This document shows, one piece after another, positions 1 to 51,867 of a DNA stretch of 51,867 nt. The DNA lies in contig NZ_PSTT01000105.1 of NCBI RefSeq assembly GCF_002931235.1, forward strand, positions 1 to 51,867. Reading direction: 5' to 3'. This stretch comes from Subtercola sp. Z020 (GTDB lineage: Bacteria > Actinomycetota > Actinomycetes > Actinomycetales > Microbacteriaceae). A program made the position numbers and the translations under genes. Numbering within the stretch: the stretch's first letter is position 1; every line of letters starts with the position of its first letter. The notes beneath the pieces were generated by a model, which saw only the letters and a program-made list of their open reading frames with translations, was not told the DNA's origin and made no database searches.

Positions 1-9
1 GGGCGGGAC

Positions 10-369
10 GTGGCGAGCCCCGTTCCGCTGGTGCTCGGCGGTGCGGCCTTCGTCGTGAGCCTCGTGCTGGCTCTTGTCGAGGTGGCGGATGCCAGGGCAT
101 CCGATCTCGGATTCGTGACGCTGCCCGTGATCGAGCCGCGCCTCTGGTGGGTGGCCCTGCTCGGGTATGTGTTCACGCCGATCGTAGTGATCGTCGCCGC
201 GGGGCTCGACCGGCTGTGGCAGCGCTCCGGCCTTCGCGACCGGTACTTCACGCCCAAGCCGCTCTACGGCAGGGTGCTGCGGCTGCTCACCTGGGCCGGC
301 CTCGTGCTCGCGCTGTGGCACGTCGTGAACCTGGCGGCGGCTCTCTCCGACCTCTGGAGCAACCCGTGA
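10..369 (+). CDS. Small three-TM membrane protein, first gene of the vWA/tubulin-like locus
   Basis: Protein of 119 aa with three hydrophobic segments at about residues 5-25, 45-66 and 88-112, so probably integral to the membrane. I do not recognise a family. The GTG at 10 is the first in-frame start visible, but the window begins nine bases earlier, so the true start could lie upstream. Its TGA overlaps the ATG of the vWA gene (bases 367-371), which implies translational coupling and a shared transcript. The context suggests a membrane subunit or small partner of the vWA protein; that is inference from position only. Confidence 0.7.
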   Translation: MASPVPLVLGGAAFVVSLVLALVEVADARASDLGFVTLPVIEPRLWWVALLGYVFTPIVVIVAAGLDRLWQRSGLRDRYFTPKPLYGRVLRLLTWAGLVLALWHVVNLAAALSDLWSNP

Positions 370-3194
370 TGCGCCGCATGCTCGGCATAGCGCTCAGCGC
401 CCTGCTCGCCATCGGCGGGGCGGCGACACTGGGTGGCGCTGCAGCTGCGCCGGCAGCCAGCCTCCCCGCAGTGTCGGCGGCTGCGGCCGCGGGCGACACG
501 GCCCTCGACAGCACCGGCCAGGCGGCGATCGACGACGTGCGACGCTGCATCGCCTCGAACAAGCAGCTCAACGTCTTCTACCTGATCGATGCTTCGGGCA
601 GCCTGTTCGAGTCGTCGGAGGGCGACAACGCGACCGATCCTGATTTCGTGCGCGCCGACATCCTGGGCAACAGCCTGCGGCAGCTCGCCGGGCTCGGCAA
701 CGGTGTGCAGGTGAACTACAGCGCGGGCTTCTTCGGCTCGACCTACAAGCCCGCGGCCGGCTGGTCGACGGTGACCACGGAGACCGCCGACGCGGCCGCC
801 GGGTCGCTGGCCCAGAGCATCCGGGACCAGCCCTCGCTGAACAACACGGACTGGTCGGCCGGTATCGCCGGTGCCCAGGCGGCGCTGGCCAGCCAGCACG
901 CCGCCAACAACGGCTGCCAGATGATGGTCTGGCTGACCGATGGCGCGCTCGACCTCGGTGGCAGCGACGCCGACAATGCAGCGGCGATCAACACGCTCTG
1001 CGGCAACGCGATCGACGGGTCGAGCCAGCCGGCCGAGGGGCTCGGGGCTTTCAACACCCTGCGCCAGAACGGCGTCGTCGTGGTCGGCGTTCTGCTGTCG
1101 GTGCATCCCGAGCAGAGTGGGGCGGCCGACCGCCAGTACATGAGGCCGCTGGTCGAGTCGTCGGGCCAGGTCAACGGCACAGCTGTGACCTGTGGGCAGT
1201 CCCCGCCGCCGAGCTCGTCGGTGAACGGTGCCCTGGTCGAGGCGAACGACCCGAGCCAGTTGGCCGTGGTGTTCGCGCAGCTGAGCGTGCTGATCAACGG
1301 GGGGTACCCGCATCCGTTCGACGCAGACGGCGGCTTCCAGGTCGACCCGGGGGTCGCGAGCTTCACCGTCATCACCTCGGACTCGGCGTGGGTGCTCACG
1401 CCGCCCGAGGGGTCGGCGCTGGCAGCCATCTCGGGCTCGGCCGCCTCAGCCGACGCGGCGGTCACGACCACGGGCGGGGCGATCCAGATCGACGTCGACG
1501 TCTCCCGTTCGGATCTCGAGGGGCGGTGGATGCTCGCCACTCCGGGAGGCGGAGACCGCCAGCTCTACTACTACAGCGGCCTCACGATCACTCCGGCGCC
1601 GGCGAACCAGCTCGTGGCGGGCCTGGCGGGCACCGTGGGCGGGCAGCTCGCCTCGACCAGCGGGCGAGCCCTCGACCTCGGCGACTACGCACAGCCGCTC
1701 GAGGTGGCCGTCTCGAAGGTTCCCGCCGACGGTTCTGCTGTGCAGTCGATCGGCACCGTCGCCGTCGCAGCGGATGGCTCGTTCAGCCTGCCGTACACGC
1801 CGGGCGCCGACGACGGCGGAGCGGTGAACCTCGAGTACACGATCGACCCGCTCACGACGGCGGCGAACGGGATCGGGCTCGCGCCGGTGAGCGCCCAGCA
1901 GCAGGTGGTCGTCACGATTCCGGCCAACTACCCGTCGGTGACCCCGTCGGCGCTGGCACTCGGAACGCTCGAGGGCGCCAAGGGCAGCGCGACCGGAACG
2001 CTGACGCTGACGGCGCCCGCCGACGGCTCCGCCGGAAGGGTGTGCTTCCCGAAGGGAGCGACGCCGACGGTCGTGACCGACCCGGCGAACCGCACAGACT
2101 CGTGGCAGTGGAGCAGTTCGGCAGCTCTGACCGACGGGTGCGTTGCGCTCGCGCCGGGGCAGAGCGTCGGCGTCGAGCTGGCGGCCTCGAATGCCGTGGC
2201 GGCCAACAGTTCGGTGACGGCGACGCTGCCGGTGACGCTCACGAGCGCCGCAGGGGAGAGCCTGCCGCAGACGGTGACCGTGTCGTTCGAGACGACCCGG
2301 CCGGTGAATGCCGCGGCGTTCAACCTGCTGGTGCTGGTTCTCGTGCTGCTGGGGCTCGCGATCGCGGTGCTGCTGCTCTGGCTGATGAACCTTCTGACGT
2401 CGGGTATCGCGCACGGGCGGCAGCTGCTGCGCGCGTCGTTCCCGGTGACGGTCGACGGTGAGCACGGTGTGGTGGGTGCGCGAGGCGTCGACCTGATGGC
2501 GGCGTCGCTCGACGACTTCAGGTACCAGGCGCCGCTCGAGACGGTGAAGACGCACGTCGACCCGGAGCTCGGGGGGCTGCGCACGCATGCGGGGCTGTTC
2601 CAGGTGCGGTACGAGATCACGGCGCCGGCGGGGTGGCGGGTGTTCACAGCGCTGGGTGCCGGGCGTGTGGCGGGCGGCGGTGCGCTCGCGGGCGCGGGGC
2701 GCGCTTCGGGCGGGCTCGGTGCGCGACGCCGGCGGCTCGTCGAAGCGGGGCACGTGGCCCCGATGCCCGAGCAGCTGAACCGGCTGTGGGCCGTCGTCGT
2801 TCGCGAGAACGACCTCGCCGCCGGTGAGCCGGGCAGCGCCATCCCCGGCCGGCTCGTGGTCTACAAGCGCAACGAGCCGAACCGGGCCGACCAGTTCGTC
2901 GACCGGATGCTCGACATCACCCGGGACCAGGCGATCTGGCCGCGACTGGCCCGCGCGCGGGCGCTGCTGATCGAGGAGCGCGCCGCGACCGGCGCGGAAC
3001 GGGCATCCGGAGACCGCCCGACCGTGACGACGCCGAGCGGGCCGGCGCCCTCGCAACGGGGTGGTGACCGGGTCGCGCCCTCGTCTGCGCCGTCATCTGC
3101 ACCGCCGCCCGTCACCCGCTCGCCCGGGAGCCTGCCGCCGCCTCCGCCACCCCGCGGCGCCGGCGATGCGCCGCCCCCGGCGCCCCGCCGCTGA
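369..3194 (+). CDS. Secreted, membrane-anchored von Willebrand factor A domain protein
   Basis: 941-aa protein. Residues 1-40 form a signal-peptide-like N-terminus (MRRM, a hydrophobic core, then Ala-rich). A vWA domain follows, with the MIDAS metal-site motif DASGS at residues 74-78, an NNTD stretch near 160 and WLTDG near 188. The middle (about 330-640) is Ser/Thr/Gly-rich and beta-like. A single strong TM segment lies near 650-675, then a basic, probably cytoplasmic tail of about 260 residues ending in a Pro-rich stretch. The start is the ATG overlapping the stop of the preceding gene; in-frame sequence upstream of 369 is antisense to that gene's reading and was not used. The vWA domain probably binds a protein partner outside the cell while the tail faces the tubulin-like protein encoded next. 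vWA identity is clear; the partner is unknown. Confidence 0.85.
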   Translation: MRRMLGIALSALLAIGGAATLGGAAAAPAASLPAVSAAAAAGDTALDSTGQAAIDDVRRCIASNKQLNVFYLIDASGSLFESSEGDNATDPDFVRADILGNSLRQLAGLGNGVQVNYSAGFFGSTYKPAAGWSTVTTETADAAAGSLAQSIRDQPSLNNTDWSAGIAGAQAALASQHAANNGCQMMVWLTDGALDLGGSDADNAAAINTLCGNAIDGSSQPAEGLGAFNTLRQNGVVVVGVLLSVHPEQSGAADRQYMRPLVESSGQVNGTAVTCGQSPPPSSSVNGALVEANDPSQLAVVFAQLSVLINGGYPHPFDADGGFQVDPGVASFTVITSDSAWVLTPPEGSALAAISGSAASADAAVTTTGGAIQIDVDVSRSDLEGRWMLATPGGGDRQLYYYSGLTITPAPANQLVAGLAGTVGGQLASTSGRALDLGDYAQPLEVAVSKVPADGSAVQSIGTVAVAADGSFSLPYTPGADDGGAVNLEYTIDPLTTAANGIGLAPVSAQQQVVVTIPANYPSVTPSALALGTLEGAKGSATGTLTLTAPADGSAGRVCFPKGATPTVVTDPANRTDSWQWSSSAALTDGCVALAPGQSVGVELAASNAVAANSSVTATLPVTLTSAAGESLPQTVTVSFETTRPVNAAAFNLLVLVLVLLGLAIAVLLLWLMNLLTSGIAHGRQLLRASFPVTVDGEHGVVGARGVDLMAASLDDFRYQAPLETVKTHVDPELGGLRTHAGLFQVRYEITAPAGWRVFTALGAGRVAGGGALAGAGRASGGLGARRRRLVEAGHVAPMPEQLNRLWAVVVRENDLAAGEPGSAIPGRLVVYKRNEPNRADQFVDRMLDITRDQAIWPRLARARALLIEERAATGAERASGDRPTVTTPSGPAPSQRGGDRVAPSSAPSSAPPPVTRSPGSLPPPPPPRGAGDAPPPAPRR

Positions 3195-3241
3195 CCCGGC
3201 CCTCGACCTCACAGACCCGACCACCTGCCCAGGAGGCACAC

Positions 3242-6200
3242 ATGCTCAGACCGTTTCTCATCATCGGCGTCGGCGGTTCCGGCGGAAAGACCCTGCGCGG
3301 GCTCCGGCACGCACTCGAACTGCGCCTCCAGCAGGCCGGCTGGCAGGAGGGCCTGCCCGCCGCGTGGCAGATGCTGCACTTCGACACCCCGATCGCGCAG
3401 GACGGCGCGGACTACCCGCAGCCCTTCATGCCGCCGCAGAACTACAAGGGGCTCGTGACGGGCGGTGGAGCCTACGAGAGCGTCTTCGGCGGCATCGTGC
3501 ACGGCAAGAAGATCGCCAATCAGGCGATGGACGACGTCGTTCGCCAGCTTCCCGACCCCAAGAGGGTTCCGGTCGACGTGACGAAGGGCGCGGGCCAGTT
3601 CCGCGCCGTGGGGCGAGCCGTCGCACTCTCGAAGCTCTCCGACATCGCGAAGGCCGCCTCCGAGGCGATCAACACGATGAGCGACGCTAAGGCGCTCGGG
3701 CAGCTGCGCACTCTCGGTGATGTGCTGAAGGCGAAGAGCGACGGCGGCGTGACGCCGAACCCCACGGTCATCGTGGTCTCCTCCATCGCGGGCGGCTCCG
3801 GTGCCGGCCAGTACATCGATGTCATCGAGGCGATCAAGGCGACCGCCAAGACGCAGCCCTGGGCGTACCAGTTCTTCAGCCTGCTCTTCGCGCCCGACGT
3901 GTTCGACCAGATCAAGGGCAGCGGCGGCATCCCGAGCAACGCGCTTGCCACCGTTGCAGAGACGATGAACGGCTTCTGGACGACGAACCCCTCGCAGTCG
4001 ACCATCGAGCTCTTCAAGAGCAAGGGCCTGACTCCCTCGTACGGCGGTGCGCGCGACAAAGTCGGCGGTGCGTACCCGTTCATCATCGGTCGCCAGAACT
4101 CGAAGATCTCGTTCGACAACCAGGGTGAGGTGTACTCGGCGCTCGCGACGAGTGTCGCGGCCTGGATGACCGACGACAAGGTGCAGGGCGACATCGACGA
4201 GTACGCCACCGGCAACTGGACGGCGAACGTCGGCGCGAACAAGCTCAGCGACGAGTCCCGGTTGATGCGGCCGATCGACCAGTCGCCGCCGTTCTCCTCG
4301 CTCGGCTTCGGCCGGGTGACGCTCGGGCGCGAGAAGTTCCTCGACTACGCCGCCGAACGCTTCGCCCGATCATCCGTCGACCGGATGCTGCACTGGCACG
4401 CCGAGAGCGACCCCCTCTTCAAGGAACGCACCCGCGAGGAGTGGATCGCCCTGAAGGCCTCGTGGGCCCTCACCGGGTTCATCAGCGCGGCCGGTCTCGA
4501 CGAAGAGACCGAGGAGCGCAACGACGTGACCGACGCGCTGCGGGATGCACCGGCCCAGCAGCTGCTGCAGCTCGCCTTCGAGAAAGACGTGCTCGACTCG
4601 GCCGGTGCCGAGAGTTCGCTCGACCGCACCGGGGGGCTCGACATCTCGATCTGGCAGGAACGCCTGATCGCCGAGCACCGCGACAGGGTCGGGCGCTACC
4701 TCGACCGCGACACGGCCAATCGGCAGGCGAAGCTGAACGAGTGGATCGCGACGCAGCCCGACCATATTCTCGCCACCGTCGAGCAGGCGATCGCCGAGCA
4801 CGGCCTGCCGGTCGCCGTAGAGGTTCTGAACCGCACCGGCCGCGTGCTGAAGAGCGCGGGGGAGTCCCTGCGGCAGGAGGCCGAGCAGCGGCGCGGCTGG
4901 GTGGCGCAACTCGACGGGTACATCCACAGTGAGCTGAGCCAGGCGCCGAGCCAGAACTCGATCCGGCCCGAGCAGGATCCCGTTCAGACCGCTGTGCAGC
5001 GTGTCGGCCAAGCGTTCGAGTGGGAGTCGGAGGCCCGGCTGCGCGAGAGCACGGCGGCCCTGCTGCACGAGTTGCAGCGTGACTTCCTCGATCCGCTCCG
5101 CAGTCACCTGGCGAGCAGTCTCGCCGCTCTGCAGTCGCGGGTCTCCGAGCAGAACCACTCCGACGGCCGCGTCAACGAGTACGAGTTCTGGCCACGCCAA
5201 GACGACCAGACCGTGCCGCGCAAGTACGCGCCGGCGCCGAACGAACGGTTGCTGGTCGAGGTCGCCGAATACCCGCGGGAGTTCGAATCCCTCGTCTCCT
5301 CCGCCGCGAACGGCGTGCAGTTCGGCGACGCGATGCCGCAGGTGATGGGCACGATCCTGCTCGGCACGATCGGCGACGAGACGGTCACCGATGCGAACCA
5401 GCGCTGGCGACTCATCCAGAGCACCCGCTCGTGGAAGCCGGTGGTGACCGCCGAGGCGACCCACGTGGTGTCCGCACCCCAGCTGCCCCGGTTCACCTTC
5501 GCCGACCAGCCCGAGGTCTACGTCGAGCGCGCCCGCATCTGGATGCTGCGCCAGGGCACGGCCTTCCAGAGCTACATCACCGAAGACCTGCGCACCTACT
5601 TCGACGAGCAGCACGTCGACCCGTCGCTGTTCAAGCGCCGGAAGGACAAGTTCACCGAGCAGCTGCGGGCGGCCCTCGGGTCGAGCGAGCCGCTGGTCAA
5701 ACTGAACCCCGCGCTGCTCAGCGAGGTGCACGGCAAGTCGGTCGGTGAGGGCACGCGGCTGGTGTTCAGCTCGATCCCCTTCGAAGCGGGAACCGAGATG
5801 TACGAGGTGACGAAGCACGCCCTCGTCACACAGGGCGTGTGGGACGACACCGTCTCGAAGGGCTGGTTCCAGGATGCCCGGGTCGACGGCATCGAGATCT
5901 TCGCCATGTCGGGCTTCCCCTACCAGCCGTTCGTCATGGACTCGGTGATGGAGCCCATCGCCCGGGGCTGGCTCGCCGAGTCGAACAACGTGAACTCGCG
6001 CGCCGCCTTCTGGAAGTGGAAGCGCTCGCGACTGCTGGCCGAAGCCGTGCCGGCCGACCCCGAGGTGATCGAGTCGATCATCCGCGGCTGGTACGTGGCG
6101 AAGGCGCTCGGCCAGCTGGCCGTCGACACGAGCGACGACGCCCGCGGGCCCGCCCTCAGCGTGTGGGACGCCGAGCACCGCTCGTACGCCTCGTTCCCGC

Positions 6201-6655
6201 ATCCGCTGCTCTACCCCGGCATCGCCCCCTCGAACGACTACCCGGGCATCGTGCTCGAGTCGCTGATCGTTGCGATGGCGCTGATCAGCTCGCAGGCCTC
6301 GCTGCAGCCGCTCTACGCGTACCACGCGCTGATGGAGCTCGGCGGGGCGCCGGGGCAACTGTCGCGCCCGCTCTCGGAGTGGATCCGGTCGGGCGAGCTC
6401 GGCGGAGGCGCACCGGTTCCCGATGCCGAACGGGCCGGGGGAGCATCCGCCCCCCTCGCCGCTCGCCAGAGCGCACTGCAGACCTTCCTCGAGAGCGAGC
6501 TCGACGACTTCCGTGCCGAGATCGTGACGCAGGATGCCCGCACCAGCGTCTACAACTACCCGGTGAGCTGGGAGATCCGCGACCTGGTCACCCGCGTGCT
6601 GGGCGATCTGCGTGACGGGGTCGTCGAGATCAAGGCCGCGAAGTCGGGTATCTAG
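3242..6655 (+). CDS. Tubulin/FtsZ-superfamily-like protein (Tubulin_2 type)
   Basis: 1137-aa protein. The N-terminus carries a glycine-rich nucleotide-binding loop (LIIGVGGSGGKT, residues about 6-17), followed by a conserved-looking HFDT element and then AGGSGAGQ at residues 183-190. That last motif matches the position and form of the tubulin/FtsZ signature loop (GGGTGSG-like). This points to the large tubulin-like family recorded in Pfam as Tubulin_2; FtsZ is about 400 aa, so some 700 residues here are additional and I do not recognise them. A strong Shine-Dalgarno (AGGAGG, 3231-3236) precedes the ATG. The stop shares a base with the GTG of the next gene. Nucleotide binding is a family inference; polymerisation is not shown by the sequence. 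Confidence 0.75.
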   Translation: MLRPFLIIGVGGSGGKTLRGLRHALELRLQQAGWQEGLPAAWQMLHFDTPIAQDGADYPQPFMPPQNYKGLVTGGGAYESVFGGIVHGKKIANQAMDDVVRQLPDPKRVPVDVTKGAGQFRAVGRAVALSKLSDIAKAASEAINTMSDAKALGQLRTLGDVLKAKSDGGVTPNPTVIVVSSIAGGSGAGQYIDVIEAIKATAKTQPWAYQFFSLLFAPDVFDQIKGSGGIPSNALATVAETMNGFWTTNPSQSTIELFKSKGLTPSYGGARDKVGGAYPFIIGRQNSKISFDNQGEVYSALATSVAAWMTDDKVQGDIDEYATGNWTANVGANKLSDESRLMRPIDQSPPFSSLGFGRVTLGREKFLDYAAERFARSSVDRMLHWHAESDPLFKERTREEWIALKASWALTGFISAAGLDEETEERNDVTDALRDAPAQQLLQLAFEKDVLDSAGAESSLDRTGGLDISIWQERLIAEHRDRVGRYLDRDTANRQAKLNEWIATQPDHILATVEQAIAEHGLPVAVEVLNRTGRVLKSAGESLRQEAEQRRGWVAQLDGYIHSELSQAPSQNSIRPEQDPVQTAVQRVGQAFEWESEARLRESTAALLHELQRDFLDPLRSHLASSLAALQSRVSEQNHSDGRVNEYEFWPRQDDQTVPRKYAPAPNERLLVEVAEYPREFESLVSSAANGVQFGDAMPQVMGTILLGTIGDETVTDANQRWRLIQSTRSWKPVVTAEATHVVSAPQLPRFTFADQPEVYVERARIWMLRQGTAFQSYITEDLRTYFDEQHVDPSLFKRRKDKFTEQLRAALGSSEPLVKLNPALLSEVHGKSVGEGTRLVFSSIPFEAGTEMYEVTKHALVTQGVWDDTVSKGWFQDARVDGIEIFAMSGFPYQPFVMDSVMEPIARGWLAESNNVNSRAAFWKWKRSRLLAEAVPADPEVIESIIRGWYVAKALGQLAVDTSDDARGPALSVWDAEHRSYASFPHPLLYPGIAPSNDYPGIVLESLIVAMALISSQASLQPLYAYHALMELGGAPGQLSRPLSEWIRSGELGGGAPVPDAERAGGASAPLAARQSALQTFLESELDDFRAEIVTQDARTSVYNYPVSWEIRDLVTRVLGDLRDGVVEIKAAKSGI

Positions 6656-9600
6656 TGGCAGCTCAGGGAATGTGGCCGAACGGCGCGGTGAGCATCGTGC
6701 TGCTGCCGAGCGGCGAGCAGGGTGCGGCGCTGTTCGACCTCGCCCGCGACTGGGTCGGGCTCTCTCTGCTCGCTCCGGCCCTCTTCGTGCGGCCCGAGCG
6801 GGTCAGCATGCTGCCCGACAGCCCGCCCAGCGTGCGCGCGTGGGTGATCGGTGTCGACGGCAATCGTGAGGTGCAGCAGATCGATGTCGACCTCTTCGAA
6901 GCCCTGGCCCGGGAATCGCTGTCGCTCGTGCGGCTGATCAAGGTGCGTTCCGCCTCGCCGAGCCGCGAGAACGACGAACTGCAGGATGCGATCGGGCAGA
7001 GCGTCAGCGACTACATCTCCCTCTCGCTGCCCTCGGTGAACCCGGAATACTCGCACCTCGCGGCCAGAACGTCGCTGATGAAGGTGAGCCTGATCGCGGC
7101 GCCCACCGAGTTCCAACTGCGCGAACGAGTCGAGTGGGCAGAGAACGACCAGGGTGTGACGCTCGTGGCGTCGCCCGAAGACCGGTCGAGCCCGTGGGCC
7201 GGTGACGCCTTCGTGCGCGACAACGCGCGGTTCGTCGGCTTCACCCTGATGCACATCGCGACGGTCGGCGGGCTCTGGAACGGCGTGCCGACCGGGTCGC
7301 TCGAACTGATGCAGTCGTCGGCTCCCTCGGGCGGAATCTGGATGCCTCGGGTCTTCGTCAACGGCGTGATGACCGACGGTCTCGCCCGACGTGTGGCGGC
7401 GCAGGTGCTCGACCAGGCGTCAGACCCGCACTCGGCGCTGATCGACCCGTCGCGTGGGGTGCCCGCGGAGGGCACGAGCGCGATCCCCGACGAGCGCATC
7501 GACGACTACGTCGGAGCGATGGTGGATGCCGCGTTCCAGCTCGACGACAAGAAGCTCGCCTACCGCGCGCCCGCGTCGATCGGCTCGCTCGCCAAACCGC
7601 GCGTCGGGGCCTTCCGCCAACTCGGGCTCTTTCTCGCCTTCGCGGCGGAGAAGATCCTCTGGATGCCGTACTGGTTCGTCGCGTTCTTCCGCGACGGCTT
7701 CGCCGCTGCGGTGCAGCGACTGTTCCAGGGCGCCAAGGGGCGACTCGAGGTGGGCGCGGCGACGCGGGTCGACGCGCGCGACCGGATGCTGCTGGCGGCC
7801 CGCTCTGCGCTCGTCGAGGCCGAGGCGACCGCCCAGGAGACCCTGCGCTCACCGGCAGCCGCGAGTGCCCTCCGTTCGACCCCCCGCCTCTGGACGGGGC
7901 TCCGCGAACTCGTCTTCGGCTCGCTCGACGGCAGCGCAGACCTCGAAGACCGCGGGTTCACGCCCATCGAAGACAAGACGCCGGTCTTCGGGCGGGTCAG
8001 CGACGTGCTGCCCGACTCCACGGATGTGTGGCAGTTCCCGGCGTCACCGGTTCCGCCCGGGTTCCCGGCCAGCGTCGGGTCGCAGAACCTGCACGAGGGT
8101 ACAGAGCTCCGCGAGAAGCTCGGGCGGGCGATGCACGAGACGCGGGTGCTCGCCGAGAAGGCCGACTCCGACTACGACGACGCGCAGGCGGAATACGTCG
8201 CGGCATCCGCCCGACACGAGACGCTGCGAGAGTACCTGCTCGCACAGGGCGCGATCGCGCCAGAGGGGGGTGCCGGGGGTGACGGCGGTGCCGGAGGTGC
8301 GCCCACGGTGTTGGTGCCCGATGCGTCGCTCGCGGCATCCCTTTCAGAGAACCTGTCGTCGTCACCCGGAGCGGTCTCGGAGTCGGCGGTCGACGATCCC
8401 TTCGCGTCGCTTCGACCGTATCTCGCCGAGTTCCTGGCCCTGCCGGCCCGCCTGCAGGCGCTCGAGCTCGCGGGCTCGACCCTGCGCGACACGCAGAACC
8501 AGCTGGCGGAGCGACTCACCACCTACCGCGCGGCACTCGACTCGTTCGAGACCTGGCTCAGCCAGCGCGAGCGGTCGTTCCTCTGGCAGATGCTCGCCCG
8601 CATGAACCGGGCCCGTGACACGGCCCGCTCCGACCTCGACGGGTTCACCCGGCGCATCTCGGCCACCGAGCTGCCCGAAGACGGCACGCTCGTCAGGCTG
8701 CGCCAGACCTTCCACGGGCGGGTACTCACGTCGACGTCGATTCTGCTGCTGATCGCGCTGGTGGCGGTTCTGCTGCCTCGCGCCGTGCAGATTGTGCGCG
8801 ACTGGCGGTTCTATCCAGACGATTGGATGATCGTCACCTGCGTTGTCGTGCTGATCGTCATATTCCTTCTGGGCTATCTGGCGAGCTACTACCGCGGCTG
8901 GTCGGAGTTCGACCGAACCGTGAGCGAGACGATCGACGAGCTGCACCAACTCGGCCGGGCGACGACCCAGGTGCGGAGCGAGCTGCACCGCCTGTCGAGC
9001 CTGCACACGCAGAGCATGGACTGGCTCGAACTGCTCGCGGTCTCGCTGTACCGGCCGTGGGCGGTGCGGCCGGCCTGGCTCGACTCGGGGCTGAGTTCGC
9101 TCGACACCCTGTCGATGCCGTTCGCGATGCAGGTGGCGCAGGCCTACGAAGGCACCTCGTCGGAGTCGATCCGGCTGCAGCACGCCGCGGCCCGCAGCCT
9201 CGTGCGTGTGGGGTGGCGCGCCCGCGCGTTCGAAGAGATGCTCACGGCGATCGGCGCCCGCCTCGGCCTCTCTGCCGAGCAGCTCGGGCTCGACGCCCTC
9301 GACCACGACCTGCCGCACGCCTCGAACAACTCGCGGCGCATCGTGCGCGACAACATGACCGACGACGTGCTGCTCGAGTCGGTTGCACGCCTGCACCTCG
9401 GCGAGCTCATCCAGGCGGTGCAGAGCGGGGCGCTCTACGAGTCGAAGCCGCGCGTGCGCCGCATGGTCTCCGACCCGCTCGCTGCGCTGCAGGCGGATGC
9501 CGCGGGAATCGACCGGGGAGTCGAAGACCTCGAATGGGGAGCGTTCCTCACCGGGGCCCTCGGCGAGGAGAGCGACCCGATCACGCCGCTCAGCGCCCTC

Positions 9601-9993
9601 GGCATCGCGCCGTTCGAGCTGCAGGACGGGCACCACATCGAGCCCTCGACCTACATCCTCGGGCCCGCCCGCATTGCGTCGTCGCTCGCGTCGCGCCCAC
9701 GGGTGCACGTGTCGTCGTACAGCGACGCGGTCGCTCGGCCGCTCGATGTCGTGCTGCGGGTGGACCTCGCGGGGCCGCTGCCGCTCGGGGCGGTGCACCT
9801 GTGGGGCGACAGCCGCAGGCGGCATCCGCAGCTCGCGCCGCAGCCCGGTGCCGGTGGCGCTGCCGCTTCTGCGTGGGTTGACGGAGGTGCGGGCGCTGGC
9901 GCTTTCTCGCCGCGCTGCCCGCGCTGCGGCAAGACGACGTGCCCCGGCGCGGCATCCGGTCGGGCATCCGACTGCGTCAACTCGGGAATCTAG
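6655..9993 (+). CDS. Large membrane protein of unknown function, fourth gene of the locus
   Basis: 1112-aa protein starting at a GTG that overlaps the TAG of the tubulin-like gene by one base. A long N-terminal soluble region (about 1-320) is followed by a hydrophobic amphipathic stretch near 320-350, a charged region with a Gly-rich loop near 540-555, and two clear TM helices at about 691-711 and 724-746. The C-terminus has CPRCGKTTC near residue 1089, half of a zinc-ribbon-like knuckle, plus one further Cys near the end. The protein matches nothing I recognise. Tight coupling suggests that it forms a membrane complex with the tubulin-like and vWA proteins. Confidence 0.7.
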   Translation: MAAQGMWPNGAVSIVLLPSGEQGAALFDLARDWVGLSLLAPALFVRPERVSMLPDSPPSVRAWVIGVDGNREVQQIDVDLFEALARESLSLVRLIKVRSASPSRENDELQDAIGQSVSDYISLSLPSVNPEYSHLAARTSLMKVSLIAAPTEFQLRERVEWAENDQGVTLVASPEDRSSPWAGDAFVRDNARFVGFTLMHIATVGGLWNGVPTGSLELMQSSAPSGGIWMPRVFVNGVMTDGLARRVAAQVLDQASDPHSALIDPSRGVPAEGTSAIPDERIDDYVGAMVDAAFQLDDKKLAYRAPASIGSLAKPRVGAFRQLGLFLAFAAEKILWMPYWFVAFFRDGFAAAVQRLFQGAKGRLEVGAATRVDARDRMLLAARSALVEAEATAQETLRSPAAASALRSTPRLWTGLRELVFGSLDGSADLEDRGFTPIEDKTPVFGRVSDVLPDSTDVWQFPASPVPPGFPASVGSQNLHEGTELREKLGRAMHETRVLAEKADSDYDDAQAEYVAASARHETLREYLLAQGAIAPEGGAGGDGGAGGAPTVLVPDASLAASLSENLSSSPGAVSESAVDDPFASLRPYLAEFLALPARLQALELAGSTLRDTQNQLAERLTTYRAALDSFETWLSQRERSFLWQMLARMNRARDTARSDLDGFTRRISATELPEDGTLVRLRQTFHGRVLTSTSILLLIALVAVLLPRAVQIVRDWRFYPDDWMIVTCVVVLIVIFLLGYLASYYRGWSEFDRTVSETIDELHQLGRATTQVRSELHRLSSLHTQSMDWLELLAVSLYRPWAVRPAWLDSGLSSLDTLSMPFAMQVAQAYEGTSSESIRLQHAAARSLVRVGWRARAFEEMLTAIGARLGLSAEQLGLDALDHDLPHASNNSRRIVRDNMTDDVLLESVARLHLGELIQAVQSGALYESKPRVRRMVSDPLAALQADAAGIDRGVEDLEWGAFLTGALGEESDPITPLSALGIAPFELQDGHHIEPSTYILGPARIASSLASRPRVHVSSYSDAVARPLDVVLRVDLAGPLPLGAVHLWGDSRRRHPQLAPQPGAGGAAASAWVDGGAGAGAFSPRCPRCGKTTCPGAASGRASDCVNSGI

Positions 9994-10034
9994 CCCCGGG
10001 TCGCCGCCTGTCCCGGGCGGTTCCCGTGACTCGC

Positions 10035-10040
10035 TAGGCT
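10035..10040 (+). promoter_or_regulatory. Probable -10 element for the MOSC gene
   Basis: TAGGCT lies 26 bases before the ATG at 10067. A GGAGGAGG Shine-Dalgarno lies in between, so this transcript would have a short conventional leader. Confidence 0.4.
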
Positions 10041-10066
10041 GGTGCGAACATCTGGAGGAGGTGCGT

Positions 10067-10627
10067 ATGGCCGACGTCGTGGCCGTCTGCGTCGTGCATG
10101 CGCTCCGCCCCGACGACGGATCGATCGGCACCACTGCCATCGACAAACGCCCCGTCGACGGCCCGGTACGCGTCAGGCCGTACGGCCTGCACGCGGATGT
10201 TCAGGCCGATCGTAAACACCATGGCGGCCTCGACCAGGCGATCTACGTCTACGCGCAGGCCGACGCCACCTTCTGGGAGGGCTCGCTCGGGCGCGACCTG
10301 CCGCCCGGCTGGTTCGGGGAGAACCTCCGCGTCGACGACATCGACGTATCGGGCGCCCCGATCGGTTCGCAGTGGCAGATCGGAGCATCCGTCGTCGTCG
10401 AGGTCACCTCCCCGCGCACGCCCTGCCAGACCTTCGCCCGCTGGGTGGGCGGGCCGGATGAACGGGGGTGGGTGAAGCGTTTCGCTGCCGCCGGGCGCCC
10501 CGGCGCCTACCTCCGCGTCGTGAAGCCGGGCACGATCGCGGCCGGCGACCCCATCGTGGTGCTGTCGTCGCCGCCGAACGCGCCCACCATCGCCGAGGTG
10601 TTCGCGGGCACCCGCTCTGTGGGCTAA
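10067..10627 (+). CDS. MOSC domain-containing protein (YiiM-like)
   Basis: 186-aa protein built around a MOSC (molybdenum cofactor sulfurase C-terminal) domain. The visible signatures are the KHHGG motif near residues 49-53, WFGENL near 83-88 and the cysteine motif SPRTPCQTF near 114-122, whose Cys carries sulfur in this superfamily. Homologues such as YiiM take part in molybdenum-cofactor-dependent detoxification of N-hydroxylated compounds; the substrate here cannot be read from the sequence. The ATG is preceded by GGAGGAGG (10054-10061). The gene stands alone between the vWA locus and tRNA-Pro, and its stop codon overlaps the likely tRNA -10 box. Confidence 0.88.
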   Translation: MADVVAVCVVHALRPDDGSIGTTAIDKRPVDGPVRVRPYGLHADVQADRKHHGGLDQAIYVYAQADATFWEGSLGRDLPPGWFGENLRVDDIDVSGAPIGSQWQIGASVVVEVTSPRTPCQTFARWVGGPDERGWVKRFAAAGRPGAYLRVVKPGTIAAGDPIVVLSSPPNAPTIAEVFAGTRSVG

Positions 10628-10630
10628 TAT
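10625..10630 (+). promoter_or_regulatory. Probable -10 box of tRNA-Pro
   Basis: TAATAT is close to consensus, overlaps the MOSC stop codon and sits 15 bases before the first base of the tRNA. No convincing -35 is visible within the MOSC coding sequence. Confidence 0.5.
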
Positions 10631-10645
10631 GGACAAGTTGTCCCA

Positions 10646-10719
10646 CGGGCTGTAGCGCAGCTTGGTAGCGCACCTGACTGGGGGTCAGGGGGTCGCAGGT
10701 TCAAATCCTGTCAGCCCGA
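10646..10719 (+). tRNA. tRNA-Pro (anticodon GGG)
   Basis: A 74-nt cloverleaf: a perfect 7-bp acceptor stem (CGGGCTG with CAGCCCG), a D arm with GCGC...GCGC, an anticodon stem CCTGA/TCAGG around the loop CTGGGGG (anticodon GGG, reads CCC) and a T arm GCAGG-TTCAAAT-CCTGT. The discriminator base is A and CCA is not encoded in the DNA. The transcription unit appears to end at the hairpin ten bases downstream. Confidence 0.95.
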
Positions 10720-10728
10720 CAACACGGA

Positions 10729-10756
10729 AAAGGGTCGCCCTGAGGGGCGGCCCTTT
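10729..10756 (+). terminator. Rho-independent-type terminator after tRNA-Pro
   Basis: Twelve-base-pair stem (AAAGGGTCGCCC / GGGCGGCCCTTT, one T-G pair) with a TGAG loop, followed by a modest pyrimidine tail. It sits directly downstream of the tRNA. Confidence 0.75.
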
Positions 10757-10836
10757 CTGCTTTCCCGGACTGCTTCGGCTTCGCCTCGCGCATGGAGGAA
10801 TGTATATTGACTGATACTCAGGTAAGTTGATGCTCA

Positions 10837-11271
10837 TTGAATCCACTTCCGAGGAGGTCATCTGCGTCGTGGCTGGTTTGGACGATCGAGTACGAGGGTG
10901 ACGCTTTCGAGGTCTTCATACTCTCGCTCCCGGTATATGAGCAGGCTGTTCTCGTAGCGGCTATCGAGCATGTCCTGGCGACCTACGGGATCGACATCTG
11001 CGCGGGTGAGTGGGGCAAGCCGCTGGGCGGTGGACTCTATGAGTTCCGGGTTCGGAAGTCACTTCAGGCGATTCGTGCAAGCGCCGGTCTCAGTGCTGCG
11101 AATAGAGCAGGTGTGGACTGAAGCGTCTTCTGCACGTTCCACGGGGACCGGATCGTGCTGCTGCATCATGGTTACGACAAGAAATCCGACCCTTCGGCGA
11201 AGAGGCAGCAACGCGAGATAGCGCGAGCTCGGAAGATGCATGAACAGTGGAAGCGACGACGACGCACTTGA
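10837..11271 (+). pseudogene. Decayed HigB/RelE-type toxin (in-frame stop)
   Basis: Reads like a phage-derived Gp49/HigB toxin in one frame: WTIEYEGDAFEVFILSL, then LYEFRVRKS near codon 69, an in-frame TGA at 11119-11121, then FCTFHGDRIVLLLHGYDKK and a basic C-terminal helix ending at 11271. Both halves match the toxin family and share the frame, so this is a nonsense mutation rather than a frameshift. A Shine-Dalgarno (GAGGAGG, 10851-10857) has no ATG, GTG or TTG in frame at a normal distance behind it, so the start also looks lost; TTG at 10837 is the only in-frame start upstream. The gene directly follows tRNA-Pro and precedes a HigA-like antitoxin. Base composition is lower in GC than the neighbours, consistent with acquired DNA. 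Confidence 0.75.
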
Positions 11272-11318
11272 TGAAGTATGTGGTTTAGCACATAATAGGG
11301 GAGACGGGAGAGAAGACC

Positions 11319-11630
11319 ATAGCAAGAGACTTCAATGAACTCGCCGATCGTGCGAAGGCAGACTGGCCGGATGCCGCCCGCAAGGTCTACACCGAGGCAT
11401 CCGCCGGGTTCGCGGCCGAGCTCACCGAGCGTGCGGAGCTCGGCAGCATGCTTGCGGCGGCTCGCAAAGCACGTTCCCTCACACAACCTGCCCTCTCCGA
11501 ACTGACCGGTATACAGCAGGCCGAGATCAGTCGCATCGAACGCGGGACGGGCAACCCCACTGCGGCGACCCTTCTGCGCCTGGCTGACGCGCTGGGGCAG
11601 CGCGTGATGCTGGTCCCGTTCAACCGCTGA
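11319..11630 (+). CDS. HigA-like XRE antitoxin, start codon degraded to ATA
   Basis: 103-aa frame with an N-terminal helix and a Cro/C1-type helix-turn-helix at about residues 44-97 (LTQPALSELTGIQQAEISRIE). Coding sequence typical of HigA extends upstream to 11319, where the codon is ATA, correctly spaced after GGGAGAG (11306-11312). The first ordinary start is ATG 11448, which would leave a 60-aa HTH-only protein. It would pair with the HigB remnant just upstream and repress the shared operon. The start may be a point-mutated ATG, so full-length translation is doubtful. Confidence 0.7.
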   Translation: MARDFNELADRAKADWPDAARKVYTEASAGFAAELTERAELGSMLAAARKARSLTQPALSELTGIQQAEISRIERGTGNPTAATLLRLADALGQRVMLVPFNR

Positions 11631-11712
11631 CCCAGACGCCACCAATTCAGTGGGCATAGCCGCGGCGCGGCGCGGCCGGCCTGCCATGATGGAGGCGACG
11701 GAAGGCGGAGGC

Positions 11713-13821
11713 ATGCAGCAGACCGGCGGAGCGCAGAGCGGCGCGCAGAAGAGCAGCGGAGCGCAGAGCGGCGTGCAGCGGATCGACGTGGTGGAGATGA
11801 GCGTCGGCGAGATGCTGGCGGCGCTCGACGAGGGGCGCGTGACGAGCGTCGAGCTGGTGTGCGCCTACCTCAACCGCATCGCGTACTACGACCGCACGGG
11901 GTTGTGCCTGCACGCGATCGCGGTGCTTGATCCGACCTGCCTGGAGCAGGCTGCGGCCTCCGACGCCCGCCGCGCGGCCGGTGGCCCGGTGCGGCCGCTG
12001 GAGGGCATCCCGTTCACCGTGAAAGACAGCTACAAGGTCGAAGGCCTGACCGTGGCATCCGGCAGCCCCGCGCTCGCCGAGCTGGTGGCGACCGGCGACG
12101 CGGCATCCGTCGCCCAGCTGCGTGCCGCCGGCGCCGTGCTGCTCGGCAAGACGAACATGCCGCCGATGGCCGCGGGCGGCATGCAGCCGGGCCTCTACGA
12201 CTACGCCCGGAGCCCCTACCACCCGCAGTTCCTGACGGCCGCGTACGGGTCGGGGTCGTCGAGTGGATCGGGTACGGCGACGGCGGCGAGTCTCTGCGCC
12301 TTCGGCATGGCGGAGGAGACGGTGTCGTCGGGGCGGGCGCCCGCGTCGAACAACAGCCTGGTGGCGTACACGCCGTCGAGGGGAGTGCTGTCGATCCGCG
12401 GCAACTGGCCGCTGCGGCCGACCTGCGACGTCGTCGTGCCGCACACGCGCACGGTCGCCGACCTGCTGCTGCTGCTCGATGTGCTCGCCGTCGGCGACGA
12501 CGACCGGAGCGGCGACTTCTGGCGTGAGCAGTCCGCGGTCGCCCTGCCTGCGCCCGAGGAGGTGCTGCCTCATCCGGTCGCCAGGCCCCGCCCGAGACGG
12601 CTCGACGGGCTGCGCATCGGGGTGCCGCGCCTCTACATCGGCGAGGATGCCGCGCCGATCGACCCGCCGGCCATCCGCCCGAGTGTGCGGGCGCTCTGGG
12701 ACCGAGCGGCCGACGACCTGCGGGCGCTCGGTGCGGAGGTCGTCGAGGTCGACTTTCCCGTCGTGTCGAACTACGAGGAGGACCGGCCCGGCGCCGAAGG
12801 CCTGGCCGACCGCGGCCTCGTTCCCGCGAACTGGCGCGCCCTCGAAGGCGGAACCGTCACCGCGATGGCGCTCGACGCCTTTCTGCGCGACAACGCCGAC
12901 CCGACCCTGTCGAGTTGGGCCGATGTCGACGGTGACACCGTCTTTCCTGTTGCCGATGCGCCGGTTCCGGTGTGGATCACGCGCGCCCGCGGCGGGTTCG
13001 ACTGGCAACGGCTCGCCGAGCTGGTCAAGCAGGGGCTGCCGGCGACGTTCGACGAGGTGCCGGGCCTCGCGCAGCTGCTGACCGGCCTCGAGACTGCCCG
13101 GCGGGTCGATTTCGAAGAGTGGATGCTCGCCCAGCGCCTCGATCTCGTCGTCTTCCCCGCGGCGGGCGACGTGGGCCGGGTCGACCTGTTCACCCGCCCC
13201 GAGAGCCTGGAGGCGGCCTCCCGCAACGGCGTGGTCTATTCGAACGGCAACCGCGTGATCCGGCACCTCGGTATACCGACCGTCACGGTTCCGATGGGGT
13301 TCATGGCCGACCTCCAGATGCCGGTGGGGCTCACCTTCGCCGGTGCGGCCTACAGCGATGACCGTCTGCTCGACTACGCGTCGGCGTATGAGGGCGCGAC
13401 GCGGCGGCGGCAGCCGGCGTTCCTGACGCCGACGCTGCCGAGCAACCAGATCGATGTGGCGGTCGGGCTGGCTGGGCAATCTCCGACTCCGGATGCCGCG
13501 GGGCTGGTCGAGTCGGCTCTGGATGCCGCGGGGCTGCCCGCATCGTCTGCGATGGCGTCGAGCCTGACGGTCGTGTCGATCGAGGCGCGGGGCCGGTCGT
13601 GGGAGGTGGAGGTGCGGGTCGATGACGCCACTGCTGCGGATCGCGCATCCACCACTCGCGTGTGGGCCGACGGCCACATTCTGCGCGCGGTGCCGGGGGA
13701 GCCGGGCGTCTTTCGCGGGAAGGTGTCGCTGTCGCGGGCCCGTCTCAGCGCCGAGATGATGATCCTGGTCGCGACGGGCCGCTCGTCGGCGTCACTGATC
13801 ATCGAGCCGCTGCCCCAGTAA
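11713..13821 (+). CDS. Amidase-signature family hydrolase
   Basis: About 702 aa. The Ser-cisSer-Lys machinery of amidase-signature enzymes is visible: the catalytic Lys in FTVKDSYK (about residue 105), the Gly/Ser-rich loop GSGSSSGSGTA (about 180-190), and ETVSSGRAP (about 202-210), where the second Ser aligns with the nucleophile of the usual DTGGSIRxP. The C-terminal 120 residues form an extra beta-like domain beyond the usual 450-500 aa length. Probable cytoplasmic C-N hydrolase of unknown substrate. I chose the ATG behind GGAAGGCGGAGG; ATG 11686 or 11689 and GTG 11650 are alternatives, and a CATGAT -10-like hexamer at 11685-11690 favours 11713. Confidence 0.8.
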   Translation: MQQTGGAQSGAQKSSGAQSGVQRIDVVEMSVGEMLAALDEGRVTSVELVCAYLNRIAYYDRTGLCLHAIAVLDPTCLEQAAASDARRAAGGPVRPLEGIPFTVKDSYKVEGLTVASGSPALAELVATGDAASVAQLRAAGAVLLGKTNMPPMAAGGMQPGLYDYARSPYHPQFLTAAYGSGSSSGSGTATAASLCAFGMAEETVSSGRAPASNNSLVAYTPSRGVLSIRGNWPLRPTCDVVVPHTRTVADLLLLLDVLAVGDDDRSGDFWREQSAVALPAPEEVLPHPVARPRPRRLDGLRIGVPRLYIGEDAAPIDPPAIRPSVRALWDRAADDLRALGAEVVEVDFPVVSNYEEDRPGAEGLADRGLVPANWRALEGGTVTAMALDAFLRDNADPTLSSWADVDGDTVFPVADAPVPVWITRARGGFDWQRLAELVKQGLPATFDEVPGLAQLLTGLETARRVDFEEWMLAQRLDLVVFPAAGDVGRVDLFTRPESLEAASRNGVVYSNGNRVIRHLGIPTVTVPMGFMADLQMPVGLTFAGAAYSDDRLLDYASAYEGATRRRQPAFLTPTLPSNQIDVAVGLAGQSPTPDAAGLVESALDAAGLPASSAMASSLTVVSIEARGRSWEVEVRVDDATAADRASTTRVWADGHILRAVPGEPGVFRGKVSLSRARLSAEMMILVATGRSSASLIIEPLPQ

Positions 13822-13845
13822 TGAGCGAATGTCGGAAGGCTTCGC

Positions 13846-13851
13846 TAGCAT
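13846..13851 (+). promoter_or_regulatory. -10 element, leaderless promoter of the UvrA-like gene
   Basis: TAGCAT ends seven bases before the ATG at 13859, placing the predicted transcription start within one base of the start codon. Confidence 0.5.
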
Positions 13852-13858
13852 CGGGGGC

Positions 13859-16200
<2,342 letters not shown>

Positions 16201-16201
<1 letters not shown>

Positions 16202-16818
16202 TGGCCGACGCAGACGACGGCTTCGCCGGTGGCGGTGTTCCCGCGGGTGGTCTTCCGTCGGGTGGCCTTCCCTGTGGTGGTCTCGCGGAGGCCGAGCTCG
16301 AGGCGGCGATCGCACGCGGGTACGCCGAGCGAGACCGCGGGAACATGGCGCCGACGATCACCTACTTCCGAAGGCTCCTCGACGAGCATCCCGGCAGCGC
16401 CCGCCTGCTCTACGAAGTGGGCGGTGCCCACGACACGGCCGGCGAGGAGCAGACCGCCCGCGTCTTCTACGAGCGGGCTCTGGATGCCGGACTGAGCGGC
16501 GACGTGCTGCGCCGCTGCCTGCTGCAGTACGGCAGCACCCTCCGCAACCTCGGCCTCTTCGACGACTCCCTCGCCGCGCTGGAGCGGGCCCGCCGGGAGT
16601 TCCCCGACTCGGACTCGGTGCGGTTGTTCCTCGCCCTGTCGCTGCACGCCGCCTCCCGCAGCGACGCAGCCGTTGCGGAGCTGCTGCAGCTCGCCGCCGA
16701 CCGCATCACGACCCCCGAGGTCGCGCGCTACGCTCCCGCCCTCCGCGGCAACGCTGCGTACCTCGCAGACCTCGACCTAGCCCGCCCTCCCGCGCCGCCC
16801 GCCGACCCCGTCGACTGA
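16201..16818 (+). CDS. Tetratricopeptide-repeat protein coupled to the UvrA-like gene
   Basis: 205 aa. A Gly-rich N-terminus (repeated GGLP/GGVP, residues 10-28) precedes TPR-like helices at about 35-165 (AERDRGNMAPTITYFRRLL, then FYERALDAG, then LAALERARREFPDS). The ATG overlaps the last base of the UvrA-like TGA, so it is probably co-translated with it. TPR proteins bind protein partners; the partner here is likely the upstream ATPase or its substrate, by position only. Related actinobacterial proteins are often described only as tetratricopeptide repeat proteins. Confidence 0.8.
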
Positions 16819-17235
16819 TCGAGACGAGGGCGGGAGGGGAACGACGGAGCGCATAAGTCGCCCGCGCTGCGATTTCCTGCCGCGGCGAGGGCGGAGGGTG
16901 GGCAGGAAATCGCTCGGTTCGTCGAAAGCCTCGATCGACGCATTTCGAAGCGCGCCTCGAGTTATCACAGAATCAGGGACGCTCTTCACCGTGCAGTGAA
17001 TCACTAAAGCTTTCGAGGTGAACCTCGGCGGGGTCGTACCGGCAGGGAGGGCCGCACTTCGTGGTCACCGTGTGTGCTGTCATAGCTACGCAGGGGATGA
17101 CATTCGAAACGCTGTTTCTCTGCCCCGTGCTCGAGCTTCCGCAGGGCGGTCAAGCGAGCAGCCTGAACCATAGCACGGAATGAACATCAATCAGAAATCG
17201 ATGCCAGCGCACCGCCCGGCGACTACCGTGGAGGC
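16819..17235. other. 417-bp intergenic region with a 13-bp inverted repeat
   Basis: No credible gene. The clearest structure is a perfect inverted repeat GCGATTTCCTGCC (16869-16881) and GGCAGGAAATCGC (16901-16913) around a 19-base GC-rich loop. It has no T tract, so it may be a factor-dependent terminator of the TPR gene or a protein-binding site. Base composition is more mixed after 16960, and the last bases hold the promoter of the LigD-type gene. Confidence 0.5.
17224..17229 (+). promoter_or_regulatory. -10 element, leaderless promoter of the LigD-type polymerase gene
   Basis: TACCGT ends exactly six bases before the ATG at 17236, predicting transcription start at the A of the start codon. 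Confidence 0.5.
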
Positions 17236-18264
17236 ATGGCAAGCGAAGCGGTGATGCTCGATGTTCCCGGCGCCGGCGACGGCGAGGCCCGGCAGGTGCG
17301 GCTGTCAAGCCCGAGCCGGGTGCTCTGGCCCGATCCCGGCATCACCAAGCTCGACCTGGCGAACTACATCGTCGCGGTCGGCGATGCGTTCGTGCGGGCC
17401 AATGGCGACCGTCCGATCTCGCTGCAGCGCTTTCCCGAGGGCATCGACGGGGAACAGTTCTTCTCCAAGAATCCGCCGAAGGGAGCGCCGGACTTCGTGC
17501 GCTCGGTGAAGGTCGTCTACCCGAGCGCCCGCTCGCATCCGCAGCTCGTCATCGACGAGCCCGCCACGGCGGTCTGGGCCGTACAGATGAACACCGTCGT
17601 CTTCCATCCGTGGGCGTCGCGTGCCGAGACGAGCGACTTTCCCGACCAGTTGCGCATCGACCTCGACCCGCAGCCGGGCACCGACTTCGACGATGCGATT
17701 CCTGCCGCATTCGAGCTGCAGAAGGTGCTCGACGAGGCCGGTCTCGTGGCGTTCGTGAAGACATCCGGCAACCGCGGCTTGCATGTGTTCGCGCCGATCG
17801 AGCCGACACACGAATTTCTCGAGGTGCGTCACGCGGTGATCGCGGCCGCCCGCGAACTCGAACGACGCATGCCCGACACGGTCACGACCGCGTGGTGGAA
17901 GGAGGAGCGCGGCACGCGCATCTTCGTCGACTTCAACCAGGCCAATCGCGATCGCACCATGGCGGGCGCATACAGCCCGCGCGCGCTCGCCCACGCGCCG
18001 GTCTCGACGCCGCTCGAATGGAGTGAACTCGGCAGCGCTGACCCGAAAGCGTTCACGATCGGCACGGTTCCCGAGCGGCTCCGGATGATCGGGGATCCGT
18101 GGGAGCGGATGCATGACCACCCGGGCACCATCGACGTGCTGCTCTCGTGGTGGGAGCGCGACCTGGCCGCCGGTCTCGGTGAGCTGCCGTTCCCGCCGGA
18201 CTATCCGAAGATGCCGGGGGAGCCGCCGCGGGTGCAGCCGAGCAGGGCCAAGAAGGTGGAGTGA
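17236..18264 (+). CDS. LigD-type primase-polymerase (PolDom) for end joining
   Basis: 342-aa archaeo-eukaryotic-primase-fold polymerase. The metal-binding motif LRIDLDPQPG lies near residues 138-147, the SGxxGxH motif (TSGNRGLHVF) near 176-185, and a third acidic motif VDFNQANRDRT near 230-240. Length and motifs match the polymerase domain of LigD, which adds nucleotides, with a preference for ribonucleotides, at double-strand breaks during non-homologous end joining. Here it is freestanding, with no ligase or nuclease domain attached; a separate ATP-dependent ligase lies at 21719-22783. No Ku gene is present in the window. The start agrees with the leaderless promoter. Confidence 0.9.
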   Translation: MASEAVMLDVPGAGDGEARQVRLSSPSRVLWPDPGITKLDLANYIVAVGDAFVRANGDRPISLQRFPEGIDGEQFFSKNPPKGAPDFVRSVKVVYPSARSHPQLVIDEPATAVWAVQMNTVVFHPWASRAETSDFPDQLRIDLDPQPGTDFDDAIPAAFELQKVLDEAGLVAFVKTSGNRGLHVFAPIEPTHEFLEVRHAVIAAARELERRMPDTVTTAWWKEERGTRIFVDFNQANRDRTMAGAYSPRALAHAPVSTPLEWSELGSADPKAFTIGTVPERLRMIGDPWERMHDHPGTIDVLLSWWERDLAAGLGELPFPPDYPKMPGEPPRVQPSRAKKVE

Positions 18265-18579
18265 GGCGGCCGCGCCGGGCGTGCTGCGCGGCGGTTTGTG
18301 CCACACGGCCGGTCGCCGCAGTCATCCCGAATCTGAGACTGTGAGGCTTTGTTCAGGAAGGCAACGTATTTTGAGGGCTTCGTCCCGCTGAAAGCCTCTG
18401 GTTGCGGGCGTTCGACGAGATGATCCCGCGTCTCGCCTTTCATATCCGATTGCATCTTCGCTCTGTGCGGTTGCTTACCCCGACCGCCCGGAGCCTCGCT
18501 GAGCCCTGAGGGCTCGCTCCATGTGGATGCCCGTGCGCCCGTTTCTGAGGCGGCACAGGTCGGCCGACCATTGGAAGAC
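18265..18579. other. 315-bp region upstream of the lysozyme-like protein gene
   Basis: No credible gene. I looked for a c-di-AMP-type riboswitch, common before actinobacterial wall hydrolases, and did not find its conserved core. A short palindrome GAGCCCT-G-AGGGCTC lies at 18501-18515. In-frame codons upstream of 18580 (back to 18523) exist but are not protein-like. Confidence 0.4.
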
Positions 18580-20013
18580 ATGCAGCCCGAACCAACCGAT
18601 TCCCCCCGCCGTTCCGCCCGCCGCGCATCTGCGCAGTCGGCCCCGAATTTCGAAGTACCTGTTCCGCCCGCGGCTGGTGCCGCCGCCGATGCGGTGGTGG
18701 ATGCCGCCGCCGATCGTGTCGCGGATGCCTCCGCAGGATCCTCCGTCGCCGCGTTGCCGGTTGAGGCCGCCGCTGGCTCTGCTGAGATGGCCGCTCCCTC
18801 TGGCGAGGTGGCCGCTCCGACGGTCGCGTCGATCGGACCCGACGCCTTCCCCACCCGCCGCTCGCTGCGGGCCCAGCGCAACCGCGCGTCGAGCGGGTTC
18901 GTCGCCGGGCCGAAGAGGTCGGACGCTGCGGATGCCGCCCCGATCGCCGCGGTCGTGCCAGCCGCGACGGTAGCCGTGGTGCCGGCCGCGACCGTTCCGG
19001 TGGTTTCGACCGCCGCGATGGCGCCGAGCGTGCCCGATGCGTTGGCTGCCGAGGCTGAAGACGTCACACCGGTGGTGGAACTGGTCGATGCTTCAGAGGC
19101 TTTGCCCAGCATCCCGCTGGTCATCGAACGTGACCACGCCGAGGCCGCCGACCGCAGCACCCGCGCGGCCCGCAGCCGCAGCGCCCACGGCACCCGCCCG
19201 GCCCGCAGCGAACGCCCCGCCCGCGGGCGGCTCCGCAGCCGCAAGGTGCTCGTCTCCTCCGCGATCGTCGCCACCGGGGTGCTCGTCGGCTCCGGATTCG
19301 TCGTGCAGACGACCGTCTCGGCGAACCAGGCCGCGGCCGACAAGGCGGCATCCACAGCCCGAACCCAGGCCGACGTCGTCGCCCGCGTCGAGCAGTCGAA
19401 GATCGACGCCGAGGCGCAGAACGCGCTGTCGAAGGCGAACGCCGTCGTCGACCAGGCCGCGACGAAGGTCGATGCCACCCCGCTGATCGCCTCGATCGCG
19501 TCGCTGACGAACTACACGCAGCTCGACACGCAGACCGTGACCGCCCTCACCACGCAGACCGTGACGCAGGCCGACACGGTCGCGGCCGCGGCAGCCGAGG
19601 CCGACCGCGTCGCCGCAGAGGCCGCTGCCGCAGCCGCCGCGAAAGCCGCTGCCGACGCCGCTGCTGCCGCCGAGGCCGCCGCTGAAGCGCTGGCGCAGGG
19701 CAACACCGTCGCCGGGGCGAAGGCCACGGCATCCCGTCTCGCCTCCTCGAACTACGGCTGGGGCGACAGCCAGTTCTCGTGCCTGTCGTCGCTGTGGTCG
19801 AAGGAGTCGGGCTGGCGCTACGACGCCTACAACGCCTCGAGCGGTGCCACGGGCATCCCGCAGGCCCTGCCCGGCAGCAAGATGGCGTCGATCGGCAGCG
19901 ACTGGGAGACCAACGCGACCACCCAGATTCTCTGGGGCCTCGCCTACATCAAGGGCTCGTACGGCACTCCCTGCGCCGCCTGGTCGCACTCGCAGTCGGT
20001 CAACTGGTACTGA
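18580..20013 (+). CDS. Membrane-anchored, Ala-rich protein with lysozyme-like C-terminal domain
   Basis: 477 aa from ATG 18580 (GGAAG lies just before it; ATG 18523 is an alternative). A long disordered Ala/Val-rich cytoplasmic N-terminus (about 1-205) leads to one TM segment near 225-245 (VLVSSAIVATGVLVGSGFVV). An extended Ala-rich coiled-coil-like stalk follows (about 250-390), then an approximately 80-residue C-terminal domain containing WSKESGWRYDAYN, GIPQALPGSKM and WGLAYIKGSYGTPCAAW. That domain resembles the transglycosylase-like/aggregation-promoting-factor fold, with the Glu of KESGW as the probable catalytic residue. It probably acts on peptidoglycan outside the membrane. Transcription probably ends at the hairpin 20049-20105. 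Confidence 0.8.
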   Translation: MQPEPTDSPRRSARRASAQSAPNFEVPVPPAAGAAADAVVDAAADRVADASAGSSVAALPVEAAAGSAEMAAPSGEVAAPTVASIGPDAFPTRRSLRAQRNRASSGFVAGPKRSDAADAAPIAAVVPAATVAVVPAATVPVVSTAAMAPSVPDALAAEAEDVTPVVELVDASEALPSIPLVIERDHAEAADRSTRAARSRSAHGTRPARSERPARGRLRSRKVLVSSAIVATGVLVGSGFVVQTTVSANQAAADKAASTARTQADVVARVEQSKIDAEAQNALSKANAVVDQAATKVDATPLIASIASLTNYTQLDTQTVTALTTQTVTQADTVAAAAAEADRVAAEAAAAAAAKAAADAAAAAEAAAEALAQGNTVAGAKATASRLASSNYGWGDSQFSCLSSLWSKESGWRYDAYNASSGATGIPQALPGSKMASIGSDWETNATTQILWGLAYIKGSYGTPCAAWSHSQSVNWY

Positions 20014-20048
20014 CCCAGCGCCCCCTCGCGCGTTCACGCTCGCGCGGT

Positions 20049-20105
20049 CGAAACCCCGAAAGTCGCCGGTTCTGGATGCTCAGACCGGCGACTTTCGGGG
20101 TTTCG
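20049..20105. terminator. Perfect 22-bp hairpin between convergent genes
   Basis: CGAAACCCCGAAAGTCGCCGGT (20049-20070) and its exact complement (20084-20105) flank a 13-base loop. It lies between two genes transcribed toward each other and probably terminates both. The perfection of the arms also fits a dispersed palindromic repeat. Confidence 0.65.
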
Positions 20106-20124
20106 GCGCCCTGCGCGGGCCGCG

Positions 20125-20784
20125 TCAGGGTCGCGGGGCGTTGAGGTTCTGCATCTCGGTGCCGGGGGAGGCGGTGACGCGGGTCGGCGGCTGGTAGCTG
20201 CGGAAGGCATCGACGAGTTCGTCGATCGAGTCGGAGAAGCGGAGCATGCCGGTGTAGCGCGGGTGCGTGAAGCCACGGTCGCGCATCGTCTCGACGAGGG
20301 TGATGAGCGGGTCGTAGTAGCCCGCGACGTTCAGGAAGCCGCAGGCTTTTTCGTGGATGCCGAGCTGCGCCCACGTCCACTGCTCGGTGATCTCCTCGAG
20401 CGTGCCGGGGCCGCCGGGCAGGGCGAGGAAGGCGTCGGAACGCTCGGCCATGATCGTCTTGCGTTCGTGCATCGTGTCGACGATGACGAGATCGGAGACG
20501 GTGTCGTTGATCTGCTCCCGGTCGTGGAGGGCCTGCGGAATCACGCCGGTGACGTGGCCGCCGGCGGCGAGGGCGGAGTCGGCGACGGCGCCCATCAGCC
20601 CGACATGCCCGCCTCCGTAGACGACGCCGATGCCGCGCTCGGCGAGGACGCGGCCCACCCGTCGCGCGGCGTCGAGATAGACGGGGTCGTTGCCGGTGCT
20701 CGATCCGCAGAATACGGCGATCGTGAACGGGCGTTCGATGCGTTGGGCGCGTGCGTCGGCGTCAGCGTCTGCGTCAGGTGTCAT
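20125..20784 (-). CDS. LOG-family protein (TIGR00730, cytokinin riboside 5'-monophosphate phosphoribohydrolase-like)
   Basis: 219 aa with a Rossmann-like fold: AVFCGSSTG near residues 23-31, VYGGGHVGLMG near 54-64, and the family signature MHERK...LPGGPGTLEE near 107-131, which forms the active site. Family members hydrolyse nucleoside 5'-monophosphates of the cytokinin type, or AMP, releasing the base and ribose 5-phosphate. A GGAGG sequence lies 6-10 bases before the ATG. The short Asp/Ala N-terminal repeat (DADADADA) is unusual but looks like a flexible tail. It stands alone and converges on the lysozyme-like gene. Confidence 0.88.
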   Translation of the reverse strand: MTPDADADADARAQRIERPFTIAVFCGSSTGNDPVYLDAARRVGRVLAERGIGVVYGGGHVGLMGAVADSALAAGGHVTGVIPQALHDREQINDTVSDLVIVDTMHERKTIMAERSDAFLALPGGPGTLEEITEQWTWAQLGIHEKACGFLNVAGYYDPLITLVETMRDRGFTHPRYTGMLRFSDSIDELVDAFRSYQPPTRVTASPGTEMQNLNAPRP

Positions 20785-20883
20785 GAGGGTCCTCCGCTCC
20801 CATTCAACCCGACCCCGGCGTGACCTCGCGCCACGGGGACCCTCCAGGCCCCGATCTCGCCGCCCCTTGCCACGCTGCCCGGG

Positions 20884-21579
20884 TCAGGGCCGCTGGCGGA
20901 GGAGAGAACCGACCTCGCTGTGCGCCTGAAGATGCGCTGACGCCTCTTCGGAGAGAAGGCGGACGAGATACACGATCCTGCGCCGCATGTCTTCCGAGCC
21001 TCGCAGGATGTTCTCGTGGTGAGCGACCCTGTTGCGGAAGGTCCGCAGGCTTGCGAGCGAGGTGTTCAGTCGACGACGATCCGTGCCCGAGGGGAACGCC
21101 TTGTACAGGTGAGGAACCCAGACCGTCTTCTCATGTGAGTCGGCGACCAGAAACGTCCAGAACCCGAACATGAGTTCCGCGATGACCTTGCCGGGTACAG
21201 GTGGAAGCCCGTTCGTTGACGCCGCGGCCGCGCGAGCCCGCTCGAAATTCTCGCGGGGGATGCGGTTCGAGTCGGTCTGCAGACCCGAGGCGCGGTTGCG
21301 CCGTGCTGTGATCGGGAAAAGCGCCGAAAGCGTCCGCGCATCAGTCCAGTGAAACTCGCCTGCAACCGTCGCACGCTGGAGGGCCCGGTCGCAGGCATTC
21401 CGCAGGCCGACTTCGAGGTGGCTCAGGTCGTGGAGGAACGCGGCGCTCAGTTGGGCGTTCCATTCGTACAGAGCGAGTGCCCTGTTGCGGTCGCCACCAG
21501 AGGCGGAGAGATACGTTGTGAACCGCCCGGCGCTGAGCCACTCTTCGACCCAGCCCGTGCTGTCGAGGTTCTGAGCCAC
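20884..21579 (-). CDS. Abi-like HEPN-domain protein (candidate phage defence)
   Basis: 231 aa resembling the Abi/AbiD-AbiF group: an N-terminal region with LYEWNAQLSAAFLHDLSHLEVGLRN (in parts), a central hydrophobic stretch ELMFGFWTFL and, near residues 183-190, RNRVAHHE, which carries the RxxxxH signature of HEPN ribonucleases. Such proteins are proposed to cut RNA upon phage infection and stop growth. The start is GTG at 21579 with GGAAGGA ahead of it and a TATGGT -10-like hexamer at 21597-21602. It is a single gene with no visible antitoxin partner. The assignment to the Abi superfamily is good; a defence role is inferred. Confidence 0.72.
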   Translation of the reverse strand: MAQNLDSTGWVEEWLSAGRFTTYLSASGGDRNRALALYEWNAQLSAAFLHDLSHLEVGLRNACDRALQRATVAGEFHWTDARTLSALFPITARRNRASGLQTDSNRIPRENFERARAAAASTNGLPPVPGKVIAELMFGFWTFLVADSHEKTVWVPHLYKAFPSGTDRRRLNTSLASLRTFRNRVAHHENILRGSEDMRRRIVYLVRLLSEEASAHLQAHSEVGSLLRQRP

Positions 21580-21658
21580 GAGGATCCTTCCGGGGTACCA
21601 TAGATGTGTAAGCCCCCGCTGACCGCTGGTTCATGTTACTCGGGCTGCGAACTGAAGG

Positions 21659-21688
21659 CTCCGGTATTCCGCCTCGGCGGACCCGGAG
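21659..21688. terminator. Hairpin downstream of the DNA ligase gene
   Basis: Stem CTCCGG (21659-21664) with CCGGAG (21683-21688), enclosing CCGCC/GGCGG around a two-base turn. It follows the ligase gene. The T-rich tail is on the plus-strand side, so termination in the ligase direction would rely on the stem alone. Confidence 0.45.
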
Positions 21689-21718
21689 TCTTTCCCTTTC
21701 TTCGAGGTGGCGCAGGGG

Positions 21719-22783
21719 TCAGACCAGCACCTCCGAGAGGTCGTAGGCGATGGGGCGGTCGAGCTGGTCGAAGGTGCAGGAGCGGGCGTCGCGGTCGGGG
21801 CGCCAGCGGTCGAACTGCACGGTGTGGCGAAAGCGCATGCCCTCCATCTGGTCGTAGCGCACCTCGACCACGAGTTCGGGGCGGAGGCGCACGTACGAGA
21901 CATCCTTCGAGCCCGAGAACCGGCTGCGATCGGTCTCGCCGCGCACGACCTCGCCCGCTTCGTCTCGCAGCACGTAGGGATCGAGCTCGTCGATGAGCTC
22001 GAGGCGGCGCGCGTCGCTGAACGCTGACGCGCCCCCGATGTTCAGCAGGTCGCCCTCGTCGGAGTACAGCCCGAGCAGCAGCGACCCCACGCCCCTGCCG
22101 CTGGCGTGCATCCGGTAGCCGAGCACGACGACATCTGCCGACCGGTGGTGTTTCGTCTTCAGCATGATGCGTTTTCCCGGTGCGTAGGGTGCGGCGAGGG
22201 GTTTCGCCACGACCCCGTCGAGGCCGGCTCCCTCGAACTCGACGAGCCAGCGGCCGGCGAGGGCTTCGTCGGTGGTCACCTGGCTGAGGTGCACCGGATG
22301 CTCGACCTCCGCCAGCAGCGATTCGAGGGCCGCGCGGCGCTCGCCGAAGGGGCGGGCGGCGTAGTCGTCGTCGCCCTCGCCGTCATTCACGCTGAGCAGG
22401 TCGAAGGCGACGAACATAGCCGGTGTCTCGTCTGCCAGCTTCTTGACGCGACTGGCTGCCGGATGGATGCGCTGGCTCAGCGTCTCCCAGTCGAGTTTCT
22501 CGTGCCCGGGCTCACCCCGGCGCACGACGATCTCCCCGTCGAGCACGCAGGGCCCGGGCAGGAGGCGCGCGAACGCCTCGACGAGTTCGGGGAAGTAGCG
22601 GGTGAGCATCTTCGATCCCCGACTGCCGATCTCGACCTCCGTGCCGTCGAAGTAGACGATGGCGCGGAAGCCGTCCCATTTCGGCTCGTAGCTCAGCCCG
22701 CCGGCGACCCGGTCGGGGTGCGGCACGGTGTCGACGGCCTTGGCGAGCATCGGGGTGACGGGGTTCTCGGGGGAGTAGCGCAT
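21719..22783 (-). CDS. ATP-dependent DNA ligase (LigC/LigD ligase-domain type)
   Basis: 354 aa. The nucleotidyl-transferase motif I is EPKWDGFRA (Lys near residue 33, which would carry AMP). DGEIV near 83, a FDLL segment near 130 and DGVVAKP near 192-198 give further motifs, and KTKHHRSADVVV marks the C-terminal end of the adenylation domain, followed by an OB-fold domain. This is the core ligase without extra domains, as in the short actinobacterial ligases used for end joining or repair. The ATG at 22783 fits the leaderless promoter, and an in-frame start six codons further upstream is less likely. It probably works with the PolDom protein. Confidence 0.9.
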   Translation of the reverse strand: MRYSPENPVTPMLAKAVDTVPHPDRVAGGLSYEPKWDGFRAIVYFDGTEVEIGSRGSKMLTRYFPELVEAFARLLPGPCVLDGEIVVRRGEPGHEKLDWETLSQRIHPAASRVKKLADETPAMFVAFDLLSVNDGEGDDDYAARPFGERRAALESLLAEVEHPVHLSQVTTDEALAGRWLVEFEGAGLDGVVAKPLAAPYAPGKRIMLKTKHHRSADVVVLGYRMHASGRGVGSLLLGLYSDEGDLLNIGGASAFSDARRLELIDELDPYVLRDEAGEVVRGETDRSRFSGSKDVSYVRLRPELVVEVRYDQMEGMRFRHTVQFDRWRPDRDARSCTFDQLDRPIAYDLSEVLV

Positions 22784-22789
22784 GCCTCG

Positions 22790-22795
22790 ATCTTG
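22790..22795 (-). promoter_or_regulatory. -10-like element of the DNA ligase gene
   Basis: On the minus strand CAAGAT ends six bases before the ATG, the spacing of a leaderless promoter. The first base differs from TAnnnT. Confidence 0.35.
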
Positions 22796-22832
22796 CAGCA
22801 CGGTGCGCCTCGGCGACAGTGGGTTGCGAGGG

Positions 22833-23459
22833 TCAGAAGCGATTGTCGCGGGCCCAGAGCGCGGCGCTGGTGCGGTCGGCGACGCCGAGGTGACGGAAGA
22901 TGCTGCCGACGTGCGCCTTGACGGTGCGTTCGGCGATGCCGAGGTGGGTGCCGATCTGCTTGTTCGACATGCCGCGGGTGAGGAGGCGCAGCACCTCGGC
23001 TTCGCGTGTGCTGAGCGCGGGGCCCGGGCCTGGGCCTGCTGTCGGGACGGGCGATGCGGCGCGCGGGAGGAGGGCGCGGGCGACGCGCGGGTCGAGCGGT
23101 GCGTCGCCGCGGGCAGCCGCGCGCACGGCGGAGAGCAGCACGGCGGGCTCGGCGTCCTTCAGCAGAAAGCCGATGGCGCCGGCCTCGAGCGCCTCCCGCA
23201 CCCGCACATGGTCGTGGAACGAGGTCAGCACCACGATGTTCGCGTCAGGGCGGGCGGCCAGGATGCGCCGGGTGGCCTCGGCGCCGCCGATGTCGGGCAT
23301 CGAGAGGTCTATCAGGGTCACGTCGGGGGCGAGTTCCGCCGCCATCCGCACGGCGTCGAGCCCGCCGCCCGCTTCGCCGACGACGGCGAGGTCGGGTGTG
23401 GAGGAGAGGAGCGAGATGAGCCCGCCCCGCACGAGCGGATGGTCGTCGACGACCAGCAC
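22833..23459 (-). CDS. NarL/LuxR-family response regulator
   Basis: 208 aa. Receiver domain (about 1-115): DD acidic pair in VVDDHP, phospho-acceptor Asp in LIDLSMPDIGG near residue 50, conserved Lys in LLKDAEP. The C-terminal LuxR-type helix-turn-helix (about 145-205) has LSTREAEVLRLL and AERTVKAHVGSIFRHLG. It is the partner of the histidine kinase just upstream. The GTG start lacks a Shine-Dalgarno; a better-placed ATG at 23490, overlapping the kinase stop (TGATG), is out of frame by one base, so the N-terminus is uncertain. Confidence 0.88.
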   Translation of the reverse strand: MLVVDDHPLVRGGLISLLSSTPDLAVVGEAGGGLDAVRMAAELAPDVTLIDLSMPDIGGAEATRRILAARPDANIVVLTSFHDHVRVREALEAGAIGFLLKDAEPAVLLSAVRAAARGDAPLDPRVARALLPRAASPVPTAGPGPGPALSTREAEVLRLLTRGMSNKQIGTHLGIAERTVKAHVGSIFRHLGVADRTSAALWARDNRF

Positions 23460-23489
23460 GGTGGTGCGGGGTGGGGGCGTCGTCGGTCA

Positions 23490-25145
23490 TCAGCGCGGCA
23501 CCCTCAACCGCCAGTGCGTGCCGGCGCCCGGCGCGGTGCGGAGCGCGAGCTCGGCGCCGGCCTCCGAGACCACGTCGGCCAGAACGCGAAGCCCGAAGTG
23601 CCCTTCGGCGGGGGCCGCCAGCACCGACGCGGCATCGAACCCGGCTCCGTCGTCGACGATGTCGAGCTGCGCGACCGCGTATCGGGCGCCCCCGGTGGAG
23701 GCAGGCCCAGCCGTGTCGAGCGCGGGTGCGCCGTCATCGGGTCGCGCGGCGCTGCGGGCACTCGCGGTGTTTGACGCCGCGGCGACGCCGACGGGGTCGG
23801 CCATGCCCGCGTGCATGCGCCGGGTGTTTGACACCGCGGCGGCGCCGACCGGGTCGGTCGTGCCCGCGTGCGCAGGCCGGGCGTCCGTCGGCAGCGGCAG
23901 CGAAGACGGCGGCAGCGGCAGCGAAGACGGCGGCAGCGGAGACAGCGGCAGCGACCGCGCGTCCGGCAGCGGAGACGACGGCGGCGGTCCGAGCGCGATC
24001 GTCACGTGGGCGGCGCCCGAGTGCTTCGCCGCGTTGACCAGGCACTCCTGCGCCACCCTGAAGACGAGGCGGGACTGCCGGGCATCCAGAACCAGCGTGT
24101 CAGCCACGGCCACCTCGACCTCGACACCGCGCGACCGGAGGCCTGCGGCGAGGTCGTCGAGCGCCGCGCCGATGCCCGCCGTCTCGAGCGAGGGCGGGTA
24201 GATGTCGACCAGCAGCGAGCGCAGGCCGCCGATCGTGCCGCGCACGGTGCCGGCCGAGCGGGTGAGGTCGGCCGCGAGGGCTGCGTCGCCGGTTGTGGAT
24301 GCCCGCTCCGCCGACCCGGCGAGGGCGAACGAGAGGCCGGCGAGGTCCTGCACCACGCCGTCGTGCAGCGTTCCGGCGATGCGGCGGCGCTCGGCGGCCG
24401 ACGCGTCGAGGGCTCTCTGCAGCAGCTCCTCGCGCTGCTCGCGGGAACGCTCCAGCAGTCGCAGCAGCCTCCAGAGCACCGGTGCCAGCAGCAGAACGAG
24501 CAGCACGATACTGCTGACGGTGAGCGCCGCAAAGCCGCCGAAGAGCTGTTCGGTGCGATCATCCACCTCGTCGTAGCGGAAGTACGCTTCGAAGAGGAAC
24601 TCCTGGCCAGAGGGCGAGTGCACGGCACGGTAAGTCTCGAGCAGCTTGCCGGAGCCGGTCTCGAAGACGTTCTCGGGGGCATCCAGATTGCTGACCTCGG
24701 CGCGCACGCCCGGCTCTTCGAGCGCCTCGATCTCGTCGTCGCCGAACTCGAAGGCCTGCCCGATGAGCGCGCTCTCGTCGGAGTAGACGATCGCGCCGCT
24801 CGGGGCCCAGATCTTGACGCGGGAGACCGACAGGTTGAGCACGTGGGCCCGCACGACCTCGTCGATGCGCGAGAGGGCGGCCGGGTCGCCGACGAGCAGG
24901 CCGTCGGTGAGGTCAGGTTCGATGAGCCCGCCGGCGATGAGGTCGGCCCGTTGGGCGGCGCCGTTCACGGCCTCCGTCTCGGCGAGGGCTCGGGCGGCGA
25001 GCAGGCCGAGCACCACGACGAGGGCGATGACCCCCAGCGCGGCCAGGCCCACCCAGGCGAGCAGGCGGCGGCGGTCGAGTTCTGCTCGGTCGGTGCGCGT
25101 GGTGCTTCGGGAGAGAACGATCCACGGCGTCGGGGCGGTGGTCAC
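23490..25145 (-). CDS. NarL-type sensor histidine kinase with repeat insertion in the ATPase domain
   Basis: 551 aa. TM1 near residues 30-52 and TM2 near 208-230 flank an extracytoplasmic sensor domain of about 150 residues. The HisKA_3 dimerisation helix carries the phospho-His in AGTLHDGVVQDL (near 263). The HATPase N-box ECLVNAAKH lies near 370, and the G boxes (DDGAGFD and GHFGLRVL) near 490-515. Between N-box and G-box is an approximately 100-residue Pro/Ser/Ala-rich low-complexity insertion with internal repeats, absent from ordinary members. It phosphorylates the regulator encoded next, whose putative ATG overlaps this stop. Confidence 0.87.
   Translation of the reverse strand: MTTAPTPWIVLSRSTTRTDRAELDRRRLLAWVGLAALGVIALVVVLGLLAARALAETEAVNGAAQRADLIAGGLIEPDLTDGLLVGDPAALSRIDEVVRAHVLNLSVSRVKIWAPSGAIVYSDESALIGQAFEFGDDEIEALEEPGVRAEVSNLDAPENVFETGSGKLLETYRAVHSPSGQEFLFEAYFRYDEVDDRTEQLFGGFAALTVSSIVLLVLLLAPVLWRLLRLLERSREQREELLQRALDASAAERRRIAGTLHDGVVQDLAGLSFALAGSAERASTTGDAALAADLTRSAGTVRGTIGGLRSLLVDIYPPSLETAGIGAALDDLAAGLRSRGVEVEVAVADTLVLDARQSRLVFRVAQECLVNAAKHSGAAHVTIALGPPPSSPLPDARSLPLSPLPPSSLPLPPSSLPLPTDARPAHAGTTDPVGAAAVSNTRRMHAGMADPVGVAAASNTASARSAARPDDGAPALDTAGPASTGGARYAVAQLDIVDDGAGFDAASVLAAPAEGHFGLRVLADVVSEAGAELALRTAPGAGTHWRLRVPR
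23767..23880. repeat. Two-copy 57-bp tandem repeat inside the histidine kinase gene
   Basis: Copies at 23767-23823 and 23824-23880 both begin GTGTTTGAC and are imperfect. The period of 57 is a multiple of three, so the frame is kept and the protein gains a repeated 19-residue unit (HAG..DPVG..A.SNT). Confidence 0.85.
23890..23943. repeat. 21-bp tandem repeat inside the histidine kinase gene
   Basis: Two exact 21-base units (23890-23910 and 23911-23931, GGCAGCGGCAGCGAAGACGG type) and a diverged partial third unit. On the coding strand they give the Leu-Pro-Pro-Ser-Ser repeats of the kinase insertion. The period keeps the reading frame. Confidence 0.85.
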
Positions 25146-25265
25146 AGCGCTGTCGCCCCCCTTTCCCCGTGTCGCGGCCGGCTTCCCCGGGGCCGCGGCC
25201 AGCCCAGGGGCCGGTGTTCACCGGCGCGATACTGCGCAGCGATTCGCGGCCGGCTGCCCGGCTCG

Positions 25266-25271
25266 TACAAT
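25266..25271 (+). promoter_or_regulatory. Probable -10 element before the zinc-ribbon-like gene
   Basis: TACAAT is close to consensus, in the gap between the divergent kinase and the zinc-ribbon-like gene. It implies a leader of about 85 bases. No clear -35 is visible. Confidence 0.4.
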
Positions 25272-25363
25272 CTAACTGGCGGATGTGCGCGCTGCGAACC
25301 CCGGCACCGCCGGTTCAGCAGATTATGCGCAGACGACACGATTCCCGAAGGAGCACGACACGC

Positions 25364-26098
25364 ATGGCAGGTAGCACGGGTACGAAATGTCCCGTCTGTG
25401 GTAAATCCATAGGTGTCGGCCTGGTATCGGGAACCCTGATCCAGCACGAGAACAAGAACGGCGAGCGCTGCGCAGGCACCGGCATGGCGCCGGTGGTCGC
25501 AGCTCCCCGCGGGTCGGGTTCGGCGGGGTCGGGTCGCGCAGGCGGCGCGGCAGGCTCAGGTGGCTCTGGATCGGGCCGCTCGTCGGCAGCCGGTTCGCGC
25601 ACCGCGGGCGGCTCGGGTTCTGCGCACAAGCCGTCGTCGGGCACGAGCATCAGCGGGGGCGGGGCCGGAACGGGCGGCGCCGGAGCCGGGGGCCGCGCCG
25701 CCGCGCCCGCGCGCCGCGGGGTCACCGTGCGCAAGGTCGAGGTCGACCAGGACTGGCTGCGGGCCCGGGAGGAGAAGCAGGAGCGCCTGCGCCTCGAGCG
25801 TGAGGCCCGTGCGCGTGCCCGCAACGAGATCTACTCGACGGGCATCGGCGAGGAGGATGTGGCGGAGGCGGGCGATGCGGGCGACGTCGGTGATGCGAGT
25901 GACGCCGGTGCTGCCGGTGACGCCGGTGATGCTGTCGACGTTTCTGCTGTCGACGGTGCTGCTCTCGACGGGGCAGCCTCGACGGGCGAGTCCGTGTCTT
26001 CCGACGCGACTCCGGATGCCGCTACCGCAGCCGAGACAGAGGCCTTCGACCTCGGCACGACGGAGATCGAGCCCGACGAGACTCCCACCGAGCGCTGA
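25364..26098 (+). CDS. Protein with N-terminal zinc-ribbon-like knuckle and low-complexity body
   Basis: 244 aa. Residues 1-40 have KCPVCGKSIG followed by QHENKNGERCAGTG, a Cys/His pattern that could hold one zinc ion. The rest is low complexity: a Gly/Ser/Ala-rich spacer, a basic coiled stretch (REEKQERLRLEREARARA) near 130-150, and an Asp/Ala/Gly-rich acidic tail of repeated GDAGD/GDAS units. The ATG has GAAGGAG twelve bases upstream; ATG 25325 is an in-frame alternative. The function is unknown, and no operon partner is evident. Confidence 0.7.
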   Translation: MAGSTGTKCPVCGKSIGVGLVSGTLIQHENKNGERCAGTGMAPVVAAPRGSGSAGSGRAGGAAGSGGSGSGRSSAAGSRTAGGSGSAHKPSSGTSISGGGAGTGGAGAGGRAAAPARRGVTVRKVEVDQDWLRAREEKQERLRLEREARARARNEIYSTGIGEEDVAEAGDAGDVGDASDAGAAGDAGDAVDVSAVDGAALDGAASTGESVSSDATPDAATAAETEAFDLGTTEIEPDETPTER

Positions 26099-26216
26099 GG
26101 CACTGCCGGGCATCCGGAGTCGAGCGCTGAAGGCGCCCACGGGCATCCGGAGCCGCCGACGGAGGCCGTGGCGAGCGCCGGCGCAAACTGTTCACCCCGA
26201 TGTCGGCGGGCAGTCG

Positions 26217-26222
26217 TAGGGT
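26217..26222 (+). promoter_or_regulatory. -10 element, leaderless promoter of the LLM oxidoreductase gene
   Basis: TAGGGT ends six bases before the ATG at 26229. Confidence 0.5.
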
Positions 26223-26228
26223 GAAGCC

Positions 26229-27098
26229 ATGAAACTTGGCATCCACTTCGCGAACTTCACCCTCCCCGGCGGCCCCGGGGCACTCGGCCCGACCCTCGCC
26301 GCCACCGCGGAGGCCGCCGAGGCGGGCGGAGTCTCGCTCTTCACCCTGATGGACCACTGGTTCCAGATGGAGAGCCTCGCCACGTCGTACGACCCGATGC
26401 TCGAGGGCTACACCTCCCTCGGCTTTCTCGCCGGCAAGACCGAGACGATGCGGCTCGGTCTGCTGGTCACCGGGGTCACCTACCGTCACCCGGGCCTGCT
26501 CGCCAAGATCGTCACGACGCTCGATGTGCTCTCGGGCGGCCGCGCGATGCTCGGAATCGGCGCAGCCTGGTACGAGCGCGAACACCTGGGGCTCGGCGTG
26601 CCCTACCCCGACATCAGCGAGCGGTTCGAGCGCCTCGAAGAGACACTTCAGATCTGCCGCCAGATGTGGAGCGACGACAACGGGCCCTACGACGGCAGGC
26701 ACTACCACCTCGCCGAGACGATCTGCGTGCCGCAGCCGCTGCAGAAGCCGCACCCGCCCGTGTTGATCGGCGGCAGCGGTGAGAAGAAGACACTGCGCCT
26801 CGTCGCGAAGTACGGTGACGCCTGCAACCTGTTCGACGTGGGGCTCGAAGGGTTGCAGCACAAACTCGACGTGCTGCGCGGGCACTGCGACACCGAGGGT
26901 ACGGACTACGACGCGATCGAGAAGACGGTCATCGTGTCGGCTGAGGGGTTGGATGCTCCTGACGAGTTCCTCCGCACGATGGAGCAGTACGCCGGCATCG
27001 GTGTCTCCCTCGTGACGACGGTGCCGGCCGACCCCGACCCGGCAGCCTGGGTGTCCCGGGTGACGGAGTCGCTCGTTCCGCGTCTCGCGGCGATCTGA
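26229..27098 (+). CDS. LLM-class (F420-dependent type) oxidoreductase
   Basis: 289 aa with the luciferase-like monooxygenase TIM-barrel pattern: KLGIHFANF at the N-terminus, LFTLMDHWFQ near 37-46, LGLLVTGVTYRHP near 77-89, LDVLSGGRAMLGIGAAWYERE near 97-117 (in parts) and PPVLIGGSGEKKTLRLVAKYGD near 176-197. The set matches the F420-dependent subgroup of actinobacteria, whose substrates are usually unknown. A 14-base gap to the VOC gene suggests the two are co-transcribed. Confidence 0.88.
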   Translation: MKLGIHFANFTLPGGPGALGPTLAATAEAAEAGGVSLFTLMDHWFQMESLATSYDPMLEGYTSLGFLAGKTETMRLGLLVTGVTYRHPGLLAKIVTTLDVLSGGRAMLGIGAAWYEREHLGLGVPYPDISERFERLEETLQICRQMWSDDNGPYDGRHYHLAETICVPQPLQKPHPPVLIGGSGEKKTLRLVAKYGDACNLFDVGLEGLQHKLDVLRGHCDTEGTDYDAIEKTVIVSAEGLDAPDEFLRTMEQYAGIGVSLVTTVPADPDPAAWVSRVTESLVPRLAAI

Positions 27099-27112
27099 AA
27101 GGCAGAACGATC

Positions 27113-27607
27113 ATGCAGGCCATCAGCCCCTTCCTCTGGTTCGACGACCAGGCCGAGCAGGCCGCCGAGTTCTACACCGGCATCTTCGACAACTCGCGCA
27201 TCCTGAACATCTCCCGCTACCCAGAGGGTGCCGCCTACCCGGCGGGCACCGCCATGAGCGTGAGCTTCGTGCTCGACGGGCTCGAGTTCCAGGCGCTGAA
27301 CGCGGGGCCGCAGTACCACTTCAGCGAGGCGATCTCGTTCTTCGTCTCCGCCGACAGCCAGGAGAAGATCGACCACCTCTGGAACTCCCTGCTCGAAGGC
27401 GGCGGCAGCGAGGGGCAGTGCGGCTGGCTGAAAGACCGGTTCGGCCTGTCGTGGCAGATCGTTCCGCCCCAGCTGGGGCAGCTGATGAGCGACCCCGACC
27501 CCGAGAGGTCGTCACGCACGATGCAGGCGATGCTGCAGATGCAGAAGATCGTCATCGCCGACCTGCAACGGGCCCACGACGGCGACGACGACGGCGACGG
27601 TGCGTGA
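27113..27607 (+). CDS. VOC/PhnB-like fold protein (3-demethylubiquinone-methyltransferase-like)
   Basis: 164 aa with paired beta-alpha-beta-beta-beta modules of the vicinal-oxygen-chelate superfamily: ISPFLWFDDQAEQAAEFYTG at the start and GWLKDRFGLSWQIVP near 104-118. The pattern matches the group often labelled PhnB or 3-demethylubiquinone-9 3-methyltransferase; that enzymatic name is historical and should not be taken as a function. The acidic tail (GDDDGDG) is unusual. It follows the LLM gene by 14 bases and is probably in its operon. Confidence 0.82.
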   Translation: MQAISPFLWFDDQAEQAAEFYTGIFDNSRILNISRYPEGAAYPAGTAMSVSFVLDGLEFQALNAGPQYHFSEAISFFVSADSQEKIDHLWNSLLEGGGSEGQCGWLKDRFGLSWQIVPPQLGQLMSDPDPERSSRTMQAMLQMQKIVIADLQRAHDGDDDGDGA

Positions 27608-27741
27608 CCGGATGCCCGACACGACGCGCTGTGCCACGGTCTGACGCGACCATCCCGACCAGAGCAGACCTGATCCGCCCCGACCGACCCGACACGGTCG
27701 GCTGAACCCGACCCCACCCGACCTCGAGCGAAAGCGAGACC

Positions 27742-28281
27742 ATGACCGAGAACACTGATACCAGCGCGTCCGACATCCTCGCCGACTCGTTCACTCGCGT
27801 CAGCGGCTCCGTGCACTCCGTGTTGCGCGGGGTGACCCAGGCCGACCTGGCGGCACGCGTCGACCCCGAGGCGAACACGATCGCATGGCTCGTCTGGCAC
27901 ATCGCGCGGGGCCAGGATGCCCAGGTGAGCGCCCTCGCCGAGACCGATGAGCTCTGGACGAGCGACGGCTGGTACGAGAAGTTCGGCGTGCCCTTTGCCT
28001 CGTCGGCCTCGGGCTACGGCCAGAGCCCGGCGGATGTCGCGGCCCTCGACGACATCGGCGCAGACCTGCTCGGGGGCTACTTCGACGCGGTGCACGCCCG
28101 CACCCTCGAGATCGTCGGGTCGCTCGACCCGGCGGAGTTCTCCCGGGTCGTCGACGACTCGTACGATCCGCCGGTCACACTCGCCGCGCGGCTGGTTAGC
28201 GTGGTGAACGACTGCACGCAGCATGTCGGCCAGGCCTCGTTCATCAAGGGGTTCGCCCGTCGATCCCGCGGCGCATCCTGA
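27742..28281 (+). CDS. DinB-family four-helix protein
   Basis: 179 aa. The DinB/YfiT-type metal site is suggested by His in WLVWHIARGQD (near residue 53) and HVGQASFIKG (near 162), with Asp residues between. Members are small metal-binding bundles, some acting as bacillithiol- or mycothiol-dependent transferases. The reaction here is unknown. The start has GAAAGCGAG eight to ten bases ahead. Confidence 0.82.
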   Translation: MTENTDTSASDILADSFTRVSGSVHSVLRGVTQADLAARVDPEANTIAWLVWHIARGQDAQVSALAETDELWTSDGWYEKFGVPFASSASGYGQSPADVAALDDIGADLLGGYFDAVHARTLEIVGSLDPAEFSRVVDDSYDPPVTLAARLVSVVNDCTQHVGQASFIKGFARRSRGAS

Positions 28282-28382
28282 GCCGCTGCGACCAAGCATC
28301 CTCATCCACTGCGACCAATCGGGCAGGTTTCGCAGGCCGGCTGCGTTGCATCCGGGGCACGCACATCGCTGAAGGGAACACA

Positions 28383-29216
28383 ATGAAGGTTTGGTTCATC
28401 ACCGGAACGTCACGGGGCTTCGGCCGCGAATGGGCAGAGGCAGCCCTCGAGCGGGGCGACAAGGTCGCCGCAACCGCTCGCAACACCGACTCCCTGAACG
28501 ATCTCGTCGAGAAGTACGGAGACGCCATTCTGCCGATCTCCCTCGACGTGACCGACCGCGCGGCAGGCTTCGCCGCCGTTGCCCAGGCGCACGAGAAGTT
28601 CGGTCGGCTCGACGTCGTCGTCAACAACGCCGGCTACGGCCACTTCGGTTTCATCGAAGAGATCACCGAAGACGAGGCCCGGGCGCAGCTCGAGACCAAC
28701 GTGTTCGGCGCTCTCTGGATCACGCAGGCGGCGCTGCCGTTCCTCCGCGCCCAGGGCAGTGGTCACATCATCCAGGTGTCCTCGATCGGCGGCATCTCGG
28801 CCTTCCCGCTCGTCGGCATCTACCACGCCTCGAAGTGGGCTCTCGAAGGGTTCAGCCAGGCTCTCGCGCAGGAGGTCGGCGGTTTCGGTATCCACGTCAC
28901 GCTGATCGAGCCCGGCGGGTTCTCGACGGACTGGGCCGGCTCATCGTCGTCGACCTCGGAGCCGCTGGCGGACTACGCCGAGCTGCACGAGAAGGTGGCC
29001 GAGGGTCGCAAGGCACGGAACGCGACGCCTGGCGACCCCGCGGCCTCGGCTGCGGCGATCCTGAAGATCGTGGATGCCGAGGAGCCGCCCCTCCGCGTCT
29101 TCTTCGGCACTTCCCCGCTCGGCATCGCGAAGGCCGACTACGCCTCGCGCATCGAGACGTGGGAGAAGTGGAACGACGTGTCGGTGCTCGCCCAGGGCGG
29201 CGCCGCCTCCGAGTAG
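28383..29216 (+). CDS. Short-chain dehydrogenase/reductase
   Basis: 277 aa classical SDR: cofactor loop TGTSRGFGRE near residues 7-16 (TGxxxGxG), NNAGYGHFG near 82-90, catalytic Ser in VSSIGGIS near 135-142, and YHASK near 149-153 for the Tyr/Lys pair. Asp at DVTDR near 58 and the residues after the glycine motif do not settle NAD versus NADP. The substrate is unknown. GAAGGGA precedes the ATG. Confidence 0.92.
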   Translation: MKVWFITGTSRGFGREWAEAALERGDKVAATARNTDSLNDLVEKYGDAILPISLDVTDRAAGFAAVAQAHEKFGRLDVVVNNAGYGHFGFIEEITEDEARAQLETNVFGALWITQAALPFLRAQGSGHIIQVSSIGGISAFPLVGIYHASKWALEGFSQALAQEVGGFGIHVTLIEPGGFSTDWAGSSSSTSEPLADYAELHEKVAEGRKARNATPGDPAASAAAILKIVDAEEPPLRVFFGTSPLGIAKADYASRIETWEKWNDVSVLAQGGAASE

Positions 29217-29301
29217 GGGGAGGAGTTGCCGGGTGCCAGCCATCGTTTGGCGCCCGGTACCCGGCTCACGGCGCCCGGCGGCCGCTTCGTGGATGCTCGG
29301 C

Positions 29302-29307
29302 TAGCCT
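29302..29307 (+). promoter_or_regulatory. -10 element, leaderless promoter of the Nudix gene
   Basis: TAGCCT ends six bases before the ATG at 29314. Confidence 0.5.
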
Positions 29308-29313
29308 TGGGGC

Positions 29314-29802
29314 ATGGCTACCCCCGACTTCGTGCTGGCCCTCCGCGAGAAGGTCGGGCACGCTCCGCTCTGGCTGATCGGAACCACCGCGGTCGTCACG
29401 CGCGGCAGCGACATCCTTCTCGTCAAGCGCAGCGACAACGGTGCCTGGACGGCGGTCACCGGCGTCATCGACCCGCGCGAGGAGCCCGCCGATGCCGCCG
29501 CTCGCGAGACCCTCGAAGAGGCGGGCGTCACAGCCGTCGCCGAACGACTCGCGTGGGTGCACACCATCCCGCGGGTCGTCTACGACAACGGCGACCAGAC
29601 CGACTACCTCGACTTCACCTTCCGCATGCGGTACCTCTCGGGGGAGCCTTACCCGGCCGACGGCGAGAACTCGGAGGCGCGGTGGTTCGCGCTCGACGCG
29701 ATGCCGCCGATGTCGGAGGACATGGCCGCCCGCATCGCGCATGCCTTGGCGCCTGCGGTCGCCACCGAGTTCGTGGTGGACGGGGCCGCCGTTCGGCCCT
29801 AG
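29314..29802 (+). CDS. Nudix hydrolase
   Basis: 162 aa with a full Nudix box near residues 47-69: GVIDPREEPADAAARE then TLEEAGV, satisfying GX5EX7REUXEEXGU. Nudix enzymes hydrolyse nucleoside diphosphates linked to another moiety, using Mg2+ bound by the box glutamates. Substrate specificity is not readable. It is a stand-alone gene with a predicted leaderless mRNA. Confidence 0.9.
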   Translation: MATPDFVLALREKVGHAPLWLIGTTAVVTRGSDILLVKRSDNGAWTAVTGVIDPREEPADAAARETLEEAGVTAVAERLAWVHTIPRVVYDNGDQTDYLDFTFRMRYLSGEPYPADGENSEARWFALDAMPPMSEDMAARIAHALAPAVATEFVVDGAAVRP

Positions 29803-29886
29803 CCGCAGCGCTTCCACCTTCCCGACCGGCTCCGCGCGCAGATCATCCGGCGTGGAGCGCGAATGGGCCGCGGAAAGTCGGTGTGG

Positions 29887-30515
29887 CTACGAGTCGAGTG
29901 CCTGCTCGGCGACACGGGCGCGGTCGGTACCGTCGAGCCGGCCTGTCGCAAGTTCGATCTGCAGCTGCTCCCTGAGCGCTGTGGCTTCGGCCACGCTCAG
30001 CGACCGGGCGGCCAACACGGCCTGTGCCGCCAGCAGGCCCTGCAGGTGTTCGAACGCCTCGCGCGACCCGGTGACCGCTTCGCTCAGCGCTTCGACGCTC
30101 GCCAGGTCGGGACGCCGCTGCAGGATCGCGAGGGCCATCACCCGCTTCGCCTCCGACCTGTCCCGCAGCAGCTTCTGCACGTCGTCGCGCCGTAGCGCCG
30201 GGCGTTTCGCCAGCCGGTGCCCGCGGTCGACCGCTGCCTGCAGCCCGGCGGCGCCGCCGTCGTGGCCGGCGCCCCGCTCGCCCTCGATCGACCGGGCTCG
30301 GCGTTCGTCGGCGTGTGCGTCGGCCCAACGGCTGTCGGCGAGGTGGGTGTCGCCGCAGCCGCTCCCTGCGAGGCGACGGCAAGCGCCTCCCGCCGCAGCT
30401 CCCGGGCGCGTTCCCCATCGCCAGATGCCTCGGCGCCCTCTGCCTCGCGCAGCCGAGCGGCAACTGTAGCGAGCGCGCGCCGCAACCCTTCCGCGTCGCT
30501 CCCGCCCGTCTCCAT
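29887..30515 (-). pseudogene. Frameshifted hypothetical gene
   Basis: The N-terminal half (METGGSDAEGLRRALATVAA..., from ATG 30515) is protein-like to about 30370, then dissolves into Pro/Thr/Cys-rich sequence. A second frame becomes protein-like at the same place (HLADSRWADAHADERRARS) and runs through ALRRDDVQKLLRDRSEAKRV to the stop at 29887, with no ATG, GTG or TTG of its own before 30180. The length (629 bases) is not a multiple of three. Together they would make a helical protein of about 209 aa that I do not recognise. The start is supported by a TACGCT box. It is either a real frameshift mutation or a sequencing indel near 30335-30375. Confidence 0.6.
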
Positions 30516-30521
30516 GCGCCC

Positions 30522-30527
30522 AGCGTA
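30522..30527 (-). promoter_or_regulatory. -10 element, leaderless promoter of the frameshifted gene
   Basis: Minus-strand TACGCT ends six bases before the ATG at 30515, supporting that start over ATG 30587. Confidence 0.45.
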
Positions 30528-30676
30528 CGGCGATATCGCGGCGTGCGATGACTCGGTCGCAGGCAGTGGTTCGGTCTCTGCCGTCATCGGGCGCTGGACC
30601 CAGCTGATGGTCAAGAGATAAGATGAGCGTTCATCGTTTCTGACGTCGACGACTCCGCCGACAGGAGGAGGATGTG

Positions 30677-31282
30677 ATGGGTGAGGCGCCCATGTATGGC
30701 AGGCGATGGCCCGACGGGCGGGCGAGGCCGTACGACCCGCTGCCGAAACCGCCGTACAACGAGGCGAAGGCGCTGGCGATCGGCCGGCCACTCGGGCATC
30801 TCGAATCGGAGAGGCTGGGGCTTCGCGGCTACTCGATCCACTCGGTCAACGGAGTGCCCGAGCTCATCGAGTCGGGATACTGCCCACTCGACTGGGCCAG
30901 TACCGCACCCGATGTGCGGTCGACGTCTGTGCAGACCGGATTCGCGGTGAGGGTGGGCGTCGACGCCGAGCAGGAGCGACGACAGCTGCTTCTGCATGCG
31001 GCGAACCACCTGCACAACTCCCACCCGTACTGGAAGTCGAAGATCGGGAAGAGCGAGTACGACCCGGAGTGGTACGGCGTTCGGGAGGCGCTGGAGGAGG
31101 CGGTCGAGTTCCCGCTCACGATCGATTTCGAAGGCCGCGCGACGGAGGTGCAGGCGTTCGACCACCTCGGCGACCGATTCGCGCGGCTGGCGCTGCCCGA
31201 TCAGGGCGTGATCGTGACGATCGCGGGGCTGCCCGAGGTCTTCGGGGAGCGCTTCACGCTGCGCCTCCCGCGTTCCGAGTGA
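30677..31282 (+). CDS. Hypothetical protein
   Basis: 201 aa starting at ATG 30677 behind a strong AGGAGGAG (30662-30669). It has no signal peptide or TM segment. The N-terminal third is Arg/Pro-rich (MYGRRWPDGRARPYDPLPKP), followed by a mixed alpha/beta-looking body with NHLHNSHPYW near 116-125 and a hydrophobic C-terminal stretch (GVIVTIAGLPEVFGERF). I do not recognise the family. Codon use is like that of the neighbours, so it is probably a real gene. Confidence 0.6.
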   Translation: MGEAPMYGRRWPDGRARPYDPLPKPPYNEAKALAIGRPLGHLESERLGLRGYSIHSVNGVPELIESGYCPLDWASTAPDVRSTSVQTGFAVRVGVDAEQERRQLLLHAANHLHNSHPYWKSKIGKSEYDPEWYGVREALEEAVEFPLTIDFEGRATEVQAFDHLGDRFARLALPDQGVIVTIAGLPEVFGERFTLRLPRSE

Positions 31283-31307
31283 GCGCCGCCGCGAGGCGCG
31301 CCACATC

Positions 31308-32282
31308 TCAGACGAGGCCGAGCTCGCGCAGGCTCTCCGCCGTCTCGACGATCGTCTGCTCTGCCGGGCGCGGCGCGAAACCGAGCTCGCGCTTCGCCCT
31401 GTCGTTGTGGATGACCAGCGGCGCCGGCTCGTCACCCGGCTCTTCCTCGGTCGGCACCTGGGAGGCGAACGCTCCGAGGCGAGCCCGCAGCACCTTCGCC
31501 ACGTCGAGGAACGTCTTCGTCGGCCCGTCGGCGAGTGCGAGGTAGCGCCGCCCGGCCGCCGCCGGGGTGTTCATCGCCGCGATGTGCAGGGCCGCGACAT
31601 CCCGCACGTCTGCGATGCCGAAGCGCTGCCGGGGTGTGTGGGTCATCGCCCCGGTGAGCATCGCGGTGAAGACCTGCAGCGACGACCGGGCGTCGGTGGT
31701 GAGCGTCGGGCCCGCGATCCAAGTCGGGTTGATGACCGCGAGTGAGAGGTCGCCGCCCTCGCGCTCGATGAAGTCCCAGGCCGCCCGTTCGGCGACGGCC
31801 TTCGAGAGCGGGTAGGCCGCGAGGCCGGGTGTCGACGGGTCGGTCCAGTCGTCTTCGGTGTAGTCGCGAACCGGTTTGGGGGAGTACCCGATCGCCGCGA
31901 ACGACGAGGTCAGCACGACGCGCCGGGCGCCCGCATCCCGCGCCGCCCCGAGGAGGCGGAGCGCCCCGTCCCGGGCCGGAACGACGACCTCCTCGGGTGT
32001 CGTGCCGAGCAGCATCGGCGACGCGAGGTGGTAGACATCCTCGATCCCATTGGCCGCGGCGGCCCAGCCCTCATCGGCTGTGAGGCTCGCGAAGACGACC
32101 TCGAGCGCACCCCCGCCGAGCATGTCGGCCGGCACCCCGGCCCGCACCAGCGCCTCGCGGAGGCCCGCCTCACCCGCCGGTGAGCGGAGCGTCGTGCGCA
32201 CCTCCGTTCCGCCGAGCAGCAGGTCGGCGATCAGCCGTGTCGCGAGATAGCCCGATCCACCGGTCACCAGCACGCGGCTCAT
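31308..32282 (-). CDS. NAD(P)-dependent epimerase/dehydratase, dihydroflavonol-reductase-like
   Basis: 324 aa extended SDR. The dinucleotide loop VTGGSGYLA lies near residues 6-14, the TLRSP element that binds cofactor near 36-40, and the active-site YPLSK near 155-159, with Ser in LTSSFAAIGYSP near 122-133. Such enzymes reduce or epimerise carbonyl substrates; the substrate is unknown. The ATG overlaps the MerR stop (ATGA, 32279-32282), so the pair is co-translated and this is the probable target of the MerR regulator. Confidence 0.88.
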   Translation of the reverse strand: MSRVLVTGGSGYLATRLIADLLLGGTEVRTTLRSPAGEAGLREALVRAGVPADMLGGGALEVVFASLTADEGWAAAANGIEDVYHLASPMLLGTTPEEVVVPARDGALRLLGAARDAGARRVVLTSSFAAIGYSPKPVRDYTEDDWTDPSTPGLAAYPLSKAVAERAAWDFIEREGGDLSLAVINPTWIAGPTLTTDARSSLQVFTAMLTGAMTHTPRQRFGIADVRDVAALHIAAMNTPAAAGRRYLALADGPTKTFLDVAKVLRARLGAFASQVPTEEEPGDEPAPLVIHNDRAKRELGFAPRPAEQTIVETAESLRELGLV

Positions 32283-32719
32283 GAGAGCACCGCCTCGAGC
32301 TGGTCGAGCAGCACATGCACGCGACTGGCGGCCGCTTCTTCGCCGGGTCCATCGCCGCGATCGCGCGCATCCCAGAGACCCGCCTTCGCCTCGAGGTAGC
32401 GCAGGTGCACCTGCAGCGTCGCGATCTCCTGCTCGATGCGCTTCGCGTGCCGGGTCAGGATGTCGCGCTGCTCGCCGGCGGCGGAGCGCCCCTTCGCGCG
32501 GTTGGCCTGGTAGGTGCGCATGTCTTCGATGCCGACACCCATGGCCCGCAGGCAGGCGAGCACCTGCAGGTCGTCGAGGTCCTGCTCGCGGTAGCGGCGA
32601 TGGCCGCTCCGCTCGTCGCGGGCGATCGGGCCGATCAGCCCGATCTCTTCGTAGTACCGCAGGGTCGGTTCGCTGAGCCGACTGCGCTGCGAGGCGTTCT
32701 GGATGGTCAACAGTGTCAT
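32279..32719 (-). CDS. MerR-family regulator, autoregulated
   Basis: 146 aa. A MerR winged helix at about residues 1-70 (LRYYEEIGLIGP, RRYREQDLDDLQVLACLRAMG) is followed by a coiled-coil dimerisation helix near 85-115. There is no Cys cluster near the C-terminus, so it is not a SoxR-type iron-sulfur sensor or a metal sensor of the usual kind. Its promoter holds a 20-bp palindrome between -35 and -10, the MerR arrangement. It starts with a leaderless ATG and is coupled to the epimerase gene. Confidence 0.9.
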   Translation of the reverse strand: MTLLTIQNASQRSRLSEPTLRYYEEIGLIGPIARDERSGHRRYREQDLDDLQVLACLRAMGVGIEDMRTYQANRAKGRSAAGEQRDILTRHAKRIEQEIATLQVHLRYLEAKAGLWDARDRGDGPGEEAAASRVHVLLDQLEAVLS

Positions 32720-32725
32720 GGCTCC

Positions 32726-32756
32726 ATCAGAACAGACCTCAAGCGCTTGAGGTCAA
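32726..32756 (-). promoter_or_regulatory. MerR-type promoter with 20-bp palindromic operator
   Basis: On the minus strand, -35 TTGACC (32756-32751) and -10 TCTGAT (32731-32726) are separated by 19 bases, the long spacer that MerR activators untwist. The perfect palindrome GACCTCAAGCGCTTGAGGTC (32735-32754) fills the spacer. The predicted start of transcription coincides with the ATG at 32719. Confidence 0.75.
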
Positions 32757-32787
32757 GCACAGTTTCTGAAGCAAGTAGATATATATA

Positions 32788-32805
32788 CTATCCGATAGCT
32801 ATACT
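32788..32805 (+). promoter_or_regulatory. Promoter of the divergent MerR gene
   Basis: TATACT (32800-32805) ends seven bases before GTG 32813. A small inverted repeat CTATC-C-GATAG (32788-32798) overlaps its upstream edge and could be an operator. The surroundings are strikingly AT-rich for this genome. No clear -35 is seen. Confidence 0.5.
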
Positions 32806-32812
32806 CTCCATT

Positions 32813-33463
32813 GTGAAGATGTCCGAACTGAGTGCCGTGAGCGGCACCCCCACCGCCACGATCAAGTTCTACCAACGAGAGGGTCTCCTCCCGCCGAGCG
32901 ACAAGACGGCCCCGAACCAGGCGGACTACGGGCCGGCGCACGTCGCCCGGCTGCAGCTCATCCGCGCGCTTCTCGGCGTCGGCAAGCTCAGCATCGCCGC
33001 GGCGGCCGAGGTCATCGGCTCGATCGACTCTGCCGAGCCGGTGCTGTACACGTTCGAGGCCGCGCAGAACGCGCTCTCTGAGCACCTCGACGAGAGCGAT
33101 GTGACTCCGGATGCCCTGGCCATCGTCGACGCGGCGACCACCGGCTGGCGGGTCAGCCCCGGCAACCCCGGCCGGCTGGCCGCCGCGCGGGTGGTCGACA
33201 CGTTCGGCGCGCTCGGCCAGGCAGACGAGGCAGGCTGGTTCGATCGCTACGCCGCCGCGGCGCTGCTGGCCGCCGAGGCCGACCTCGACGAGATCGCCAG
33301 TCGCTCCGGCCGGGACGCCCAGGCCGAGACGGTAGTCGTCGGTACGGTGCTCGGCGATGCGCTGTTCTCCGGGCTGCGGCGGGCCGCACAGGAGCACGTG
33401 TCGAGCGGGCGTCATCCGGCACCGCCGCACGCAGCATCCACCCGACCGAACGGAGCGTCATGA
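32813..33463 (+). CDS. MerR-family regulator (second, divergent)
   Basis: 216 aa from GTG 32813 (VKMSELSAVSGTPTATIKFY); the leaderless promoter and the typical KMSELS opening favour this over ATG 32819. The winged helix spans about 1-72 (TIKFYQREGLLPP, ADYGPAHVARLQLIRALLG). The effector-binding part is all-helical, as in regulators of the group starting KMSELSxxSG. Its stop overlaps the ATG of the eight-TM protein (ATGA), which is its likely co-regulated partner. Confidence 0.9.
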   Translation: MKMSELSAVSGTPTATIKFYQREGLLPPSDKTAPNQADYGPAHVARLQLIRALLGVGKLSIAAAAEVIGSIDSAEPVLYTFEAAQNALSEHLDESDVTPDALAIVDAATTGWRVSPGNPGRLAAARVVDTFGALGQADEAGWFDRYAAAALLAAEADLDEIASRSGRDAQAETVVVGTVLGDALFSGLRRAAQEHVSSGRHPAPPHAASTRPNGAS

Positions 33464-34437
33464 CCACCGCCACTGCCCCCGCGCCCACCCGGCCCCGCAC
33501 CCTCGTCTCGCGGGTCAGTTGGCACCGGCCGCTGCTCGCCCTCGCCGCGGCGATGGGCGCGCTCGCTTTGATCGCGGCGATCGGCTCAGTCGTCGACCCC
33601 CGCGAGATCACCGGCGTACCGCTCTGGAACAAGCCCCTGCTCTTCGCCGTGTCGGTGGGCGTCTACGCGCTCACCCTCTCGTGGCTGCTGGGCATGCTGA
33701 CGCGGTTCCGACGTGTGGTGCACGTGTTCGGCACGATCGCCACCATCGGCCTCGCCATCGAGATGGTGATCATCGTGGGGGTCGCGCTGGCCGGCACGAC
33801 CAGCCATTTCAATGTGTCGACGCCCCTGGCCACGGTGCTCTGGGGGGTGATGGCCGTGTCGATCGTCGTGGTGTGGATGCTCGGCATCCCCGTCGCGGTG
33901 CTGCTGTTCCGCACCGATCTCGGCGACCCCGCACGATCGCTCGCGGTGCGGGCGGGGCTGCTTCTCGCTCTGGTCGGGATGGGGCTCGCGTTCCTGATGA
34001 CCGGGCCGCAGGGGTCGCAGATCACGGACTACCAGGGGATCGTCGGCGCGCACACCGTGGGGGTCGCCGATGGCGGACCCGGTCTGCCGCTCGTCGGGTG
34101 GAGCACGGTCGGCGGGGATCTGCGCATCCCGCACTTCATCGGCATGCACGCGCTGCAGCTGGTGCCGCTCGCCGCCCTCGTGCTCGAGTTGGTGGCGCGG
34201 CGGGTGCCGGCGCTAGCGGTACTGCGCGAGGCGAGGGTGCGTGCCGGGCTGGTGGCCGTCTTCGTCGCCCTCTACGTGGGGGTGCTCGCGCTCGTCACGG
34301 TTCAGGCGCTGGCGGGGGAGCCTCTGGTGCATCCGTCGGGCACGACCCTCGCGGTCGGCGGAGTGCTCGCGGCGGCGGCGCTGGTGGCGGGCGGAATCGT
34401 TCTCGCGGTCGGGCGCCGGCCGGCGCAGGGCCGGTGA
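33460..34437 (+). CDS. Polytopic membrane protein coupled to MerR regulator
   Basis: 325 aa, about eight TM helices (residues about 25-45, 55-78, 88-112, 123-145, 165-185, 225-247, 262-285 and 295-317). I recognise no transport or enzyme motif. A polar loop between helices 5 and 6 contains TGPQGSQITDYQGIVGAHTVG. Coupling to the MerR gene suggests that its expression responds to the same signal. The stop lies in the first copy of a 39-bp repeat. Confidence 0.75.
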   Translation: MTTATAPAPTRPRTLVSRVSWHRPLLALAAAMGALALIAAIGSVVDPREITGVPLWNKPLLFAVSVGVYALTLSWLLGMLTRFRRVVHVFGTIATIGLAIEMVIIVGVALAGTTSHFNVSTPLATVLWGVMAVSIVVVWMLGIPVAVLLFRTDLGDPARSLAVRAGLLLALVGMGLAFLMTGPQGSQITDYQGIVGAHTVGVADGGPGLPLVGWSTVGGDLRIPHFIGMHALQLVPLAALVLELVARRVPALAVLREARVRAGLVAVFVALYVGVLALVTVQALAGEPLVHPSGTTLAVGGVLAAAALVAGGIVLAVGRRPAQGR

Positions 34438-34502
34438 CGGCTCAGACGCTCCGCCGGTCGTCTGCAGGGCCGGTGACGGCTCAGACGCTCCGCCAGTCGT
34501 TG
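34425..34502. repeat. 39-bp tandem duplication at a convergent 3' junction
   Basis: Copies at 34425-34463 and 34464-34502 differ at three positions. The first contains the stop of the eight-TM gene, the second the stop of the SDR gene. The unit is a multiple of three. Confidence 0.9.
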
Positions 34503-35338
34503 CTCTGCAGGTGCGAGCCCGCCTGCGGCCCCATCTGCAGCATCCCGCCGTCGGCGACGAACGACGCCCCGGTGACGTAGCTCGCCTGCGGCGACGCGAG
34601 GAACGCGATCACGGCTGCGATCTCGCGCGCGTCGCCGGGCCGGCCGAGCGGCACGCCGGGGCGGCTGGCGTCGTGCGGGTTCTGGTCGGTCATCCCGGTC
34701 ATGGGCGTCGCGATCTCGCCCGGTGCCACGGCGTTGACCGTGATGCCGTACTGCCCGAGTTCGAGTGCCGCGGTCTTGACGAGGCCGCCGAGGCCGTGCT
34801 TGGCCGCGTCGTAGGCGCTCGAACCGACCCGCGGCTGGTGTTCGTGCACGCTCGTCACGGCGATGATGCGCCCGCCGTGCCCGCCCGCGATCATGCGCTT
34901 CGCTGCGTGCTGGATGCCGACGAACGCACCGCCCAGGTCGGTGGTGATGATGTGATTCCACTCGTCGTAGTCGAGGTCGAGGAGCAGGGTCGACGCACCC
35001 GTGCCCGAACTGCTGACGAACACGTCGAGCCCGCCGAGCTGGTCGGCCAGGCTGTCGACGACCTCTCCGGTCGACGGGATGTCTGTCAGGTCGAGGTGCG
35101 CAACGAACGCCCGCGCGCCGAGGCTGCGCACCTCGTCGGCGGTGGCTTCGGCCCCGTCGCGGTCGGTGTGCCAGGTGATTCCGACGTCGAGCCCGTCGCG
35201 CGCCAGCGCCACCGCTGCGGCCCGGCCGATGCCGGAGTCGGAGCCCGTGACGATCGCGGTGCGGAAGGGGGCGCCGGCCCAGTCGTCGCCGGCCGCTGCG
35301 CTGTTCGGTGTGTCGCTGCTGTTCGGTGTATCGCTCAT
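34481..35338 (-). CDS. Short-chain dehydrogenase/reductase
   Basis: 285 aa. A short Ser/Asn/Ala-rich leader with a repeated SDTPNS (residues 2-13) precedes the classical SDR core: TGSDSGIGRA near 32-41, a VSSSGTG segment in place of the usual NNAG near 108-114, catalytic Ser in VTSVHEH near 159-165, YDAAK near 172-176 and PGEIATPM near 202-209. It is probably an oxidoreductase of the glucose-dehydrogenase-like group with unknown substrate. The ATG fits a leaderless TAGCGT box. Confidence 0.9.
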   Translation of the reverse strand: MSDTPNSSDTPNSAAAGDDWAGAPFRTAIVTGSDSGIGRAAAVALARDGLDVGITWHTDRDGAEATADEVRSLGARAFVAHLDLTDIPSTGEVVDSLADQLGGLDVFVSSSGTGASTLLLDLDYDEWNHIITTDLGGAFVGIQHAAKRMIAGGHGGRIIAVTSVHEHQPRVGSSAYDAAKHGLGGLVKTAALELGQYGITVNAVAPGEIATPMTGMTDQNPHDASRPGVPLGRPGDAREIAAVIAFLASPQASYVTGASFVADGGMLQMGPQAGSHLQSNDWRSV

Positions 35339-35345
35339 GCGGGCC

Positions 35346-35351
35346 ACGCTA
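35346..35351 (-). promoter_or_regulatory. -10 element of the SDR gene, near-leaderless
   Basis: Minus-strand TAGCGT ends seven bases before the ATG at 35338. Confidence 0.45.
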
Positions 35352-35459
35352 GGCGCCCCCTTCCGCCGCGTGAAGGGCTTGCGCTCGCCCTCCGCGTGCT
35401 GCGCGGCCCGTCGTACCGGTGCCGTCGGTGCTAGCATTGCTGTCAGAGGGAAGGTGCTC

Positions 35460-35687
35460 ATGGGTACTCTGACGGTGCGGAATCTCGACGACGATGTGCA
35501 GCGCCGCATCCGTCGGCGCGCCGCCGAGAACGGGCGATCGATGGAGGCCGAGGCGCGTGCCATTCTGAGCGCAGCCGTCTCAGACAATCGTCTGGTGGCG
35601 ACCTGGCTCGCCGCCGTCGCCGACATCGGCCTCGACGAGTTCGCCGTGCCGCCGCGGTCGGCGCCGAGACAGTCGGATCTCGCATGA
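35460..35687 (+). CDS. FitA-type ribbon-helix-helix antitoxin
   Basis: 75 aa. The N-terminus TLTVRNLDDDVQRRIRRRAA then NGRSMEAEARAIL is the ribbon-helix-helix DNA-binding signature of FitA/VapB-type antitoxins. The C-terminal tail (FAVPPRSAPRQSDLA) would wrap the toxin. AGAGGGAAGG precedes the ATG. The gene overlaps the PIN toxin by four bases (ATGA), so the two are coupled and the pair probably represses its own promoter. A TAGCAT -10-like box lies at 35432-35437. Confidence 0.85.
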   Translation: MGTLTVRNLDDDVQRRIRRRAAENGRSMEAEARAILSAAVSDNRLVATWLAAVADIGLDEFAVPPRSAPRQSDLA

Positions 35688-36100
35688 TCGTGCTCGACAC
35701 GAACGTGCTCTCCGAGCCCCTCCGCAGGCAGCCCGACGACGCCGTTCTCGAATGGCTCCAGGTCGCGGCCGGAGAGGCCGCCATCACCTCGATCAGTGTC
35801 GGAGAGCTCCTCGTCGGTGCTCGACGCCTTCCCGTGGGCCGACGCCGCGATGCGCTGCTCTCGGCCGTCGAGAACATCGTCGACAACTTCGGTGCGGAGA
35901 TTCTCGCCTACGATTCGCGCGCGGCGACCGCCTATGCCGCTCTGCAGGAGCGCCGTGCGGCGATGGGGCGACCCCTCAGCGTTGAAGACGGGATGATCGC
36001 GGCGATCTGTGTATCCGCCGGCGCCAGCCTCGCCACAAGGAACACGAAGGATTTCGTCGGTCTCGGCCTCGACCTGATCGACCCGTGGGCGAACGTCTGA
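35684..36100 (+). CDS. FitB/VapC-type PIN-domain toxin
   Basis: 138 aa PIN nuclease. The acidic residues expected for metal binding are visible: Asp in VLDTNVLSE (residue 5), Glu in ISVGELL near 41, Asp in VEDGMIAA near 105 and ATRNTKDF near 123-130. PIN toxins of this type cut RNA and are held inactive by the partner antitoxin encoded directly upstream. It appears intact, with no truncation. Confidence 0.9.
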   Translation: MIVLDTNVLSEPLRRQPDDAVLEWLQVAAGEAAITSISVGELLVGARRLPVGRRRDALLSAVENIVDNFGAEILAYDSRAATAYAALQERRAAMGRPLSVEDGMIAAICVSAGASLATRNTKDFVGLGLDLIDPWANV

Positions 36101-36160
36101 AGCGTGCGTGGCTGGCCGATAAGGCTGGAGTAGGGCGGGGGTCGCGGGCAGAATGGGGGG

Positions 36161-36517
36161 ATGAGCGAGCCGCACCACCGCATCTTCAGCACGAGTTTTG
36201 CGAGCATCCATGCCCTCTACGTCGCGAAGGTCGAGCGCAAGGGTCACAGCCGCGAGGAGGTCGACGAGGTCATCGGCTGGCTGACGGGATACGACCGGGG
36301 GGGCATCCAGAGTGTGATCGACGACGGTGCCGATCTGCAGGCGTTCTTCGCGGGGGCCCCGGCGTTCAACCCGGATGCGGTGCTCATCACCGGGCTGATC
36401 TGCGGAATTCGGGTGGAGGAGATCGAGGGCCCGTTGATGCAGAGGATCCGCTACCTGGACAAGCTGGTCGACGAGGTGGCCCGCGGCAAGAAGATGGCCT
36501 CCATCCTCCGCTCCTGA
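36161..36517 (+). CDS. DUF2200 family protein
   Basis: 118 aa matching my memory of the DUF2200 family: RIFSTSFASIHALYVAKVERKG near 7-28 (in parts), VIGWLTGY near 38-45, TGLICGIRVEEIE near 77-89 and YLDKLVDELARGKKM-like C-terminus. Family function is unknown. A CAGAAT hexamer ends six bases before the ATG, suggesting a leaderless transcript; GGGGGG before the ATG is an alternative ribosome site. No operon link to the toxin-antitoxin pair is evident (60-base gap). Confidence 0.85.
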   Translation: MSEPHHRIFSTSFASIHALYVAKVERKGHSREEVDEVIGWLTGYDRGGIQSVIDDGADLQAFFAGAPAFNPDAVLITGLICGIRVEEIEGPLMQRIRYLDKLVDEVARGKKMASILRS

Positions 36518-36542
36518 CCCACGAGCGAGGACCGGCACGGCC

Positions 36543-36566
36543 TACGCTGGAGCGGTGCGGGAATAG
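36543..36566 (+). promoter_or_regulatory. Promoter box and three-codon leaderless frame before the LLM gene
   Basis: TACGCT (36543-36548) predicts transcription start at 36555, where GTG-CGG-GAA-TAG reads as a tiny leaderless frame. The real gene begins at 36626, about 70 bases downstream, with AAAAGAGAG before it. It may be coincidence. Confidence 0.3.
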
Positions 36567-36625
36567 AACGGGGCCGCCACCCGTTGAGCCGAATATCGAT
36601 GCAAACGCATAGAAAAGAGAGCATC

Positions 36626-37777
36626 ATGCAGTTCGGAATCTTCAGCGTCAGCGACGTGACGACCGACCCCACGACCAACACCACCCCCAGCGAACAGCAG
36701 CGCATCAAGGACATCGTCACGATCGCGCAGAAGGCCGAAGAGGTCGGCCTCGACGTGTTCGCGATCGGGGAGCACCACAACCCGCCCTTCTTCTCCTCCA
36801 GTCCCACGACCACGCTCGCCTACGTCGCCGCGAAGACCGAGAAGCTCCTTTTGAGCACGAGCACCACGCTCATCACCACCAACGACCCGGTGAAGATCGC
36901 CGAAGACTACGCGATGCTGCAGCACCTCGCCGACGGCCGCGTCGACCTCATGATGGGTCGTGGCAACACCGGCCCCGTCTACCCCTGGTTCGGCCAGGAC
37001 ATCCGGCAGGGCATCCCGCTCGCCATCGAGAACTACGCCCTGCTGCACCGGCTCTGGCGCGAAGACTACGTCACCTGGGAGGGCAAGTTCCGCACGCCCC
37101 TGCAGGGGTTCCAGTCGACGCCCCGCCCGCTCGACGGCGTGCCTCCCTTCGTCTGGCACGGCAGCATCCGTTCGCCTGAGATCGCCGAGCAGGCCGCCTA
37201 CTACGGAGACGGGTTCTTCGCGAACAACATCTTCTGGCCGAAGGAGCACTACATGCAGCTCATCGGCTACTACCGCTCGCGCTTCGAGCACTACGGCCAC
37301 GGAACCGCCGAGCAGGCGATCGTCGGCCTCGGCGGCCAGGCCTTCATGGCGAAGAAGTCGCAGGACGCGGTGAACCAGTTCCGCCCGTACTTCGACAACG
37401 CGCCGGTCTACGGCCACGGCCCGTCGCTCGAAGACTTCACCGAGCAGACCCCGCTCACCGTGGGCAGCCCGCAGCAGGTCATCGACCGCTACGCCGGCAT
37501 GCGCGAGCACTTCGGCGACTACCAGCGCCAGCTGTTCCTGATGGACCACGCCGGCCTGCCGCTCAAAACGGTGCTCGAGCAGCTCGACTTCCTGGGCGGC
37601 GAGGTCGTGCCCGTTCTCCGCAAGGAGCTCGAGGTGAACCGGCCGGCCGGCATCTCCGACGGCCCGACGCACGCCTCGCTGGTCGCGGCGCGCGACGCGG
37701 CCGAGGCTGCCGCGGCCGAGTCCGTGGTCGCCGGTGCTGCGGCAGCGTCTCTCTCCGATCTCACCGAGAGCAGGTAG
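36626..37777 (+). CDS. FMN-dependent luciferase-like monooxygenase (CE1758 family)
   Basis: 383 aa. The luciferase-like barrel starts at MQFGIFSVSDV and includes IGEHHNPPF near 48-56, STSTTLITTNDP near 78-89, LADGRVDLMMGRGN near 101-114 and TVGSPQQVIDRY near 279-290. The distinctive partner gene, an FMN reductase four bases downstream, identifies the paired LLM/FMN-reductase system first named from Corynebacterium (CE1758/CE1759). The pair should perform a two-component flavin oxygenation, with substrate unknown. The start is chosen on the AAAAGAGAG site; ATG 36584 and 36599 are in-frame but less protein-like. Confidence 0.9.
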   Translation: MQFGIFSVSDVTTDPTTNTTPSEQQRIKDIVTIAQKAEEVGLDVFAIGEHHNPPFFSSSPTTTLAYVAAKTEKLLLSTSTTLITTNDPVKIAEDYAMLQHLADGRVDLMMGRGNTGPVYPWFGQDIRQGIPLAIENYALLHRLWREDYVTWEGKFRTPLQGFQSTPRPLDGVPPFVWHGSIRSPEIAEQAAYYGDGFFANNIFWPKEHYMQLIGYYRSRFEHYGHGTAEQAIVGLGGQAFMAKKSQDAVNQFRPYFDNAPVYGHGPSLEDFTEQTPLTVGSPQQVIDRYAGMREHFGDYQRQLFLMDHAGLPLKTVLEQLDFLGGEVVPVLRKELEVNRPAGISDGPTHASLVAARDAAEAAAAESVVAGAAAASLSDLTESR

Positions 37778-37781
37778 GCGA

Positions 37782-38414
37782 ATGAATGCCCGCTCCCTCG
37801 TCGTCGTCAGCGCCGGCCTCAGCCAGCCCTCGTCGACGCGCCTGCTCGCCGACCGTCTGGCGGCGGCGACGCTCGATCGCCTGTCGGCTCTGGATGCCCC
37901 CACCACCGTCGAGGTCATCGAACTGCGCGACCTCGCCCACGACATCACGAACAACTTGCTGACGGGCTTCGCTGCGCCGAAGCTGCAGGCGGCACTGGAC
38001 GCGCTGTCCCACGCCGACGGGCTGATCGCCGTGACGCCGATCTTCACGACCAGCTACTCGGGCCTGTTCAAGTCGTTCATCGACGTGATCGAGCCCACAG
38101 CGTTGACCGACCTGCCCGTTCTGATCGCCGCCACCGGCGGCACGGAGCGGCACTCGCTCGCCCTGGACTATGCCGTGCGCCCCCTGTTCACGTACCTGCA
38201 CACCGTGGTCGTGCCGACCGCCGTGTACGCGGCGTCGAGCGACTGGGGCAGCGGGGCTGCGGCCGGCGGCGCTGCTTCTGGCGGCGGCGGCCTGGCCGCC
38301 CGCATCGGGCGCGCCTCGTCGGAGCTCGCGACCCTGGTCGCGGCCTCCGACCGCTCCTCCCGCGTACTCGACCCCTTCGCCCTCCCCGCCGGCTTCAGCC
38401 CGACCGGCGCCTAG
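37782..38414 (+). CDS. LLM-partnered NAD(P)H-dependent FMN reductase (CE1759 family)
   Basis: 210 aa flavodoxin-like reductase: SLVVVSAGLSQPSSTRLLAD near 4-23 binds FMN phosphate, TPIFTTSYSGLFKSF near 85-99 is the flavin isoalloxazine loop, and ATGGTERHSLALDYAVRPLF near 122-141 is shared with the NADPH-dependent FMN reductases. It reduces FMN for the monooxygenase encoded just upstream. A Gly/Ala-rich loop near 162-176 is unusual. Transcription probably ends at the hairpin 38505-38542. Confidence 0.9.
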   Translation: MNARSLVVVSAGLSQPSSTRLLADRLAAATLDRLSALDAPTTVEVIELRDLAHDITNNLLTGFAAPKLQAALDALSHADGLIAVTPIFTTSYSGLFKSFIDVIEPTALTDLPVLIAATGGTERHSLALDYAVRPLFTYLHTVVVPTAVYAASSDWGSGAAAGGAASGGGGLAARIGRASSELATLVAASDRSSRVLDPFALPAGFSPTGA

Positions 38415-38504
38415 CCGGCCCCGCCCGATGAAGAACCGGCGTGGAATCGAGACACGCAACGTGACATAATGTCGTTGTTGGCCCATTGCGGTGGTGCCAG
38501 AAGT

Positions 38505-38542
38505 GAACCCCGGGAGATCTCGTTCGACGAGGCCCGGGGTTC
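38505..38542. terminator. Hairpin between convergent genes
   Basis: Ten-base-pair stem GAACCCCGGG (38505-38514) with CCCGGGGTTC (38533-38542), plus a smaller CTCG/CGAG hairpin inside. It is placed between the FMN reductase and the oppositely oriented DUF3800-like frame. Confidence 0.65.
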
Positions 38543-38549
38543 TGCGCAT

Positions 38550-39005
38550 TCAGATCTCGGCGAGATGCACCTGCGATCCGAGGGCCCTGAGGTGGCTCGG
38601 GTTGCCCCGTCTGTGCTGCGTGACTGCGCCGCACAGGGTGTCGGCGATCCAGAGGAGCGGTTCCGCCGGTCCCGGCACGTGCTCGATGCGCGTGCTGGAC
38701 TCGAGTTGGCGCTTCGACCGCAGCGCGTCGACAAGAGCACGGTCCAGTTTGTCTGATGGTCCCCTCGACTCGAGCTTCACCAGTCGTACGTCTCGAGCCT
38801 GCAGTTCGTCGCACAGGCGCTCGAGGCAGAGCCGTCGACGACGCTCACTGCGCACTGAGGGCTCACTGGCGCACACCACGACGACGTGGTCGAGATGAAA
38901 CGACGTGACAAGGGAGACGAGCCGGTCGCGGCCGTGGGTATCCTCGTCGTGCCAGTGGACCTTCTTCGCACCGTGTCGGAGGTGAGCGCGCAGAACTGCG
39001 CGCAA
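38550..39005 (-). CDS. DUF3800-like protein, N-terminus uncertain
   Basis: The frame from about 39048 to 38550 reads like an actinobacterial DUF3800-related protein: VKTRYTHSEIIHEELRAVLR, KKVHWHDED, VVVVCASEP, RRRRLCLERLCDEL and EPLLWIADTLCGAV. The acidic DESG motif that opens typical members is missing. No ATG or GTG lies in frame; TTG at 39005 is the first usable start and would cut into conserved sequence. An ATG at 39054 is out of frame by one base and stops after four codons. It is either 5'-truncated or frameshifted near its start. The gene abuts the divergent acetyltransferase gene. Base composition is lower in GC than nearby genes. Confidence 0.5.
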   Translation of the reverse strand: MRAVLRAHLRHGAKKVHWHDEDTHGRDRLVSLVTSFHLDHVVVVCASEPSVRSERRRRLCLERLCDELQARDVRLVKLESRGPSDKLDRALVDALRSKRQLESSTRIEHVPGPAEPLLWIADTLCGAVTQHRRGNPSHLRALGSQVHLAEI

Positions 39006-39074
39006 CTCCTCGTGGATGATCTCCGAATGAGTATATCTCGTCTTAACGATGAGGCATGAGCGTCTCTCTGCCGC

Positions 39075-39080
39075 GAGAAT
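39075..39080 (+). promoter_or_regulatory. -10-like element of the acetyltransferase gene
   Basis: GAGAAT ends six bases before the ATG at 39087, with leaderless spacing. It is a weak match to TAnnnT. Confidence 0.3.
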
Positions 39081-39086
39081 GGACCG

Positions 39087-39785
39087 ATGAACGAACGTGA
39101 ACCGAGCGCCGGAGCCGTGCAGGCGCTCGCGCCCGCGCCGATCGACCTCGCGGCGTGGGCGCGGCGCGAGCACTGGGCGTACTACCGCGAGCGGGTACCG
39201 TGCTCGTGGTCGATGACCGTCGAACTCGACGTGACCGGGTTCGTCGCCGCCCTGCGGGCATCGGGCCGCAAGACCTACATCGCGCAGCTGTGGGCCCTGG
39301 CGACCGTGGTGAACCGGCACGAGGAGTTCAGGATGGCCGTCGGAGACGACGGCTCGCCCGCGATCTGGCCGGTGCTGCATCCATCGTTCACTGTGTTCAA
39401 CAGCCGGCTCGAGACGTTCGCCGTTCTGTGGGCCGAGTACGACCCCGACTTCGCGCTGTTCCATGAGCGGGCGAGGAGCATCCTCGAAGAACACCGGAGC
39501 CCGACCGGCCTCTTTCCGCAGGGAGAGCCGCCCGCGAACGCCTTCGACGTGTCGAGCCTGCCGCGCACCCCGTTCAGCGCGCTGCACATCCAGACACCCG
39601 GCGGAGTCGACCACCTGCTGCCGATCTTCACGCTCGGCCGCCACATCGAGCGGGATGATCGCACCCTCCTCCCGCTGGCCCTGCAGGTGAACCATGCAGC
39701 GGTCGACGGCTTCCACGCCTCACGCCTGCTCGGTGATCTGCAGGATATGTTCGCCGATCCGGGCTGGCTCGGCCCGATGGGCTGA
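39087..39785 (+). CDS. Chloramphenicol acetyltransferase-like (CatA-type) protein
   Basis: 232 aa CAT-fold protein. NHAAVDGFHASRL near residues 208-220 carries the catalytic His and the DG of the HHxxxDG motif; the first His is Asn, as in some divergent members. WARREHWAYYRERVPCSWSMT near 25-45 and PAIWPVLHPSFTVFN near 89-103 (in parts) match the trimer-interface and substrate-pocket regions of CAT. Acetyl transfer to chloramphenicol is possible, but so is another acyl acceptor. It is single, with no mobile element beside it. Confidence 0.8.
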   Translation: MNEREPSAGAVQALAPAPIDLAAWARREHWAYYRERVPCSWSMTVELDVTGFVAALRASGRKTYIAQLWALATVVNRHEEFRMAVGDDGSPAIWPVLHPSFTVFNSRLETFAVLWAEYDPDFALFHERARSILEEHRSPTGLFPQGEPPANAFDVSSLPRTPFSALHIQTPGGVDHLLPIFTLGRHIERDDRTLLPLALQVNHAAVDGFHASRLLGDLQDMFADPGWLGPMG

Positions 39786-39818
39786 CATCCGACAGTGTCG
39801 CGGGGCTGACCGCATGAC

Positions 39819-39824
39819 TACGCT
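39819..39824 (+). promoter_or_regulatory. -10 element, leaderless promoter of the envelope locus
   Basis: TACGCT ends six bases before GTG 39831, fixing that start. Confidence 0.5.
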
Positions 39825-39830
39825 GGAGGC

Positions 39831-40481
39831 GTGACGGAACCGGGGGGCCCAGCGAACTGGCGTACCCGCGCGACCACTCTCTCGCGCAAGGTGCCGTCGA
39901 AATGGCTGGCGACCGCCGCGATCGGGCTCTTCCTGGCCGGGTCGGCCGCGTTCGGCGGCCTCGAGACGGTCGATGCGGATGCCCTGCCCGAGGTCGCGGC
40001 AGGTAGCGCGTTCGACGGGGCCCAGCTGCGCATTACGGTCGATCGTGCCGTTCTGGTCGACGGCTTTCCGGAGCAGAACATCACCCCGGCCGAGGGCAGA
40101 CGGTTCTTCGTGGTCGTCGCCACGGTCGAGAACCTCTGGGACCGACCGGTGAGCACGTACAGCAACACGGGAGCGGCGGACAACCTTCGACCGGTCGGCG
40201 TCGACGGCATCACCGCGGAGACGAAACCGACCGATGTGCTTGTGATCAGCGATGCGACGCGCTCGCCGCGCCTGCAGCCGCGGGTTCCCGTCGAACTTGC
40301 GTTCCTCTGGGAGGTCGCGCCCAGCGCCGCCGCCGACCTCGACCAGGTGCGCGTCGACATCTACGACAAGGTGTACACGGCCAACGGCTTCGTCACCTAC
40401 GGAGCCCGGTACGACAGCCCGTTCCTGGCGGCCGTGACCACGGTTCCCCTCACCGACAACGGCGCGGGGGAGTCGTCGTGA
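39831..40481 (+). CDS. Membrane-anchored extracytoplasmic protein 1 of a three-gene run
   Basis: 216 aa. One TM near residues 27-47 (LATAAIGLFLAGSAAFGG) after a basic N-terminus implies an outside-facing domain. The domain looks beta-rich, with RRFFVVVATVENLWDRPV near 93-110, reminiscent of DUF4352-like immunoglobulin folds; that is a weak inference. The gene is coupled to the next by GTGA (40478-40481). It shares topology with the next two genes, suggesting paralogous or co-assembled parts. Confidence 0.65.
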   Translation: MTEPGGPANWRTRATTLSRKVPSKWLATAAIGLFLAGSAAFGGLETVDADALPEVAAGSAFDGAQLRITVDRAVLVDGFPEQNITPAEGRRFFVVVATVENLWDRPVSTYSNTGAADNLRPVGVDGITAETKPTDVLVISDATRSPRLQPRVPVELAFLWEVAPSAAADLDQVRVDIYDKVYTANGFVTYGARYDSPFLAAVTTVPLTDNGAGESS

Positions 40482-41071
40482 CCGCGGCGACGCCGACCTG
40501 GCGGCACGTCGCGAACGGTGCAGCGCTCCTCGGTTTCCTCGTGGTCGCCGGCGTCGTGCTGCACTCCGCGCCGACCGACGAGCAGTGGCAGGCGCCGATC
40601 CCGGTGAACGGTGCGATCGGCGAGGCACTGACCGGGCGCAACATCCGCGCGACCGTCACGAACATCCGGGTGGCCGATGCGGTGACCGCGAGCAACGGGT
40701 GGGCGGGTGAGACGACGGGTGTCTGGGTCGTGGTGGATGCGCGGGTCGAAGCCGTGGTCACCGACTACGGTGCGAGTCTCAGCACCGCGCAACTGAAGGT
40801 CGGCGACACGGTGTACGGGGCATCCGAGCGCCCCGCAGAGGGTTCGATCGAGGGTGTCTCGTTGAGCGTCGGCATCCCGCACGCCGGGCCGCTGTTCTTC
40901 GAGGTGCCCCGCGACGCCCTCTCGGGCGAGGATGCACGCGCCGCCGAGGTGCAACTCGCTGCGACCTCCGACCCGCGCACGGACTCCCTCATCGTCGTTC
41001 CCGTCGATCTCGCCTCCCTCACCTCCGAGCCGCGCATCGTGACCTCCGAACCGCAGTGGGGGAAGGGATGA
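40478..41071 (+). CDS. Membrane-anchored extracytoplasmic protein 2
   Basis: 197 aa starting at GTG 40478. TM near residues 12-32 (NGAALLGFLVVAGVVLHSA), then a beta-rich domain with GVWVVVDARVEAVVTDYG near 83-100, in the same position as the FFVVVATVEN strand of protein 1. The stop overlaps the next ATG (ATGA). No enzymatic motif is visible. Confidence 0.65.
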   Translation: MTAATPTWRHVANGAALLGFLVVAGVVLHSAPTDEQWQAPIPVNGAIGEALTGRNIRATVTNIRVADAVTASNGWAGETTGVWVVVDARVEAVVTDYGASLSTAQLKVGDTVYGASERPAEGSIEGVSLSVGIPHAGPLFFEVPRDALSGEDARAAEVQLAATSDPRTDSLIVVPVDLASLTSEPRIVTSEPQWGKG

Positions 41072-41622
41072 TCGGGGGCTGGCTGAGGCGCAACGGGCTC
41101 GCCCTCGCCGCTGTCGTCGTGCTGGTTCCGCTCACTGTGGGCATCACCTTCTCGAACGAGTGGATCTCGTACTATGCCGAGCGACCCAGCCAGCCTGTGG
41201 TGGTCGGCGCAGGGGCGGCGGCCGACTTCGCGGGAACCGGCTGGCGCATCGAGGGCAGCCGCCGCATCGCGGCCGACAGTGCGGAGGGGGCAGACGCCTC
41301 GCTCCCGGCGGGCAGCCAGCTGGTCGTCGTCACCGTCGGCGTGACCCCGCGGGAGCTCGACGACGAGGGCACGTCGCCGTTCTGCGAGGTGCGGCTGCAG
41401 GAGGCGGGCGGCGGTGAGCTGGCGCGCAGTTGGGGCGATGCGTCGTTCGAGCCGATCGACTACCGGGTGTCGGAGGAGGCCGAGACCGCCTGTACGAGCG
41501 AGCTGACCACACCGTACCGGTTCGAGGCGCTCTTCGTCATTCCCGCCGAGGTGGACACGGCGTTGGTGCTCCGGCTCGAGGTGGTCGAGGAACTGCCCCG
41601 CTACCTCGCGCTCACGCTCTGA
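41068..41622 (+). CDS. Membrane-anchored extracytoplasmic protein 3
   Basis: 184 aa from ATG 41068 behind GGGGAAGGG. TM near residues 9-28 (LALAAVVVLVPLTVGITF), then a beta-rich domain with QLVVVTVGVTPREL near 87-100, and two Cys (CEVRL, ACTSEL) that could pair outside. Its 3' end overlaps the convergent membrane-protein gene by 22 bases, so the two transcripts cannot both be independent at their ends. Confidence 0.65.
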   Translation: MIGGWLRRNGLALAAVVVLVPLTVGITFSNEWISYYAERPSQPVVVGAGAAADFAGTGWRIEGSRRIAADSAEGADASLPAGSQLVVVTVGVTPRELDDEGTSPFCEVRLQEAGGGELARSWGDASFEPIDYRVSEEAETACTSELTTPYRFEALFVIPAEVDTALVLRLEVVEELPRYLALTL

Positions 41623-42863
41623 GCTGCGGCGTCAGCCACCTCGCGGCGCTGGTCGAGCTTCACGAGGCAGAAGTTGTAGGCCGCGGCAACCAGGCAGAGG
41701 CGGAGCGGCTCGACGACGACATCGACGGCGAAGCTCAGTATCTGGTCGAAGTTCATCCACCACGAGTTGAGATCGTGCGGGCCGATCACCCGCACCGCTG
41801 CGAAGTCGAGCCAGGCCGATGCGCTCTCGAGCACGGTGTAGCCGAGAATGTAGATGCCCATCGGCACGACGCCCGCCCGCCAGATGAGCAGCAGGGCATC
41901 CGCGAACGGTCTCCACCGGCCGGCCCAGTCCGATCCCAGGTCTCTGAGGCGGGTGCTGACGACCGAGGGCAGTGCGTCGAAGCGTGCGCGGGCCGAGGAG
42001 AGAGCGCGGATGCGGGGCTCGGGCAGGCGGAGCCGCGGCGTCGCCAGCGCCCTCCCGTAGACGATGCCGGCCAGGGTCAGCCACGCGATCGGCAGCAGCA
42101 CGAGCCCGCCCGTCTCGGTGATCGCCCACTGTACGGCTTCGACGATCCACTGCACCGGAGCGAATACGCCGACGACCGCCTGGCGCAGGTCGTCGAGCCA
42201 GCGCATGGCCTGGCGGTCGGCGATCCAGCCCTGCACGTCTTTCGTGTAGGCGGTGATGAGGAACAGGGTGAGGTAGACCCAGACGGCTTCGAGGTAGACG
42301 GCGACGAGGTTGGTCCATCGGGGGAGCCGGTCGCTGAAACGCTTGATGAGGTAGCGCCCGGTGAAGGCGACGACGATGGTACCGACCGAGAAGGGGCTGA
42401 ACTCGATGCTCAGCACGGAGTTCGTGTGCGTGCCCTCGAAGAAGTTGATGTTCTTGAGGGCGGCTTCGGCGTAGGCCTGGGTGTCGTCGGCGAGGAGCTG
42501 CCAGGCGGCGTAGAACGCGAAGAACGGCAGGATGCTCACCAGGAGGATGTCGTAGAGCTTCTGCCGCGGGGCGGAGGGCACGTTCACGGTGGTGCGGTCG
42601 ACGGCGTCTTCGCCCTTGTCGCGCAGGTTCATGAAGCCCGGCAGCGCGGGCCGGAGCGTCAGGAACATCGCGATGTAGCTGCCGAGTCGCGCCAGGATGG
42701 CGAGCGGCATGAGCAGCAGCCCCACGAGTGCGCTCGTCGCCCCGAAGAACGCGGCCACCTCGATCAGCAGGTAGCGCGCCAGCCAGCCGGCCAGATACCA
42801 CGCCAGCAGCTGCGGCCACCGTGCGGCCACCAGCCGCACCGTGCGTGACAGGATCGAGAACAC
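41601..42863 (-). CDS. Polytopic membrane protein
   Basis: 420 aa, about six or seven TM segments (near 18-40, 42-66, 108-127, 165-185, 190-210, 250-275, 335-355). The N-terminus RTVRLVAARWPQLLAWYLAGW resembles polytopic proteins of related actinobacteria whose function is unknown. It converges on, and overlaps, the three anchored-protein genes, so the four are a fixed neighbourhood; whether they act together is inference. Confidence 0.72.
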   Translation of the reverse strand: MFSILSRTVRLVAARWPQLLAWYLAGWLARYLLIEVAAFFGATSALVGLLLMPLAILARLGSYIAMFLTLRPALPGFMNLRDKGEDAVDRTTVNVPSAPRQKLYDILLVSILPFFAFYAAWQLLADDTQAYAEAALKNINFFEGTHTNSVLSIEFSPFSVGTIVVAFTGRYLIKRFSDRLPRWTNLVAVYLEAVWVYLTLFLITAYTKDVQGWIADRQAMRWLDDLRQAVVGVFAPVQWIVEAVQWAITETGGLVLLPIAWLTLAGIVYGRALATPRLRLPEPRIRALSSARARFDALPSVVSTRLRDLGSDWAGRWRPFADALLLIWRAGVVPMGIYILGYTVLESASAWLDFAAVRVIGPHDLNSWWMNFDQILSFAVDVVVEPLRLCLVAAAYNFCLVKLDQRREVADAAAQSVSAR

Positions 42864-43010
42864 GCCCCCACCCTAGCGGCGCCCGACCCTCCCGTCCCGG
42901 TTTCCTCCCCTGCACAGGTCGCCGGTCGGCTGTCTTCTCCACAGATGCCGCTGCGGCGCACGGGGGAACCTCAGCACCGCGTACGGTCGCAGACAAGACG
43001 ATTTTCAGAG

Positions 43011-43034
43011 GTTGACCAACTACAGTTGGTCAAC
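43011..43034 (+). promoter_or_regulatory. Operator abutting the antitoxin start
   Basis: Perfect inverted repeat GTTGACCAAC (43011-43020), TACA, GTTGGTCAAC (43025-43034), ending at the base before the ATG. TACAGT (43021-43026) overlaps its centre as a -10 candidate. This is the layout expected for autorepression by a Phd/YefM antitoxin. Confidence 0.7.
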
Positions 43035-43265
43035 ATGACCGAGACGGTGAATGTGCAGGAAGCAAAGACGAGGCTCAGCGAGATTCTCAGCCGGGTCGAG
43101 CGCGGCGAGGAGTTCATTCTGGCGCGCGGAGGTAAACCCATCGCGACGCTCCGGGCCGTCGAGCCGGTGTCCCGGCGCGTGCTCGGCTTCGCACCGGGGC
43201 CCGACCTGCCCGATTCCTTCTGGGACCCGATGACAGAAGAAGAACTCGCCGAGTGGGGCATGTGA
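43035..43265 (+). CDS. Phd/YefM-type antitoxin
   Basis: 76 aa. VNVQEAKTRLSEILSRVERG near 5-24 is the Phd/YefM DNA-binding helix pattern, followed by EFILARGGKPIATLRAV. The C-terminal part (DSFWDPMTEEELAEWGM) would neutralise the toxin. It overlaps the toxin ATG by one base (TGATG). The operator at 43011-43034 suggests autorepression and very low leader length. Confidence 0.88.
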   Translation: MTETVNVQEAKTRLSEILSRVERGEEFILARGGKPIATLRAVEPVSRRVLGFAPGPDLPDSFWDPMTEEELAEWGM

Positions 43266-43657
43266 TGAGGCTGCTTCTCGACACGCATGCGGCGTACTGG
43301 GCCATCCGCGAGCCGACGAGGATACCGAGCCCCGCTCGCGACCTCGTCGAAGACATGGGTAACGAGGTGCTGGTCTCCGCCATCACTCCGTGGGAGTTGG
43401 GCATCAAGTTCCGAAAGGGCCTCCTTCCCGGGGCAGGGCTCTTCCTGGAAGCGCTGGAACGCCATCTGCGGTTCCTGCGGGCGACCGAGCTTCCGGTGAC
43501 GCTCGAGCATTCCCTGGCCACGGCCCACCTCGAGTGGACGCATCGTGATCCGTTCGACCGGATGCTCGCCGCACAGGCGATCGTCGAGAACGCGGTGCTG
43601 GTGACGGCCGACGCCGCCTTCTCGTCACTGGCCGGCCTTCGCACGGCCTGGAAGTGA
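43265..43657 (+). CDS. VapC-like PIN-domain toxin
   Basis: 130 aa. PIN acidic positions: Asp in LLLDTHAAYWA (residue 6), Glu in WELGIKF near 45, Asp in DPFDRMLAAQA near 98-101 and VTADAAF near 116-122. This matches the PIN group that pairs with Phd-type antitoxins. ATG 43265 is coupled to the antitoxin stop. It appears intact. Confidence 0.88.
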   Translation: MRLLLDTHAAYWAIREPTRIPSPARDLVEDMGNEVLVSAITPWELGIKFRKGLLPGAGLFLEALERHLRFLRATELPVTLEHSLATAHLEWTHRDPFDRMLAAQAIVENAVLVTADAAFSSLAGLRTAWK

Positions 43658-43679
43658 CGAGAAGGGGCGACGAGGGGCG

Positions 43680-44090
43680 CTAGACGAAGGGCGTCGCCGA
43701 GTCCATGAGCTTCGAGCGGATGAGGAAGCGCACGCCCTCCGGCGCCTCGACCGAGAATCCGCTGCCGCGACCCTTCACGACGTCGATCGTCAGGTGGGTG
43801 TGGCTCCAGTACGCGAACTGCTCCGCCGACATCCAGAAGTCGATCGTCTGCGGCGGGGCGCCGCCCGGGGCGATGTCCAGCACACCGAGCAGCACATCGG
43901 CGTCGGAGGTGATGAAGTCGCCCGCGGGGTAGCACATCGGTGAACTGCCGTCGCAGCATCCACCCGACTGGTGGAACATCAGCGGCCCGTACAGCTCCCA
44001 GAGCTTCCGCAGCAGCAGCACACTCGCATCGGCCAGGGCGACCCGCGACTGGGTCTCGTTCGGCAGCGTGACCGCCGCATCGACAGGCAT
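43680..44090 (-). CDS. DUF779 protein
   Basis: 136 aa. The Cys-rich segment HQSGGCCDGSSPMCYPAGDF near 40-59 and FWMSAEQFAYWSHTHLTIDV near 85-104 fit DUF779, a family that regularly travels with acetaldehyde dehydrogenases. The Cys residues could bind a metal; the function is not established. It lies 10 bases after the aldehyde dehydrogenase stop, in the same operon. Confidence 0.88.
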   Translation of the reverse strand: MPVDAAVTLPNETQSRVALADASVLLLRKLWELYGPLMFHQSGGCCDGSSPMCYPAGDFITSDADVLLGVLDIAPGGAPPQTIDFWMSAEQFAYWSHTHLTIDVVKGRGSGFSVEAPEGVRFLIRSKLMDSATPFV

Positions 44091-44100
44091 CGGTGCCGGC

Positions 44101-45624
<1,524 letters not shown>

Positions 45625-45778
45625 GTCGGTTTCCTTAGACGTCGTTGTCGTGAGGCGAGCCCGCTTCGGGCCACCGCGACCAGCCTAGGAAGGCCGGGGT
45701 TGCGGGAGGGTTGCGAACGGTTGCGGCGTGGTCGGCCAGAGTCTAGGAGGTTCCGCCGCTCAGGGCGGTCAGCGGCGT

Positions 45779-47158
45779 CTAGCGGCGCTCGGCGGCGAAC
45801 TCGGCATCGATGTGTTCGATGCGTGAGACGACGGATGCCCGTTTGGGCGAATGCGTCGGCAGCCGTTCGAGGCAGGCCAGCCACACCCCGCGGTCGGAGG
45901 CGCACTCGTCGGTGCGGGCGTAGCCGAGCAGAACGTCGGCCGAGGCATCCGTCAGGAGGGATTCCCGCACGTTGCGGCTCACCGCGCGCCTGATCTCGAG
46001 GACCCCCGGCGCCGTCGACACGGCCAGCACCTCCCCGGAGTAGGCGCCGAGCGCAACGCGGTGCGCACCGCGCTCGAGGAATGCGAGCACCCGGTGCGCG
46101 TCGAGTTCGAGGGGAACGGGCATCCGGTACGGCCTCGACAGAGGGGCGAGTGCCGGGTGCAGCTCGGCCAGCACCGAACGGAGGCGCACCATCTCCGCGC
46201 GGAGCGTGGCGACGGAGTTGTCGGCGACGTAGAGCTTCTGGGCGAGCTGTTCGGCCGAGAGACCGTGCCGGTGCCACGCGAGCAGGGTGAGGATTTCGCT
46301 GTGCCGCGCGCTCAGCTCGATCGTGCGGCCGGCGTAGCTCAGGCGCCCGACTTCACGGCCGAGCACGCTGAGCAGGGGGGCGCTCGCCGGCGGGGAGGGG
46401 CGCGGTGGGGGAGCTGCTGCCGGTGTGGGCCGACCCGATGCGGCCCGACCCGGTGCGGCCGCGCGGCGCTCGGGCCGGTGCGCCCGGGCGGGGGTCAGCT
46501 GCTGGATGCGCAGCTCGGCTTCGGCAGCGGCGACCGCGGCTTCCATGAGGGGCAGGGTCACCGGCGACACCGCGTCGTGGCCGCCCGTGATGTCGATGAC
46601 GCCGAGCACCTCACCCGACGCCGGGTCGTGCACCGGCACCGCCGAGCAGCTCCACGGGTGCACGATGCGGTTGAAGTGCTCGGCGCCGCCGATCTGGATG
46701 CTGCGGTCGAGGGCGAGAGCGGTGCCCGGCGCGCTCGTGCCGACGACCCGTTCCGACCAGTTGGCGCCTTCGACGAACGCCATGCCCTCAGCCCTGCTGC
46801 GGAGCTCCCGGTCGCCGTCGATCCAGAGCAGCCGGCCGGCCTGGTCGCCGATCGCCACGATGAGGCCGCGCTCGAAGGTGTGCGCGATCAGCAGGCGATG
46901 GATGACCGGCAGCACGAGGGCGAGCGGATGCGCACTGCGGTACTCGCGGAGCGCCTCGTCGTCGAGGTCGAACGCCGGGGTGAGCCTGTCGGGGTCGACG
47001 TTCGACCGCAGGGAGCGCTGCCACGACTCCTCCACGAGCCGCCGCACTCCGGCCCCCGTGGTGGCGGCGGGGAAGGCGGCCGACCGGAACCCGCCGACCA
47101 CTTCGTCGTGCGCGCGCTCAGCGACCGCGCGGGGGGCGGGGGTGCGGCGGGCGGCCAC
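45779..47158 (-). CDS. GAF-domain transcriptional regulator (AcoR-like N-terminus)
   Basis: 459 aa from GTG 47158 with GGAGAA just upstream. VRRLVEESWQRSLRSNVDP near 38-56 opens the AcoR-type sensor, and a GAF domain spans about 85-225 (GTALALDRSIQIGGAEHFNRIVHPWSCSA in parts). An Ala/Pro-rich linker follows, then a region with LSARHSEILTLLAWHRHGLS near 290-310 that resembles a winged-helix output domain rather than the AAA+ domain of AcoR. It is likely the activator of the aldehyde dehydrogenase and DUF779 genes downstream in the same direction. Confidence 0.85.
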   Translation of the reverse strand: MAARRTPAPRAVAERAHDEVVGGFRSAAFPAATTGAGVRRLVEESWQRSLRSNVDPDRLTPAFDLDDEALREYRSAHPLALVLPVIHRLLIAHTFERGLIVAIGDQAGRLLWIDGDRELRSRAEGMAFVEGANWSERVVGTSAPGTALALDRSIQIGGAEHFNRIVHPWSCSAVPVHDPASGEVLGVIDITGGHDAVSPVTLPLMEAAVAAAEAELRIQQLTPARAHRPERRAAAPGRAASGRPTPAAAPPPRPSPPASAPLLSVLGREVGRLSYAGRTIELSARHSEILTLLAWHRHGLSAEQLAQKLYVADNSVATLRAEMVRLRSVLAELHPALAPLSRPYRMPVPLELDAHRVLAFLERGAHRVALGAYSGEVLAVSTAPGVLEIRRAVSRNVRESLLTDASADVLLGYARTDECASDRGVWLACLERLPTHSPKRASVVSRIEHIDAEFAAERR

Positions 47159-47243
47159 GGTTCTCCGATCGTCGCTGATCCAGGGAGGGTGTTCGAGCCT
47201 TCAGGATACCGCGTCGCCCCCGAAACGGGCCGGGCGGAGCCGC

Positions 47244-47249
47244 TAGGGT
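47244..47249 (+). promoter_or_regulatory. -10 element, leaderless promoter of the small membrane protein
   Basis: TAGGGT ends six bases before the ATG at 47256. Confidence 0.5.
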
Positions 47250-47255
47250 TTTCGC

Positions 47256-47660
47256 ATGGTCATCAGGCTCTTCGACATCGACACGGCGACCGCCCTGGCC
47301 CAGATCCTGCCGGTCATCCTGCTGGCGCTGATGGTCGAACTGCGCCGCACGAAGATCCACCGGCGCGGGCGCCGGAAGGGGCGCACGAGGGCCCTGATGG
47401 GCGTGTTCTTCATTCTGTTCGCGCTGATCGAGACCGTTCTGGTGCTCTCGATCGACGGGCGGGTGTTCCCGTTCCAGTGGAGCGACCTGATCGCTGCGCT
47501 GATCATCTTCGCCCTGCTGCTGATGCTGTTCGTGCTCACCTTCCTGCCCGAGTTCGAGGAGGACAGGCGGCGCCGGGAGCATCTCGCCGACCCCGTGCAC
47601 GAGGCCGAACGGCTGCGCCACGACGGCCCGGCGGAGCACGACGACCCGGATGGGCTCTAG
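47256..47660 (+). CDS. Small three-TM membrane protein
   Basis: 134 aa. TM near 12-27 (ALAQILPVILLALMVEL), 46-66 and 76-98 (LIAALIIFALLLMLFVLTFLP), with a basic loop RRTKIHRRGRRKGRTR between the first two. No family is recognised. The C-terminal tail is acidic and Arg-rich. Its TAG lies in a 26-bp repeat array shared with the convergent transporter gene. Confidence 0.72.
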   Translation: MVIRLFDIDTATALAQILPVILLALMVELRRTKIHRRGRRKGRTRALMGVFFILFALIETVLVLSIDGRVFPFQWSDLIAALIIFALLLMLFVLTFLPEFEEDRRRREHLADPVHEAERLRHDGPAEHDDPDGL

Positions 47661-47722
47661 CGGCGCTCGACCCTGACGGGCTCTAGCGGCGCTCGACACT
47701 GACGGGCTCTAGCTGCGGGCAG
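47652..47722. repeat. 26-bp tandem repeat at a convergent 3' junction
   Basis: Units start at 47652, 47678 and 47704 (GGGCTCTAGCGGCGCTCGAC then CTGAC). Copy two differs from copy one at one base and copy three is partial. The array carries the stop of the small membrane protein and that of the transporter. Confidence 0.9.
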
Positions 47723-49157
47723 CCACCCGCCCGTCGGACTGCAGCCGGGCATCCGGCATCGACGCCGCAGCCACGACGGTCGCCACCGTGCAGACCAGCA
47801 CGGCGATGAAGGCCGCTCCAGACGCCAGGGCGACCGTCGCCGGGTCGCTGTCGCCGCCGGCCTTCGAGGCGTAGATGCCGTTCGCGATCGCTCCGAAGAT
47901 GGCGACACCGACCGCGCTGCCGATGGAGCGGGCGAAGAAGTTCGTGCCCGTGACGACCCCGCGCTCCTCCCACTCGACGCTCGACTGGGCCGCGATCAGG
48001 CCGGGTGTGGCGACCAGGCCGAGGCCCAAGCCGATGACGAAACAGCTCACCGTGACGATGACCAGGTCGGGGTTCGGGGCGGCGAGAGCCAGCGAGAGCG
48101 ACCCGGCGACGGCGATCACGAGCCCGATCAGAATGGTGCGCTTGAACCCGATCCTGAGATAGAGCTTGCCCGACTGCGAGGCGGCGATCGGCCAGCCGAG
48201 GGTGATCGCGGCGACCGCGAGGCCCGAGACGAGCGGGGAGATGTGCAGCGCACCCTCGAGGTAGGTCGGCACGAACGACGTCACACCGAGCAGGATCGCG
48301 CCGACGCCGAGCGAGATCAGCGTGGTGGTCAGCAGCAGCCGGCGCGAGAACACCCAGAGCGGCAGAACGGGCTCGACGGCGCGCCGCTCGACGAAGACGA
48401 ACACCACGAGCATGGCGCCGCCGAAGGCGAAGGCCCCGATGCTGGCGGGGGAGTCCCAGGCCCAGGCCTGTCCGCCTTCGAGAACGGCGAGGATGAGGGC
48501 GGTCAGCGCGACGGTCAGAACGGCCGAGCCCGCGTAGTCGATGCGGTGCTTCTGCTTCTCGATCTTCTCGTGGAAGCGGCGCACGATCATCCAGCCCGCG
48601 ATCAGGCAGAGCGGGATGTTGACGAAGAAGATGAAGCGCCAGGAGACGAACTCCGACAACAGGCCGCCGAGAAGCGGGCCGGCCACGGAGGCGATCGCCC
48701 AGACACTCGCGAGGTAGCCCTGCACCTTCGCCCGCTCGGCCACGGTGTAGATGTCGCCCGCAATCGTCACGGCCATCGGCTGCACGGCACCCGCACCGAG
48801 GCCCTGGATGACGCGGAACACGATCAGTGCGGGCATGCTCCAGGCCAGGCCGCAGAGAATCGAGCCGGCCAGGAACAGGCCGATACCGATCAGGATGATC
48901 GGCTTGCGCCCCACGGTGTCGCTGAGTTTGGCGTACACGGGCACGGAGACGGCCTGTGCGAGCAGGTAGATGGAGAACAGCCACGGGAACTGCGAGAAGT
49001 CGCCGAGGTCGCCGACGATCGATGGAACGCTCGTCGCGAGGATCGTGGCGTCGATGGCCACCAGGCCCGTCGCGAGCATCAGTGCGATGAGCAGCGGCCC
49101 CCGTTCGGAACGGAACCCGACGCCGGCACGGTGCTTCTCGTTCTTCGTGGTGCTCAT
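47709..49157 (-). CDS. MFS drug-efflux transporter (DHA2/EmrB-QacA type)
   Basis: 482 aa with about 14 hydrophobic segments. MFS motifs: DATILATSVPSIVGDL near 36-51 (TM1), the loop motif YAKLSDTVGRKP near 75-86, RVIQGLGAGAVQPM near 114-127 and GPLLGGLLSEFVSWRFIFFVN near 159-179 (in parts). These are characteristic of proton-driven DHA2 multidrug exporters. The drug profile is not readable. The start is ATG 49157; the segment before it holds short inverted repeats that may be operators. Confidence 0.92.
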   Translation of the reverse strand: MSTTKNEKHRAGVGFRSERGPLLIALMLATGLVAIDATILATSVPSIVGDLGDFSQFPWLFSIYLLAQAVSVPVYAKLSDTVGRKPIILIGIGLFLAGSILCGLAWSMPALIVFRVIQGLGAGAVQPMAVTIAGDIYTVAERAKVQGYLASVWAIASVAGPLLGGLLSEFVSWRFIFFVNIPLCLIAGWMIVRRFHEKIEKQKHRIDYAGSAVLTVALTALILAVLEGGQAWAWDSPASIGAFAFGGAMLVVFVFVERRAVEPVLPLWVFSRRLLLTTTLISLGVGAILLGVTSFVPTYLEGALHISPLVSGLAVAAITLGWPIAASQSGKLYLRIGFKRTILIGLVIAVAGSLSLALAAPNPDLVIVTVSCFVIGLGLGLVATPGLIAAQSSVEWEERGVVTGTNFFARSIGSAVGVAIFGAIANGIYASKAGGDSDPATVALASGAAFIAVLVCTVATVVAAASMPDARLQSDGRVAARS

Positions 49158-49175
49158 GGGTACCTCAAGTGCAGA

Positions 49176-49208
49176 ACGGTTCGCCGTTATTCCTTGTCGG
49201 AGTACAAG
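49176..49208 (-). promoter_or_regulatory. Small inverted repeats before the transporter gene
   Basis: CTTGT (49193-49197) with ACAAG (49204-49208), and ACGG (49176-49179) with CCGT (49184-49187), lie 19-51 bases upstream of the transporter ATG. They could be repressor sites of the kind found before efflux pumps. Arms are short, and no -10/-35 pair is clear. Confidence 0.3.
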
Positions 49209-49223
49209 TTGTTGCGGTGCGGA

Positions 49224-50222
49224 TCAGGAGCAGGGGATGACAACGCCTGTGACAGGGTCGTTGCAGAACGATTCGGGCTCGGGGAACGTGATCGTGGGGG
49301 GCGGGAACGTCACCCACCCCGGGTCGGAGCCGGAGCTGCTGCTGCCGCCGGAGCCGCTGCCGGAGCTGCTGCTGCCGCCGCCGCTGCCGCCTCCGCCGGA
49401 GCCGCCGCTGTTGCGTGCGGCGTTCTGCGCGGCGGCTGCGGCTTCCGCCGCCGTGTCGGCTTCGGCCTGGCCCGCCGCCTGCCCGGCCTCGACGGCCGCG
49501 ATCGCAGCGGTCAGTGCGACGAGGGCGGAGGTGGGGTCGGCGGGCGTGCCGGCGCGCGACGCGGCGGCCGCGCTGGCGGCCGCGTCGAGGGTGGCGGAGA
49601 GCGCGCCGCGGGACTCGGTGGTGGCGAGGGGGGAGGCGTCGAGCGCGGCCTGGCCGCGCGAGATCACCGAAGCTGCGGTGTCGGCGATGGCCGTGCGAAC
49701 CGTGGCCGCCTGGGTGTCGAGGGTGGTCGCGGCATCCAGAGCCTCGGTGTTCTGCTGCTCGAGAGCCGTGCGCGCCGTCGAGAGCGCCGCCGTGTCGGCC
49801 ACGATGCCCGTCATCGCCGTCGAGCCGGTGCTCACCGAGGTCACTGTCGCGCCCGGCGCCGCAGCTGTGTCGAGGGTCGCCGTCAGTGCCGCGCTCGCCG
49901 AGGTCGCTGCGGCCAGGGCGCCTCCGTCGGCGTACGGCGCGAGCATGGCAGGTGCCTGGGAGAAGGCGCTCGTCATCGATGACGCGGCAGAGACACTCGC
50001 GGCGACCGTCGCCTCCGCGGCGGTGTGGGCGTCCTGCGCGAGATCGTAGAGGCGGAGTGCCTCGGCGCGGGAGCTCAGTGCGCTCGTATAGCGCTGCCGA
50101 CCATCCGCGTCAGCGACGATCGCGACAGCCGTGAACACCGCCAGGGCGACGACGAGGGCGACCAGGGCGACGACGCGTGACCGCCGCTGTCGATCGTTGC
50201 CCGGCTCGGTCGAGACCGTCAT
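49224..50222 (-). CDS. Membrane-anchored Ala-rich protein with Gly/Ser-rich tail
   Basis: 332 aa. A TM or uncleaved signal at 16-37 (VVALVALVVALAVFTAVAIV) is followed by a long Ala/Thr/Ser-rich coiled-coil-like stalk (about 45-255), a GGSGGGGSGGGSSSSGSGSG-type spacer near 265-290, and a C-terminal DPGWVTFPPPTITFPEP with two Cys (SFCNDPVTGVVIPCS) that may form a disulfide outside. It looks like a surface stalk protein; no enzymatic domain is seen. AGAGGGA precedes the ATG. Confidence 0.75.
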   Translation of the reverse strand: MTVSTEPGNDRQRRSRVVALVALVVALAVFTAVAIVADADGRQRYTSALSSRAEALRLYDLAQDAHTAAEATVAASVSAASSMTSAFSQAPAMLAPYADGGALAAATSASAALTATLDTAAAPGATVTSVSTGSTAMTGIVADTAALSTARTALEQQNTEALDAATTLDTQAATVRTAIADTAASVISRGQAALDASPLATTESRGALSATLDAAASAAAASRAGTPADPTSALVALTAAIAAVEAGQAAGQAEADTAAEAAAAAQNAARNSGGSGGGGSGGGSSSSGSGSGGSSSSGSDPGWVTFPPPTITFPEPESFCNDPVTGVVIPCS

Positions 50223-50330
50223 GGTTCCCTCTCTTCTGCCGCGACATCCACCCGCCCCGGCACTCCGCGGCTCACCCTAGCCGACCCCCGGAGATCGCCC
50301 GGTGTCAACGGAGGTGTCGGCGGCGGCGCG

Positions 50331-50336
50331 TACGCT
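50331..50336 (+). promoter_or_regulatory. -10 element, leaderless promoter of the glucose-6-phosphate dehydrogenase gene
   Basis: TACGCT ends six bases before the ATG at 50343. Confidence 0.5.
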
Positions 50337-50342
50337 TTCGGT

Positions 50343-51746
50343 ATGACAACTCTTCTGATTCTCGGCGCGAGCGGCGACCTCACCGAACGACTTCTGCTGC
50401 CCGGGCTCGGCAGCCTGATCGAGGGCGGCGTCGATGCCGACCGCGAGGCGGTGTCGGGGCTCCGGCTGATCGGCTCGGGGCGCTCCCCGCGCTCGAAGGA
50501 GGAGTGGCAGAAGACGGTCTCGACCGCCTTCGAGGGCGTCTCGGCGACTGACGCGGCGGCCCAGGAGATCATCGACTCGGCGGAGTACGTTCAGGGCGAC
50601 CCGACCTCGAAAGACGACCTGACGAAGATCCTGGGCAACGCGGACGGCCAGCTCGTCATCTACTTCGCGCTGCCGCCCGCGATCGTGTCGAAGGTCGTGC
50701 AGACCCTCGAGACGGTCGACCTGCCCGAGGGAACGGTCTTCGCGCTCGAGAAGCCGTTCGGGTCTGATGCGCGCAGCGCCGCCACCCTCAACCGTCACCT
50801 GCTGAAGCTCGTGCCCGAGGAGCAGATCCACCGGGTCGACCACTTTCTCGGCATGTCGACGGTGCTGAACATCCTCGGCCTCCGCTTCGTCAACCGGCTC
50901 GTCGAACCGATCTGGAACAACGAGAACATCGAGAAGGTCGAGATCATCTACGACGAAGACCTCGGGCTCGAGGGTCGGGCGGGCTACTACGACACATCGG
51001 GTGCGCTCATCGACATGCTGCAGTCGCACCTGTTGCAGGTGTTGTCGATCGTGGCGATGGAGGCGCCGACGCGCATCGACCCCGTCGACTTCCGCGCGGC
51101 GACGGCGGCGGTTCTGCGCTCGACGGCGGTCTGGTCGGGCGCTCCGGTGCTGCAGGGAACGGATGCCGTCAGCCGCCGTGCGCGGTACGGGGCGGGCACG
51201 GTCGGTAGCCGGCACATGCCGGCGTACAAAGAGGAAGAGGGTGTCGACGCCTCGCGGCAGACCGAGACGCTCGCGGAGCTGGTCGTCGAGGTGAACACCC
51301 GCCGCTGGGCGGGGGTGCCCTTCGTGCTGCGGTCGGGCAAGGCCATCGGCGAGCCCGTGAAGCAGGTCATCCTCACCCTGAAGCCCGTCGGCTTCGTGCC
51401 CGACGGTCTGACCGGCGCCGAGTCGCCCGAACGTATGGTGATCGGGCTGCGGCCGCCGACCCTCGCCTTCGAGTTGACGCTGAACGGCGACGGCGACCCG
51501 TTCAGCCTGTCGCGGCATGACCTCTCCACGGAGCTGGAGCCGTCGCCGCTCACGGCCTACGGCGAGGTGATGCGCGGGGTGCTCGGCAACGATCCGACGC
51601 TGTCGATCCGCGGCGACGTGGCCGAGACGTGCTGGCGCATCGTGGCGCCCGTGCTCAACGCGTGGAAGCGTGGCGATGTGCCCCTCGAGGAGTACCCCGC
51701 CGGCTCGCAGGGCCCCCGCGCCTGGCGCGACGACGTGACGGAGTAG
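50343..51746 (+). CDS. zwf: Glucose-6-phosphate dehydrogenase, divergent form
   Basis: 467 aa. The dinucleotide motif GASGDLTERLLLPGL near 8-22 and EKPFG near 138-142 are conserved. The active-site segment reads HRVDHFLGMSTVLNIL near 161-176, where ordinary enzymes have DHYLGKE; the Lys that contacts substrate phosphate is replaced by Met. C-terminal motifs (RSGKAIGEP, YPAGSQGP) are typical. It is the first enzyme of the oxidative pentose phosphate pathway if active, yielding NADPH or NADH. It is probably a paralogue, since no pgl, tal or opcA neighbours are present. Confidence 0.85.
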   Translation: MTTLLILGASGDLTERLLLPGLGSLIEGGVDADREAVSGLRLIGSGRSPRSKEEWQKTVSTAFEGVSATDAAAQEIIDSAEYVQGDPTSKDDLTKILGNADGQLVIYFALPPAIVSKVVQTLETVDLPEGTVFALEKPFGSDARSAATLNRHLLKLVPEEQIHRVDHFLGMSTVLNILGLRFVNRLVEPIWNNENIEKVEIIYDEDLGLEGRAGYYDTSGALIDMLQSHLLQVLSIVAMEAPTRIDPVDFRAATAAVLRSTAVWSGAPVLQGTDAVSRRARYGAGTVGSRHMPAYKEEEGVDASRQTETLAELVVEVNTRRWAGVPFVLRSGKAIGEPVKQVILTLKPVGFVPDGLTGAESPERMVIGLRPPTLAFELTLNGDGDPFSLSRHDLSTELEPSPLTAYGEVMRGVLGNDPTLSIRGDVAETCWRIVAPVLNAWKRGDVPLEEYPAGSQGPRAWRDDVTE

Positions 51747-51867
51747 CCGCCTCGCGCTGCGCCCCGCCGGAGCCCGCCGCGGGTCCGCCCCAGCCGGCCT
51801 CGCCCGCCGGCCGTCGCCCGGGCGGGCCCGGGCGGGAGCGGACGGGCAGGGCGAGGCAGCCCGGGGC

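Follow-up and report, generated by a model that had tools for sequence, protein, structure and literature searches.

The locus at the start of the analysed stretch of DNA (51,867 nucleotides in full, hereafter the window) raises the question of what kind of system is encoded where a tubulin-like gene stands between genes for a surface vWA protein and for membrane proteins, and how its products might be linked physically. The locus is almost certainly an FtsZl1/vWA system. According to the ORF translations of the window, four adjacent ORFs on the + strand encode a small multi-TM protein (1..369), a secreted vWA protein that has one TM and an inner tail rich in proline (366..3194), a Tubulin_2 protein of 1137 aa (3242..6655) and a two-TM protein of 1112 aa (6655..9993). 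The close joining of four genes described in the first-pass annotation was recovered with all ORFs present. The start of the vWA gene is overlapped by the stop of the small-TM gene in GTGATG at 366-371, a gap of 47 bases containing AGGAGG separates the vWA stop from the tubulin-like ATG at 3242, and the tubulin-like stop and the two-TM start overlap by one base at 6655. A MOSC gene with a tRNA-Pro (10067..10720, +, flank annotation) forms the right border and lies outside the cassette.

The assignment of the 1137-residue protein to the tubulin/FtsZ type was borne out by sequence profiles and by the predicted fold. PF13809 (Tubulin_2) covers residues 6-379 (E 3.2e-38, 132 bits against a curated cut-off of 27) and was found at E 0.01 or better in all 34 aligned relatives; PF00091 (classical FtsZ/tubulin) gave no match at E 0.1 in the window protein and reached E 0.01 in 3 of the 34 relatives (best 0.0054). 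Among named relatives, the closest tubulin-like protein is that of Subtercola boreus (locus L020, 90% identity). The AlphaFold2 (AF2) model, built from 34 sequences (mean pLDDT 89.5, pTM 0.81), agrees with the tubulin-type fold that the assignment implied, the 50 Foldseek matches listed all being entries with tubulins, CetZ or FtsZ (probability 0.99-1.00, TM-scores by target 0.29-0.44, best E 1.2e-3 and none at 0.001 or better among these 50). Long helices at residues 468-520, 522-555 and 579-635 are followed by a mixed, mostly helical remainder, and in the model a predicted coiled-coil middle and mostly helical C-terminal part of the FtsZl1 type are both present. Against PDB sequence profiles the tubulin-like and two-TM families scored weakly (best E 0.03-0.04), for the most part on helical segments. 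The T1-type loop GVGGSGGKT (residues 9-17; 3266..3292, +) and the T4 signature loop AGGSGAG (residues 183-189; 3788..3808, +), the latter recognised at the outset, are both in place. K16, T17, D48, D54, the T4 glycines (G184, G185, G187, G189), N233 and E240 were invariant in 34/34 aligned sequences, and D337, after the presumed H7, was acidic in 91% of them. These invariant loop residues and the acidic position at D337 make GTP binding likely, and the protein is probably cytosolic.

For the vWA protein (assigned from ORF, alignment and profile), hydropathy showed a signal-peptide-like stretch at residues 5-23 and a single TM at residues 654-672 (2325..2381, +) followed by 270 residues, in agreement with the earlier description of an outside vWA domain, one TM and an inner tail. 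The MIDAS motif DASGS (DxSxS; residues 75-79; 588..602, +) was complete, since D75, S77, S79, T161 and D192 were all invariant in 14/14 aligned vWA sequences, as were six cysteines N-terminal to the TM. Nine of these 14, the window copy not included, matched VWA_2 at E 0.01 or better, and the best solved relative by profile was the vWA domain of TRAP (PDB 4f1j and others, E 3e-4). With the MIDAS domain outside, the topology fits the trans-envelope machine proposed from the first reading. As a separate observation, acidic-aromatic stretches close several of the vWA tails, and those in L104, L110, L127, L131, L133 and L135 have acidic residues plus a tryptophan at or near the end (DDDVW, DDSW and DPWA, for example). 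Such acidic-tryptophan tails resemble the tail of TRAP-family adhesins. In L095 (6068-9319, numbered with the tubulin gene brought onto the + strand), the C-termini are ELPIH in the small TM protein and DLPIS in the vWA protein, hinting that other cassette members may have a second shared tail.

The large protein without a recognisable domain proved to be as first described: it has two TMs (8740..8883, +, hydropathy) and no Pfam family. Pfam and NCBIfam gave nothing convincing for the window copy, Pfam gave stray weak matches only across 28 aligned members, and Foldseek on its model returned long-helix matches only, at E 0.057 or weaker, with no confident fold. The model (pLDDT 81, pTM 0.67) is ordered as N-terminal strands and helices, long helices, two TMs, a C-terminal domain and a disordered end. 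In five loci (L032, L033, L036, L040, L059) the profile matches were spread over two ORFs, indicating that the two-TM protein can be split. For the small gene, the three hydrophobic stretches reported earlier are visible, and the one point to correct is that its start need not be at base 10. Base 1 of the window is a contig end in a 166-contig genome and the frame is open upstream, while in 29 of the 34 relatives' loci having one the corresponding upstream ORF exceeds the 122 residues of the window copy (180-198 aa in L020-L023), so that the window copy appears to be cut at its 5' end, probably by the contig end. Any gene preceding it would fall outside the window.

The four genes were found together in most relatives. 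From 45 relative loci, L030, L048 and L060 were left unused for a partial or split tubulin gene, and in the 42 usable loci the partner was defined as a two-TM profile match at most 4 kb downstream of the tubulin-like gene. In this neighbourhood survey the adjacency predicted earlier proved near-constant, with the two-TM partner downstream in 40/42 loci (in L045 and L057 it was not found, with a contig end close by) and a small multi-TM ORF upstream of the vWA place in 34/38. The vWA gene was found by phmmer in 33 of 39 loci with sufficient upstream sequence, a long TM-bearing ORF occupied its place in 5 more of those 39, and tblastn with the window small protein found a relative in 27/45 loci at E 0.01 or better. 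The order of vWA-type ORF, tubulin-like gene and TM protein gene is kept in most other Actinomycetota loci, and this recurrence in distant relatives indicates that it is not due to chance.

Within Subtercola, the cassette lies at a fixed site. In L020 the der gene is directly followed by the four cassette genes; in L022 and L023 der and a LysE gene precede them, and L021 begins at the LysE gene. The MOSC gene lies 3' of the cassette in L021-L023 and in the window, and in L020 the region of MOSC is matched by an antisense ORF only. In L020, L022 and L023 the interval bounded by the flanking genes shows no additional conspicuous ORF on the same strand. Tubulin_2 was absent from all three same-genus genomes L141, L142 and L143, where der adjoins MOSC directly (L141, L143) or is separated from it by a LysR-like gene followed by LysE (L142). 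Given this empty site, the four genes are best read from gene order as having been gained or lost together, as one cassette. The distribution of Tubulin_2 is patchy (10/199 genomes of the family, 22/396 of the order, 28/394 of the class and 17/396 of the phylum). Tubulin-like relatives at E 1e-10 were present in 2 of 72,556 plasmid records, both megaplasmids of two Rhodococcus (L065), and phage records contained no relative at E 1e-3, which leaves a phage origin unsupported. L028, filed under the name Planococcus sp. APC 4015 (Bacillota), carries a cassette whose tubulin-like protein groups with Microbacterium in the tree; the record is probably mislabelled or contaminated.

The locus is thus a compact actinobacterial FtsZl1/vWA cassette, and the first-pass view of it as an undescribed system had to be given up, as FtsZl1 and vWA operons were defined in 2010 by Makarova and Koonin (PMC2875224), where, in the accessible part of the article, an actinobacterial clade is named and the operons are presented as a putative membrane-remodelling machine. 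As described in that part, those operons share with the present locus the N-terminal tubulin-like domain, long coiled-coil middle and helical C-terminal part, the adjoining vWA gene (with a signal peptide in several cases there) and membrane proteins. A P-loop GTPase, a Ser/Thr kinase and OmpA are described there as frequent but not obligatory operon genes, whereas all three are absent from the four proteins here (Pfam). The cassette boundary and the matched tails reported below are not mentioned in the accessible part of PMC2875224. In the parts available of two later articles, a tree is rooted with Tubulin_2 proteins (PMC9871819, 2023) and a Tubulin_2 protein is noted in Borg elements (PMC9879509). 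Among the papers listed by literature searches, one of which showed 30 of 255 and which left most subscription journals outside their coverage, none was by its title an experimental study of FtsZl1/vWA operons, and nothing on matched tails appeared. New here are the behaviour as one cassette, the tubulin, CetZ and FtsZ entries as best fold matches of the model, and the covarying tails.

With the vWA domain outside and the tubulin-like protein probably cytosolic, the two could be in contact only via the vWA inner tail; the same topology problem was raised by a reviewer in the accessible part of PMC2875224, who suggested transport or signalling. A further candidate link was observed at the C-termini. 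The tubulin-like protein ends in KSGI (6641..6652, +) and the two-TM protein in NSGI (9979..9990, +), and in many loci the last 3-4 residues of the two proteins agree with each other while varying from one lineage to the next. Subtercola has SGI/SGI, Leifsonia SGV/SGV, Occultella REFL/REFL and Georgenia AFL/AFL or W/W; three Acidimicrobiia loci have PLM/PLM, and L053 has PSF/PDF.

In the first set of 39 loci, which includes the window (L031 and L064 were dropped for a cut or unsure partner end), the last residue was identical in 28, against a shuffle mean of 6.2, and none of 20,000 shuffles gave as high a count. After clustering, identity remained at 16/25 clusters at 80% (2.7 expected), 9/17 at 65% (1.2 expected) and 5/10 at 50% (1.0 expected, p 0.0009), the 50% clustering being single-linkage and not a phylogenetic test. 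At positions -1 to -5 identity was 0.72, 0.74, 0.49, 0.38 and 0.18 (expected 0.15, 0.28, 0.15, 0.12 and 0.13) and fell to background beyond -5. The second set consisted of 55 far loci, of which 17 were excluded, giving 29 clusters with less than 65% identity to the first set; its partner, taken as the largest following TM-bearing ORF and not by homology, may be misassigned in some cases. The last residue was the same in 10 of these 29 clusters (3.1 expected, p 5e-5). The pairs include EVF/EVF, IEY/LEY, GSGF/GEGF and APRI/APRV, and the raised identity was less confined (0.17-0.34 at -1 to -7, expected 0.07-0.10). With both sets pooled, 19/46 clusters matched against 3.7 expected.

Mismatches were also common. 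The last residue differed in 11 of the 39 first-set loci (L033, L034, L035, L036, L040, L042, L043, L044, L050, L052 and L062), in 19/29 second-set clusters and in 27/46 pooled; two of the 11 are Rathayibacter with an I/V difference, the I/V choice being loose there. The match DDD/DDD in L059 is low-complexity acid. The I/V table for Microbacteriaceae (10, 7, 1, 1; Fisher p 0.001) mostly mirrors clade membership and carries little independent weight.

The vWA tail did not share in this agreement. A first control with the vWA tail, in which some vWA ends were doubtful, gave 2/43 matches (3.2 expected). In a cleaner control, from which doubtful vWA calls were removed and 39/46 clusters were kept, the tubulin-like/two-TM pair matched in 18 (3.4 expected), and no excess was found for tubulin-like/vWA (1, 2.8 expected) or two-TM/vWA (2, 2.8 expected). 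A tail shared by the vWA protein as a general rule was rejected by both controls. Common ancestry was likewise discarded as the cause, since three profile comparisons of parts of the tubulin-like and two-TM proteins detected no homology (probabilities below 1%). A constraint at the DNA level is unlikely, because the codons of the two tails differ in the ten loci listed, with one exception partly alike. A C-terminus of the form [ST]-G-[IV] is of the PDZ-ligand type, and this reading was also rejected, as it fits the Microbacteriaceae tails only and none of the four proteins has a PDZ family. Both ends are flexible in the models (residues 1131-1137 of the tubulin-like protein, pLDDT 59 in AF2; residues 1110-1112 of the two-TM protein, under 50). 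The covariation shows tails that would be interchangeable between the tubulin-like protein and the scaffold.

That two unrelated operon proteins retain a common flexible C-terminus through many changes is best explained by one common receptor co-evolving with both; such a receptor could not be found. Most likely, the cassette builds a complex across the envelope, in which the outside vWA domain would bind a ligand via its metal site and the TM would relay this to the cytosolic Pro-rich tail. Inside, the putative tubulin-like GTPase and the two-TM coiled-coil scaffold would act as partners, both C-terminal tails docking on one common pocket, with the GTPase recruited to, or competing with, the scaffold at the membrane, comparable to what adaptors do with the C-terminal peptide of FtsZ. 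We give the docking of both tails on one site, judged from the covariation, an even chance of being right; the whole envelope-spanning complex with its shared tail dock is the best explanation overall, held at a little short of even confidence. Trans-envelope adhesion or mechanical coupling is proposed tentatively as the overall role.

A membrane-remodelling or vesicle machine, in which a polymer of the tubulin-like protein would shape the membrane, with the vWA and TM proteins as its anchors, is possible though rather unlikely. It was published in 2010 for the same family (PMC2875224), and hydropathy gives TM stretches in all three partners; however, the four proteins are without a known remodelling domain (Pfam), the T6-H7 elements were not identifiable in FtsZl1 according to the accessible part of PMC2875224, and the outside MIDAS domain would have no obvious part to play. 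Remodelling and a shared dock are compatible and do not exclude each other. We favour trans-envelope coupling over remodelling because a MIDAS domain lies outside and a tubulin-type GTPase inside, although the data separate the two poorly.

That the shared tail is a regulatory tag (a C-terminal degron or protease site matching the levels of the two proteins) and not a docking peptide would be in line with short, flexible C-termini in both; a housekeeping protease would favour one tag, whereas the tails range over SGI, REFL, PLM, EVF and IEY, making this reading improbable. Still less probable is a role in defence or conflict, directed at phages or neighbours. The patchy occurrence in the family and the presence or absence of the cassette at one fixed site in near relatives would suit it, but PADLOC-DB gave 0 families for 4/4 proteins, Pfam found no toxin or nuclease family in them, and relatives were lacking from phage records at the threshold given above. 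Finally, a by-product of lineage amino-acid bias or ORF choice is very hard to sustain: the tails are short and often acidic-hydrophobic and the second-set partner was not homology-called, but composition was preserved in the shuffles, the vWA control from the same genomes was negative, and stop codons fix the C-termini, to which ORF choice was blind.

The envelope-spanning complex with a shared dock can be set beside known systems. As in FtsZ, a putative tubulin-fold GTPase has a flexible tail that closes with a short motif; unlike in FtsZ, the motif is found again in an unrelated membrane protein encoded by the operon, and FtsZ_C was absent from the Pfam results for the four cassette proteins. 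TubZ partition differs in that the cassette lies at a fixed site beside der/LysE and MOSC in Subtercola, relatives of its tubulin-like protein are rare among plasmid records, and no DNA-binding family occurs among the partners (Pfam). The Plasmodium adhesin TRAP has one TM and a cytosolic tail and is linked to the cytoskeleton. Like TRAP, the cassette vWA protein has a vWA domain with MIDAS; in contrast to TRAP, its partner is tubulin-like and not actin-myosin, and with the vWA domain alone matched the likeness is one of analogy only.

The covarying tails provide a concrete, testable physical link from the tubulin-like protein to a membrane partner, and the compact cassette of four genes, whose site is empty in near relatives, lends itself to a simple deletion. 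A tail code in Actinomycetota, by which polymer and scaffold would take turns on one shared dock under a MIDAS adhesin, is a doubtful extension; if true, bacteria would possess an equivalent of integrin- or TRAP-type adhesion-cytoskeleton coupling that uses tubulin instead of actin. If bacterial tubulin-like proteins do couple to surface adhesins, the roles of the superfamily would extend past division, partition and cell shape.

Further into the window, an amidase gene (11650-13821) precedes a gene (13829-16201) whose product, a large ABC-type ATPase that matches the DnaJ zinc domain weakly, we take to be UvrA-like, and a protein with a LigD-type primase-polymerase domain is encoded at 17236-18264 (Pfam E 2e-91).
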